Virus record (IMG/VR): IMGVR_UViG_3300031963_000328
Location: 1 to 42,098 of that record
Reading direction: 5' to 3' (one strand)
DNA length: 42,098 nt
DNA from: a virus
The number at the start of each line of letters is the position of its first letter. Within the stretch, counting starts at the first letter, position 1. The notes beneath the pieces were generated by a model, which had not been told where the DNA came from, did not search any database, and worked only from the letters and a program-made list of their open reading frames with translations. Positions 1-42,098 of this stretch are shown here, in pieces. The position numbers were made by a program, and so were the translations under genes.

Positions 1-168
1 GTAAGCCATACAATTACTACAAACCCGTCTAATTTCCAGTATTCTACAGATGGCGGAACGACGTGGCTTAATCTTGGAACAATTCCAAACACAGTGGGAA
101 CTCTTGTGAGATATACATTTACAAGCCCTCCGGGCACAGATATTCGTCCGAGCTTGAAGGATAGCTAA
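1..168 (+). CDS. C-terminal end of a virion protein (5' partial)
   Basis: The frame is open from base 1 and closes at TAA 166-168, giving the last 55 residues of a protein that starts outside the window. The visible part is rich in Thr, Ser and Gly with alternating hydrophobics (for example STDGGTTWLNLG), as in beta-structured tail or fibre proteins. The stop overlaps the ATG of the next gene by one base (TAATG), so it belongs to the same rightward operon. The function cannot be named from this fragment. Confidence 0.7.
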   Translation, partial: VSHTITTNPSNFQYSTDGGTTWLNLGTIPNTVGTLVRYTFTSPPGTDIRPSLKDS

Positions 169-1256
169 TGTCTAATTTACTATTTGCCGGGGGAGCTGTC
201 GTACAAGGCACAACCCTCAGCAACATATTTGGTAATCAACTTGTGACAGGAGGAGCAATTCAGCCCTCCTCACAGGCTTGTATTATTGATCTAACTCCTC
301 CAACTTTTGGAGGTATCACTCTTCTTGCTAGAGGAGCTTTAGGTCAGCTTAGAGCGTCTTGGGCTTCTGCTGTAGATTTATCAAGTCCAATTAGATATGA
401 AGTATATGTTCAAGAAGCTCCAGCTTCCAACTTATTTAATGTTGCAAACATAGCCTTAGTAACTACCAATTTACAAGCTGACATTTTCTTTTTAGCAGAC
501 GGAACCTTGCTGCAGTCTGGAAGAAATTATTTTGTTGGAGTACGAGCTGTAGATGCTGTTGGAAATAGAGACAACAACACTATAAGTTTTTCTCAAACAA
601 CTCCGGGTATTACAGGTGCTACAAATGCTACAATTAATGGCGTATTTGCTGTAAACAACAGCAACCAACTTATTGCTAGCTTTTGGGTAAATGATAATGA
701 TGGGGTAATAGATAATCCAGCTCGTCTTGGATTGGCAAGTTATGTTATTTATGATCAGAATGGAAACCTTGTTCCAAGTATGAGTCAGAATAACATTTCT
801 GCTGATGCGGAAGGTTTTTATGAAATTAATCCAGTAGCCTCTGTACTTGACTTGGACAATACTTATTACACCGTAAAAGTTACCATTTCGGTTGATAGCA
901 TTGCAATTGTTTATAACTTACCAATTACTTATGCAGAAGCTGGTCCTCAATACGAACCAAGAGCTGTATTCTCAATTGATGCAGCTAACCAGCTACAAGC
1001 TACTATTTGGATTACTAAAAATGGAGAACAAGTTAGTGCTAACCTAGGTACGGCTTCTTATGCAATCTATAATAAAGATGGAGTTGCTCTAGGAATATCT
1101 CAATCTGGAATTAATGCAGATATTAATGGACTGTATAAAACAACTCCTGTTTTGGCTACAGCATTAACAGACTTGACTCATTATACTGTAATATTTAGTA
1201 TAACTGCCGATGGAGCCGTAAGAAAAGGTGCAATCGGTATTACGGTGGCTGAATAA
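168..1256 (+). CDS. Beta-sandwich virion protein with a tandem internal repeat
   Basis: 362 aa. Residues about 45-145 read like a fibronectin type III domain (APASNLFNVANIALV, then a RNYFVGVRAVDAVGN strand pattern). They are followed by two tandem copies of a module of about 95 residues, at roughly 158-258 and 267-362. Both copies share the order N-Q-L-x-A-[ST]-[FI]-W, then L-G-x-A-S-Y-x-I-Y-[DN]-[QK]-[ND]-G, then A-D-x-[EN]-G-x-Y and a Y-T-V-x-[VI]-x-[IF]-S strand. This suggests a surface or tail-fibre-associated adhesin-like protein. The start is fixed by the TAATG overlap with the preceding gene. No enzyme motif is visible. Calling it a virion protein rests on the operon context and fold type. 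Confidence 0.65.
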   Translation: MSNLLFAGGAVVQGTTLSNIFGNQLVTGGAIQPSSQACIIDLTPPTFGGITLLARGALGQLRASWASAVDLSSPIRYEVYVQEAPASNLFNVANIALVTTNLQADIFFLADGTLLQSGRNYFVGVRAVDAVGNRDNNTISFSQTTPGITGATNATINGVFAVNNSNQLIASFWVNDNDGVIDNPARLGLASYVIYDQNGNLVPSMSQNNISADAEGFYEINPVASVLDLDNTYYTVKVTISVDSIAIVYNLPITYAEAGPQYEPRAVFSIDAANQLQATIWITKNGEQVSANLGTASYAIYNKDGVALGISQSGINADINGLYKTTPVLATALTDLTHYTVIFSITADGAVRKGAIGITVAE

Positions 1257-1257
1257 T

Positions 1258-1803
1258 ATGGCAAGTAGACGGATTATGATGTTAACAAATAATCAGTACG
1301 TACAGCCACTTAAGTTGTCGTTTAATAATAAAAAAGTTATTACACCAAATGCAGCCTATAACTCTATTGTAACAAAAGTAAGTTTTTTAAAACCAACTAA
1401 TAAGGATTTTAAAGTTAAAGCTTGGATGCGTTTTAACTCTGACACTTTTGATGGCGTTCAAATGGTAGGATCTCTGTTTAGAGGAAAAAGCACTAAAACT
1501 ATTGCTTCGTGTACTTTTAGAATTTATTCGGTAGATGTTGATAATACTTGGGCGGAAACGCTTTTAGTAACAGCTACAGGTTCTGATGTTGGAGGGAATA
1601 AATTCTCCGCAAGTACTTCTGAGTTAAGCTTAGCTCCTACAGCCCTTACTGGAGAACTAACTTATAAGATGGAAGTTGAGCTTACAAGACTTGGTAAAAC
1701 TTATACCGATGAGTTTTACTTTAACCATGTAGGTATTTACGACACAACTGTTAGATTGCGTAAGAGAATAGATTTCTTGGCAATTACAAAATTAGATGAA
1801 TAA
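1258..1803 (+). CDS. Conserved phage structural protein, unknown role
   Basis: 181 aa from the ATG at 1258, one base after the TAA of the upstream gene. An in-frame ATG at 1228 lies inside that gene and is less likely. The sequence is beta-rich (VTKVSFLKPTNKDFKVKAW, FRGKSTKTIASCTFRIY, FNHVGIYDTTVRLRKRIDF). I recognise it as a type of conserved hypothetical protein found beside tail beta-sandwich genes in uncultured phages, but know no tested function. It may be a carbohydrate-binding or tail accessory domain. Confidence 0.6.
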   Translation: MASRRIMMLTNNQYVQPLKLSFNNKKVITPNAAYNSIVTKVSFLKPTNKDFKVKAWMRFNSDTFDGVQMVGSLFRGKSTKTIASCTFRIYSVDVDNTWAETLLVTATGSDVGGNKFSASTSELSLAPTALTGELTYKMEVELTRLGKTYTDEFYFNHVGIYDTTVRLRKRIDFLAITKLDE

Positions 1804-1826
1804 CATAGCAAAGAAGGAGCTATAAA

Positions 1827-2222
1827 ATGGAAAAGAAATCAAAAGCTAAAGCAGAGATGCTTAAAGAGCTTTCAAAAGAAATGTCAAACGACATGTACTC
1901 ACCAATGAAAGACATGATTGGTAAAAAGGGAATGAAAAAAGTTTCTGTTATGTCTGATTCTCCAGAGGGTATTGAGAAAGGCTTGTCTATGGCAGAAAAG
2001 CTTATGCAGCTTAAGTCAAATCAGGAAAATGGAGATGAGGGAGAAGAGTCGGAGGATGAGTCTTGTCCGAAGTGTAAAGGTAAAGGCTGTCCTTTCTGTC
2101 AAGCTTCGGAAGAATCAGAAGAAGAGTCTCCTGAAATGGAAGCAGAAGATGAAGTTTCAGAAATGTCTTCAGATGAAATGGAAGCTATGTACGAAATGCT
2201 AAAGAAGAAACTAGGCAAATAA
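1827..2222 (+). CDS. Acidic protein with a CxxCxGxGCxxC zinc motif
   Basis: 131 aa, preceded by a good ribosome binding site (AAGGAG, 7 bases before the ATG). The N-terminal half is Lys/Met-rich with a VMSDSPEGIEKGLSMAEKLM segment. Residues about 83-91 hold CPKCKGKGCPFC, a single DnaJ-type Cys-rich zinc repeat, inside a strongly acidic Glu/Ser stretch, followed by a short C-terminal helix. Its place before the adaptor-like gene suggests a virion or assembly role, for example a small scaffold or chaperone, but nothing in the sequence proves that. Confidence 0.6.
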   Translation: MEKKSKAKAEMLKELSKEMSNDMYSPMKDMIGKKGMKKVSVMSDSPEGIEKGLSMAEKLMQLKSNQENGDEGEESEDESCPKCKGKGCPFCQASEESEEESPEMEAEDEVSEMSSDEMEAMYEMLKKKLGK

Positions 2223-2234
2223 TAGGACTATAAA

Positions 2235-3434
2235 ATGTCAAGCATCTTAAAAACAAGCGAATTAATTCGTAGTATTAAGCGACGCGCATTTATTCCAAAT
2301 TCTCAAGAGTCTTTTACAGACGAAGACTTATTGAGAATGGCTACAGAAGAAGTCAACATTGGACTTGTGCCGCTTATTCAAAGAATGCATGAAGAGCACC
2401 TCATTTATTACACTGACATCCCATTAGCAGATGGAAAAAAGCGTTATGCAATTCCTTCAAGAGCACATGGCAATAAACTTCGTGATGTGGCTTTAGTTGA
2501 TGAAAATGGCAACATTTTTGAAATGCATAGGTATTCTCTTAATGAAATTTCAGACTTCACAAACACGACAACGTACATTAACAATCGTGGCTTTTATCTA
2601 GAAAACAACGACGTAATCCTTTCTAACTTTGACGCAAATGATAGAATGAAACTTCGTATTTATTTCTACATGCGCCCAAATCATCTAGTGCTTGAGTCTG
2701 CTGGTGCTTCAGTTATTGGCATTGCAGAAACCTCAGAAGTTGACCAGATTAATCCTAAAACTGGAGCTATCACAAATGTAATAGCAGGGGCAATAACTAC
2801 GTTTACGAGCGTTAACCACGGTCTTGTTAATAGTCAGCTTGTTCAGATTTCTGGAGTCAATACAACTCCTTCTGTGGATGGTTTTTATGAGATTAATGTT
2901 ATTGATTCAGATAACTTTAGTGTTGAATTTACTACTTCTACTGTTGGAGCTACCACAGGGAACTTTAATTCAGCATTAAGTGTTAAGCGACTAACCCTCT
3001 CTGCACTTCCTTCTGCGTTTCTTCAGAACAATTTTTTTGACTTTGTTCAAAATGTATCTCCGAATAAAATAATTCACTATGACAGACGCTTTAATGCTAT
3101 CAATCAAATATCTAAACAAATAAGCTTTATAGCAACAGATATTCCAGATGTTATTGTCGGATCATATATAACGCTTGCCGAAGAAACCTTCGTTCCAAAT
3201 ATTCCCACAGAACTTCATCCAATTCTTGCACAAAGAGTTGCTGTTTCTTGTTTAGAAGCGATGGGAGATGAGCAGAATAAACAATCTGCTGAAAGAAAGC
3301 TTGCAGCAATGGAAAAAGATGCTGGAACCTTTCTTGATAACAGAGTTGAAGGTGCAATGCAAAAGATCAAATCTAGACATTCTCCTCTGGTAAATACACT
3401 GAACACTCTAGGGCGACGCAATAGAAGGTGGTAA
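2235..3434 (+). CDS. Adaptor-like (head-tail connector-like) virion protein with an inserted beta module
   Basis: 399 aa. Residues 1-150 (DEDLLRMATEEVNIGLVPLI, then IPSRAHGNKLRDVALVDENG) and the helical C-terminus (HPILAQRVAVSCLEAMGD, then DNRVEGAMQKIKSRHS) form a layout I know from conserved proteins that precede nozzle-like tail proteins in many phages. The helical ends resemble head-tail adaptors. Residues about 180-240 (NHGLVNSQLVQISGV, then YEINVIDSDNFSVEF) match the small beta module often annotated as a ubiquitin-activating E1 FCCH-like domain in phage tail proteins, apparently inserted in a loop. Two more copies occur in the next gene. The adaptor role is inferred. Confidence 0.55.
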   Translation: MSSILKTSELIRSIKRRAFIPNSQESFTDEDLLRMATEEVNIGLVPLIQRMHEEHLIYYTDIPLADGKKRYAIPSRAHGNKLRDVALVDENGNIFEMHRYSLNEISDFTNTTTYINNRGFYLENNDVILSNFDANDRMKLRIYFYMRPNHLVLESAGASVIGIAETSEVDQINPKTGAITNVIAGAITTFTSVNHGLVNSQLVQISGVNTTPSVDGFYEINVIDSDNFSVEFTTSTVGATTGNFNSALSVKRLTLSALPSAFLQNNFFDFVQNVSPNKIIHYDRRFNAINQISKQISFIATDIPDVIVGSYITLAEETFVPNIPTELHPILAQRVAVSCLEAMGDEQNKQSAERKLAAMEKDAGTFLDNRVEGAMQKIKSRHSPLVNTLNTLGRRNRRW

Positions 3435-3437
3435 GCT

Positions 3438-6400
3438 GTGGCAGTTTTAACAATTAACCGAGGGCTTGTAACAAGTCCAAATGAACTTGCAAGACCTGAT
3501 GGAGCTGCAGAAATTCTAGATAACTGTGTCATTGATTTTGACAACGTTGTTCAGAGTAGACGAGGCTTCGGAGAGTTTGGAAATAAGACAGATGACGATA
3601 CTGTTGTAAAACAGCTATTAACATATAAAGGGCGTATTCTTCGCCACTTCTCAAATAAACTAAGCTTTGACTCTGATGGTAATGGAACCTTTCTAAACTT
3701 CTCTGGAGTATATTCCGAGCTTGTGGAAAGGCTTAGACTTAAGTATTTCGAGCTTAACTCAAACCTTTATTTCACAACAAGTGAAGGTATTAAAAAAATC
3801 TCGGCAACTTCTGCCAGCGATTTTACAACATCAGCTGGTTTTATCACTAATGCTGGGGCAGTTAAAGCTTTAAGCTTAGAAGGTGTTATTACTCCTTCCG
3901 AGTCCGGGTTTCTTCCAGCACAATCAAAAGTAGGGTATAAAGTTCTTTGGGCTAAGAAAGATGCTAATGGTAATATAAACCGTGGCGTTCCAAGTTCCAG
4001 ATATGTCCTAACAAATACATCTTCTGACATTAATGTTGGAGAAGAATTTAACATTGCTGTAACTACAGCTGGTGCAGGAATTCACAGACAGTTCGATTCT
4101 ACAACTTCCGTTACGGGAGCTGTCATTACAATTACCAACCATGGTTTTACGGCTGGAACTAAGGTTAGATTTCATGGAGTTATTGCTCCAGAATTAAATA
4201 AAAATACAGATTATTTTGTTGTCAATGTTACAACTTCTGATGTTTTTGGTGTATCACTTACATCAGGCGGAACCGCAATTACTCTAACTGATGTGGCTGG
4301 TACTGGTTTTGTATATAGTGGTATAAACAATAGCCATTTCTTTACATTCGACTCTCCGACAAATAAGTTTGCTTGCTGGTTTAACATCTCCGGCACAGAC
4401 GTTGCTCCAACAGATACAAGCCTTGTTGGTAGGAATTTACAAGAAGTTGAGATTTATAAAATATCCAACAAGTCAAAAGAAAATTACATGGCAAAGATTG
4501 CCGAGACAATTTCTCTTGTGTCTGATGTTAAAGTTGACACCACTTCAACAGAGGTTACTGTTACAAATATTGACGGCGGGAACGTACTTGATGCAGCTGC
4601 TGGTAATATTGATGTGACACTTCTAACTGTCTCAAAAGTATTTGATGGACAAACAGCTACAGGAATTCCAGCTAACGCATCATTGACATTCACTGTTCCT
4701 TCAGAAATCATCACCAACAACGACAGAGCATATTTCTATGAGATCTATAGAACAGCTTTCATTACCGTTGCCACAGGCTTAACGCTTAACGATATTGACC
4801 CCGGCGAAGAGTTTCAAAAGATTGCAGAATACCCAGTGGTTGAAGACTCTTCTCCAATTCCAGCTAGTATTACTTTTAGTGACATTGTTCCAGAAACCTT
4901 TAGACAAGGTGGGTTATTCCTCTATACAAATCCCGTAACTGGCGAAGGCTCGCTTCAGTCAAATGAAGCTCCTCCAGTGGCACATGATGTTGCCGTATTT
5001 AAGGGTTCAGCTTTCTATGCTAATACAAAGGAAAGGCATAGAGTACAGTTTAACTTGTTGTCTGTAAGTCAATTTACTTCTGGTGTTTCTAAATTCTACA
5101 TTGCTAATTCTCAGATTGTACGAACTTATACCTTCGTAGGAAGAAATGAGATTGTTGACTTTACAGCTAAGAAAAAAGCAGAAACAACTGGCGGATCTTA
5201 TTTTGATGTAATGTCAGCTCAAGATAAAGTTAAATATAGAGTTTGGTTTGACAAAGGTACAGTTAGCTTTAGCTTTACAAATACTGCAGTAAATGCAACA
5301 ACAGAAGAAATCACTGTAACCGCACACGGCTTAGCTACCAATGATAAAATTACCCTTTCTGGAGCAAGCTTGCCTGCTGGTTTAACAGCTGGTACGTACT
5401 ATGCCATAAGAGTTAGCGATAACGTCTTTAAACTATCTTTAACAGTGAATGGAACAGCAATTGATCTAAGTTCTGCCGTTGGCACAGCTAATGTATTGCA
5501 TAATTCTGAGGCTCCAAGTAACGACTCCTCTATTCTTTTAAGAGTTGCTTTAGAGGGTTATCCCAATACCATCCAAGGCTCTGTTGAAGCATTCCTTAGT
5601 GCATTCTTTGACATCCCAGACTTCGAAGCAACCGATCTTGGTTCTGGAGTAATAAGACTTACTTACACTGACAATGGTAATGCCAGCGTTATAACTCAAT
5701 CAGTCGCTCCTGTAAGCTGGACAATTCCTATTGTATTCCAAGAAGGGCTTGGGGAAAATGCCGCAGCAAATGAAGTGTTGTTATCTGGGTTAGCTTCTCA
5801 GGGACTTTCTGTAGAAGATACCGCAAGATCACTTGAGAGAGTTATTAACAAAGATGCTTCTTCTCCAGTTACAGCTTTCTACTTGTCTGGTCCAAATGAT
5901 CTGCCGGGTATCATTGTTTTGGAAGCTAAGAGCTTAGTTGATGACCCAGTGTTTCTTGGATTCAGCCATGCAACAGCAACAGCTGTATTTGAACCATCTA
6001 TTCCGGTTGTTAAGACCATCCTTAATGTTACAGCTCCGGGCATCATTAACACTACAGCTACTCATGAACTACTTCCCAATCAAGATGTTTACGTGTTTAT
6101 TAAGCCAACAATTTCAGCCACTATTTTGTCTGGAAGAAAGACCGTTGCTACAACTCCTACAACATCTTCCCTAACAATCTCTGGATTTACCTCTACAACA
6201 ACTTATACAACGTTTGACCAAGCAATTATCTTTCCAGCTGATGTTGTATCAGATAACTCTTCAAATAGAAACAGAGTTTACTTTTCAAAGATTAACCAGC
6301 CAGAGGCAGTACCTCTAGTTAACTATATCGACATTGGACCAAAAGACAAAGCTATTCAACGCATTATGGCATTGAGAGATAGTCTCGTTGTTCTCAAAGA

Positions 6401-7754
6401 AGATGGGGTTTACATTATATCAGGCTCTGCAGCTCCAAATTTCAGCGTGAGACTGTCTGATTCCTCTGCTCTAACCTTTGCTCCAGATACAGCCACAAAC
6501 CTCAATAACTTAATTTATGTGCTTACTAGCCAAGGTGTGGTAACGGTGTCAGAGACTGGAGTGGGAATTATCTCCAGAAATATTGAAAATAAGATACAGG
6601 AAATTGCTAACGCTAAGTATAACTATAAGCTTATGAGTTGGGGAATGGCTTCTGAATCTGACAGATGTTATATCATCTGGCTTCCAGAAAAGACAACAGA
6701 TACTTATGCCACTCAAGCTTTTAGATATAACACATTTACAAGAGCGTGGACTCGCTGGACAAAACCTGCCAATTGCGGAGTGGTAAATCCTAACGACGAC
6801 AAGATCTATTTGGGAGATTCTTCAAGTAGACCTTATGTTCTCAAGGAAAGAAAGAATCTAGAAAGACAAGATCATTCAGATAGAGAGATCATTAGAAGCT
6901 TAAGTGCTGGTGCGATTAATGGGACAACTGCCATTATTTCTTCTGTAACTGAACTTGAAGCAGGTGATGTTATGGTACAAACCCAGTACGTCGACATTAA
7001 TAAATATAACCGTCTTCTAAAGAAACTTGACAGAGATGTTCTTAATTCCAATAACTACTACTCAACTCTGAAAGCGGTAACAGGGGATAGCTTAGCAGCT
7101 AAGCTTACTCAACTTGTTGCAAAGCTTCATTCAGATGGAATTATGGTTCCAGCAAGTTCAAACTCTAACTCTCTTATAGAGCTTAGGGATGACTATAACG
7201 ACATAGTAAACTACCTTAATAGTCCAGCTGCAGGAACTGGGTTTAAAGATTATAAGCTTGCTACAGACCTTCTAACTTATGAAGTGCTTGTCACAGCTAT
7301 TAATCCAAGATTTAACACTGTTACTTTGAAGTTCATGAACAAGTTTATTCAAGGAAACGTAAGTTTCTTTAAAGCTATTAAATGTCTTGTGCAGTACGCT
7401 CCTCAGCATTTTGGTAAACCAGAAATGACTAAGCAAGTGTCTGAAGGAACTTTCATCTTTGACCAGAATAATTTCTGGGGAGGCATTGTTGCTTACTCCT
7501 CGGATAGATCTTATGACTTTGCTTCTGTAGAGTTCTTTGGAAGAGGTCCGGGATATTGGGACGGATACAGCTGGGCAGATGTAACTTATGGCGGAGAGGG
7601 TAATGAAGTTCCAGTTAGAACGCTTATCCCAAGAGACAAATCTCGCTGTCGCTACCTGCATGTGCAGTTTAGACATCTCAATGCTAGAGAAGAGTGGAAA
7701 CTCATTGGAGTTTCTTTAGAGCCTCGTGAGGTTTCTTCTAGAGGCTATAGGTAA
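3438..7754 (+). CDS. Large tail protein, nozzle/hub-like
   Basis: 1438 aa from a GTG start with AGAAGGTGG upstream, four bases after the preceding stop. The N-terminus (INRGLVTSPNELARPDGAAE, then DNCVIDFDNVVQSRRG) and residues about 940-1120 (RVYFSKINQPEAVPLVNYID, then MALRDSLVVLKEDGVYIISG, then TSQGVVTVSETGVGIISRNI) have the repeated beta-propeller look of podovirus tail nozzle or stabilisation proteins. Two FCCH-like beta modules sit at about 225-290 (NHGFTAGTKVRFHGV) and 620-685 (AHGLATNDKITLSGA). The C-terminus ends in a beta domain with W and Y clusters (WGGIVAYSSDRSYDF). It would bind the adaptor and guide DNA exit. The family assignment is by pattern, not by a search. Confidence 0.6.
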   Translation: MAVLTINRGLVTSPNELARPDGAAEILDNCVIDFDNVVQSRRGFGEFGNKTDDDTVVKQLLTYKGRILRHFSNKLSFDSDGNGTFLNFSGVYSELVERLRLKYFELNSNLYFTTSEGIKKISATSASDFTTSAGFITNAGAVKALSLEGVITPSESGFLPAQSKVGYKVLWAKKDANGNINRGVPSSRYVLTNTSSDINVGEEFNIAVTTAGAGIHRQFDSTTSVTGAVITITNHGFTAGTKVRFHGVIAPELNKNTDYFVVNVTTSDVFGVSLTSGGTAITLTDVAGTGFVYSGINNSHFFTFDSPTNKFACWFNISGTDVAPTDTSLVGRNLQEVEIYKISNKSKENYMAKIAETISLVSDVKVDTTSTEVTVTNIDGGNVLDAAAGNIDVTLLTVSKVFDGQTATGIPANASLTFTVPSEIITNNDRAYFYEIYRTAFITVATGLTLNDIDPGEEFQKIAEYPVVEDSSPIPASITFSDIVPETFRQGGLFLYTNPVTGEGSLQSNEAPPVAHDVAVFKGSAFYANTKERHRVQFNLLSVSQFTSGVSKFYIANSQIVRTYTFVGRNEIVDFTAKKKAETTGGSYFDVMSAQDKVKYRVWFDKGTVSFSFTNTAVNATTEEITVTAHGLATNDKITLSGASLPAGLTAGTYYAIRVSDNVFKLSLTVNGTAIDLSSAVGTANVLHNSEAPSNDSSILLRVALEGYPNTIQGSVEAFLSAFFDIPDFEATDLGSGVIRLTYTDNGNASVITQSVAPVSWTIPIVFQEGLGENAAANEVLLSGLASQGLSVEDTARSLERVINKDASSPVTAFYLSGPNDLPGIIVLEAKSLVDDPVFLGFSHATATAVFEPSIPVVKTILNVTAPGIINTTATHELLPNQDVYVFIKPTISATILSGRKTVATTPTTSSLTISGFTSTTTYTTFDQAIIFPADVVSDNSSNRNRVYFSKINQPEAVPLVNYIDIGPKDKAIQRIMALRDSLVVLKEDGVYIISGSAAPNFSVRLSDSSALTFAPDTATNLNNLIYVLTSQGVVTVSETGVGIISRNIENKIQEIANAKYNYKLMSWGMASESDRCYIIWLPEKTTDTYATQAFRYNTFTRAWTRWTKPANCGVVNPNDDKIYLGDSSSRPYVLKERKNLERQDHSDREIIRSLSAGAINGTTAIISSVTELEAGDVMVQTQYVDINKYNRLLKKLDRDVLNSNNYYSTLKAVTGDSLAAKLTQLVAKLHSDGIMVPASSNSNSLIELRDDYNDIVNYLNSPAAGTGFKDYKLATDLLTYEVLVTAINPRFNTVTLKFMNKFIQGNVSFFKAIKCLVQYAPQHFGKPEMTKQVSEGTFIFDQNNFWGGIVAYSSDRSYDFASVEFFGRGPGYWDGYSWADVTYGGEGNEVPVRTLIPRDKSRCRYLHVQFRHLNAREEWKLIGVSLEPREVSSRGYR

Positions 7755-7757
7755 AAC

Positions 7758-8165
7758 ATGCCAAAGTTAAGTGATATTCGAAGAATTATTCCAGAAGACT
7801 TCAGCCAAGAAGCTCAAGAAGTTATTGAAGGCGTTGCTGGTTCTTATAATGAATTTGCTGATGAAATTTACCAAGTGGTTAATGGTCAGCTTGATTTCGA
7901 AAACCTAGCTCGTGCTAAGGTTAACATAGACATCAGCTTTGACTCCACAGGTAAACCTGTTGGAAATGCCAGTATCGGAACAAACTTAGGGTTTGTTTCA
8001 ATGATTCATATTGGGAAGATTCAAAACATTACCAATGCTTCAAGAATTTCTCAGGTTCCATATCTTGACTGGAGCTTTCAAGGCAATGGCACTGTTAAGA
8101 TTAATTATGGGGTAGGATTTACTGCTGGAATAAAATATAGGTTAACGCTGGAATTAATTCAGTAA
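7758..8165 (+). CDS. Small tail-associated protein, unknown
   Basis: 135 aa, starting four bases after the nozzle-like gene with AGGT upstream. The N-terminal 50 residues are helical (DIRRIIPEDFSQEAQEVIEG); the rest is beta-like with Gly (VSMIHIGKIQNIT, FQGNGTVKINYGVGFTAG). It could be a small tail or fibre adaptor. It is the last rightward gene before the structured non-coding block, and its reading frame looks complete, so that block does not obviously split it. Confidence 0.55.
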   Translation: MPKLSDIRRIIPEDFSQEAQEVIEGVAGSYNEFADEIYQVVNGQLDFENLARAKVNIDISFDSTGKPVGNASIGTNLGFVSMIHIGKIQNITNASRISQVPYLDWSFQGNGTVKINYGVGFTAGIKYRLTLELIQ

Positions 8166-8170
8166 TGCTC

Positions 8171-8457
8171 GGCTTTTTTATAAGCCTCACATTTGGATAT
8201 AGTAAGGGCTTAGAAAGCATCTATTTCTAGGCAAAAGTAAGATGCATGACTTTTGCTTAAGTTGGTTTACGGATTCCAACCCGTCTTATCAACACGATGC
8301 TTTTCAGCTACTTCCTAAGTTGGTCTTAGCGAAGATTTTGCTACGTGTGGCTGGTTAATTACCCCAGCTCTCTGCGTACCCATGCTTCTCCTACCCAGTA
8401 ACTTAATACCCTCCTGAGAGAAGACGAGGAATGTTGATAAAAAGATAGTCCAAATAG
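8171..8457. ncRNA. Candidate structured RNA region (strand undecided)
   Basis: The 339 bases between the stop at 8165 and the end of the leftward endonuclease gene at 8505 hold no plausible gene but are dense in complementary segments: 8208-8216 with 8224-8232 (9 pairs, one wobble), 8231-8238 with 8249-8256 (8 perfect), 8261-8265 with 8276-8280, 8311-8319 with 8325-8334 (9 pairs, one bulge), 8350-8354 with 8364-8368, and 8385-8390 with 8418-8423. A long-range 9-bp perfect helix, 8286-8294 with 8432-8440, encloses the last three hairpins. That gives a closed multibranch layout. AAGATAGTCC at 8442-8451 resembles the S element of group I introns, but I could not find its P7 partner. Either strand could be the RNA. 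It could be an intron remnant, a new RNA element or an endonuclease-associated RNA. Confidence 0.4.
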
Positions 8458-8504
8458 CCCCTCATTTCATGGCGTATGGAGTAACCTTTATATTAGTATA
8501 TTTA

Positions 8505-9047
8505 TTATTTTAAAAATTGTAAAGTTTTATTAAAGGATAATTCACATTTATTACAAACTAAAAATGCTTTTTCTCTATAAAAGATAGTACTATGACCTTT
8601 ACATTTTTTACATATTGGACAAGTCTTAGCTTCTTTTGATGGGGTGTTTAGCAGCTTAGTTTTTTTATTTTTTAGTTTCTTTTTTATAAGTTCTATAGCA
8701 GTATATAAGTCTTCGTAATTATTATGTTTTACTCTGAAAACTGTTATACCCAAAGACCTTAAGTCGTGATCTTTTTGTGCATCTTTTATTTTTACTCTAG
8801 CTAAGTTATGGATAGACCCGTCTACTTCTATAGCTAAGTTATTTAAAAATAAATCAACTATGTAGGAGTCTCCGACGCAATGATTTAGTTTAATATTACT
8901 ACTCGGGATATCAATACCAGCTAGGTGTAATTCATACTGGAACCATACTTCACTTGCCCATCTATGAATATTCAACTGCTTAGCTCTATTTAAGATCCAT
9001 TTTCTTTTTTCTTTGTTTATTTTATGTAGTTTTTTAATCTTTATCAT
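8505..9047 (-). CDS. Vsr/DUF559-like homing endonuclease
   Basis: 180 aa, the only leftward gene inside the rightward virion arm. The core shows a PD-(D/E)XK/Vsr-type pattern: E33 in an SEVWF helix, D65 in YIVDLFL, E74-x-D76 in LAIEVDGSIH with H80, then KDHDLRSLGITVFRVKHN at about 92-109. This is the layout of DUF559 and of intron-associated EDxHD endonucleases. A C-terminal zinc ribbon follows (C143, C146, C149, C165, C168). The N-terminal Lys-rich part likely binds DNA. GGAG lies 3 bases before the ATG, and a promoter lies directly upstream (9062-9090). It probably nicks or cuts an allele lacking this block and so spreads it. The specific target is unknown. Confidence 0.75.
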   Translation of the reverse strand: MIKIKKLHKINKEKRKWILNRAKQLNIHRWASEVWFQYELHLAGIDIPSSNIKLNHCVGDSYIVDLFLNNLAIEVDGSIHNLARVKIKDAQKDHDLRSLGITVFRVKHNNYEDLYTAIELIKKKLKNKKTKLLNTPSKEAKTCPICKKCKGHSTIFYREKAFLVCNKCELSFNKTLQFLK

Positions 9048-9059
9048 AGTCTCCGTTCA

Positions 9060-9087
9060 CAAATATAGCATAACTTTGTTATATTTG
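9060..9087. promoter_or_regulatory. Operator-like dyad over the endonuclease promoter
   Basis: Eight-base perfect arms (CAAATATA and TATATTTG on the plus strand, outermost bases 9060 and 9087) flank a 12-base centre. A second, inner dyad ATAAC-TTT-GTTAT lies inside it. The dyad covers the -10 element and spacer of the endonuclease promoter and touches its -35 element, so a dimeric repressor bound here would block transcription. No repressor gene was identified; the function is inferred from position and symmetry. Confidence 0.4.
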
Positions 9088-9090
9088 CAA
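9062..9090 (-). promoter_or_regulatory. Sigma-70-type promoter of the endonuclease gene
   Basis: Read leftward: TTGCAA (9090-9085), a 17-base spacer ending ATGC, then TATATT (9067-9062). The TGC before the -10 makes an extended -10. The predicted transcript start near 9055 leaves a leader of only about 8 bases, including the GGAG ribosome binding site of the gene starting at 9047. Confidence 0.55.
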
Positions 9091-9113
9091 TAGTTATAAG
9101 TAATTGATATTGT
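9085..9113 (+). promoter_or_regulatory. Weak divergent promoter candidate for the 9168 operon
   Basis: The hexamer TTGCAA at 9085-9090 is its own reverse complement, so it can also serve rightward. A 17-base spacer leads to TATTGT at 9108-9113 (four of six consensus bases, no TG extension). It would restart rightward transcription after the inserted block. The match is poor and may be chance in AT-rich DNA. Confidence 0.2.
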
Positions 9114-9167
9114 GTTGAATATAAAAAATGCCATTTAACACCCTTATATTACAGAGGAAAAATAGAC

Positions 9168-11549
9168 ATGGCAATTGTAAAAGATGAAGAAGAACAAAAG
9201 GGTCAAGGAACAAGTCAAGCACTTGGCCAGGGTATGACTCAACCTAATCAGCAAACTTCTCAGCCAGAACAACCACAAGAGGGAAGTTCCGCTCCTGCTA
9301 CGATAGGGGGGTCAGCTCCCCAAGCACCTGCTCAAACAGCGCCTGCAGCTCCCAAACAACAAAAAGCTGGAACGGGCACGTTTGCTAATCTTAAAAGCTA
9401 CCTACAAGCAGCGCAGGGTGGAGGTCAACAAAGAGTTGCTCAAGCCGCAACGCAGCAAGTACAAAGACTCGGAGCTGGGGCTCAAAAAGGTCTACAACAA
9501 GCTCAGCAAGCGTTTGGTAAGCGTATGGAATCCGGCTCTTTGAAGGGCATGGAAACGGCGTCACAAGAAGCCAAGGACATTATTGGTGCTGCTAGAAGTA
9601 CAACCTATCAAGCTCCACAACAACCTACTCCAACTGAGCCACAAAGTTATTTTGATAGGACGTTTAATTTAAACGAAGCAGGATTAGCTAAGTTAGGAGA
9701 TAAGGCTTCTTCATTTCAAGAAGAACTTAATGCTATAAATAGAAGAATGTTGCCTATGGATCGCGGTCCCGGTTCAGCAAATGAAGCAGCATCTAAGCAA
9801 CAACAAAAAGACAGAGAAGCGTTGTATGAAAAGTATGGGTTAAATGCGGTTCCTGCCGCACTTCAACCAACAACTCCAGCTCCCCAGCCTCAACAACAAT
9901 ACTTTACTCCAGAACAAACACAGCGTTTCGCTGAAATTATCAATGCTCAATATCAAGGTCCGGCTTCTCTTCAGCAAGCAGGACTTTATGAACAAGCTGC
10001 ACAGAAAGCTAGAACGGCTCAGGAAGCTGCTCAGAAGACTCAGACAGCATTGGGTAGAGAGCAGTTACTAAGAGATGTTTTTGGTAGAACCAGAGACTAC
10101 GGAAGAGGCGTGTCAAAGCTTGACGCTCTTCTTTTAAATACATCTCAACAAGGTGTTAAACAATTGCAAGAACAAGCTCAACCTGCAGCACAAGCTCAGG
10201 AAGCTTTACAAGCAGCTCAGAATGTGTCAGCTAATGAAGCAGCACAAAGACAAGCCGCAATCGAAGGAATTCGTTCAGGAGCAAGACAAGAGTTTACAGG
10301 AGCGAGAGCTGCAGAAGAGCAAGCCACTGAAAAGCGTATTGATGATTTAATTAAAACTCCAGTACTAGATGAAAAAGGTCAACCTCAATTAAAAGCAGAC
10401 GGAACTCCCATGACTGAGTGGGATAGACTTCCAGAGTTTTTTAGACAATCACTAGCTTCAAAAACAAGCCCTCAATGGCAACTATCCGCAGAAGAAGCTG
10501 CTATTTTGGGAGTCGGAGCTGGCGAAGGACTCTATAATATTCGTCCAGAAGATATTAGGACAACACAAGCAGATCGTGCTAGACTAATTACTAGGAATGA
10601 ACTTGCCAGACAACAAGCTTTAGCTCAACTGGCGGAGAGGGATATTTCTAGAGAATTACAGAAAGATTTAGCTTATACCGATATGGAAAAAGCAGGTACT
10701 CAAGATTTAGCATCTTCTCTAGATGTGGAATCTTTTAGAAGATTATTAGATGAGTCTCAAGCTGGATTTAAAACTGCAGCTCAGGAAGCAGATATAACTG
10801 GAACTGGTAAGAAAAAAGTTTCCAGAGGTAACTGGGCAGGTAAAAAAACAAAAACGTATCATGCATCTGTTGGTGGGAATGTAGCTGACATGCTTCGTGA
10901 AGCTGGTTATGATGTTGGTGCAGAAGGTGAAGGAACAAGATCCTTATTAACAGACAGAGACTTACTAAATAGATATTTAGGAGCCACCTCAACTAATAGA
11001 GATGTTGAAGCTAATATCGGAGGATCTGCACTAGAAGGCACGGCAGCAGGAGCTGGTACAGGTGCTAGTATTGGAGCTATGACAGGAACGGGCCCCGTAG
11101 GAGCTGGTGTAGGAGCTGCAGTCGGAGGTATGATTGGAGGAATGGCAGGAGCTAATACTTTAGATGCAACTCAATATTATACAGATTTAGCTAAAGAAAT
11201 GGAAGACAAATTAGGAATTAAAGGTCTTGGTGCTGCGGGACAAGCAGTTCAAGATGTTAGACAAGGAGCAGGAAACGTATACGGCGAGACATATGGAAAA
11301 GCGTTAGATTTACTTGGACTCGGAGATGTATCTAAAGGAATCAAAGGTATGATTAGCGGGATCGACACTGGGGCGATGAAAGCTTATGGAGATGCCAAAG
11401 CAAAACAAGCAGCAATTAAAGATTTACAAAAGAAATATGCCCAATTTCTGCAAGGACAGGGATTTGAAAATAGAGCTAATATTGTTGACACAGAAGCCAC
11501 CAGAGCTAGAGCTGCTGCATTACAAAATTTATTGCGTAGGCAAGGATAA
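9168..11549 (+). CDS. Large Gln/Ala-rich internal-virion-like protein with glycine zipper
   Basis: 793 aa. GAGG lies 10 bases before the ATG. The first 150 residues are low-complexity Gln/Pro/Ala, the middle is predicted helix/coiled coil (about 240-510, many AAQ repeats), and residues about 620-660 hold a Gly/Ala zipper (GAGTGASIGAMTGTG, then GAGVGAAVGGMIGGMAGA) that could insert in a membrane. This composition, together with the neighbours, fits podovirus ejection (internal core) proteins that form a channel for DNA entry. No lytic transglycosylase motif is visible. The stop overlaps the next ATG by one base. Confidence 0.5.
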   Translation: MAIVKDEEEQKGQGTSQALGQGMTQPNQQTSQPEQPQEGSSAPATIGGSAPQAPAQTAPAAPKQQKAGTGTFANLKSYLQAAQGGGQQRVAQAATQQVQRLGAGAQKGLQQAQQAFGKRMESGSLKGMETASQEAKDIIGAARSTTYQAPQQPTPTEPQSYFDRTFNLNEAGLAKLGDKASSFQEELNAINRRMLPMDRGPGSANEAASKQQQKDREALYEKYGLNAVPAALQPTTPAPQPQQQYFTPEQTQRFAEIINAQYQGPASLQQAGLYEQAAQKARTAQEAAQKTQTALGREQLLRDVFGRTRDYGRGVSKLDALLLNTSQQGVKQLQEQAQPAAQAQEALQAAQNVSANEAAQRQAAIEGIRSGARQEFTGARAAEEQATEKRIDDLIKTPVLDEKGQPQLKADGTPMTEWDRLPEFFRQSLASKTSPQWQLSAEEAAILGVGAGEGLYNIRPEDIRTTQADRARLITRNELARQQALAQLAERDISRELQKDLAYTDMEKAGTQDLASSLDVESFRRLLDESQAGFKTAAQEADITGTGKKKVSRGNWAGKKTKTYHASVGGNVADMLREAGYDVGAEGEGTRSLLTDRDLLNRYLGATSTNRDVEANIGGSALEGTAAGAGTGASIGAMTGTGPVGAGVGAAVGGMIGGMAGANTLDATQYYTDLAKEMEDKLGIKGLGAAGQAVQDVRQGAGNVYGETYGKALDLLGLGDVSKGIKGMISGIDTGAMKAYGDAKAKQAAIKDLQKKYAQFLQGQGFENRANIVDTEATRARAAALQNLLRRQG

Positions 11550-11905
11550 TGTCTAGTTTATACGCTCAGTTTGTCAAAGAAACAGTAAACTGGGAAACTT
11601 TAGAAGACGAAACTAGTTTTGCAACTTACGAAATACAAAGAGTTGGTCCAGTTAGTTGTCTTAAAATAGTAGAGATGTATGTCGAACCTAAAACCAGAGG
11701 TAACGACAAGTGGAGAGAAATCTCCAATAAGTTAGAAGAGATTGCTAGACAAAGAGATTGTAAGACAATTTCTGCCCAAATAAGTAAAAGCACTTCTGAG
11801 TTTACTCAACAAAGAACTGCACATCTTTGTAAACTTTTTGGAATGCAACATAGTTACGAGGATATTTATCAGATAATATATAGTAGGAATGTAAAGTATG
11901 AGTAA
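11549..11905 (+). CDS. GNAT-acetyltransferase-like small protein
   Basis: 118 aa, coupled to its neighbours by a TAATG overlap upstream and an 8-base overlap downstream. The core pattern VEMYVEPKTRGNDKWREI, then LEEIARQRDCKTISAQI, then a C-terminal HLCKLFGMQHSYEDIY segment follows the strand-helix-strand order of GNAT N-acetyltransferases, with R-G-N-D in place of the usual acetyl-CoA loop R-G-x-G. T7-like phages carry a small GNAT-like internal virion protein (gp13, DUF2833) at a comparable map position, so a virion assembly role is as likely as catalysis. The altered loop makes acetyl-CoA binding uncertain. Confidence 0.5.
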   Translation: MSSLYAQFVKETVNWETLEDETSFATYEIQRVGPVSCLKIVEMYVEPKTRGNDKWREISNKLEEIARQRDCKTISAQISKSTSEFTQQRTAHLCKLFGMQHSYEDIYQIIYSRNVKYE

Positions 11906-12755
11906 AAATGCCGGTAAAAGCGAAATGAAACAAGCTAATGCTTTGATGCGAGACAACATTGCTCGTCTTGAAGCTATTGGTATTCCCACAATTGAAGCTC
12001 AGAGAATTGCATTGGAGGCTCCAGAGCTTGTCGGGCAGTTAGAAGCTGAAGCTTTAGGTGCTTCTAGATTTGAAGAAATTTCAATGGACCCAAGACTCCA
12101 AGCTGCTCAAATGGCAGCATTGGAAGGAATTACTGGAGTTACAGAAGCTGGTGGACTAGATGCTCAATCTAGGCTAAACTTAGAAGAAGGACTCGGAAGA
12201 GTTGCTGGAGCAGAACAAGCTCGTCTTCAACAGCTTAAAGAAGATCCAACTCTTGGACAAGGACAAAGACTTGCGCTTCAAGCTCAAGCAGTTCAAGGTG
12301 CAGGACAGGGCGGAAGAGATGTTGCATTGCAAACTGCAGCCCAAGCTCAGCAAGCTCGTATGGCAGCTTTAGGACAACAAGCAAATATGGCTTCTGGAAT
12401 GCAAGGACAACAACTACAACTAGCGGGACAGAAGGCTTCTGCAGCTGATGCGATTGCTCAGTTTAATACACAACAGAGAATGGGTGTACAGGCACAAAAT
12501 CTTGCCGCTCGTCAAAACATCGCTAATCAACAAGCTGCAACAAAAAATCAGCAAGAAATGTATAATAAAGCTCTAATTCAACAACAGTTCCAAAATCAAA
12601 TGGCTAAAGCTACCGGAGTTACTGGTGCACAGTCTAATTTAGCAGGACAAATGCAACAACAGGCTGGCGCAGCTCAACAAGCGCAACAGGCTCAAACAGG
12701 AGCTTTAATAAATCTAGCAGGCACTTTAGGTGGAGCAGCAATTAAGGGAAGTTAA
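11898..12755 (+). CDS. Gln/Ala-rich helical virion protein
   Basis: 285 aa, starting 8 bases inside the preceding gene. It is almost wholly predicted helix, with Ala+Gln making up a large share of residues 120-270 (for example AQAQQARMAALGQQANMA). There is no Cys and no catalytic motif. Composition and position suggest a second internal or ejection protein, comparable to the small core proteins of T7-like phages; this is inference from context only. Confidence 0.5.
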   Translation: MSKNAGKSEMKQANALMRDNIARLEAIGIPTIEAQRIALEAPELVGQLEAEALGASRFEEISMDPRLQAAQMAALEGITGVTEAGGLDAQSRLNLEEGLGRVAGAEQARLQQLKEDPTLGQGQRLALQAQAVQGAGQGGRDVALQTAAQAQQARMAALGQQANMASGMQGQQLQLAGQKASAADAIAQFNTQQRMGVQAQNLAARQNIANQQAATKNQQEMYNKALIQQQFQNQMAKATGVTGAQSNLAGQMQQQAGAAQQAQQAQTGALINLAGTLGGAAIKGS

Positions 12756-12757
12756 TT

Positions 12758-14047
12758 ATGGCTAAAAACATTTTTTTAGATCAATTAAACAATAAAGAAT
12801 TAATGGATTCTTTTGGAGTTCGACAAGATAACACTCCTTTGACTCCAGAAGAAATGGCTTCTTTGTCAACTCCTGCTATAGAAGTTGATATTCCAAAGCC
12901 AGCACCTATGCAACAACCTAAACCAGCCCTCCAAAACTCAGAAAATCCTTTTATGGAAGGCGTTCCTAATATAGATGCGGTAATGGCAAAACTTCCAAAA
13001 GAAAGCGATGCTCAACAATTAACCACCACAGAAACTCCACTAAGTAAAACTGAACAGTTACTTGCTGACTATCAAAAAATGATTGGTCGTGATCAACAAG
13101 CCTTAGAAGAAGCTAGACGTCGGGATAGAATGCTAAAAGTTGGCGGAGCTTTAGGAGATGCATTAGCTACCTATATTAATGCTCAAGGTCAAAAGAGTGT
13201 AATGGCTCCGGGAGTTCAAGTTCAGCAAGGCGCTGGATTAGGTAAGGTTGCTGACATGTTTGCCACAGCACCAGAAATTTCCAGTGATATTGCCCAAAGA
13301 AGAGAATCTTTAATGAGACAATATGCCGAACTTGCTAGAGGAGAGAGGGCAGAAGCTCGCGCACAAACACAAAAGGAAATTGCAAGTGAAAGAAATAAAA
13401 TAGCAGAAGAAAGAAATAGGCTATTTGGACAACAAGTAGCCAAGATGGGATCTGGAAGAGAAGAAGCAAGGCAGTTTAGAGAAGAAAAGTTTGAGTATGA
13501 TAAAGTAAAAAACTTACAAGATTCTTTCAATAAAGATAAGCAAGTTGTAAAAGCAGAAGAGAGGATGGCTGCAGCAAAAACCATGAGAGATTTTCTAGTA
13601 GACAATAACCCTATTGGCGCAGAAGCGGCTAAAAGATTTGCAGCTAGAGCATCGGGAGAAGTAGGAACTCTTACTGATCAAGACGTTAGCGTGTTTGGTG
13701 GCAGTAGGGCAGTTTTAGATAGACTCAGTCAGGCTACTAAAGAGTTAGCTACAGGAACATTAACAGAAGCTAATAAAAAGTTTATGATGCAACTTGCTGA
13801 TACTTTTGAAAAAGCTGGACAAAGAGATTTGCAAGACAGGCTCAATGTCTACGCCAAACAAGGAACTAAAAGAACAAAAATGAACGAAGATGAGATTAAG
13901 GAAACAATCCGTCCAGATTTAGTACTACAACAAAAAGAACAATCAAGCAATACACAACCTCAAACAATAATACGATTTGATCCAAAAAGTAAAAGAAATG
14001 TTGAGTATAATGCAGCTACTAAAAAACCAATAAGGTTTGTGGACTAA
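12758..14047 (+). CDS. Coiled-coil internal-virion-like protein
   Basis: 429 aa, starting 3 bases after the preceding stop. The N-terminal 90 residues are disordered and Pro/Gln-rich. Residues about 195-270 form a charged coiled coil (IASERNKIAEERNRLFGQQ, then FREEKFEYDKVKNLQDSF). Residues about 285-350 (FAARASGEVGTLTDQDVSVF, then RLSQATKELATGTLTE) are a conserved segment I associate with phage internal or ejection proteins. No enzyme motif is seen. Confidence 0.5.
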   Translation: MAKNIFLDQLNNKELMDSFGVRQDNTPLTPEEMASLSTPAIEVDIPKPAPMQQPKPALQNSENPFMEGVPNIDAVMAKLPKESDAQQLTTTETPLSKTEQLLADYQKMIGRDQQALEEARRRDRMLKVGGALGDALATYINAQGQKSVMAPGVQVQQGAGLGKVADMFATAPEISSDIAQRRESLMRQYAELARGERAEARAQTQKEIASERNKIAEERNRLFGQQVAKMGSGREEARQFREEKFEYDKVKNLQDSFNKDKQVVKAEERMAAAKTMRDFLVDNNPIGAEAAKRFAARASGEVGTLTDQDVSVFGGSRAVLDRLSQATKELATGTLTEANKKFMMQLADTFEKAGQRDLQDRLNVYAKQGTKRTKMNEDEIKETIRPDLVLQQKEQSSNTQPQTIIRFDPKSKRNVEYNAATKKPIRFVD

Positions 14048-14049
14048 TT

Positions 14050-16092
14050 ATGGCAGAAGAAATACTTCCGGCTTTTGAAGACACAGAAGAAATTCCATCT
14101 ACGAATCAATCAGAGACACTTCCATCTTTTGAAGATACAGAAGAATTGCCCGCTATTCCCTCTCAAAAATCAATTGTTCCATCCGAAATAAAAGGAACGT
14201 TAATTGGGTCTACAATTGGAGCCGCACCGGGAGCTGCAGCTGAAGTACTAGGTACTATAACAGAAAAGGTAGCAGAGGCAAGATCTCCATATACTCCAGA
14301 GCAGTTACAAATGCTGTCAGAAAATTATCAAGCTTTAAAAAATATTGAGCCAGCTGAAACAATGAAAAAGGTTGGTGAAAAATTTTCTGAGCAAAATAGA
14401 ATTATAAACGAACTAGAAAAAGAAGCATATTCACAATTATCAGAACCTATTGCTAGACAAGAATATCAAAAAGCTGTTATAAAATCCTCTCTTCCATTTA
14501 CAAGAGAAGTGGATGAAACAACTCCTGAATTTTTAAAAGCTAAGGAAGAGTTAACTCCAAAATTACAATCTTTTAATCCAATCGAATTACAAGAATCGCA
14601 ACAGCTGGAGAAATTTGCTAATAAAAAAGCTTCTGAGATTATTAATAATAAAAGAGCTGCTAGCTTCGGAACTATACCGGAAGAGCAATTATTACAAGAA
14701 TACAATGACTTGAAGCAACAGATTAAACAAACCAAAGAGGGTTTTACTTTTAAACCTGATTTAGAAAAGGCTTTAAAGGATTATACTAAACAAATATCTG
14801 AATCTAAGTCTTTGGAAGAGCAAGGAAAAAAAGCTGCTATTGCAAAGTTTGAATCTCCGTTAGCTAAAACCTTTCCTGAATTAAAAGGAAGGCTATATTC
14901 TTCGGCATATGCTGGAGTAGAACAAGATGTTGCTAATATTATAGACAAATATAAAGCAGGAGAAAGGCTGAAGGGAGAAGACGCATATAAACTCGTTCGA
15001 GATATAAGACAAGCCGTATTTAATAAAGACGGACAGTTAAAGCTTGGAGAAGATGCGGCAAAAGCTGCACAAAGAGCAATTAGAGATTTAGTTGGTGAAA
15101 AAAATCCTGAAGCCTCTCAACTCTTCAACGAGATGTCTCAAAAAATATCAGATTTAAAAAAGCTAGAAAAGACAGGATATTTAAAAAGAGACAGAACGGT
15201 TTCAAAAGAATCGCCCGAATTTGTTCAGTTTGGAGAAAAGCAACAAAAGAAAATAATTCAAGACATTGCTCCTAATTTATATAAGTCTGGAATTGATGTG
15301 TCAGAAGATGTTGCGTCTAGACTATCTGAACTTAAGAAATCTCTTCCAGAAAATTTATATAAAGAATTAGAGCTTGCTGTTTTAAAAGTAGCAATGGATG
15401 ATCCTAAAAAAGCAGCTTCGCTATCTAATTTCGATTTAGCATTAGCAACCGTTGCTCCACAGTTTGCAGGTAGCAAATACTTAGGAAAAGTAGTAAGTTC
15501 TCCAAAAGGTTCTTTGCAAGCCTTTAGACTTGGAAAAGGACTTCAGAAGATCGCAAAACCACTAGCTGGGGTTGGTGCTGTAGCTGGTGGAGTTTTAGGC
15601 GGTCCGTTAGGAGCTTTTGCTGGAGAGGTGGCACAAGAAGCTATAGACGTAGAACCGTCTGGAGCAACCCCTGACATGCCAGAATACTGGCTTGAACGTG
15701 GAGTTCGTGAGCCAGAAGAGCAACTACAAAAAGCTAGGCTTGCTTCTTTTAAACAAGGCTTACCAGAAGCTCCAAGCGAAATTCCTTCCCGGTTTGAAGC
15801 TCCAGAAGTTAGACAACGTAAAGAACAGGTTTTGGCTGCAAAAAAAGCTGGTGCTTTAGCCCCAACTTACGTAGAGGCTCCTCTTAAGCAAGTGTTAAAA
15901 GCTGATAGCCCTGCTGAGATTTCATCTATTGCTCAGTCTATGCAAACTATGCCAGATAAAGCCTCGCAGGAATATAGCCGAGTTTTAAGCCAAATTGTTG
16001 ATGCTCCAGCTTCTCAGAAAGAAGCGGTGCTCTTTGGATTAAACCAACAACCAGCCTTCAGAGAATTATTGAAAAAAATAAAAGGTGAGTAG
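14050..16092 (+). CDS. Large helical virion protein with N-terminal repeat and Gly/Ala-rich membrane-like segment
   Basis: 680 aa. The N-terminus carries two copies of a short acidic motif, LPAFEDTEEIPS and LPSFEDTEELPA. Next comes a short Gly/Ala segment (about 50-65), a long helical middle (about 80-480), and a second glycine-rich hydrophobic stretch at about 505-530 (AGVGAVAGGVLGGPLGAFAG). The C-terminal 150 residues are helical. It resembles the largest ejection proteins of podoviruses in position and make-up. It begins 3 bases after the preceding stop, with weak ribosome-binding sequence, so it is likely translationally coupled. Confidence 0.5.
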   Translation: MAEEILPAFEDTEEIPSTNQSETLPSFEDTEELPAIPSQKSIVPSEIKGTLIGSTIGAAPGAAAEVLGTITEKVAEARSPYTPEQLQMLSENYQALKNIEPAETMKKVGEKFSEQNRIINELEKEAYSQLSEPIARQEYQKAVIKSSLPFTREVDETTPEFLKAKEELTPKLQSFNPIELQESQQLEKFANKKASEIINNKRAASFGTIPEEQLLQEYNDLKQQIKQTKEGFTFKPDLEKALKDYTKQISESKSLEEQGKKAAIAKFESPLAKTFPELKGRLYSSAYAGVEQDVANIIDKYKAGERLKGEDAYKLVRDIRQAVFNKDGQLKLGEDAAKAAQRAIRDLVGEKNPEASQLFNEMSQKISDLKKLEKTGYLKRDRTVSKESPEFVQFGEKQQKKIIQDIAPNLYKSGIDVSEDVASRLSELKKSLPENLYKELELAVLKVAMDDPKKAASLSNFDLALATVAPQFAGSKYLGKVVSSPKGSLQAFRLGKGLQKIAKPLAGVGAVAGGVLGGPLGAFAGEVAQEAIDVEPSGATPDMPEYWLERGVREPEEQLQKARLASFKQGLPEAPSEIPSRFEAPEVRQRKEQVLAAKKAGALAPTYVEAPLKQVLKADSPAEISSIAQSMQTMPDKASQEYSRVLSQIVDAPASQKEAVLFGLNQQPAFRELLKKIKGE

Positions 16093-16100
16093 GAGATGTT

Positions 16101-16373
16101 ATGAAAGATCAATTGGATAAAATCGAAGCTAAAGTAGAAAAGATAGAAGATAGCATATCCAATATTGATATAACACTCGCTAAGCAAGCAAAAGACTTAG
16201 AACACCACATTTATCGCACATCTCTGGCAGAGGAGAATATTGAGCTTTTAAGAACAGAGCTACAGCCAGTTAAAAAACATGTTGCCTTAGTAGACGCAGG
16301 ACTAAAACTGGTAGGGGCTCTAGCCTCTGCTACAGCTTTTGTTTTAGGCGTAATAAAGATTCTTTTCGGCTAA
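16101..16373 (+). CDS. Small coiled-coil protein with C-terminal membrane segment (holin/XhlA-like)
   Basis: 90 aa with GGAG 5 bases before the ATG. Residues 1-60 are a heptad-rich coiled coil (KIEAKVEKIEDSISNIDI); residues about 66-89 are one hydrophobic helix (GLKLVGALASATAFVLGVI). This layout matches XhlA/haemolysin-type phage proteins that assist holins, or tail-end membrane proteins. It is the last rightward gene, which suits a lysis gene. Its TAA overlaps the stop of the facing leftward gene by two bases. Calling it a holin is tentative. Confidence 0.5.
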   Translation: MKDQLDKIEAKVEKIEDSISNIDITLAKQAKDLEHHIYRTSLAEENIELLRTELQPVKKHVALVDAGLKLVGALASATAFVLGVIKILFG

Positions 16374-16921
16374 CTTCCGACTATCCAATGTTTAGAATTT
16401 GCTTTGTATTTAGGCAGTTCCTTATTCTCGTATAAAGCCTTATCCAAGAAAACAATCCTATATTGTGGGTATAACATAAAATAGCCATCCAAGGTCTGAA
16501 CAGCGTGTAGCATCTTCCAGTGAGTGGGGTGACGAGAAAATCCCTCTCCAACAAAATCAACAGTAAAGAGATAAGTCCCTAACTTTGCATTAATCATACT
16601 GGGGCGAACTTCACATTCCGCATATCTTAGACTTTCCATACAGAACACTTCCACATCATCGCTAACACAATCCCACATTTGAGCATCAGGAAGCTCTAAT
16701 TTGCCATTAATGAGGTCTTCTCTAAAAGTAATAGCATGGGCAGGAAGTCCAGTGAAAAGTGCACCTGTGTCCAAAATGACATTAAATTGAAGGGCTTGAT
16801 TCTGTCTTGCTCGGACAGACACTAAATGTCCACCAGTCTTACCTTCCTTATTAGAATCGCAGTCAAAAAGGAAATAGTCCCAGACAAAGACTCGAATGGG
16901 TGGGAGATTAGCATTATTCAT
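16370..16921 (-). CDS. Conserved phage protein with a DTGA motif
   Basis: 183 aa from the ATG at 16921, which overlaps the upstream gene by 8 bases; an in-frame start at 16960 would lie inside that gene. Residues about 45-60 (FNVILDTGALFTGLP) fit the active-site loop of retropepsin-like aspartic proteases (hydrophobic-hydrophobic-D-T-G-A-x-x-T). No clear second conserved element (flap or h-h-G) follows, so protease function is unproven. The C-terminal part (HWKMLHAVQTLDGYFMLYPQ) is aromatic-rich. It is the last gene of the leftward arm and faces the rightward operon. Confidence 0.5.
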   Translation of the reverse strand: MNNANLPPIRVFVWDYFLFDCDSNKEGKTGGHLVSVRARQNQALQFNVILDTGALFTGLPAHAITFREDLINGKLELPDAQMWDCVSDDVEVFCMESLRYAECEVRPSMINAKLGTYLFTVDFVGEGFSRHPTHWKMLHAVQTLDGYFMLYPQYRIVFLDKALYENKELPKYKANSKHWIVGS

Positions 16922-17111
16922 CTTCTGGTTCCCAAGCATTGTCTGTGACTGTGACACCAAAGGCAGGAATTCTTATAGTTGGAGGTAACATGCCAGCATG
17001 TTCAATTGCAACTAATACTGAATTTAGATCCTGCTCGTCAAATAAATAATCTTGATATAACTTACTATTAATAGCTTTATCTAAAATATCAATCATTTCA
17101 CTTCTTTTCAT
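16914..17111 (-). CDS. Small MKRS...GMLPP family protein
   Basis: 65 aa. It has the pattern MKRSEMIDILDKAIN, E-x-x-L-N-x-V-L, then EHAGMLPP, common in small phage proteins of unknown role. A second copy of the family starts at 42007 (MKRSTMIKKALKHTLN, then EKLGMLPP). The first 48 residues are predicted helical and the tail is acidic. Its ATG overlaps the stop of the upstream gene by 4 bases. The function is unknown. Confidence 0.6.
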   Translation of the reverse strand: MKRSEMIDILDKAINSKLYQDYLFDEQDLNSVLVAIEHAGMLPPTIRIPAFGVTVTDNAWEPEDE

Positions 17112-17368
17112 TTGGTAAACCTATGGTTATGCTTGTCTCTGCAATATTGAGAACAGTATGTAACAGCAGTTCCAGATTTAGTTTCGTAAATATAAAACTT
17201 TGCACCGATATAGCTTCGTACAGTAAACAACCTTTCTTCCAACTTTAAGTCTATTACTTTTGGAGTATCAATGATTTTATTACACTTAGCACAATGACAT
17301 TTAGCCGAAGTATAGTTAGTAAATCTTGGAGCTTGATTTGCAATTTTACCATCAAAATTATAACTCAA
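17108..17368 (-). CDS. Small zinc-binding protein
   Basis: 86 aa from a TTG start with GGAGG 6 bases upstream. Cysteines at about 24, 26, 29 (KCHCAKCNKI) and 72, 76 (TYCSQYCRDKH) with a following His suggest one treble-clef or zinc-ribbon fold around a beta core. It overlaps the next gene by 4 bases. I do not recognise the family. Confidence 0.5.
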   Translation of the reverse strand: MSYNFDGKIANQAPRFTNYTSAKCHCAKCNKIIDTPKVIDLKLEERLFTVRSYIGAKFYIYETKSGTAVTYCSQYCRDKHNHRFTK

Positions 17369-17386
17369 ACAATACCTCCGATAAAA

Positions 17387-17575
17387 TTATTCCTTAACAT
17401 TTGGAATAACTGGCTGATCGTTTTCATCAAAGAAAGCTACAGAGAAAGCCCCGTCATCTAAACTTTGAACTTCAAACTTTTTCACACTTTCTGGGTTATC
17501 AAAAATATGCTTAATGTCATCGAAGTCAATAAAGCACTCTCCACTCTCTTCATCTTTTTTTATAGAAACTTTCAT
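17387..17575 (-). CDS. Small acidic conserved protein, unknown
   Basis: 62 aa, sharing one base with the upstream gene (TAATG). It starts KVSIKKDEESGECFIDFDDI and continues with short strands and acidic turns. Similar small proteins occur in many phage early operons, but no function is known to me. It is cytoplasmic by composition. Confidence 0.5.
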   Translation of the reverse strand: MKVSIKKDEESGECFIDFDDIKHIFDNPESVKKFEVQSLDDGAFSVAFFDENDQPVIPNVKE

Positions 17576-18129
17576 TACTCCTCACTTTCTGTAATTAGAT
17601 CTTCGATAATTGTATCTACAAAATCATCAACATTAGACATATACTGGATATCCTCAAAAGACTCTAGCTGTAACCCTTTAGAGGCATTGTTCTGAATATC
17701 AAATCTGCGCTTATAATCGTCTGAGTTTATATCACGTTGCTGCCAAAAGTCACAAGCCATATTTCCAAGAGCTTTGCTTTTCTGATTAAAGGCATTTACT
17801 GCTTGCTCTACTTCTTCTGGGTGAAAGCCATTTTCTTCAAAAAACTTAACATTCTCAGGTTTTTTAGAAACTCTCTTAGCTATTTTAAAAAGCATAGTAG
17901 ATTCTTTGTCAGTTACAAATGTTCCATGGACAAATTCTTTATAATAGTTATCTAGGAATTGTCTTTCTTCTAAATTTAGGGGACGAATCACTTGTTCGCC
18001 ATGAACATTAATAATTCCATGTACATAAGATGATTCTATAAAATCTTGTCTATGTACTCTGGCTCCCTTCTTTCTCAAGTGCTGGAACTTTTTTCTGTGT
18101 TTTTTTGGTTTGCCAGTATTGTTTGTCAT
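17575..18129 (-). CDS. Basic N-terminus conserved phage protein, unknown
   Basis: 184 aa. The first 28 residues are very basic (KPKKHRKKFQHLRKKGARVH). The rest is helical with LNLEERQFLDNYYKEFVHGTF-type and DINSDDYKRRFDIQNNAS-type segments. Only the ATG at 18129 gives a full N-terminus, which means an 80-base out-of-frame overlap with the gene upstream. No other start with a ribosome binding site is present nearby. I do not recognise a tested family; nucleic-acid binding through the basic tail is plausible. Confidence 0.5.
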   Translation of the reverse strand: MTNNTGKPKKHRKKFQHLRKKGARVHRQDFIESSYVHGIINVHGEQVIRPLNLEERQFLDNYYKEFVHGTFVTDKESTMLFKIAKRVSKKPENVKFFEENGFHPEEVEQAVNAFNQKSKALGNMACDFWQQRDINSDDYKRRFDIQNNASKGLQLESFEDIQYMSNVDDFVDTIIEDLITESEE

Positions 18130-18460
18130 ATTGTTTTGCAGCGGTTAGCAGCTCCTCATTAACATCAAATAACTCCTCTTTTAACATATAAAAACGCTGA
18201 TCATTTTTTCGATAATCTGGAAAGTGCTTACCAAAGGTCTGGAAGAAAGTTATTTTCTTAGCCTTTCTCTTTGGTTGGTCAGCTCTCCAGATTGATCTAT
18301 AAATATAAAAAATTAAGTAATTGGGAACTGCTTGTGTGCCAGACTCTATTCCAAGTTCTTTAATAAACTCAAGCACATCTTTGTTATCGTCTTTAGCCTT
18401 CTTTACATTTTTAGGCTTTTGTTCAATAAGTTTAAGCAGTTCTTCAATAGACTTTCCCAT
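18050..18460 (-). CDS. Small helical protein, unknown
   Basis: 136 aa with GGAATAT before the ATG. The N-terminal half is charged helix. A central hydrophobic/aromatic segment (NYLIFYIYRSIW) and KKITFFQTFGKHFPDYRKN follow. The C-terminal 27 residues are read in a second frame by the next gene and are low complexity (Lys/Gln), which suggests the tail has been extended over the start of its neighbour. The function is unknown. Confidence 0.5.
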   Translation of the reverse strand: MGKSIEELLKLIEQKPKNVKKAKDDNKDVLEFIKELGIESGTQAVPNYLIFYIYRSIWRADQPKRKAKKITFFQTFGKHFPDYRKNDQRFYMLKEELFDVNEELLTAAKQYDKQYWQTKKTQKKVPALEKEGSQST

Positions 18461-18467
18461 ATATTCC

Positions 18468-19238
18468 TTAAAAAGTCAAATTAATATTCTTTTTCTTAGC
18501 TTCAATAAGTCTTTTTACTTTAGGCATATTCTCAGGTTTAACATTTCTATCAAAAGAAAAGCCAATTGGAGCTGAAATTAAAGGACATTTAGAGAATACA
18601 ATATTTACTTTACCAAAGATTGTAGTTAGCTGTTGTTCATAAGTCTCTTCAATTAAAGCTTTGTCACATTGAACATTTGCTAGTTTATCTGCATGTTTAG
18701 CATTAACAGCATCTTCTCCAGAAATCCACAGCTCATTAATAATAGCATCATCATAAGCTTTTTTATCCATTCCAATTCTGGCAGCAGCTCGTGCTGACAT
18801 GCCACTCAGGATGGCTTGAATGTGATTTAGCCTTGAATTAAGTTCTCCCGGCACTTGCCCAGATAGTCCTCCAACAGCTCCTCTGTGGCTCATAAGAGTT
18901 CCAGATGGTGTAATGTATCTAGTTCCAAGTTCTTGAACCATTTGATATCCCATCGATGCAGCAAAGATTGTAATGGTATGTACGGGAACTTTTAGACTTT
19001 TAACAGCGTCGATAAAGGCTAGTCCAGCACTTACAGAACCACCTGGAGTATCAAGTACTAAGTATAAAGCATTACCTCTTTTAGCTTTTTTCATAATCTC
19101 CAAAGTTTTCTTAGAAGTATAATCAATGCTTACTGGTTGGTTAAACATAATAGAATTGCTTTCTGTTAAAACAATTTCTTCATTTTTAGCCAAAGCCGTT
19201 GAACAAATACACAATAGAATTAAAAAAAACTTAATCAT
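18468..19238 (-). CDS. Exported ClpP-fold serine protease-like protein
   Basis: 256 aa from the ATG at 19238 (GGAG 5 bases upstream); an in-frame TTG at 19268 is less likely. Residues 1-17 form a signal peptide (MIKFFLILLCICSTALA, probable cut before KNE). The body has the ClpP/crotonase fold signature: LDTPGGSVSAGLAF (oxyanion Gly-Gly), Ser95 in IFAASMGYQM as nucleophile, His118 in LMSHRGA, then SGEDAVNAKHADK. The third catalytic residue is not obvious. Phage ClpP-like maturation proteases normally sit beside capsid genes and lack a signal, so this one likely works in the envelope or periplasm. It has its own candidate promoter. Confidence 0.75.
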   Translation of the reverse strand: MIKFFLILLCICSTALAKNEEIVLTESNSIMFNQPVSIDYTSKKTLEIMKKAKRGNALYLVLDTPGGSVSAGLAFIDAVKSLKVPVHTITIFAASMGYQMVQELGTRYITPSGTLMSHRGAVGGLSGQVPGELNSRLNHIQAILSGMSARAAARIGMDKKAYDDAIINELWISGEDAVNAKHADKLANVQCDKALIEETYEQQLTTIFGKVNIVFSKCPLISAPIGFSFDRNVKPENMPKVKRLIEAKKKNINLTF

Positions 19239-19282
19239 TAAAACTCCAATAAAAATAAACAAACTCAATTGTTTGTAATAAT

Positions 19283-19311
19283 GTTATAGCAAACTCTGTA
19301 AGAAAAAACAA
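19283..19311 (-). promoter_or_regulatory. Sigma-70-type promoter for the exported ClpP-like gene
   Basis: Read leftward: TTGTTT (19311-19306), 17-base spacer ending TTGC, then TATAAC (19288-19283). TGC precedes the -10 as an extended element. The start codon at 19238 lies about 40 bases past the predicted transcript start, with GGAG in between. It is the same architecture as the sites at 9062 and 40641. Confidence 0.5.
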
Positions 19312-19326
19312 TATTTATTTCTTACA
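19297..19326. repeat. 9-bp inverted repeat between the MazG-like and ClpP-like genes
   Basis: TGTAAGAAA at 19297-19305 and TTTCTTACA at 19318-19326 are perfect inverted arms around a 12-base loop that contains the stop codon of the MazG-like gene. On the leftward strand it could be a weak terminator or, because it covers the -35 region of the next promoter, an operator. It is GC-poor, so termination would be inefficient. Confidence 0.35.
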
Positions 19327-19635
19327 ATCTCCAATTAGTACCACTCCAGTTTCAAACCCACCTCTTTCCAAGAACTTAGCTTCTCTTTTAGAAAAGAGTA
19401 AATCTACTATTTCTTCTTTTTCTGCTAGAGCTTTCATAACTTCCATCAAATCTGCAAGCTCTTCAGCCAACTCATACTTATCCTTAGCTTCTAAGACTTC
19501 ACGAGCCTCTTCTACTACCTTATTCTTAAGCAATTGTACATATTCTTCTGCACTGGCAATTCTGGTATCTAAAACTTCCCCACGTTTATTTAACACAAAT
19601 TCAGCAATTCTGTCACGGACAAGTTTTTCACTCAT
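19315..19635 (-). CDS. MazG-like nucleotide pyrophosphohydrolase
   Basis: 106 aa. It opens with KLVRDRIAEFV, typical of the MazG-like/phosphoribosyl-ATP pyrophosphohydrolase group. An EEYVQLLKNKVVEEAREV helix and YELAEELADLMEV follow, giving the E-x-x-E...E-x-x-D metal-binding set (around E42-E46 and E59-D62). Family members hydrolyse NTPs or dNTPs to monophosphates; in phages they may clean the pool or lower alarmone levels. The ATGA overlap with the HNH gene couples the two. Its stop lies inside an inverted repeat before a new promoter. Confidence 0.8.
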   Translation of the reverse strand: MSEKLVRDRIAEFVLNKRGEVLDTRIASAEEYVQLLKNKVVEEAREVLEAKDKYELAEELADLMEVMKALAEKEEIVDLLFSKREAKFLERGGFETGVVLIGDCKK

Positions 19636-20024
19636 TTCTTATTTTCCTTTCTAGCCTTAGCTCTATCTCCACGCTCTGCCAAACTCTTGCTTTTATGGCA
19701 AAGCCAACAAATATTCTGTACATTATCTTCATCACAAAACATTCGATCTATTACTTTATTCCAATCCTTTTCCTTTCCAGAATCTTCAACGGCAATAACT
19801 GGTTCTATATGATCGCAGTCCATCCTACCAGCAATAACATCAGGATGATCAATCTGGATCATTTCAATGGAGCGTTTGCCGGTATAAATTAGCTGATTGC
19901 ATAAAGGACACTTGTGAAGCTCTGGACCTACTTTAGTCTTTTTCTTCGCTTTTAATATTGGCGGCCATTGTTTTGTTAGCTTTCTTAGAGCTGACATTAT
20001 TTTGGCTTCGAATTTTTTGTCCAT
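19632..20024 (-). CDS. HNH endonuclease (WPP-type)
   Basis: 130 aa. It has the conserved opening of a phage HNH group, SALRKLTKQWPPILKAKKKT, then zinc ligands CPLCN (about 45-49), the first catalytic His in MDCDHIEPVI (about 81-90) and NVQNICWLCHKSKS with a second zinc pair and the final HNH residue (about 108-121). Because the N-terminal SALRKL...WPP block is family-typical, its 92-base out-of-frame overlap with the upstream gene is probably real. It cuts or nicks DNA, as a homing enzyme or in phage DNA processing. Confidence 0.8.
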   Translation of the reverse strand: MDKKFEAKIMSALRKLTKQWPPILKAKKKTKVGPELHKCPLCNQLIYTGKRSIEMIQIDHPDVIAGRMDCDHIEPVIAVEDSGKEKDWNKVIDRMFCDEDNVQNICWLCHKSKSLAERGDRAKARKENKK

Positions 20025-20337
20025 CTTCTTTTTCCGCTTCTTTTAAAGTATTTGAATTATTTCGCACAATCTTATCTTTAATAACCGTAAGTCCTAAATC
20101 TTGAAGCTGATCAAAAGCTTCAACTTGAGGAAGAGGTTTTCCATTATAGGGGGTTCTAAACCACGTTCCCATAGATACAAGATACAATCCACCCTCCAAC
20201 GCCTCAATGAGAGTTCCTGCATTATGGGATAGTACTGTAGCTTTTACTGGAGTAATGAAATCTTTTACAGCAGCATTTGGAGAGTCGCTGTTTATCACTT
20301 GTTCTAAACTAACTTTTATTGCATGTACTTTACTCAA
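19933..20337 (-). CDS. Small protein, unknown, with extended low-complexity tail
   Basis: 134 aa. Residues 1-95 look folded (TVLSHNAGTLIEALEGGLYL, then MGTWFRTPYNGKPL). The last 35 are Lys/Asn/Ser-rich and overlap the start of the HNH gene in another frame. It is not recognised. The hydrophilic tail looks like readout over the neighbour rather than a domain. Confidence 0.5.
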   Translation of the reverse strand: MSKVHAIKVSLEQVINSDSPNAAVKDFITPVKATVLSHNAGTLIEALEGGLYLVSMGTWFRTPYNGKPLPQVEAFDQLQDLGLTVIKDKIVRNNSNTLKEAEKEDGQKIRSQNNVSSKKANKTMAANIKSEEKD

Positions 20338-20347
20338 AAAACACCTC

Positions 20348-20617
20348 TTATTTTTTAACTACCTGTCTATACCCACAAGCCGACTCACAAAGTTCTAAGA
20401 TACCCATTGGGAGGGGTGAGCATTTAACACCTGCGCCACACTTTGGACACTCTTTTTTCTCAGGTTTTTTTACCTTCGGAACTTCTACTTTTTCAATCTT
20501 ATCAGCTTTTTCTTTTTCTCGCAACAATTTTTTTAATTTAGCATTTTCTTGTTTTAAGTCCTTAATTTGACGCTCCAGTTCATACTCGTGTTCTAAATTA
20601 GCTTTGCGTCTTCCCAT
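20348..20617 (-). CDS. Coiled-coil plus zinc-ribbon small protein
   Basis: 89 aa with AGGAG close before the ATG. Residues 8-40 form a charged coiled coil (ELERQIKDLKQENAKLKKLL), then a Lys/Pro linker. A zinc ribbon with C57, C60 (CPKCG), C66 and a late C-x-x-x-C pair (LCESACGYRQ) ends the protein. This layout suggests a dimeric nucleic-acid or protein-binding factor. Its start lies inside the upstream nuclease gene by 20 bases. Confidence 0.5.
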   Translation of the reverse strand: MGRRKANLEHEYELERQIKDLKQENAKLKKLLREKEKADKIEKVEVPKVKKPEKKECPKCGAGVKCSPLPMGILELCESACGYRQVVKK

Positions 20618-21146
20618 GATTCTCCTTTATGGAATACCCAGTTTCATTAACGCGATGCTCTTCAAACCTAACTTTACCTTGTTGCACTAAATTGCGTATC
20701 TTCTTTTGCTTTTCACTAAGTTGGCTCGTCCCAATCTTTATCTCAAGAAAAACAATCTCATCTTCAGCAAATACTATATAATCAATAGGTCTAAATACTG
20801 GAACAAGATCTTTTACATTATACTTGAATTCGCTATGAAAAGGCAAGACACATTCTGAAATTAAACCAAGCCTAACGCTTTTGCTTTGTTGCTGTGACTT
20901 AAGCTCAGAAAGTTCTTTTTCAACCATAGACAACTGAGCTTCCGTTTTGCTTAACTGGAGGCTCTTATTGTCCACAACCTCTCTAAAATGAGACATGGGG
21001 ATGATTGCCCCAATATCCGGCACAAGCTTTTTATAAGACTCTACTTGGTTTTTATAACCAATAATAAGTTCTTTATGCTTTTTATTTTGCTTGGTATTGA
21101 GATATATTAAATACATAATACACAAGATAAGACCGACTGCCAACAC
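20598..21146 (-). CDS. Membrane-anchored Holliday-junction-resolvase-like endonuclease
   Basis: 182 aa from a GTG start sharing a base with the upstream TAG. Residues 1-17 are one membrane segment (MLAVGLILCIMYLIYL); 20-95 are coiled coil. Residues about 93-170 match the family of endonucleases related to archaeal Holliday junction resolvase (Pfam Endonuc_Holl): RLGLISECVLPFHSEFKYN, VKDLVPVFRPIDYIVF with the acidic Asp, IVFLEIKIGTSQLS with the E-x-K pair, and QKKIRNLVQQGKVRFEEHRV. The N-terminal anchor plus coiled coil is usual in this family. It would cut branched or damaged DNA at the membrane. The biological role in phage is unknown. Confidence 0.75.
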   Translation of the reverse strand: MLAVGLILCIMYLIYLNTKQNKKHKELIIGYKNQVESYKKLVPDIGAIIPMSHFREVVDNKSLQLSKTEAQLSMVEKELSELKSQQQSKSVRLGLISECVLPFHSEFKYNVKDLVPVFRPIDYIVFAEDEIVFLEIKIGTSQLSEKQKKIRNLVQQGKVRFEEHRVNETGYSIKENHGKTQS

Positions 21147-21358
21147 TAAGCATCCTCGTTGTATGTGACTAGAGTTTCATAAATGTCTAAAAAGTGCTGA
21201 ATTCTAAACTCATACTCCTGCACACAAGGTCCAAACTCTGGGCTATTATCATCGCAATATCTAGTGATTACATAGCCATGCCCGTCAGATACTGCTTCGA
21301 AGATTCTTCCAGTTTTATTAGAATAGTAAATACCTTCAATTTCGTTTTTCTTTAACAT
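21146..21358 (-). CDS. Small conserved protein, unknown
   Basis: 70 aa from the ATG at 21358, with a GGGAAGG ribosome binding site; a longer in-frame start at 21385 lies deeper in the upstream gene. It has beta strands and aromatics (GIYYSNKTGRIFEAV, YGV-like ITRYC) and an acidic C-terminus. No motif is recognised. It overlaps its upstream neighbour by 23 bases. Confidence 0.45.
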   Translation of the reverse strand: MLKKNEIEGIYYSNKTGRIFEAVSDGHGYVITRYCDDNSPEFGPCVQEYEFRIQHFLDIYETLVTYNEDA

Positions 21359-21512
21359 CGTACACCTTCCCATCAATGTAAACAATTTTTGTTTTTAAGC
21401 TACTTTTAGATACAAACTCCGTAACCATAATATATCCAGTCACAGAAAGGGTCAAGACAAAAGCTATGTAAAAGCCAATCATAAAGCTGGTTGTGCATTT
21501 AATCAGCCTCAT
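21336..21512 (-). CDS. Small single-span membrane protein
   Basis: 58 aa from the ATG at 21512, which overlaps the upstream stop as ATGA; this favours it over the in-frame ATG at 21548. Residues about 8-31 are one hydrophobic helix (FMIGFYIAFVLTLSVTGYI), followed by a basic soluble tail (VYIDGKVYDVKEKRN). The function is unknown; it could be a membrane-altering early protein. Confidence 0.5.
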   Translation of the reverse strand: MRLIKCTTSFMIGFYIAFVLTLSVTGYIMVTEFVSKSSLKTKIVYIDGKVYDVKEKRN

Positions 21513-21805
21513 TCTTTTTCCAGTTCTTCGAGCAACGCCATTAAACAATACCTATTTACAAACAACTCATCTTTATCATCAGCAGAATAGTAAAGTCTTT
21601 CTTTTAAAAACGTCTTGGTTTTTTGTACTTTTTCATTAAGATTCGTATTTTCATCTTGAAGCTTATCCGCCTTTGATTTAACTTCATCAAAACCTTTGAT
21701 GTGGCAATAGCAATAGAGCTTATCTCCATTCTTAGTCGGTCTAACTACATAAGGATCAGATTCGGTTAAAAAATCTTCTCCGCACGATTCACATGATGCG
21801 ATCAT
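21509..21805 (-). CDS. Zinc-finger plus coiled-coil small protein
   Basis: 98 aa. The N-terminus has CESCGEDF (C5, C8) and YCYCHIKGF (C32, C34, H35), a compact zinc site. Residues 42-70 form a coiled coil (SKADKLQDENTNLNEKVQKT). The C-terminus is helical and acidic. The ATGA overlap with the gene upstream indicates coupling. It has the same overall layout as the products at 20348 and 21802. Confidence 0.5.
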   Translation of the reverse strand: MIASCESCGEDFLTESDPYVVRPTKNGDKLYCYCHIKGFDEVKSKADKLQDENTNLNEKVQKTKTFLKERLYYSADDKDELFVNRYCLMALLEELEKE

Positions 21806-22128
21806 TTATTCCCCCATCTGCACTTTATGCAAGTGTATTGTTCTTCTGCGCTGCAACAGCAACCTTCGCGTAGCTTTTTGATTTCAGCTTGGAGTTTTTC
21901 TATTTCTTTTCTAACTAGCTCTTTATTAAATTTAACAACTGACACTCCACTTGGAGTTTGTCTAACTTCATTCATGATTTCTTTATTCTTGTACTCACAA
22001 GCGGCTTGCCATCCTTTTTCCATGCAAAATTCATCAGCATCGCAAAACGTGGCAGGTTCGTTAGCTTCAAATATTCTTCTTTCTTTATTGAGCCACTCAT
22101 CAAATGCTTCTTTGTCCTTCTGTCTCAT
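21802..22128 (-). CDS. Cys-rich coiled-coil phage protein
   Basis: 108 aa. The opening FDEWLNKERRIFEANEPATF, then CMEKGWQAACEYK, is a pattern I know from many small early phage proteins of unknown function. A central helix (KELVRKEIEKLQAEIKKL) and a C-terminal CCC...CIKC cluster suggest metal binding. Its ATG overlaps the stop of the small membrane gene at 22125 (ATGA). Confidence 0.5.
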   Translation of the reverse strand: MRQKDKEAFDEWLNKERRIFEANEPATFCDADEFCMEKGWQAACEYKNKEIMNEVRQTPSGVSVVKFNKELVRKEIEKLQAEIKKLREGCCCSAEEQYTCIKCRWGNK

Positions 22129-22256
22129 GGTATTCCTATTCTTTTAAGTATTGCGGGAAGAATAACCTCAATAAAAAAACTCAGAAAAATTACAAAGCCC
22201 AAGGCTAAAAGCAATAGGATAAGTCCTGCACAGTAATGATATATAAAATTAATCAC
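22125..22256 (-). CDS. 43-aa membrane protein (GTG start)
   Basis: A short leftward gene found by following the overlap chain. It starts at GTG 22256 with GAGAGG a few bases upstream; its TGA overlaps the next ATG (ATGA) and its GTG overlaps a preceding TGA (GTGA). It encodes about 15 polar/aromatic residues then a long hydrophobic stretch (AGLILLLLALGFVIFLSFFI) and a short basic end (LKRIGIP). One or two membrane passes are possible. It could be a holin-like or inhibitor peptide. Confidence 0.55.
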   Translation of the reverse strand: MINFIYHYCAGLILLLLALGFVIFLSFFIEVILPAILKRIGIP

Positions 22257-22300
22257 AATTCCTCTCTCGTTCCGAAAAGCTCTTTGTCTTTATCGTTCAT
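22253..22300 (-). CDS. Possible 15-aa peptide gene
   Basis: ATG at 22300 overlaps the TGA of the DUF3310-like gene (ATGA), and the frame ends in TGA overlapping the GTG of the 43-aa membrane gene (GTGA). The product would be MNDKDKELFGTREEL. Both junctions follow the operon's coupling style, so it may be a real microgene or simply a ribosome-bridging leader that carries the GAGAGG site of the next gene. Confidence 0.3.
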   Translation of the reverse strand: MNDKDKELFGTREEL

Positions 22301-22719
22301 TTCTTTTCAACCTCTGAAATAAGCTTATCCAGATAAACTCTGGCTTTTTTCAAATCCTCAATGCCATTCTTCTCTTTATAACGCCAGACGTATTTATAAA
22401 TATTACCTTCCAGAAAGTTCATTTCTTGGTCAATAATAACATCCCAGCATTCAAGCTTACCCTTTTTATTATAGCGAGCGGGCTTCTTAATTTCCTCTTG
22501 TGTAGATACGTGAGACCCCTCCACTGGAAGAATCTTAGTAATGTTATAATGAGGAACTACTAAAGTATATCCCCCAGACCTATCTGTACAATAAATGGAA
22601 ACCGCAATACTGCTTAATGTAGTGTCTATGTTTTTAATAACACCAATCTTTACCCCAGTGGGATAATCAAACTGAACTGTATCTCCTATATCAGCGGAAC
22701 CACAAATAGTGTGAATCAT
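22297..22719 (-). CDS. DUF3310-like protein with N-terminal SH3/KOW-like domain
   Basis: 140 aa. Residues 10-65 are beta-rich (DIGDTVQFDYPTGVKIGVI), consistent with a small barrel. Residues about 80-138 carry the DUF3310 signature: PARYNKKGKLECWDVIIDQ, MNFLEGNIYKYVWRYKEKNG, IEDLKKARVYLDKLI. The family is widespread in phages, sometimes labelled nucleotide kinase without proof. The ATGA overlap with the HTH-like gene upstream couples them. Confidence 0.75.
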   Translation of the reverse strand: MIHTICGSADIGDTVQFDYPTGVKIGVIKNIDTTLSSIAVSIYCTDRSGGYTLVVPHYNITKILPVEGSHVSTQEEIKKPARYNKKGKLECWDVIIDQEMNFLEGNIYKYVWRYKEKNGIEDLKKARVYLDKLISEVEKK

Positions 22720-22955
22720 AGCTTAACTCCATCTGCAAGAATATTTAATCTTCTAATAACTTCTTTCTCGTCCATATCAAGCCAATCTGCAATTCCTTCA
22801 ATTGTACTATTGCAAATATATAACATTCCTACAGTTTCTGTCAAATCAAATTTGCTATACGGTATATTATTTAAAGCAAGTCTAATTTCAGATTTAGTAG
22901 GATATTTATGAATTATCCTATGGATTTTAAATATAAGCTTTACTATCGCTTTCAT
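22716..22955 (-). CDS. Small HTH-like protein
   Basis: 79 aa. It is basic at the N-terminus (KLIFKIHRIIHKYPTKSEIR). The C-terminal half, CNSTIEGIADWLDMDEKEVI then RRLNILADGVKL, reads as a winged or simple helix-turn-helix (IADWLDMDEKEVIRRL). It may be a transcription or replication regulator. It overlaps both neighbours by 4 bases. Confidence 0.5.
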   Translation of the reverse strand: MKAIVKLIFKIHRIIHKYPTKSEIRLALNNIPYSKFDLTETVGMLYICNSTIEGIADWLDMDEKEVIRRLNILADGVKL

Positions 22956-23296
22956 TTTTTGTTCAATACCACTAGTTTATTATAAATAAAATCTGCTTCG
23001 TAAACTATAAGCGGTCCAAATTCTCCAATAATTTCAGCAGCTAAATCTTCCATATCATCTTTTGTAAAATCTGGAGAAGAATTAGTATTACTCTCTGCTA
23101 TATAAATATGAAACAATTCATGACGCACACAGTTGGTATCAAACTCTGCTCGATTAAAATAAACCTCCCGCTCTTTGATGTAGGTAATGGCATCAGAATC
23201 TGAACCATGCTTACGCTTATAACTGGTAGAAGATTCTAAATAGAAATGCCACTCAGCTCCCTTTACCATTCGTGTTACAAAGCGTTTATTAGCCAT
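22952..23296 (-). CDS. Zincin-like metallopeptidase domain protein
   Basis: 114 aa from the ATG at 23296 (GAGGG 4 bases upstream), just past the stop of the exonuclease gene. It carries H59-E60-x-x-H63 in VRHELFHIYIAE, followed about 20 residues later by an acidic helix (DDMEDLAAEIIGEFG) that can give the third zinc ligand. This fits small gluzincin/ImmA-like phage proteins. Peptidase activity and the substrate are unknown; ImmA-type proteins cut repressors, but no partner repressor is seen. Confidence 0.65.
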   Translation of the reverse strand: MANKRFVTRMVKGAEWHFYLESSTSYKRKHGSDSDAITYIKEREVYFNRAEFDTNCVRHELFHIYIAESNTNSSPDFTKDDMEDLAAEIIGEFGPLIVYEADFIYNKLVVLNKK

Positions 23297-23297
23297 T

Positions 23298-24092
23298 TTA
23301 CCCTCTGTTTTTTGCAGCGTTATAAGATCTAAGTGCATCGGTTACGTTTTTAGTCTTACAACCTTTTGATAGCTTTAAGAATAACTCTTCAGTAGCTTCT
23401 ACATCAGCCATATTATACTTTTTCATTTCAGCAAACGCAGCTGGATTTTTAGCCTCATATTCCATCCACAAGGACATGCCGGGGAATTTAGCATGGGTTT
23501 GCTTTTTAATTTCACATAGCTTACCAGACATATACTGGAGTTTGTGGCTTAAAAACTTATACTTAGATTTAGACATTCTAAGAGTATCTATTTGTTTAAA
23601 TTCACGAACATCATCAATAAGACCATAATAAAGAAATAGCCCCATTATAATAGGTACGTCAAAGCTTTGGCTATTTTGTCCCATTATAATATCAGCTTCA
23701 TCCATCAGCTTTTTGAGTTTTTTAAGAATTACTTTTTCTTTTGATTTAACTCCCTTAGTCTCTTCAAAAAAAACCTTATCAGAACCTAACCATTTTGCAG
23801 ACCAACATAGGATACCGCCATCATCCACAACTTGTTCTAATCCGATATTCTGATCTCTCAAGCCAAATGTTTTAACTGTTAAACTCCTAGTCTCAATATC
23901 AATAATCAGAACTTTTGGAGTGTACCTTTCTACGCAGGTTCCATAAACATCTACACAATGTTTAATAGAATCTTGCGATCTATCTGAATCAAACTTTTCA
24001 TTAAACTGTCTAGCAATTTCCTTACGAGAAAGTCCTCGAGAGTATAATTTTAAAACAAAGTTAATCTCTGCTTTAGTCCAATCTTTTTTCAC
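23298..24092 (-). CDS. DEDDy 3'-5' exonuclease with N-terminal HTH
   Basis: 264 aa from a GTG start overlapping the upstream TGA (GTGA), with AAAGGAG upstream. Residues 5-48 (TKAEINFVLKLYSRGLSRKE, IARQF) are a helix-turn-helix. The nuclease motifs are Exo I D65-I-E67 (VLIIDIETRS), Exo II D145 (GQNSQSFDVPII) and Exo III Y226-x-x-x-D230 (KKYNMADVEATE). It is a stand-alone RNase H-fold exonuclease, separate from the exonuclease domain of the polymerase at 28306. It may process recombination or repair ends. Confidence 0.8.
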   Translation of the reverse strand: MKKDWTKAEINFVLKLYSRGLSRKEIARQFNEKFDSDRSQDSIKHCVDVYGTCVERYTPKVLIIDIETRSLTVKTFGLRDQNIGLEQVVDDGGILCWSAKWLGSDKVFFEETKGVKSKEKVILKKLKKLMDEADIIMGQNSQSFDVPIIMGLFLYYGLIDDVREFKQIDTLRMSKSKYKFLSHKLQYMSGKLCEIKKQTHAKFPGMSLWMEYEAKNPAAFAEMKKYNMADVEATEELFLKLSKGCKTKNVTDALRSYNAAKNRG

Positions 24093-24388
24093 TCTAACTC
24101 CTTTAAAAGTCCTGTTTTCTTTTTAATTTCAGATTCATGATAATAGTTATCAACATAGTACTTTGTCTTATATTTTACTGGCGTACAATAGTACGTATAA
24201 GGTCTGTGCTCTTTCGTTAGATACATAACTTTAAATTCCACACTTCCTATCATTACAAATTCACCGGGTGTAAATTTTGGCTTTTTTAGTTTTTTATAAA
24301 TCCAGTTATAAGTCTTCCCTAGATATGTTATATGCATTAAAAACATATTGATAGTTAATAAAATTCCAACAACAATCATTGTTACCAT
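24089..24388 (-). CDS. Small membrane-anchored SH3-like protein with C-terminal tag (divergent member)
   Basis: 99 aa. Residues 1-22 form a membrane helix (MIVVGILLTINMFLMHI). Residues 36-95 start PKFTPGEFVMIGSVEFKV and look like a small beta barrel. The end, TGLLKELE, is coded by the AAAGGAGTTAGAG that also serves as the ribosome binding site of the exonuclease gene (GTGA overlap). It is the most divergent of six proteins sharing a C-terminal L-x-x-E-L tag (others at 30768, 31213, 32251, 34092, 36391). Confidence 0.55.
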   Translation of the reverse strand: MVTMIVVGILLTINMFLMHITYLGKTYNWIYKKLKKPKFTPGEFVMIGSVEFKVMYLTKEHRPYTYYCTPVKYKTKYYVDNYYHESEIKKKTGLLKELE

Positions 24389-24519
24389 TATAGCTTACTT
24401 CCAAGAAGTACGAGAGTTGCGACAAGGGTTATTGCTTGAATAAGTACTTGTGTACATTGAAGCTTTGCTTGTAGCATTTGTAACTTAATTCGTTCCTTGT
24501 GATAATCTTCAGGATGCAT
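24388..24519 (-). CDS. 43-aa membrane protein next to the endolysin (holin candidate)
   Basis: A short gene linked to both neighbours by TAATG overlaps: ATG at 24519 shares a base with the endolysin stop, and its TAA at 24390-24388 shares a base with the next ATG. Residues 1-24 are hydrophilic helix (MHPEDYHKERIKLQMLQAKL). Residues 26-41 are hydrophobic (LIQAITLVATLVLLG). A single-span protein directly after an endolysin suggests a holin or pinholin-like partner. The membrane span is short, so this is tentative. Confidence 0.55.
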   Translation of the reverse strand: MHPEDYHKERIKLQMLQAKLQCTQVLIQAITLVATLVLLGSKL

Positions 24520-24905
24520 TAGTAATTCCACCGACGTTTTTTTCCAGTTCTCGTGTCAACATGAATGAAACCTTTGTTTCTTCCGTCACCAACTGCCTCA
24601 AAGTATTTTTCGCACAACAAATAAAGTTTGTCAAGCTTTTCTTTTGAGAATACTGTTGGACGTATATCCGCAGCTTTTCCTTGACAATGCTGACTTGATG
24701 GTGCTCCGCCAATCTTGACATTATAAGCTGGGGAGCGATAGCCAGAAGTGATGGTAATTGGTTCGCCAAATTCAACTCGCAAAAGCTCTAACTTCTGCAC
24801 AAGCACTGGATCGATATAAAACTCTTTATCTTCTTTGTTTTCAAACTCTTTAGTACTGAAGTGCTTTGACAAAGACTTATATTGTCCTTTTTTCCAACTA
24901 ATCAT
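24519..24905 (-). CDS. Peptidase M15 endolysin
   Basis: 128 aa. It has the M15/D-Ala-D-Ala carboxypeptidase-like zinc site: H73 and D80 in SSQHCQGKAADI (S-x-H-x-x-G-x-A-x-D) and H115 in GFIHVD, plus the usual TITSGYRSPAYN strand. It opens with an HFSTKEFENKED segment typical of this family. It cuts peptide cross-links of peptidoglycan, for host lysis. It has no signal peptide, so release would need a holin; a tiny membrane protein follows at once. It overlaps the upstream gene by 4 bases. Confidence 0.88.
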   Translation of the reverse strand: MISWKKGQYKSLSKHFSTKEFENKEDKEFYIDPVLVQKLELLRVEFGEPITITSGYRSPAYNVKIGGAPSSQHCQGKAADIRPTVFSKEKLDKLYLLCEKYFEAVGDGRNKGFIHVDTRTGKKRRWNY

Positions 24906-25141
24906 TCATAACTCCTAAAATCAAAAGCGTGTTTAATCTTGGATACAAGAGCTTTAAAGAATGGCTGTTTATATGTCCAAATAGTTGTAAAGCCATTCTT
25001 AGCTTGCCAAAGTCCAACACTAAGAAAATCTCCGTCTTCGCCTAGGCTATTAACGTAAGCATCTTCTTCTTTCTGTGCCAAATAAATGTGAAGTCCAAAG
25101 ATGTTTGAAAAGCGATAAATAAAAGCTTTAAGTTTAATCAT
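24902..25141 (-). CDS. Small protein, unknown
   Basis: 79 aa joined by ATGA overlaps on both sides. It has an aromatic-rich N-terminus (FIYRFSNIFGLHIYLAQ) and an FLSVGLWQAKNGFTTIWTY strand region, then a basic end. No signature is recognised. It is between an unknown 208-aa protein and the endolysin. Confidence 0.5.
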   Translation of the reverse strand: MIKLKAFIYRFSNIFGLHIYLAQKEEDAYVNSLGEDGDFLSVGLWQAKNGFTTIWTYKQPFFKALVSKIKHAFDFRSYE

Positions 25142-25764
25142 AGTTTCACCAATGGATGATCTTCTGGAAACTCAGTTTGCATTATCTTCTTACGCTCTTC
25201 TCCGCCATACTTAAGCCAGTGAATTCCATTCTTAGGCTTAGCGAACTTTGCGTCAAGCAAGGCAATGGCTTTGTAGAAGAAATAACTCAATCTTCGTGTC
25301 TCTCCAAAACACTCTAACAGAAAGGCTCGGTCTTGTAAAGGGACAGAAAAAGCAAAGCGATAAATCTGGGACAAGCTGTTCTGCCAGAAGTAATTACGAT
25401 GCTTGCCTCTAAGCTCCAGAGCTTGTTTTATAAGTATTTTTAAGCTAAAGGGTGGGATAGGGTAGGGGCTGAAGCTCCAGCCGTTTAAATGGATAGGTTT
25501 AAGTAAATCTAGATAAGCTAGGGCGATTATTTCATCTCTGCTAATAGGAGGCAACTCCTTATTAGGACTTCTAATTAAATAAAAATAACCTTCTGGAGTT
25601 GCTTTATTACACAACTCAAAACACTCACGTAATTTATCTTTATTTACAGGTAGTCCAAGCTTTACAGCATAGGCAGTGTAGATGCCTCCATTGTTAGAAC
25701 TTGGATTAATTCCATCTGTAGGCTTGTCATGATAACGAGTCCATTGATCTTGATAAGTTTTCAT
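25138..25764 (-). CDS. Conserved phage protein, unknown
   Basis: 208 aa from the ATG at 25764, which overlaps the HNH stop as ATGA; an in-frame ATG at 25776 is less likely. It is helical and aromatic-rich (YFYLIRSPNKELPPISRDEI, LQDRAFLLECFGETRRLSYF, KNGIHWLKYGGEERKKIM). Its length and style are familiar from uncultured phage genomes, but no role is known to me. Confidence 0.55.
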   Translation of the reverse strand: MKTYQDQWTRYHDKPTDGINPSSNNGGIYTAYAVKLGLPVNKDKLRECFELCNKATPEGYFYLIRSPNKELPPISRDEIIALAYLDLLKPIHLNGWSFSPYPIPPFSLKILIKQALELRGKHRNYFWQNSLSQIYRFAFSVPLQDRAFLLECFGETRRLSYFFYKAIALLDAKFAKPKNGIHWLKYGGEERKKIMQTEFPEDHPLVKL

Positions 25765-26309
25765 ATATGTCTCCAAGTTTGTCGTCTCACAATATAACCA
25801 ACAACACTATGATGAATCCCAAACATTTCACCGATATCCTTATATCGATATTTTTTTGTGGCATGTAACTCTCTTATTTTAAGAACCACTTCTTCAGTAA
25901 CAACAGCCCTGTGGTTATCTTCGCCCAAGTATCTCTTAATATATCTATTATTAAAAGCGTGCTGTGTATTCTGCTTAGGAGAAACCCACTCTAGATTTTC
26001 TACCGAGTTATTAGTTTTGTCCAAATCTTTATGATTAACTTCCTTTAAATTAGTCTCATTTATAATAAACGTGAGCGCGACCAACCTGTGGATAAGTTTT
26101 GCTGATTTTTTTCCATTCTTATTTAAGATTATTCTACCATACTTATTTCCGGCATACACAACTTTAAGCTGCTTTCCTTTCTTCATTAAAACTTTACCAT
26201 TACGGTGTTGGACTGCTCTATCTAAAGACTTAACTCTGCCAAGATTACTAACTTGATAAATTCCTTCATAGCCTTCAATATCCCTCCATTCTTCTACTTC
26301 ATTATTCAT
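25761..26309 (-). CDS. NUMOD4-HNH homing endonuclease with C-terminal HTH
   Basis: 182 aa from the ATG at 26309 with GGAG upstream. Residues 4-40 are NUMOD4 (EEWRDIEGYEGIYQVSNLGR). Residues about 70-112 are the HNH core (IHRLVALTF, EVNHKDLDKTNNSVENLEWV). Residues about 135-178 are a helix-turn-helix (YKDIGEMFGIHHSVVGYI) that would set DNA specificity. It lies directly after the dUTPase gene and overlaps the downstream gene as ATGA. It is closest in layout to the enzyme at 32478. Confidence 0.88.
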   Translation of the reverse strand: MNNEVEEWRDIEGYEGIYQVSNLGRVKSLDRAVQHRNGKVLMKKGKQLKVVYAGNKYGRIILNKNGKKSAKLIHRLVALTFIINETNLKEVNHKDLDKTNNSVENLEWVSPKQNTQHAFNNRYIKRYLGEDNHRAVVTEEVVLKIRELHATKKYRYKDIGEMFGIHHSVVGYIVRRQTWRHI

Positions 26310-26310
26310 C

Positions 26311-26736
26311 CTAAACTCCAGAACTTCCAAATCCACCAGAACCTCTTTTTGTTTCTGAAAGATCTGATACGATATTGATTGTTGGGGTTATAAAAGGAAC
26401 TAATATTAATTGTCCCACTCTATCTCCAACTCTGTACATTTTGCTTGGGTTATAATTATATGTTGTTTTAAATCGTAGCTTCACTTCTCCTCGATATCCG
26501 CTGTCAATAACTCCAACAGAATTACAAAGAGTTAAGTCATATTTAGAAATGCTTGATCGAGGAAACAAAAGTCCAACACAACCATCGGGTATTTCAAAAG
26601 CTAAGTTTGTGCCATACTCCACATAGTCATCAGTAAAAGAAATACTTGTAGCAGTCAGATCTAATCCAGCATCTCCTAAGTTTTGAAAACTTGGAACAGT
26701 TGTTGAAATAGCTTTATCAATAATTTTAATGTTCAT
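26311..26736 (-). CDS. dut: dUTP diphosphatase
   Basis: 141 aa from the ATG at 26736 (AGGA upstream); longer in-frame starts would cover the small gene before it. All five trimeric-dUTPase motifs are present: GDAGLDL, PRSSISK, NSVGVIDSGYRGEV, GDRVGQLIL and the C-terminal RGSGGFGSSG. It hydrolyses dUTP to dUMP and PPi, keeping uracil out of phage DNA and supplying dUMP. With the ribonucleotide reductase and MazG-like protein it forms the nucleotide-pool set. Confidence 0.95.
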   Translation of the reverse strand: MNIKIIDKAISTTVPSFQNLGDAGLDLTATSISFTDDYVEYGTNLAFEIPDGCVGLLFPRSSISKYDLTLCNSVGVIDSGYRGEVKLRFKTTYNYNPSKMYRVGDRVGQLILVPFITPTINIVSDLSETKRGSGGFGSSGV

Positions 26737-26824
26737 TGGCTTCCTCACAAGCTTTGCAGGCACAGGTATATTCTGTATCTTTACACTCTTCTTTATTACA
26801 AACACTTCCAATTGAATCTATCAT
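26726..26824 (-). CDS. 32-aa Cys-rich microprotein
   Basis: A short gene with an AAGGAG ribosome binding site before ATG 26824 and a TAA 11 bases inside the dUTPase gene. The 32-residue product has five cysteines in the order C-x4-C ... C-x-C-x2-C (VCNKEECKD, then TCACKACEEA), which suggests a small zinc knuckle. There is no signal peptide. The function is unknown; the start and the overlap style support it being translated. Confidence 0.5.
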   Translation of the reverse strand: MIDSIGSVCNKEECKDTEYTCACKACEEANEH

Positions 26825-26832
26825 ATAACTCC

Positions 26833-27264
26833 TTAAAATTCTAAAGCTAAACCTAACCCAACTCTTTTTGTGGTGTCAACAGAACCAACTACAGATAGTT
26901 TGCCAACCAATGGAGCTAAAACAACTGCCCCAAACTCTGGCTTATTGCTAAATTGATTTACGTCCTTTAAAGCTAACAGCCCAAGAGTTACTCCAGATGA
27001 AGACTTTTTGCTTGTTTCTTTTGAAGAAGCTATGGATGTGTTCGTCTGACTTTCATCATTCTCAACCACTTCAGTTTCTGTTGTGGTCGTACCATCTGGC
27101 TTTTTCTCTTCTTTAATGCGGGTAGTTTTTTTCTTTTTCTTCACTTCTTCTTTCTTTTCCACATACTTAACAACTTCCTTAATCTCTGCTTTTGGTTGAA
27201 GGACAAATCGTCCGACAAGTAAGCAAACAGCTCCAACAATTGCGTAACGTGTAAGATTTTTCAT
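26833..27264 (-). CDS. Membrane-anchored Lys/Thr-rich phage protein
   Basis: 143 aa. Residues 5-22 are a membrane helix (RYAIVGAVCLLVGRFVL), then a charged helix (EIKEVVKYVEKKEEVKKKKK), a Thr/Ser linker (KPDGTTTTETEVVEND) and a C-terminal beta-like domain ending VGLGLALEF. I know this layout from many uncultured phages (YVEK, K-x-P-D-G-T, T-E-T, final G-L-x-L-E-F); its role is unknown. A spanin-like or envelope function is possible. The final strand ending in Phe is reminiscent of outer-membrane proteins, but the fragment is short. Confidence 0.55.
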   Translation of the reverse strand: MKNLTRYAIVGAVCLLVGRFVLQPKAEIKEVVKYVEKKEEVKKKKKTTRIKEEKKPDGTTTTETEVVENDESQTNTSIASSKETSKKSSSGVTLGLLALKDVNQFSNKPEFGAVVLAPLVGKLSVVGSVDTTKRVGLGLALEF

Positions 27265-27416
27265 GGTAAAATCCTATCAATTAAAGTACAGGCTAGAAGC
27301 ACAAGTGCTACAGTTAGGGACATTCCAAGTATTGGACTTAACTCGTTTTTAGCACAATATAGACCAACTGTTTTGCCAATGATAAAGCCAAGGGTTAATT
27401 TTAAAAAGATGGTCAT
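27261..27416 (-). CDS. 51-aa protein with two membrane segments (holin-like)
   Basis: A short gene coupled by ATGA at both ends (ATG at 27416; TGA at 27263-27261), with AAAGG 6 bases upstream. Two hydrophobic helices, FLKLTLGFIIGKTVGLY and ILGMSLTVALVLLACTLI, are joined by a short polar loop (CAKNELSP). Size and topology match class II holins or small membrane effectors. It is not beside the endolysin, so a lysis role is only a candidate. Confidence 0.55.
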   Translation of the reverse strand: MTIFLKLTLGFIIGKTVGLYCAKNELSPILGMSLTVALVLLACTLIDRILP

Positions 27417-27730
27417 AGAATGCCTTTGAGTTTAAAAATAAGCTTGTCAAGAAGACTGAGCTTTTTAATATCTTTTGGATCGTAATAATGGGTATAAAAA
27501 TAACCAACTCCATCAAGTGAGTTTTCAAATTTTACATAGATGTTATCATCGGAAATTTTGAGAATCGTACCAACTCCATGTACAGCAAAGAGACTACAAA
27601 CTGCGCTAGTAAAATGTTTATTATCGAGAACTCCTCCGACGCTGTGAACAACAAATATACTGTCAATGTTGGAGTAGAAACGAAAACCTCGTGGTGTCAT
27701 TTTTACTTTGTCGCCTATTTTAAGATTCAT
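27413..27730 (-). CDS. Small SH3/KOW-like protein
   Basis: 105 aa from the ATG at 27730 (ATGA overlap with the upstream stop, GAGAG upstream). It starts MNLKIGDKVKMTPRGFRF and continues with strands typical of a small barrel (VGTILKISDDNIYVKFENS). The last 20 residues are a basic amphipathic helix (KKLSLLDKLIFKLKG). It is related in style to the tagged small proteins further upstream but lacks the S-x-L-x-x-E-L end. Confidence 0.55.
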   Translation of the reverse strand: MNLKIGDKVKMTPRGFRFYSNIDSIFVVHSVGGVLDNKHFTSAVCSLFAVHGVGTILKISDDNIYVKFENSLDGVGYFYTHYYDPKDIKKLSLLDKLIFKLKGIL

Positions 27731-27915
27731 AATTTTCTCTCTTGTATGCATTTAGATAAATCTTTATATCCAGCTAATTTATTAGCTCCTAAACATTTTA
27801 TATAATATTGTTGACATAATAATTGTTTAGTTTCTATATATTCAGTCATAGATACTGTACTTGCTCTAACTCCATTTAACTGACAAAGTAATATAATTGT
27901 TTTTATTATTTCCAT
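27727..27915 (-). CDS. Small Cys-containing protein, possibly exported
   Basis: 62 aa from the ATG at 27915, directly after the HNH stop; a longer in-frame start at 27933 would overlap that gene. The first 18 residues (MEIIKTIILLCQLNGVRA) look like a weak signal peptide. The remainder has three more cysteines (LLCQQYYIKCLGANK, LSKCIQERKL) that could form disulfides outside the cytoplasm. It is not recognised. Confidence 0.45.
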   Translation of the reverse strand: MEIIKTIILLCQLNGVRASTVSMTEYIETKQLLCQQYYIKCLGANKLAGYKDLSKCIQERKL

Positions 27916-27916
27916 A

Positions 27917-28309
27917 CTAAATATCATCCGCAAAAAATGTATTGTAAGTATTTCCTAAATTTTTGGAATGAGGTGCTAATCTTGTATAAACTTCACCATC
28001 ATATGAGTAAAACCAATGAACTACCAAAGGATCTACATAAAATCTAAGATCTTTATTAAAACGCACTAGATATTCTTTAAATTCTTGCATTGTTTTATTG
28101 CTTTTTAATCTATTACAGTCCCAGCAACAAGGAATACAATTTCCTGAAATATAGCCTTTAGTATTGTCAATTCTATCAATACCGACCTCATCTTTCTTAA
28201 CTCTACAATAATAACAAGGTCTTTTTTCTAAGATTGCAAAGATTTGTTCTGGAATATTAAATTTCATTTTATTTTTTTGCGCTCTAGATTTGTATCTTGA
28301 AAATTTCAC
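27917..28309 (-). CDS. HNH-type endonuclease (zinc-ribbon class) after the polymerase gene
   Basis: 130 aa from a GTG start that overlaps the polymerase stop as GTGA. It carries PCYYCRVKK (first zinc pair), GIDRIDNTKGYISGN (the catalytic region, with D-R in place of the usual D-H) and IPCCWDCNRLKSNKT (second zinc pair and the final Asn/Lys). The same D-R-[IV]-D-N ... C-C-W-x-C-N pattern is in the enzyme at 38413. It is probably a free-standing homing endonuclease that protects or spreads the polymerase locus. Confidence 0.75.
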   Translation of the reverse strand: MKFSRYKSRAQKNKMKFNIPEQIFAILEKRPCYYCRVKKDEVGIDRIDNTKGYISGNCIPCCWDCNRLKSNKTMQEFKEYLVRFNKDLRFYVDPLVVHWFYSYDGEVYTRLAPHSKNLGNTYNTFFADDI

Positions 28310-30771
28310 AAACTCTCCCTGAGTTTTAAGTTCTTAGGTTTAGAATAGTCAATAAATTTACTTATGTCAATAACATTTTTTAATATTTTAACTGTAGCAT
28401 GAACTCGTCCAAGATAATGCTCCACATCATAATTTCCATCAAAATGCTTTGCATTTCTTAGAACTTGATTAGGCTCCATCTTGGGACGACCATTTTTATA
28501 GAACTGCGGTTCCCCTTTTTCTTCAACTTGAACCTCTCCATCAACTGCACTATAAACCCAAACCTTGTCGCCCTCCCTAGCATCCGAGTCTAAAGCTTCT
28601 AAAACCTTAGTTTCATTTTTCCTAGTTCCAGTCAGTAGTTTTTTAGTCACCGACTTTTTTACAGCCCAGCGAGAAATATCTGAAATAGCTAAGGTTTCTT
28701 TGCAATATCTATTATAAATCTCTAGCTCTTTTCCTTCATTAAAAACCAAACTTTTAAGAAGTTCTTGCAACATAGCCAATAAAGCCGGCTCTTTTTTACT
28801 GTCAACAAAGCTTGAACCTTTAGTCTTAAACTTCTTCGCACCCTTTGGAAGTAAAACATAGTTCTTGGCTTTGGAAACAATCACTCTATCATATTCACCA
28901 TCGTCTTCCCAGTCGCAGTACATTATTCCTTTAAGTTGTTCTTCAATATTTTGCTTCTCTTCCTCAGAAAAACTGCTATGGTCATTTTTAGCAAAAGAGA
29001 GCGAATCGGTGTCGAGGTTAACAAGGATAAAATTGTTTTTAGGCATATTATCAAAGCTAACTTTAGTCTGAACGTCAATGCGGGAGAAGTCTTCATAATC
29101 CTGCTCCTCCGCATATTCTTTCCACCAATGAGTAATTTCATGACCTGTTGCCCAGATTACAGCTTTCTTAAGACCGGCTCTACAACATCTGGTAATTTCT
29201 GCTGCATGTTCAAATGAATTAAAGTTCAAGCCGGGAGTCCCTAAAACTCCATAACTTGAGTTAATGAATATCTTACCAGCTGCCTGTAAGTCATCATAAT
29301 ACTTATCGCCGGTTTCTTTAAATAGCTTTTTATTATTTAGTCGAGCTTCAGTAAAGTACTTCACAGTCTTAACAAATATATTATCAGGGTCTTTCTCGGA
29401 ATTGTGGATATTAAATTTAAGAATGGTACTGGGATAATAACTAGCCGCATCATACTTTAGAACATTGGAATAGATTCCCGGAATTCCATAACTCATACCT
29501 CCAGCCACTCTTTGTGGTTCAGAAGCTTTAGGAATAGAATGCCCCCGCTGGAGATATCCCCGCACAAGCACTGAGTTTACCCATTTACCTGTAGCTCCTT
29601 GCATCATTTCTTCAAAAGGCATAGCAGTTGAAACCGCAGTATAAAAGTATGATGTTATCATTCGAAAATACAAATTAATTGTATCCTCTGAGTCATCGAT
29701 ACCATACTGGACGATCTTCTCACGTTCCTCTGGAATTCCCCAGTTTTTATGAATTTGAGAGGCATCATAGAATTGTCTGTCAGGTGTAACAAAGCCTTCA
29801 GCTTCAGCAATAGGCTTTAATCCCCAGCTGGGATATCCTTTACCGACTCCATAATTCAAAGCTACAAATTGACCATCGATAATTTGCCTTCCGTATATAT
29901 GAGCTTTAAAATAATCCCAGCTTGTATTCCCGTCTACTCGCTTCTGAGAGGCTTTCTTCTTAAATTGAACATTGGAACCATCGCGTCCAAGCTTTAGGCT
30001 TGTGTCATAGAGTTCAGCTACATGCGCTAGATAAGGCAAATCATAACCATAGCCATTCCAAAAGTTAATAATATCTGGATCAATCTCTCTTACCCATTCA
30101 GTCCAAGCATTGATAAGTTCTCCACAATCTTTATAGTGGTCAAGCCTAAAATGCTTTTTAATATGCAAGTCTTTTTTACGATAGCTATTTGTAATAAGAT
30201 ATACTTGACTACCAGAATGTTTAGTAAGTCCATCGGATTCTATATCAAATGCCAATACGCCCAAATCTTGTGGCTTAAGTCCTTTGTAAAGTGTTATACC
30301 CTCATGTAGCATAAATTGTTCACGAGCGTTCCATACTCCGTATACATCTTTTCTCATGCCTATAAACATTTGCATATATTTACAAAACTGTTCATAAGAT
30401 GAAAAATACCGAATGTATTTATAATGGAGATTACCTTCTAATCTTTTAAAATTAAGGTCAATCTTTGTTGATGATAAAAGCCAAAACTTAGCAGGACGAA
30501 CTTCTATCGAACCATCTAACTTAAAAAGAATAGCGTTATTGTCTTGTAGTTCGACTGCTACAATTTCTAAAGTTTTATCTTTACCAAAAATAATATCATC
30601 TTGATATTGCAATTCTTTTAAAAAAGGCTTATAAGTTTCCGCAAATGTAAACTCGTAATCTTTGGTTTCAATTTTATCAGATTTAAGTTCGAATGGTTCT
30701 TTATCTTCTAAAAGAAGAGAACGTAATTCGGAGTAAGCGATGCTATCAGAAATATGATAAGTATCTTTCAA
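28306..30771 (-). CDS. Family B DNA polymerase
   Basis: 821 aa from a TTG start (TTGA overlap with the upstream stop, GAGGAG 6 bases before). The exonuclease motifs are Exo I FDIESDGL (about 174), Exo II NFWNGYGYDLPYL, and Exo III YGIDDSEDT. The polymerase motifs are A YDAASYYPS (about 439), B NSSYGVLG (about 503) and C LDTDSLSF (about 586). The length is near that of T4/RB69 enzymes. It is the replicative polymerase with proofreading. A small tagged SH3-like gene sits before it and an HNH endonuclease follows. TTG initiation may hold down its level or tie it to the upstream gene. Confidence 0.95.
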   Translation of the reverse strand: MKDTYHISDSIAYSELRSLLLEDKEPFELKSDKIETKDYEFTFAETYKPFLKELQYQDDIIFGKDKTLEIVAVELQDNNAILFKLDGSIEVRPAKFWLLSSTKIDLNFKRLEGNLHYKYIRYFSSYEQFCKYMQMFIGMRKDVYGVWNAREQFMLHEGITLYKGLKPQDLGVLAFDIESDGLTKHSGSQVYLITNSYRKKDLHIKKHFRLDHYKDCGELINAWTEWVREIDPDIINFWNGYGYDLPYLAHVAELYDTSLKLGRDGSNVQFKKKASQKRVDGNTSWDYFKAHIYGRQIIDGQFVALNYGVGKGYPSWGLKPIAEAEGFVTPDRQFYDASQIHKNWGIPEEREKIVQYGIDDSEDTINLYFRMITSYFYTAVSTAMPFEEMMQGATGKWVNSVLVRGYLQRGHSIPKASEPQRVAGGMSYGIPGIYSNVLKYDAASYYPSTILKFNIHNSEKDPDNIFVKTVKYFTEARLNNKKLFKETGDKYYDDLQAAGKIFINSSYGVLGTPGLNFNSFEHAAEITRCCRAGLKKAVIWATGHEITHWWKEYAEEQDYEDFSRIDVQTKVSFDNMPKNNFILVNLDTDSLSFAKNDHSSFSEEEKQNIEEQLKGIMYCDWEDDGEYDRVIVSKAKNYVLLPKGAKKFKTKGSSFVDSKKEPALLAMLQELLKSLVFNEGKELEIYNRYCKETLAISDISRWAVKKSVTKKLLTGTRKNETKVLEALDSDAREGDKVWVYSAVDGEVQVEEKGEPQFYKNGRPKMEPNQVLRNAKHFDGNYDVEHYLGRVHATVKILKNVIDISKFIDYSKPKNLKLRESL

Positions 30772-30977
30772 AATAACTCCTCAATTAATGAGCTATAAGC
30801 AACAGCTCTACACCAAACCAAACTCTTGTCTTCTAATTCAATTCTATAAGGAAATACAAAAGCTCCTTTCCCAAATCCAGCTGGTTCTATTTCAAGTATA
30901 GTGCCAATTTTATATAGAGAAAAATCATAATTACACCGTACAATAATTGCCTTATCCCCAACTTTTAAACTTCCCAT
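30768..30977 (-). CDS. Tagged SH3-like small protein preceding the polymerase
   Basis: 69 aa; GGAG 7 bases before the ATG, which lies 13 bases inside the upstream gene. It starts MGSLKVGDKAIIVR and runs as a strand-rich barrel (YKIGTILEIEPAG, FPYRIELEDKSLVW). It ends AYSSLIEELF. The GAGGAGTTATT coding the tag is the ribosome binding site of the polymerase gene, whose TTG overlaps the TGA. One of six proteins with this tag. Role unknown: it may be a partner of the next product or a translational coupler. Confidence 0.65.
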   Translation of the reverse strand: MGSLKVGDKAIIVRCNYDFSLYKIGTILEIEPAGFGKGAFVFPYRIELEDKSLVWCRAVAYSSLIEELF

Positions 30978-31216
30978 GCAAGTTCTCCATTAGCCAATAG
31001 ATAAAGAGCCTCGGCTACTCTGCGCTCTTGCTTACTAATGTTACCAGTTTTAAAATAATTAGCAAGGATATCATCCATAAGTTCACTTTCATATTTACCA
31101 CTAAGAATAAAATTACACTCGTCTAGCAAAACTTCATCACTAAGTCCTTCAAGTTCCATTGATATAGTTGTATTCTCAAAGGATATGTCGTTGTAATCAA
31201 TAAGTAAGTCTTTCAC
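30965..31216 (-). CDS. Small acidic helical protein, unknown
   Basis: 83 aa from a GTG start overlapping the upstream TGA (GTGA), with AAAGGAG in the tag of the upstream gene as ribosome binding site. It is acidic and helical (ELEGLSDEVLLDECNFILSG, then ERRVAEALYLLANGE). No motif is recognised. It lies between two tagged SH3-like genes in the primase-polymerase stretch. Confidence 0.5.
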   Translation of the reverse strand: MKDLLIDYNDISFENTTISMELEGLSDEVLLDECNFILSGKYESELMDDILANYFKTGNISKQERRVAEALYLLANGELAWEV

Positions 31217-31434
31217 AACAACTCCTTTTCTAAAGAAGATAGAGGAACTTCATAGGCATAGAATTCAGTACCAAGATAAATAAGACCTTTTGTCTCACCT
31301 CTATTCCATGTAATATACACATACCCATGTAGGATGTCAATACTAGTTACATAAAAGGTATTTAAAAAACAACGGTACTTTCTTCCAACTTGGAACTCGT
31401 TTACATTACATTTTTTCTCTGGCTCTTTTTCCAT
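31213..31434 (-). CDS. Tagged SH3-like small protein following the primase
   Basis: 73 aa from the ATG at 31434, which lies 29 bases inside the primase gene; a longer in-frame start exists but would extend the overlap. It starts with NEFQVGRKYRCFLN, followed by strands (YVTSIDILHGYVYITW) and the tag VPLSSLEKELL. The tag and its DNA are nearly identical to those of the gene ending at 32251. GAAAAGGAG in the tag serves the GTG start of the next gene. Confidence 0.6.
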   Translation of the reverse strand: MEKEPEKKCNVNEFQVGRKYRCFLNTFYVTSIDILHGYVYITWNRGETKGLIYLGTEFYAYEVPLSSLEKELL

Positions 31435-32254
31435 CTCGTATAGCCCTGTTAATTTGATAAACGTCACGCTTGTCCAAAGATTCTGGAGCAAGCTTATCAA
31501 TGACTTCTTCAATTATCATATCATCAACGCCAGAAAGCGCAAGAGAAAATACACAACCGTTTAAGGCATTTATCCAAAGCCCCGGCAAGCCTGTGTGGGC
31601 ATTTGTAAGAAAGAACTCCACCGCCTCTGGGATTGTCTCTCTATCCTTGCCATAAAGGAGCTTTACGAGGTCTTTGAGGTTATCTGGCACTTCCACCTGC
31701 GTTTCTTTATAAACCTCGTTTAAAGCCTGTTCTGGAGCTTTCTTCGGCACAAGAAAATCTCCATCCTGCCAAAAGCCAGCTTCCATCTTGGAAGGAGCGT
31801 ACCAGCGAGCATAGTCGCTACACTGTGCATCAAGCTCTGGAAACTGCTCTTGCATCCAATCCCAAGTAGCGTCAAAGTCATCTTTGTTGAGGATAGTTTT
31901 AGCCAGTGGGAAGATCAGTCTGAACTTGTGAAACTCTGGAGTGAAACTTGGGCTTGGAAGACACAGACAAGCCAATCCAAGTTTTTGAATGCGCTTCTCA
32001 GCATCTTCCATAGTTAGCCCAGAATCAACATCTAAGCTCATAAAGTCTGTGGACACAAACCAATCATTGTGTCTAAAGCTTGAGAAAATGCTCGGACTCC
32101 AACCATAAGAAGTTACAGCATTAATCAAATCCTCGTCAGTGGCAATCTCAATTACCTGTGGAAGATTAGGATTAGACGCAAGCTTAGACTGGGCAATCTT
32201 ATCATCTTTATTCTTTGGTAGGTAGTTTACCTTAGAAAAAACGCTAAGCTTCAT
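31406..32254 (-). CDS. AEP-type DNA primase (PrimPol-like)
   Basis: 282 aa; the ATG overlaps the upstream TGA. The archaeo-eukaryotic primase pattern is visible: SLDVDSGLT (first acidic pair, about 73-79), then SFTPEFHKFRLIFPL (H with following strand, about 103-117), then CSDYARWYAP (about 147-156). Residues 200-282 are a helical C-terminal region like PriCT domains. It would make primers for the family B polymerase and lies between the helicase and polymerase genes. It has no zinc finger and no fused helicase, so the DnaB-like protein at 33047 is the likely partner. Confidence 0.7.
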   Translation of the reverse strand: MKLSVFSKVNYLPKNKDDKIAQSKLASNPNLPQVIEIATDEDLINAVTSYGWSPSIFSSFRHNDWFVSTDFMSLDVDSGLTMEDAEKRIQKLGLACLCLPSPSFTPEFHKFRLIFPLAKTILNKDDFDATWDWMQEQFPELDAQCSDYARWYAPSKMEAGFWQDGDFLVPKKAPEQALNEVYKETQVEVPDNLKDLVKLLYGKDRETIPEAVEFFLTNAHTGLPGLWINALNGCVFSLALSGVDDMIIEEVIDKLAPESLDKRDVYQINRAIRDGKRAREKM

Positions 32255-32478
32255 AGCAATTCCTTTTCTAAAGAAGATAATGGTTCTACTTGTATTTCAG
32301 CTACTTCGTTAGCCCATGGTGGTATGATAGTAGGGAATATAAGTTTATACCCATAATCAGTGTAGAAATGAAATTCAACAATATCATCTGAACGAAACTC
32401 ATGAGAAGAGTAATAAAGCGGGTGCTTTGTTTTTTTAGACTTATACCAAGCTCCTACAACAAGATCTCTAACAAACAT
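32251..32478 (-). CDS. Tagged SH3-like small protein preceding the primase
   Basis: 75 aa; its ATG shares a base with the HNH stop upstream (TAATG). It starts MFVRDLVVGAWYKSKK, continues with FRSDDIVEFHFYTDYGYKLI and ends VEPLSSLEKELL. The last codons (GAAAAGGAATTGCT) carry the ribosome binding site of the primase, whose ATG overlaps the TGA. The terminal 30 bases are almost the same as those ending the gene at 31213, pointing to recent duplication or exchange. Confidence 0.6.
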   Translation of the reverse strand: MFVRDLVVGAWYKSKKTKHPLYYSSHEFRSDDIVEFHFYTDYGYKLIFPTIIPPWANEVAEIQVEPLSSLEKELL

Positions 32479-33047
32479 TATAAGTCTCCATTAAATCGCC
32501 ACTCATACTGTGGTTTAATGTGAATCCATTGTTTTCCTTGACGGATAGCTTGGATTGTTCCTATTTTTACGCCAGTCTTATTTGAAATTTCACTTTGCTT
32601 ATAGCCTAGAAATATCATATTAACAACCTCCTGAATCTGCTCTTCTGAGTATAGATTATTTCCATGATTAATTCCAGTGTTGTTTATAAGTCCAGTTTTA
32701 AAACCATGCTGCATGTTTTCTAGACGAGTAGCCCATTCTAAATTGGAGGAAGCATTATTTTTCCTATCTCCATCTATGTGATTTACATCAGTTTTGTTAT
32801 CTGGGTTTGGGATAAAAGCTTTAGCAACTATTCTGTGTAATAACCTAGACTCTCGTTTAGATTCTTTATAGAGGTGAACATATGGTAGCTTGTACTTACC
32901 ACAAAAGTTTATCGATAGTATTTTACTTGGATAGTTATAAACCCTCCCATCGCTATATGTAATTTTTCTAGCAATAGAACGAACTTTACCTAGATTAGAT
33001 ACTTCGTATAAACCTTCGTAATCATTAATAGCTACCCACCTTTCCAT
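32478..33047 (-). CDS. NUMOD4-HNH homing endonuclease with C-terminal HTH
   Basis: 189 aa. NUMOD4 at residues 1-36 (ERWVAINDYEGLYEVSNLGK), HNH at about 70-112 (LLHRIVAKAFIPNPDN, DVNHIDGDRKNNASSNLEWA), helix-turn-helix at about 133-172 (GYKQSEISNKTGVKIGTIQA). It sits between helicase and primase genes and shares single-base TAATG overlaps with both neighbours. GGAGAG at the end of the helicase gene is its ribosome binding site. It likely targets the helicase or primase region of relatives lacking it. Confidence 0.88.
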   Translation of the reverse strand: MERWVAINDYEGLYEVSNLGKVRSIARKITYSDGRVYNYPSKILSINFCGKYKLPYVHLYKESKRESRLLHRIVAKAFIPNPDNKTDVNHIDGDRKNNASSNLEWATRLENMQHGFKTGLINNTGINHGNNLYSEEQIQEVVNMIFLGYKQSEISNKTGVKIGTIQAIRQGKQWIHIKPQYEWRFNGDL

Positions 33048-34084
33048 TACAACTCTCCCGGATCATGTCCACCAACAATCTTAGTAATCTTAACTTCTTT
33101 TCCATCTCTTCCAAGAATTGTATCCGAGATATCAAACTGGTAGGATTTAAACTTCTCTTCATTCTGACGAAGTTCTAGCACCTTTTCATAATACATAGCA
33201 AAGTCTGCTTTTTCCTGTTTATCAAGCTCTCTCAAGTTTTCTGTGTCATATTCAAAATAAAGAAGGTAATTCATATTTTCTCGAACTTTATCTCCACGGT
33301 TCTTGTAACGAATTTTAGCATATTGCCAACCAAGAATTGGAAGGTCGGCTTCACGCTGTACCCGAAGAAGCGGCTGGAAGATTGTGAGGATGTTTGTCAT
33401 GAGATTTTCATAACGGCTGGTCCCATAACAACCATCTTTCGGCACTGGAATGTCCCCAGTGCCTTTTCCTTTCGTAGTCTGAGAAAGAATAATTCCATGA
33501 GCATCAAGCTCAACAGTCATATCCTTAAGTTCTCTACAAATTGGATTGTAATCTTTTACAGAGCCTTCAATGGAAATTTCGTGAAGGTGATCCAACACAA
33601 AAGCGATAAGTGTTTCATTCAAAACTTCTTTAAGCTTGACAAGCTCAAATTTAACGCCACGAACATTAAGCTCTCTACTCTTTCCTTGTTCATCATAATT
33701 CTCAATGATGTAAAATCTATCCTCAATCTGAGGACAATCTTCTGTCATCTTAATCCACTTCTCAGCAATTTCAGAAGCAGTCATTTCAAGAGAAACGAAT
33801 GCTACAACTCCAGTTGGATTATTAAGAAGGATATGCTTGAGTATGTATAGAGAATAAGATGTCTTTCCAATTCCTGTTCCGGCAAGAATTCCAGTCATGT
33901 CACCTCTATGCCAAGGTCTTTCAAGACAGTCAATTTTCTTTGGACCCTTTACAAACTTACTTGGATCGATCTTACCTGTAACAATTCCTTCACGCCTCAT
34001 ATCCCCAAGACTCTTAACGCCCATCTGTTGCTTTCTTTTATCAGTGAAGTTAGTCATTTGTATTTTGTCCTTGGTTTCAATCAT
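33047..34084 (-). CDS. DnaB-like replicative helicase (RecA fold)
   Basis: 345 aa with AGGAG 5 bases before the ATG. Walker A is GTGIGKTS (about 69-76) after the usual RPWHRGDMTGILA lead-in; FVSLEMTASEIAEKW (about 97-111) is the DnaB H1a-type element; Walker B is in LIAFVLDHLHEIS (about 163); HGIILSQTTKGKGTG and a GCYGTSRYENLM segment follow, as in DnaB/phage helicases. There is no N-terminal primase-binding domain of full DnaB. It would unwind DNA ahead of the polymerase; the separate primase is two genes downstream. Confidence 0.85.
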   Translation of the reverse strand: MIETKDKIQMTNFTDKRKQQMGVKSLGDMRREGIVTGKIDPSKFVKGPKKIDCLERPWHRGDMTGILAGTGIGKTSYSLYILKHILLNNPTGVVAFVSLEMTASEIAEKWIKMTEDCPQIEDRFYIIENYDEQGKSRELNVRGVKFELVKLKEVLNETLIAFVLDHLHEISIEGSVKDYNPICRELKDMTVELDAHGIILSQTTKGKGTGDIPVPKDGCYGTSRYENLMTNILTIFQPLLRVQREADLPILGWQYAKIRYKNRGDKVRENMNYLLYFEYDTENLRELDKQEKADFAMYYEKVLELRQNEEKFKSYQFDISDTILGRDGKEVKITKIVGGHDPGEL

Positions 34085-34091
34085 ATATCTC

Positions 34092-34316
34092 CTAAATTAG
34101 TTCTTCCATTAATGGTGAATGTGGGGCAAGTTTGAGTTTTATAAATTGGGTGTAGTCCCTGTGCCTTAGAATCTTATCTCCCACATACATATACCTTACT
34201 TCTTCTTTTTCCTCATCTATTTCTAAAATATCCAACATATTAAAGTCGGAATGAACCCAGAAAGGAGTTTCTATTATATCATTCTTGTTTATTATAATGT
34301 ATCTTCCCGGCTTCAT
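34092..34316 (-). CDS. Tagged small protein preceding the helicase
   Basis: 74 aa, ATGA overlap with the gene upstream. It starts MKPGRYIIINKNDI, has beta-like segments (FNMLDILEIDEEKEEVRYMY) and ends KLAPHSPLMEELI, a variant of the S-x-L-x-x-E-L tag. Here the tag DNA is GAAGAACTAATTTAG and the helicase's AGGAG overlaps the stop, so coupling is by closeness (7-base gap) rather than overlap. Confidence 0.6.
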   Translation of the reverse strand: MKPGRYIIINKNDIIETPFWVHSDFNMLDILEIDEEKEEVRYMYVGDKILRHRDYTQFIKLKLAPHSPLMEELI

Positions 34317-34537
34317 TCTTCCACCTCATCAATTCCGTAGAAAATCATAACACTTTCAATCCTTCTTGTCAATTCCGAATTATCCGGATCAACCTCTCTA
34401 CAATAATGGTAAGCAGCCAATACAGGACACGCACTAACTGCGCAATAGAAAGCTATAGAATCAATTCCGTCAGCTAAAAAACGTTCTTTTACAAACTGCT
34501 CATGCGCTTGTCTAAACTGTCCAATTTTAAATTTCAT
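34313..34537 (-). CDS. Small helical protein, unknown
   Basis: 74 aa and the first gene after the terminator at 34546-34573; GGAG 4 bases before the ATG directly follows the terminator's T-run. It is mostly helical with three cysteines (FYCAVSACPVLAAYHYCREV) and an acidic end. No motif is recognised. Confidence 0.5.
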   Translation of the reverse strand: MKFKIGQFRQAHEQFVKERFLADGIDSIAFYCAVSACPVLAAYHYCREVDPDNSELTRRIESVMIFYGIDEVEE

Positions 34538-34545
34538 AAAGCTCC

Positions 34546-34573
34546 AAAAAAGAAAGGGGCTTTTCAGCCCCTT
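34546..34573 (-). terminator. Rho-independent terminator
   Basis: On the leftward strand an 8-bp stem (AAGGGGCT / AGCCCCTT, plus-strand bases 34566-34573 and 34554-34561) with a GAAA loop is followed by a T-rich run. It lies just past the stop at 34576. No intergenic promoter fits before the next gene, so the helicase-primase-polymerase operon must be fed by read-through, antitermination, or a promoter inside the preceding gene. Confidence 0.8.
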
Positions 34574-34575
34574 CT

Positions 34576-34917
34576 TTATTTTTCAAGATCTGCAGTAATT
34601 TCCATCTGCACAAACTCTAATCGCCCACCCGGAGAGAAATCGGCAATTTTCTTGTCAAACTCTTTTTTATCAATAATGCCCTTGTCAAGAAGTCGTGTAA
34701 GCTTTGTTTCTGGACGAGAAACGTAAAGAGTCTTTCCAGACATATTCACACCATTGATAATTACTTCGGTGTTCTTATCAAGCTTAAGAGCGTATAGCTT
34801 ACGACCTTTATCGTCTGTCTTATACTCGCCTTCAAGACGATTTCCTTCCTCATCAAACTGAGATTGGAAAATAAGACTTCCAACTGTTGCGTATTTACCC
34901 TTCTGTTGTTTCGACAT
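34576..34917 (-). CDS. Small protein of the recombination cluster, unknown
   Basis: 113 aa. It is strand-rich (YATVGSLIFQSQFDEEGN, GRKLYALKLDKNTEVIING, then GRLEFVQMEITADLEK), suggestive of a small barrel such as an OB fold, and lies 4 genes from the nuclease in the ERF cluster. A single-strand DNA binding role is possible but not shown by any motif. It overlaps the upstream gene by 23 bases. Confidence 0.5.
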   Translation of the reverse strand: MSKQQKGKYATVGSLIFQSQFDEEGNRLEGEYKTDDKGRKLYALKLDKNTEVIINGVNMSGKTLYVSRPETKLTRLLDKGIIDKKEFDKKIADFSPGGRLEFVQMEITADLEK

Positions 34918-35251
34918 TTGCCACTCCTTCTGTTAAGCCATTAGCTTCGTTTTGTTGTTGACTTCTTGCAAATCCATTAATAATGCCTTCAATTGCTGCT
35001 TCTGTACCCAGTGCCACAAGACTGTCTGAGATACGCTTCCAAATTACAAAAGCAGTTCTAAGCTCAGGCTCGTGCTCATCAAAGTCCTCATCAAGTAAGG
35101 GATATGCAGCCATTGCATCCATAAGCCTATCCTTTTGCCCGTGACGAAGAGCTTGTTTTGCTTCTTTGAACTCAGCTTGGTCTGAAACAATGTTTCGCAC
35201 AAGCGTTTCTGTAACTTCTTTTTTAGATACAACTTTACCAGCGTTTTCCAT
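34895..35251 (-). CDS. Small helical protein downstream of ERF, unknown
   Basis: 118 aa, starting with a TAATG overlap on the ERF gene stop. It is helical (VTETLVRNIVSDQAEFKEAK, then FVIWKRISDSLVALGTEAAI) with an acidic, Gln/Asn-rich tail. No known motif. Its position next to ERF suggests a recombination accessory role. Confidence 0.5.
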   Translation of the reverse strand: MENAGKVVSKKEVTETLVRNIVSDQAEFKEAKQALRHGQKDRLMDAMAAYPLLDEDFDEHEPELRTAFVIWKRISDSLVALGTEAAIEGIINGFARSQQQNEANGLTEGVANVETTEG

Positions 35252-35808
35252 TATAGATCTCCTGATGGAACTGAAGATTCTGACTTGGCGGAGTTCTTAC
35301 GGAACGAACCGCGGCTTGCTGCTGGAGCTGATTCTACAGGCTTTTCTTCAAGCTTAGCAACATTATTTACTGGGGTTGTTGTAACCGTGACATTTCCTGA
35401 AGATTTAAAACTACCTCGCCCAACTGCAGTTTCTCCGTCATCGTCGTCGGAACCGATGTTAGCTAGAGATTGCAATCCATAACGACGAGCATAAGAAATT
35501 CCTGATCCTTGTTGTTGAGCGTCGTTAGCTTTTGAGACAATAACTTCCGTTAGACTAGAAATGAATTCTCCAGACTCGTGCAGTAGTACTGTTTCTACAA
35601 AAGACTTACCGTCAACTTGAATGGTAGGTTGAAGCACTGAAATACCATTCGCATTCATTGCTGGAAGAACTGCTTCACGCACCGCATTGAGATTAGCGTA
35701 AGAACTCTTGAAGAATGGATTCTTAGCATCTTTAATAGCATTTCCCATAACAGACTGAGCTTTTACAAGAGCTAGAGCAATTTTAGCAATTGATTCTGAA
35801 CGATTCAT
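35251..35808 (-). CDS. erf: ERF-family single-strand annealing protein
   Basis: 185 aa. The ERF signature is clear: KNPFFKSSYANLNAVREAV (about 28-46), NANGISVLQ, then QQQGSGISYARRYGLQSL (about 98-115) and GSDDDDGETA. A Ser/Lys/Pro-rich tail of 50 residues follows. ERF proteins anneal complementary single strands and promote phage recombination and circularisation. With the Cas4-like nuclease at 36584 it can form an exonuclease-annealase pair. It begins right after the preceding stop. Confidence 0.92.
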   Translation of the reverse strand: MNRSESIAKIALALVKAQSVMGNAIKDAKNPFFKSSYANLNAVREAVLPAMNANGISVLQPTIQVDGKSFVETVLLHESGEFISSLTEVIVSKANDAQQQGSGISYARRYGLQSLANIGSDDDDGETAVGRGSFKSSGNVTVTTTPVNNVAKLEEKPVESAPAASRGSFRKNSAKSESSVPSGDL

Positions 35809-36063
35809 TTATACCCCCAGTAGACTTAGAGTGTCTTCCAAAGCAATTTTGTTAGCTTCATCAATTGTTGATGCAATTGCTGGAATAGATACTTTCTTTG
35901 TAATGATTGGACCTTTACCTTCTTTACCAGCTGAGAAGATTGTAAGGTTAAGCGTTGAAGCTACCTTACCAGCTTGACCTGAGTTTGATAGGTTAAAGCT
36001 TAGATCAAATCCGCCATCCTCTGGCACAAGCTTTTTAAGACGTTTAGCAAATTCCTTATCCAT
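35809..36063 (-). CDS. Small protein of the recombination cluster, unknown
   Basis: 84 aa. It has alternating strands with Gly/Ser (GGFDLSFNLSNSGQAGKVAS, TLNLTIFSAGKEGKG) and a short C-terminal helix (ANKIALEDTLSLLGV). It could be a small DNA- or protein-binding barrel. It overlaps the upstream gene by 8 bases and is directly before ERF. Confidence 0.5.
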   Translation of the reverse strand: MDKEFAKRLKKLVPEDGGFDLSFNLSNSGQAGKVASTLNLTIFSAGKEGKGPIITKKVSIPAIASTIDEANKIALEDTLSLLGV

Positions 36064-36394
36064 TTTTTTTCTCCTTTAAATGGTTAATGTTAGATTTATG
36101 CATTACTCGTTCTATTAAGAACTTCTTAGCATCATATAAAGCATATTCATAGCCACTTGTGACTACGTCTATAACTTTTGTTACTTTAGCAGCTTTTGAA
36201 TCAAAGTCAAATGAAATTTCTACTAGCTTAAATGTGTCATCTCTATCTTGTAAAACAGAAAAGCCAATTCCCGGCAAACTTTGTTCCAAAGCTTCTTGCT
36301 TAGCTTCTACCCCCTGCATATTTCCAAGCTTTTCTCTAAGCTGGTCGATAATGTCCAATAGCTCTTTCTTGGACTTCTTTTCTAAATCACTCAC
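36056..36394 (-). CDS. Coiled-coil small protein, unknown (GTG start)
   Basis: 112 aa from GTG 36394, overlapping the stop of the tagged gene upstream (GTGA), with AGGGAG in that gene's tag as ribosome binding site. The N-terminal 35 residues are coiled coil (SKKELLDIIDQLREKLGNM). The C-terminal part has strands and a helix (VDVVTSGYEYALYDAKKFL). No function is recognised. Confidence 0.5.
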   Translation of the reverse strand: MSDLEKKSKKELLDIIDQLREKLGNMQGVEAKQEALEQSLPGIGFSVLQDRDDTFKLVEISFDFDSKAAKVTKVIDVVTSGYEYALYDAKKFLIERVMHKSNINHLKEKKNG

Positions 36395-36606
36395 AATAAC
36401 TCCCTTATTAATGATGAAGGTATAATAATTTCATCCTTCTTAAAAATAAACTCTTCTGAGTATAGCTCGTAGTTAACACAATAATATAATGAGTTTCTAT
36501 TGTCTATTTGTGTAACTTTCCAGATGTGACCAACATACTGCGGTAGGTCGGATTCCTTTATACAAAGAACTTCATCCCCAACTTTAATCTTTCTTTTTGA
36601 GTCCAT
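36391..36606 (-). CDS. Tagged SH3-like small protein of the recombination cluster
   Basis: 71 aa from the ATG at 36606, 23 bases inside the nuclease gene; longer in-frame starts exist but would overlap more. It starts MDSKRKIKVGDEVLCIK, then YVGHIWKVTQIDNRNSLYYC, a clear small-barrel pattern, and ends IIPSSLIRELL. The AGGGAGTTATT of the tag is the ribosome binding site of the next gene. One of the six tagged proteins. Confidence 0.6.
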   Translation of the reverse strand: MDSKRKIKVGDEVLCIKESDLPQYVGHIWKVTQIDNRNSLYYCVNYELYSEEFIFKKDEIIIPSSLIRELL

Positions 36607-37576
36607 CCATTCTTCCATGCCAACACAAATTAAAAAACTCGCAAGACTTGCCAAAGAAGTGGCATTCTTTTGGAGAGTCTTTTTTATGAAACTCCGCACA
36701 AACTATATTATTAAGCTTCTGTTCTATAATGTCAAATGTTTTCTGCTTGTGCTCATCTGATATAGTATCTTTTATAAGTTGGGTTCGTGCTTTTGGTTCT
36801 TTGAGTCGCATCTTTTTTTCCATAACAACGTAACTAGCTCTATCACAAGCCTCAGCTTCGCAGTAAATAGCAAGCTGAATGCTGTTTGCCACAGAATCTG
36901 CTTTATAAGCTTCTGAGGAGGTTTTGTTGTCACAGATGTGTCTAAGGCTAGGATCATCTTTAAAACTCGCAATAAAGTCAATTTTACCCCTTAGCTTATC
37001 TCCAGATTCGTTCAATAGCTGAACTTCTTTCTGTATGTCAAAGACTTCTTCAATTTCTGGAAGAATGTCTCTTTCATAAGCCTTTAACATCATTTCGCCC
37101 TTTCTATAAAGGCTAAGCCAGCATAAGTTATTAAAAGCTACTTTAGTGCCTTGGGTAAGCTCTCCATGAGTTTTTATGTATTTCTTACAATAGGCAAAGA
37201 ATTCTTCCCAGTCTGTAATACTTGGGTAGGATTTTGTAAGTGCTTTAAAATCCTCGGGCAGTAAGATATTTGGATCAAAGTCAGAATAGAAGTAGTCACA
37301 CAGCGGATTCCTTTCTAACAATACTCCATTTTGCTCACGCATAGTTTTGTCAAACATTGAATAGGCATCTTCATTCAAAAGCAAGTCAAGTTCTTTTTCG
37401 GTTAGATTTACTTTTCTCTTTAGTAGGAAAAGTTCAACTGCAGCATCAATAGCTGTACCAAAGAATAGAGGACTTGAAATCTTTTCAGAACTTAGACGTT
37501 CCTTATAACGAAGACGATACTTCTCCGAGCATTGCTCAAAGCATTCTAAAGCTGAAAATGATATGTTAATACTCAA
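36584..37576 (-). CDS. Cas4-like PD-(D/E)XK exonuclease
   Basis: 330 aa from the TTG at 37576 (AAGG 6 bases upstream, overlapping the preceding stop by 11 bases); an ATG at 37621 deeper in the upstream gene is possible. The N-terminus SFSALECFEQCSEKYRLRY, then PLFFGTAIDAAVELFL, is typical of the Cas4/RecB-type (PDDEXK_1) group. The nuclease core is LRGKIDFIA (Asp) and HICDNKTSS (D-x-K). C-terminal cysteines (CHFFGKSCEFFNLCWHG) with the early Cys pair could hold an iron-sulfur cluster. It probably degrades one DNA strand for ERF. Confidence 0.8.
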   Translation of the reverse strand: MSINISFSALECFEQCSEKYRLRYKERLSSEKISSPLFFGTAIDAAVELFLLKRKVNLTEKELDLLLNEDAYSMFDKTMREQNGVLLERNPLCDYFYSDFDPNILLPEDFKALTKSYPSITDWEEFFAYCKKYIKTHGELTQGTKVAFNNLCWLSLYRKGEMMLKAYERDILPEIEEVFDIQKEVQLLNESGDKLRGKIDFIASFKDDPSLRHICDNKTSSEAYKADSVANSIQLAIYCEAEACDRASYVVMEKKMRLKEPKARTQLIKDTISDEHKQKTFDIIEQKLNNIVCAEFHKKDSPKECHFFGKSCEFFNLCWHGRMDGLKKKD

Positions 37577-37952
37577 AGGAACCTTCAAAATTAAATTCAA
37601 TAAAAAATACAGAATTAGCATTAGTGTATTTTACAAATACATAAGAATTACCAGCAGAGTCTACCATATTTACAGTTGTCTTGTCTAGTTCTTTTACAAC
37701 TTTCTGAACTGTAAGCTTTTGTAGCTTAGCTCTGCTCTGAGCTAACTCCCTACCAGTCTTTTTATTAAATCTATCCTCTTTGGAACAAACAGCAATTCCA
37801 ATCTTTTTTTCAAAGAAATCACCCGGATTTAGTGTTTGTAGTATCCAAGGCTTGAGATCTTCAATGGCTATAGTAGCTCCCCCAAAAGAGGAGGAGTTAA
37901 TACATAATCCAGACTTGTCCCACTCAAAGCGTCTAACGTGCCTGAAGATCAT
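37566..37952 (-). CDS. Small protein, unknown, upstream of the nuclease
   Basis: 128 aa; its ATG overlaps the lipoprotein stop (ATGA). It has mixed strands and helices (GGATIAIEDLKPWILQTLNP, then KKIGIAVCSKEDRFNKKTGR). A phage tail-fibre or replication partner cannot be distinguished. No motif is recognised. Confidence 0.45.
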   Translation of the reverse strand: MIFRHVRRFEWDKSGLCINSSSFGGATIAIEDLKPWILQTLNPGDFFEKKIGIAVCSKEDRFNKKTGRELAQSRAKLQKLTVQKVVKELDKTTVNMVDSAGNSYVFVKYTNANSVFFIEFNFEGSFEY

Positions 37953-38074
37953 CGGTAAGATCCCGGATAATCTACATAAGGAAACATTGGTTCTTCCTTA
38001 TGTACTGGCTTATTCTGATTACTGGCACAAGATACAAAAAACCCTAAAAGAAATAAAATAATAAAAGTCCTCAT
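37949..38074 (-). CDS. 41-aa lipoprotein (spanin-like or exclusion protein candidate)
   Basis: A short gene with GGAGG before ATG 38074; TAATG overlap upstream and ATGA downstream. Residues 1-15 form a lipoprotein signal (MRTFIILFLLGFFV), with lipobox V-S-C16 followed by ASNQ. The mature part is only 26 residues (NKPVHKEEPMF, VDYPGSY). It should be lipid-anchored and exported. Small phage lipoproteins are known as outer spanins or superinfection-exclusion proteins, but the mature part is too short for a firm choice. +2 residue Ala favours the outer membrane. Confidence 0.6.
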   Translation of the reverse strand: MRTFIILFLLGFFVSCASNQNKPVHKEEPMFPYVDYPGSYR

Positions 38075-38391
38075 TAATCCTCCGATAGTTTATAAATACT
38101 ATTTGCAGTTTGTATAATTACGTCCTTACCTTTCTTCTCACAACTTACAATTGAGCTTGTTCTAAACCAACCTCTAAGTCCTCGGATATATAAAGCTACA
38201 TGTTTTTCACTTCCAATCAAGCTTACATGCCCTTTGATTGTAAAAACTGGCTCTTCGTAGTAGTTAGACTTAGTTCCAATCTTATAAAGCTTATAATAGC
38301 TTTCATAGTCTATAGCATCTAAGCCTAAAGCAATAGCTTGTTCTTTTACTAAGTCCATTGTTTTGTCGTTTAATCCAGAATGCATTTTCAT
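38074..38391 (-). CDS. Conserved phage protein, unknown
   Basis: 105 aa. Residues about 48-103 (PVFTIKGHVSLIGSEKHVAL, YIRGLRGWFRTSSIVSCEK, IQTANSIYKL) are a beta-rich pattern I know from small phage proteins that end in a similar N-S-[VI]-Y-[RK]-L; the function is unknown. The first 45 residues are helical (DLVKEQAIALGLDAIDYE). Confidence 0.5.
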   Translation of the reverse strand: MKMHSGLNDKTMDLVKEQAIALGLDAIDYESYYKLYKIGTKSNYYEEPVFTIKGHVSLIGSEKHVALYIRGLRGWFRTSSIVSCEKKGKDVIIQTANSIYKLSED

Positions 38392-38412
38392 GTTATCTCA
38401 CACACTCCATCA

Positions 38413-39006
38413 TTACTTATTATCTTCCAGCTCAAGAACTTTTGTCAAGTCAATTTCTTTTTTATCTCTAAAAAATTTAGTCATTTCGAACCACTCGTCA
38501 AAAGAGTACCTGTTACCCTTTGAATTGTTACAACGCCAACAACAGACAACTAAATTGGAAAAAATATAGCCCTTATCATTATCAACCCTATCTAAATTAT
38601 ATTTTGATCCATTTTTTGTAAGATTATGTTTTGTCCATTTAATAGACTCAAAACAATAATGACATTTATTCTGATTTGTAAAAATTTTAAATTCTTCAAA
38701 TGTTAGACTAATTGGTTTATTTTTTTCTTTGCAGGTTTTTAAAAGACCATTAAATAAAGCAAGGTATGGCTCTTTTGCGGTTGTATGTTTTAACCTATCA
38801 ATTCCGTTTATTTTTTTAAGATCAGAACACTTCTTACAATAGCCTGACCACTTGTGATAACTATACACATCCCTTATTGTTATATTAAGACACCCACTCG
38901 TTAAACAGCTTGCTTCATAGTAACGAAGTAGCCTTTTACGACTACCTCGTTCTTTTCTAACTTCTTTTATAATTTGATTCTTACAAGCCACAAACTCCAC
39001 CCACAC
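38413..39006 (-). CDS. HNH-type endonuclease overlapping the ribonucleotide reductase end
   Basis: Up to 197 aa. The frame opens within the reductase gene's last 26 bases at GTG; starts at 39006 or GTG 38991 (GGAG 3 bases upstream) are both possible and no ATG fits. An N-terminal Cys-rich segment (ASCLTSGCLN, then GYCKKCSDL) is followed by KCHYCFESI, then YNLDRVDNDKGYIFSN and VVCCWRCNNSKGNR. This is the same D-R-[IV]-D-N class as the enzyme at 27917. Its place straight after the reductase gene suggests homing at that locus. Confidence 0.75.
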   Translation of the reverse strand: MWVEFVACKNQIIKEVRKERGSRKRLLRYYEASCLTSGCLNITIRDVYSYHKWSGYCKKCSDLKKINGIDRLKHTTAKEPYLALFNGLLKTCKEKNKPISLTFEEFKIFTNQNKCHYCFESIKWTKHNLTKNGSKYNLDRVDNDKGYIFSNLVVCCWRCNNSKGNRYSFDEWFEMTKFFRDKKEIDLTKVLELEDNK

Positions 39007-40606
39007 ACTCAGTCATTTGTTCTTCAAAAACAACACCTTCATTAGCTAAAGCTTCTTCTAAGCTTACTCTAGTTAATGGCTGACCGCCTCTACACCCATC
39101 CGGGTACATAGTAAAGCCTCGTAGTCTTTTAGCATACTTTAGCAGTGTTTTTGAATTTTTATCTAACGTCTGTTCGTTATTTTCATCAGACCCCCAACTA
39201 GCCACGTTACACGTAGAACTAATAGCCATATCAACATAGTTTTGAACGTCAGCTTGAAACTTAACTCTTGTCTTAAAATCCAAATCATAAGAGTCTTGGA
39301 TATCTTCCATTTTTACCCCCTGCTCCAGAAGTCTTTTTACAGAACCATCAACAACATACTGGTACATCCACTTACCTTCTTTAAAGTATCTTCTTTTATA
39401 TGCTTTACAAAACAAAGGTTCAATACCCGTAGTAGTTTCTGCCATAATACCAATTGTACCAGTTGGGGCAATAGCTCGCACCCCTTTTGGAACTGCTACA
39501 TTTAACAGCTTAGCTCCAATAAAAGCGGCTGAATCAGACTCGTCTTCATAGACTTTAAGCCAACTATGAAGCTCTGGTGTAACTTCGTACTTCATCCCTC
39601 TGGACATAAGCCATTCGTGAATTCCTCCAAGACCAAGACCAATTCTATTGTTTTTAATACCAACTTCCTTGATCTTTTCATTCGGAACATCTGAGTAAAT
39701 TCCACCACAAAGAAGAAATAATATACTAGCTTTTGTTATTTTCTTAAGTTCTTTTTTATCTTTAATTCTATTCATCCAAATAGTTCCCAAATTACACTTA
39801 TCTGAGTCATCTTCCGAAACTACTTCACAACAGGCATTTCTCAAAGTTTCATTATCTTTTCTAAAGTTAAAACTAAATCCCGGCTCTGCTGTAGAAAAAG
39901 CTTGCTTACAATTCAACTCATAAACGGCTTTCGCATGAGAATGGAGCGGGTGTTTCTCATCTTCAATTGCAATAAAAAATTCTGTATCATAGTTAACCGA
40001 AATGTTAGTTAACTCCATTGGAAGAATAAAGTTGAAATCTTTCTCTTTCTGTGCTCTAAGTTCTGGGCTGTGATCTTTAAGTTTTAGAAATTTAAAAACA
40101 TCACCATGCTTCCAGTTTAGAGAAGCATAAATAGCACTCCTTCTTTGACCGCCCTGCATAATGTTTCTTCCAGCCTCATTCACCATGTTCATCAAAGCAA
40201 TTGGACCGGTGCTAAAGCCGCCCGTACGTTTAACCAAAGCTCCTTCTGGGCGTAAAGCTGAGTAGTCAACTCCAATTCCTCCACCTGTCATTAAAGCAGA
40301 TGTTACTTTATACATAAGTTCAGACCAACCTTCACGACTGTCCTCTGCTCTAAACAAAAAACAATTATTGACTTGATGAAAAGGTCGTCCAGCTGAGTAT
40401 AAATATCTTCCACCCGGAATAAACTTTCTTTCCAAAATAGCTTTATAAATAGTATCTTTATCCTCTGGACTCAATAGTTGACCACATACCGCATCTACAA
40501 CTCTTTTAGCTGTATCTGACCAAGTTTCTTGACCATTTAAAGAGTACTTCTGCAGAAAAATATCTTGGGCAAATTTATTTGAAAAAACATCGAACTTATT
40601 AGTCAT
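38981..40606 (-). CDS. nrdJ: Class II (adenosylcobalamin-dependent) ribonucleotide reductase
   Basis: 541 aa, AAGGAAG before the ATG. The reductase landmarks are FIPGGRYLYSAG (about 63-73), C82 in NNCFLF, N257-A-C259-C260-E261 (thiyl Cys and Glu of the N-x-C-x-E motif), C271 in KCNLG (the disulfide partner of C82), IAPTGTIG (about 376), MYPDGCRGGQPLT, and the C-terminal shuttle pair C534-VGGV-C539. It has no ATP cone and no class III glycyl site; no NrdB partner is near. It makes dNTPs using the host's cobalamin. The C-terminal tail ends CVGGVCGL. It has its own promoter. Confidence 0.9.
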   Translation of the reverse strand: MTNKFDVFSNKFAQDIFLQKYSLNGQETWSDTAKRVVDAVCGQLLSPEDKDTIYKAILERKFIPGGRYLYSAGRPFHQVNNCFLFRAEDSREGWSELMYKVTSALMTGGGIGVDYSALRPEGALVKRTGGFSTGPIALMNMVNEAGRNIMQGGQRRSAIYASLNWKHGDVFKFLKLKDHSPELRAQKEKDFNFILPMELTNISVNYDTEFFIAIEDEKHPLHSHAKAVYELNCKQAFSTAEPGFSFNFRKDNETLRNACCEVVSEDDSDKCNLGTIWMNRIKDKKELKKITKASILFLLCGGIYSDVPNEKIKEVGIKNNRIGLGLGGIHEWLMSRGMKYEVTPELHSWLKVYEDESDSAAFIGAKLLNVAVPKGVRAIAPTGTIGIMAETTTGIEPLFCKAYKRRYFKEGKWMYQYVVDGSVKRLLEQGVKMEDIQDSYDLDFKTRVKFQADVQNYVDMAISSTCNVASWGSDENNEQTLDKNSKTLLKYAKRLRGFTMYPDGCRGGQPLTRVSLEEALANEGVVFEEQMTECVGGVCGL

Positions 40607-40640
40607 ATCTTCCTTTTGGTGGGGTTATTTCCTAAACCAG

Positions 40641-40669
40641 AGTGTAGCAGTTTCTTACCTGAATTTCAA
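40641..40669 (-). promoter_or_regulatory. Sigma-70-type promoter of the ribonucleotide reductase gene
   Basis: Read leftward: TTGAAA (40669-40664), 17-base spacer ending CTGC, then TACACT (40646-40641) with TGC before it as an extended -10. It sits in the only sizeable gap of the region, between the transglycosylase stop (40670) and the reductase start (40606). The predicted start is near 40634. Confidence 0.6.
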
Positions 40670-41032
40670 TTATTTTTTAAGCTCAGACATTACTTTTTTG
40701 TAGTAAATAAAAGTACTTGCGTGACGGATTCTTGATCCACCCTTTAAGCCAGCGTTATAACAAACAAGCCAAGTATTGTCTAACTTATGCTTACATTTTT
40801 CCCTTGCTTGTTTTAAAAGAGCAACGCCACGCTTAATGTTGGTACAGCTTTGGAATAATTGTTGTTGAGTTTCTGGGACAAGCTTATGACGAATTTGCAT
40901 TAAACCAGAATCATCTAACTTTCCAACAGCAAAAGGATTGCCCTTGCTTTCAACTTGAATGACAGCATTAGTTATATCTGGAGAAATTCCAGCAAGAAAA
41001 GAATAGAATATAACGCAGGAAGCCAAAGTCAT
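40670..41032 (-). CDS. Exported SLT-type lytic transglycosylase
   Basis: 120 aa. Residues 1-16 look like a signal peptide or anchor (MTLASCVIFYSFLAGI). The lytic transglycosylase core is present: catalytic E28 in VIQVESKGNPFAVGKL, then GLMQIRHKLVP, the CTNIKRGVALLKQ motif (about 63-75) and WLVCYNAGLKGGSRI. It cleaves the glycan strands of peptidoglycan. It is a second wall enzyme besides the M15 endolysin, exported by its own signal rather than by a holin, and so may act in lysis or in local wall opening. Confidence 0.8.
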   Translation of the reverse strand: MTLASCVIFYSFLAGISPDITNAVIQVESKGNPFAVGKLDDSGLMQIRHKLVPETQQQLFQSCTNIKRGVALLKQAREKCKHKLDNTWLVCYNAGLKGGSRIRHASTFIYYKKVMSELKK

Positions 41033-41244
41033 TACTTATTCCATTTGATTTTACCACCAAGCTGGTCAGCATACCATTCAATAGCTAATCGAAGCTCTTC
41101 CAAATTGGCAAAGTCTGCTTCATTTGTTAAGCTTGCTTGATTTCCATGCAGGCTAATTTTCTTGGCACAATGTCCAAACTTTGTCCAAACATGCCACGGT
41201 ACTTCAATGTCTTTTTGTAGCTTTAACTGTTCTTTAAGTTTCAT
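41032..41244 (-). CDS. Small protein, unknown
   Basis: 70 aa from the ATG at 41244 (AAGGAG 11 bases upstream; overlaps the stop of the small gene before it as ATGA). The end, WYADQLGGKIKWNK, and the middle, SLHGNQASLTNEADFANLEE, show a short helical fold. An alternative TTG at 41277 would overlap the small gene more. No motif is recognised. Confidence 0.45.
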   Translation of the reverse strand: MKLKEQLKLQKDIEVPWHVWTKFGHCAKKISLHGNQASLTNEADFANLEELRLAIEWYADQLGGKIKWNK

Positions 41245-41351
41245 ACTATTGTTACTCCTTGTAAGCGATTTATCCAAAAAGTTTTACGATAAGTTCTAAA
41301 TTCAAAAATAACTAAGGTCCAATTTATTCCCCAAATTGTTTTAAGTTTCAT
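41241..41351 (-). CDS. 36-aa peptide gene
   Basis: ATG at 41351 overlaps the stop of the zinc-ribbon gene (ATGA, with GGAGAGAG upstream), and its TGA overlaps the next ATG (ATGA). The product is aromatic and basic (MKLKTIWGINWTLVIFEF, then RTYRKTFWINRLQG). The coupling at both ends argues that it is translated. It may bind a membrane or an RNA; no function is known. Confidence 0.4.
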   Translation of the reverse strand: MKLKTIWGINWTLVIFEFRTYRKTFWINRLQGVTIV

Positions 41352-41596
41352 TCTCTCTCCCATGTTTCATTACAATCTGGACAACGATAAGCCGTTGTCC
41401 TATCTTTATCTCTGTCATATAAAGCAATCGCCCTGCTCCAACGATTAGCTTCACCATGCTCGCTCCAACCTTCATACATGGAAGCGTAAGCTAGAGCCTC
41501 ATCCATAGACATTCCTTGTCTCATGGGAAAGTTGATTACCAAGTCTCCATCTAGGTCTGCATTACAGTGAGGACAGTACCCATGTATGTTACTCAT
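41348..41596 (-). CDS. Zinc-ribbon small protein
   Basis: 82 aa. Two C-x-x-C pairs, GYCPHCNADL (about 8-11) and YRCPDCNETW (about 71-74), frame a helical middle (MSMDEALAYASMYEGWSEHG), typical of small zinc-ribbon phage proteins. It overlaps the gene upstream by 8 bases. The function is unknown. Confidence 0.6.
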   Translation of the reverse strand: MSNIHGYCPHCNADLDGDLVINFPMRQGMSMDEALAYASMYEGWSEHGEANRWSRAIALYDRDKDRTTAYRCPDCNETWERE

Positions 41597-41792
41597 CTTT
41601 CGACTCCTGTGTTTCAGCTATAGGCTTCGTCCACCAATCATCTGCAGCAAGGTCAGCTTCGCTCCAGAATCTTTGAGACAAGTCTAGCATAGCATAGTCT
41701 ACGTTTCTACGCAAGTCTCGTACGTACCAGCCGTCTTTGTACTTGCGTCTGTTAAAAGGCTTGCCAGAATTACGAGCTTCAAGGTAGGTCAT
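41589..41792 (-). CDS. Small conserved phage protein
   Basis: 67 aa with the opening MTYLEARNSGKPFNRRKYK, then GWYVRD, a pattern I know from many small phage proteins of unknown role. It is Trp-rich (QRFWSEADLAADDWWTKPI) and acidic at the end. It has an ATGA overlap upstream. Confidence 0.6.
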   Translation of the reverse strand: MTYLEARNSGKPFNRRKYKDGWYVRDLRRNVDYAMLDLSQRFWSEADLAADDWWTKPIAETQESKDE

Positions 41793-42007
41793 TCCTTATC
41801 CCACCCTAATACAATTTGTTGAGGAACATGCTCTTGAAAATAAGCAGCACTGATAACTATTTCTGCATCTTCTACATTAGTAGTCTCTGGAGGCAACATG
41901 CCAAGCTTTTCAAAAACTTCAAGCATTCTATTAACTTGAGCTTCGTTAACGCAAACTGTGTTTAGCGTATGTTTTAGAGCTTTTTTAATCATAGTGCTAC
42001 GTTTCAT
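41789..42007 (-). CDS. Small MKRS...GMLPP family protein
   Basis: 72 aa. It shares MKRS-x-M-I, an E-x-x-V-N-x-x-L helix and E-x-x-GMLPP with the protein at 16914, at the other end of the leftward arm. The tail differs (AEIVISAAYFQEHVPQQIVL). A paralogous pair; function unknown. Confidence 0.6.
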   Translation of the reverse strand: MKRSTMIKKALKHTLNTVCVNEAQVNRMLEVFEKLGMLPPETTNVEDAEIVISAAYFQEHVPQQIVLGWDKE

Positions 42008-42008
42008 A

Positions 42009-42098
42009 CTACTCTTCCAATTCTGGTAAATCTTTTGCTAATTCTTGCATATAACCAAACTCAATAAATCCTACCACAAATGTTCCGTTAATTATAAA
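42009..42098 (-). CDS. C-terminal end of a leftward gene (5' partial)
   Basis: The frame is open from the right window edge to the TAG at 42011-42009, giving 29 residues (TFVVGFIEFGYMQELAKDLP, then ELEE). The stop is two bases before the next ATG, as in the rest of the operon. Too short to identify. Confidence 0.55.
   Translation of the reverse strand, partial: FIINGTFVVGFIEFGYMQELAKDLPELEE

Follow-up and report, generated by a model that had tools for sequence, protein, structure and literature searches.

In phages, free-standing homing endonucleases are found between conserved genes, where they cut the alleles that lack them and co-convert the flanks (PMC2988022; PMC6083498). PMC2988022 lists a reference on how the T4 tRNA-gene region is inherited when phages co-infect, which offers a precedent for enzymes of this kind beside RNA genes. 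Here we describe a locus in which an endonuclease gene lies beside a structured RNA. The window, the whole stretch of DNA that was analysed, consists of 42,098 bases from an uncultured virus (IMG/VR), and its first 16.4 kb or so are occupied by a rightward virion operon.

Within this operon, no open reading frame of 70 aa or more is present in the 339 bases between 8165 and 8505, which are followed by a leftward gene for a DUF559 nuclease of 180 aa (8505-9047, minus strand). We conclude that this block is two things, a resident structured RNA locus (8166 to about 8492) and a separate, optional endonuclease gene. To its left is a 135-aa virion-operon gene (7758-8165, plus strand), which shows 51-93% amino acid identity over its full length in 10 related phages, and to its right a 793-aa Q/A-rich virion-operon gene (9168-11549, plus strand), homologues of which come after the RNA in the relatives. 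Both flanking genes are intact and no gene is interrupted, and the original prediction was right that this is not a plain intron. The promoter-like motif ahead of the right-hand gene (TTAACACCCTTATATTACAGAGG, 9135-9157, plus strand) is found across the clade, and in most relatives it precedes the same gene.

The long conserved motif TTAACACCCTTATATTACAGAGG was also seen ahead of virion genes in other members of the group (L010 1201, L011 2708, L014 1692, L018 2386). A search for PF00940 (T7-like RNA polymerase), the candidate reader of the TTAACACCC motif, gave no match, and the control was likewise silent. No tRNA or tmRNA was found in the window.

The junction in related phages and the type B RNA

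The original prediction had proposed a comparison of this junction with related phages, and we carried it out with IMG/VR phages recruited by searches with the neighbouring proteins. We observed that an RNA-like block followed the 135-aa gene in 13 of the 15 related records, while the two most distant relatives (L167 and L168) had just 108-113 nt at this place. Ten relatives carried a block of one kind, type B, about 275-335 bases long (L013, L019, L011, L010, L014, L016, L015, L020, L134 and, in a shorter form, L153). The block of L009 was 81% identical to that of the window (type A) and had no endonuclease beside it. The block of L012 (type C, 14467-14740) was shorter still, had no evident similarity to the other blocks, and lay behind an exact TTGACA-17-TATAAT promoter on the minus strand. 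The DUF559 endonuclease was present in none of the relatives (it was absent from 12 related records), the insertion being unique to the window. As the relatives carry an RNA-like block without the endonuclease, the RNA block is the resident here and the endonuclease the guest. No DNA relatives of type A, type B or the distant copy L179 were found in named phages. Isolated 15- to 20-mers in other contigs, two bacterial contigs included, were set aside as chance matches that cover a loop alone.

The type B core comprises about 110 nt inside about 300 nt. In this core a helix, P1, closes three hairpins, P2, P3 and P4 (GACCGUGAAAUAGAG...AGCGGAARGCC), and the structure covaries strongly; conservation is highest in GACCGUGAAAUAG, in the CCG/CGG pairs and in GCGGAARGCC. 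When nine type B sequences were aligned on the minus strand (alignment A4), a 28-pair structure had 98.8% of its cells paired. Double changes were seen at 11 of the 28 pairs, in 24 cells as against 6.9 in shuffles (0/500 as high), and the pairing collapsed after a one-column slide. With copies from elsewhere added (alignment A6, 13 sequences, which leans towards the structure because it was fitted to it), 96.7% of the cells were paired and 19 of the 28 pairs had double changes, in 66 cells as against 15.5 in shuffles (0/500); any slide led to a sharp drop. We also worked out the pairing by hand from the raw sequences of L205, L179 and the junction copies. The block had been predicted to be structured, and a covariance search with relatives had been suggested. 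Compensatory changes were indeed found in the homologous blocks, with strong success for type B and modest success for type A. The Rfam 15 covariance search gave no match for type B, even at E<=1.

A covariance model made from the junction copies found two distant copies outside its training, one at 4420 in G013 (L205, a second copy in the L153 phage) and one at 8380 in G017 (L179, a different phage). Extended models found further copies in G011 (8330), G003 (257) and G007 (79520). No description of the type B RNA was found in the full-text literature with a few queries of a limited library. The RNA family and the RNA/endonuclease arrangement appear to be new, while phage structured RNAs and free-standing homing endonucleases are known kinds.

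Two further observations concern the relatives. In L260 (4300-4480, G014), we spotted by eye CAACACCCTTATAGTG and then AAGCGTGAAAAGAGAGC, likely a diverged RNA copy beyond the reach of the models. The non-virion regions L249, L250, L251, L259 and L260 contain many TTGGCAY-N5-TTGC sites, which correspond to the sigma54 (-24/-12) consensus. They often occur as inverted pairs. One stretch of 5.8 kb has 10 sites and another of 6.0 kb has 9, with about 0 expected, and the window and the virion regions of L013 and L009 have none. The sites suggest either that some phage genes are driven by sigma54 or that a palindromic operator is repeated here.

The window's own RNA and the endonuclease cassette

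The window's type A locus extends from 8166 to 8492, with its 5' end at about 8492 and an uncertain 3' end. As a single sequence, the block folded slightly better than shuffles (z -1.34 on the minus strand, z -2.44 on the plus strand). This is weak, and therefore the case for structure rests on the relatives; for type A the structure was based on two sequences, those of the window and L009. A 9-bp long-range helix had been predicted to close a multibranch loop. This helix, P1, pairs exactly on the minus strand (UUAUCAACA, 8432-8440, and UGUUGAUAA, 8286-8294) and is kept in L009 with compensatory changes, as CUACUGACA/UGUUAGUAG, with three double changes and one G.U pair.

The hairpins within P1 (8312-8378, minus strand) are UACG (8375-8378)/CGUA (8342-8345), which becomes UGCG/CGCA in L009, and AGCUGG/CCAGC (8350-8369) and CUAAG/CUUAG (8312-8333), which are the same in L009. 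Further hairpins on this strand (8217-8280) are GUUGG/CCAAC (8261-8280), found as GCUGA/UCAGC in L009, and GCAUCU/AGAUGC (8217-8245). The latter is GCAUCU/AGAUGU in L009 and requires a G.U pair, which is possible on the minus strand only. When the window-derived fold was tested in L009, the minus strand kept 13 of 21 varying pairs (9 of them double), and the plus strand 14 of 31 (4 double); the reverse test, with the L009-derived fold in the window, did not separate the strands. Judged from these two sequences, type A is probably a structured RNA of the minus strand, and its strand is probably that of the enzyme.

The type B models gave no match to the window's RNA (R1 and R3 with all filters off, R2 with default filters), so the family evidence reaches type A by position and not by homology. 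It is quite possible, at a little under even chances, that type A is a true but highly diverged type B allele and not an unrelated replacement RNA. The two types share the same genomic junction, the same outline of a long P1 closing three hairpins and, on direct reading of the sequences, the short string CC[G/A]UGAAAU(A)GAGG. However, this string is not in an equivalent helix context, and full-model searches between the types gave no above-background score. A two-codon mini-ORF in the common string (GUG AAA UAG / AUG AAA UGA) was considered and dropped, as it was without a ribosome-binding site.

The leftward gene had been read as a Vsr/DUF559-type endonuclease, and the Pfam profile bears out the DUF559 part. 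Its product matches DUF559 (PF04480) above the cut-off (26.1 bits versus 20.6, 8.5e-06, residues 60-124), and a C-terminal zinc ribbon (A2L_zn_ribbon) is near threshold (22.5 bits versus 22.9). The AlphaFold2 single-sequence model had a pLDDT of 42, and a sequence search against Vsr structures gave no match. No relatives of the endonuclease were found in IMG/VR by pattern and tblastn, and named phages gave weak matches alone. The gene is optional, lies between conserved genes and is absent from relatives; by analogy with phage enzymes of this habit, it is best read as a free-standing homing endonuclease.

Elsewhere in the window, we noted two NUMOD4 + HNH_3 endonuclease genes (25761-26336 and 32478-33047, minus strand), which are of the usual free-standing homing type. 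Two more HNH-like ORFs (27917-28309 and 38413-39006) were recognized by reading, with no Pfam match. The gene for a B12-type ribonucleotide reductase (NrdJ-like, 541 aa, 38981-40606, minus strand) overlaps an HNH-like ORF at its 3' end.

The ends of the cassette could be placed by comparison with L013. The window matches L013 at 86% identity from 4341 to 8166; from exactly 9047 the identity is 93% for about 150 bases. The cassette 8166-9046, made up of the type A RNA and the endonuclease, stands with sharp ends where L013 has its type B RNA. On the right it ends at the endonuclease start codon, where the identity to L013 resumes. The putative Shine-Dalgarno sequence of the endonuclease, GGAG (9051-9054, minus strand), lies in GGAGACTATG in the window, compared with GGAGACTAACATCTCC in L013. 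The type B RNA of L013 begins GGAGACUAACAUCUCC, and there GGAGAC forms the 5' side of a hairpin; in the window, GGAGAC is followed by UAUG. As the identity resumes at the start codon, the enzyme would take over the RNA's promoter and its first GGAG.

We consider it likely that the locus is a resident leftward RNA gene with a free-standing DUF559 endonuclease between its promoter and the RNA, and that the enzyme arrived by intronless homing. The region 8166-8492 would then be a resident phage gene for a structured non-coding RNA, probably leftward, which the phages of this group retain between two virion genes. The endonuclease gene, which points the same way as the RNA, would have been inserted after the RNA's promoter and ahead of the RNA, and would be expressed from that promoter, with the first GGAG of the RNA as its ribosome-binding site. 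In a co-infection, the enzyme would cut the homologous locus in a phage that lacks the enzyme, and the ensuing repair would copy the enzyme together with the adjoining RNA allele. Such co-copying would explain why the type A and enzyme cassette stands exactly at the type B site of L013. As L009 has a type A RNA without the enzyme, the exchange of A and B need not have been caused by the enzyme.

Strand, promoters and rival explanations

The comparison of strands favours transcription of the RNA leftward, antisense to the virion operon, from predicted sigma70-like promoters with an extended -10. The type B block of L010 folded with z -3.70 on the minus strand (0/100 shuffles as good) versus z -1.31 on the plus strand, and RNAalifold gave -114 versus -103 for type B. 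Among the type B variants there are also G.U pairs; these are valid on the minus strand only, since the plus strand would have A.C in their place. At the matching place ahead of the RNA, most loci showed a site of sigma70 type, usually with an extended -10, and in L179 as in L012 it was an exact TTGACA-17-TATAAT. The summed promoter score was 155 versus a null of 120 (shuffles, 0/500), which is by itself not decisive for the strand because the opposite strand of the promoter stretch, at 139, was likewise above the null. The promoter of L009 itself was poor, and no clear terminator was found for the RNA.

The endonuclease had been predicted to have its own promoter, and such a site was recovered at 9062-9090 on the minus strand, a sigma70-like TTGCAA-17-TATATT with TGC ahead that supplies the extended -10 TG. 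This promoter is homologous to the RNA promoter of the relatives, and in this stretch L013 is 92.7% identical to the window from 9047 on. The copies in other contexts lie downstream of promoter-like sequences, and their reading direction is that of the GACCGUGAAAUAG motif. Those in G003, G007, G011 and G013 are preceded by a sequence resembling the late-gene motif of the same phage; the fraction of random windows as good was 0.062, 0.007, 0.012 and 0.016, respectively, and the likeness is suggestive only.

The block could also be a structured element of the virion operon that is read rightward, such as a leader or a processing or termination region, and not an antisense RNA. Its place inside a rightward operon would fit this, as would the slightly better fold of the window on the plus strand and the promoter-like sites above the null on the adjacent plus strand. 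However, the type B folds and RNAalifold values, the G.U pairs that only the minus strand permits and the direction of the copies in other contexts all argue for the antisense RNA, and we regard a rightward element as improbable. Far less probable still is a decayed group I intron, which had been proposed because AAGATAGTCC resembles an S element. This resemblance did not hold up, as Rfam gave no match on either strand, and AAGATAGTCC lies on the plus strand whereas the RNA evidence points to the minus strand. In the window Rfam had no match, with nothing meaningful in 8100-9200 at E<=5 on both strands, and the group I catalytic core (P3-P8, P7) was not found by the Rfam covariance model at the same threshold on either strand. 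The flanking genes are intact, no gene is interrupted, and at this junction the relatives already hold a different, conserved and covarying RNA.

It had also been suggested that the block is an intergenic mobile RNA/endonuclease element, or an RNA that works with the enzyme. In that case the RNA and the endonuclease would move as a single unit of an intergenic intron-like or HEARO/OMEGA-like kind, in which the RNA guides the enzyme or the enzyme depends on the RNA. The two are indeed adjacent, in the same orientation, and differ together from the L013-like background; in G017, an HNH-like ORF (by reading, with no Pfam match) lies about 650 nt after the RNA core. Against both suggestions, no relative's RNA locus has the DUF559 enzyme, the RNA being without it in all relatives. 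The blocks of the relatives had no match in Rfam at gathering and loose E-values, including the intron, HEARO/OMEGA RNA, GOLLD and ROOL families. DUF559/Vsr proteins are not known to be RNA-guided, which we also count against such a unit. We consider it very unlikely.

Possible roles and comparison with known systems

For the resident RNA gene, the host-type promoter, the position outside reading frames, the conserved fold and the extra copies suggest a stable early RNA acting in trans. We tentatively propose that it may be a stable early riboregulator or a decoy on a host or phage protein, possibly against host defence. A packaging or structural role (pRNA-like) seems unlikely. A broader and rather speculative reading is that the new phage RNA family would be a host-takeover or anti-defence RNA under diversifying selection, whose rival alleles homing endonucleases would spread by whole-locus swaps. 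As part of this reading, and just as speculatively, a genome would have at most two copies, one antisense in the virion operon with a host-type promoter and the other elsewhere, often with a phage-type promoter-like motif.

Type B combines strong and specific covariation, a fixed antisense place in the virion operon and extra copies in several genomes, and it is without an Rfam match. Should it be expressed, uncultured phages would have in it a new structured RNA whose early role can be tested. In addition, the window would be a clear case of an endonuclease taking over the promoter of an RNA gene, and the exchanged unit would be the RNA allele.

The arrangement resembles the intronless homing of the Seg and Mob enzymes of T-even phages (PMC2988022), in that an optional endonuclease lies between conserved genes and relatives lack the enzyme. 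In those phages the flanks are co-converted, and the sharp-ended cassette of the window would fit such a co-transfer. The arrangement differs in that those enzymes are GIY-YIG or HNH, whereas the present one is DUF559 (EDxHD/PD-(D/E)XK type). Here the neighbour is an undescribed structured RNA, the enzyme lies between the promoter and the RNA, and cleavage is predicted. Collaborative homing of F-CphI and the psbA intron in cyanophages (PMC6083498) likewise has a free-standing endonuclease with an RNA element as its neighbour, and this element may shield the home allele. There the element is a self-splicing intron, whereas the RNA described here is resident and not an intron. GOLLD and ROOL (PMC12286853) are similar in being phage-encoded structured non-coding RNAs of unknown function, but they differ in both sequence and structure from the RNA described here, which has no Rfam match. 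They are also located by tRNA islands, whereas the present RNA is situated within a virion operon, on the strand opposite to the virion genes.
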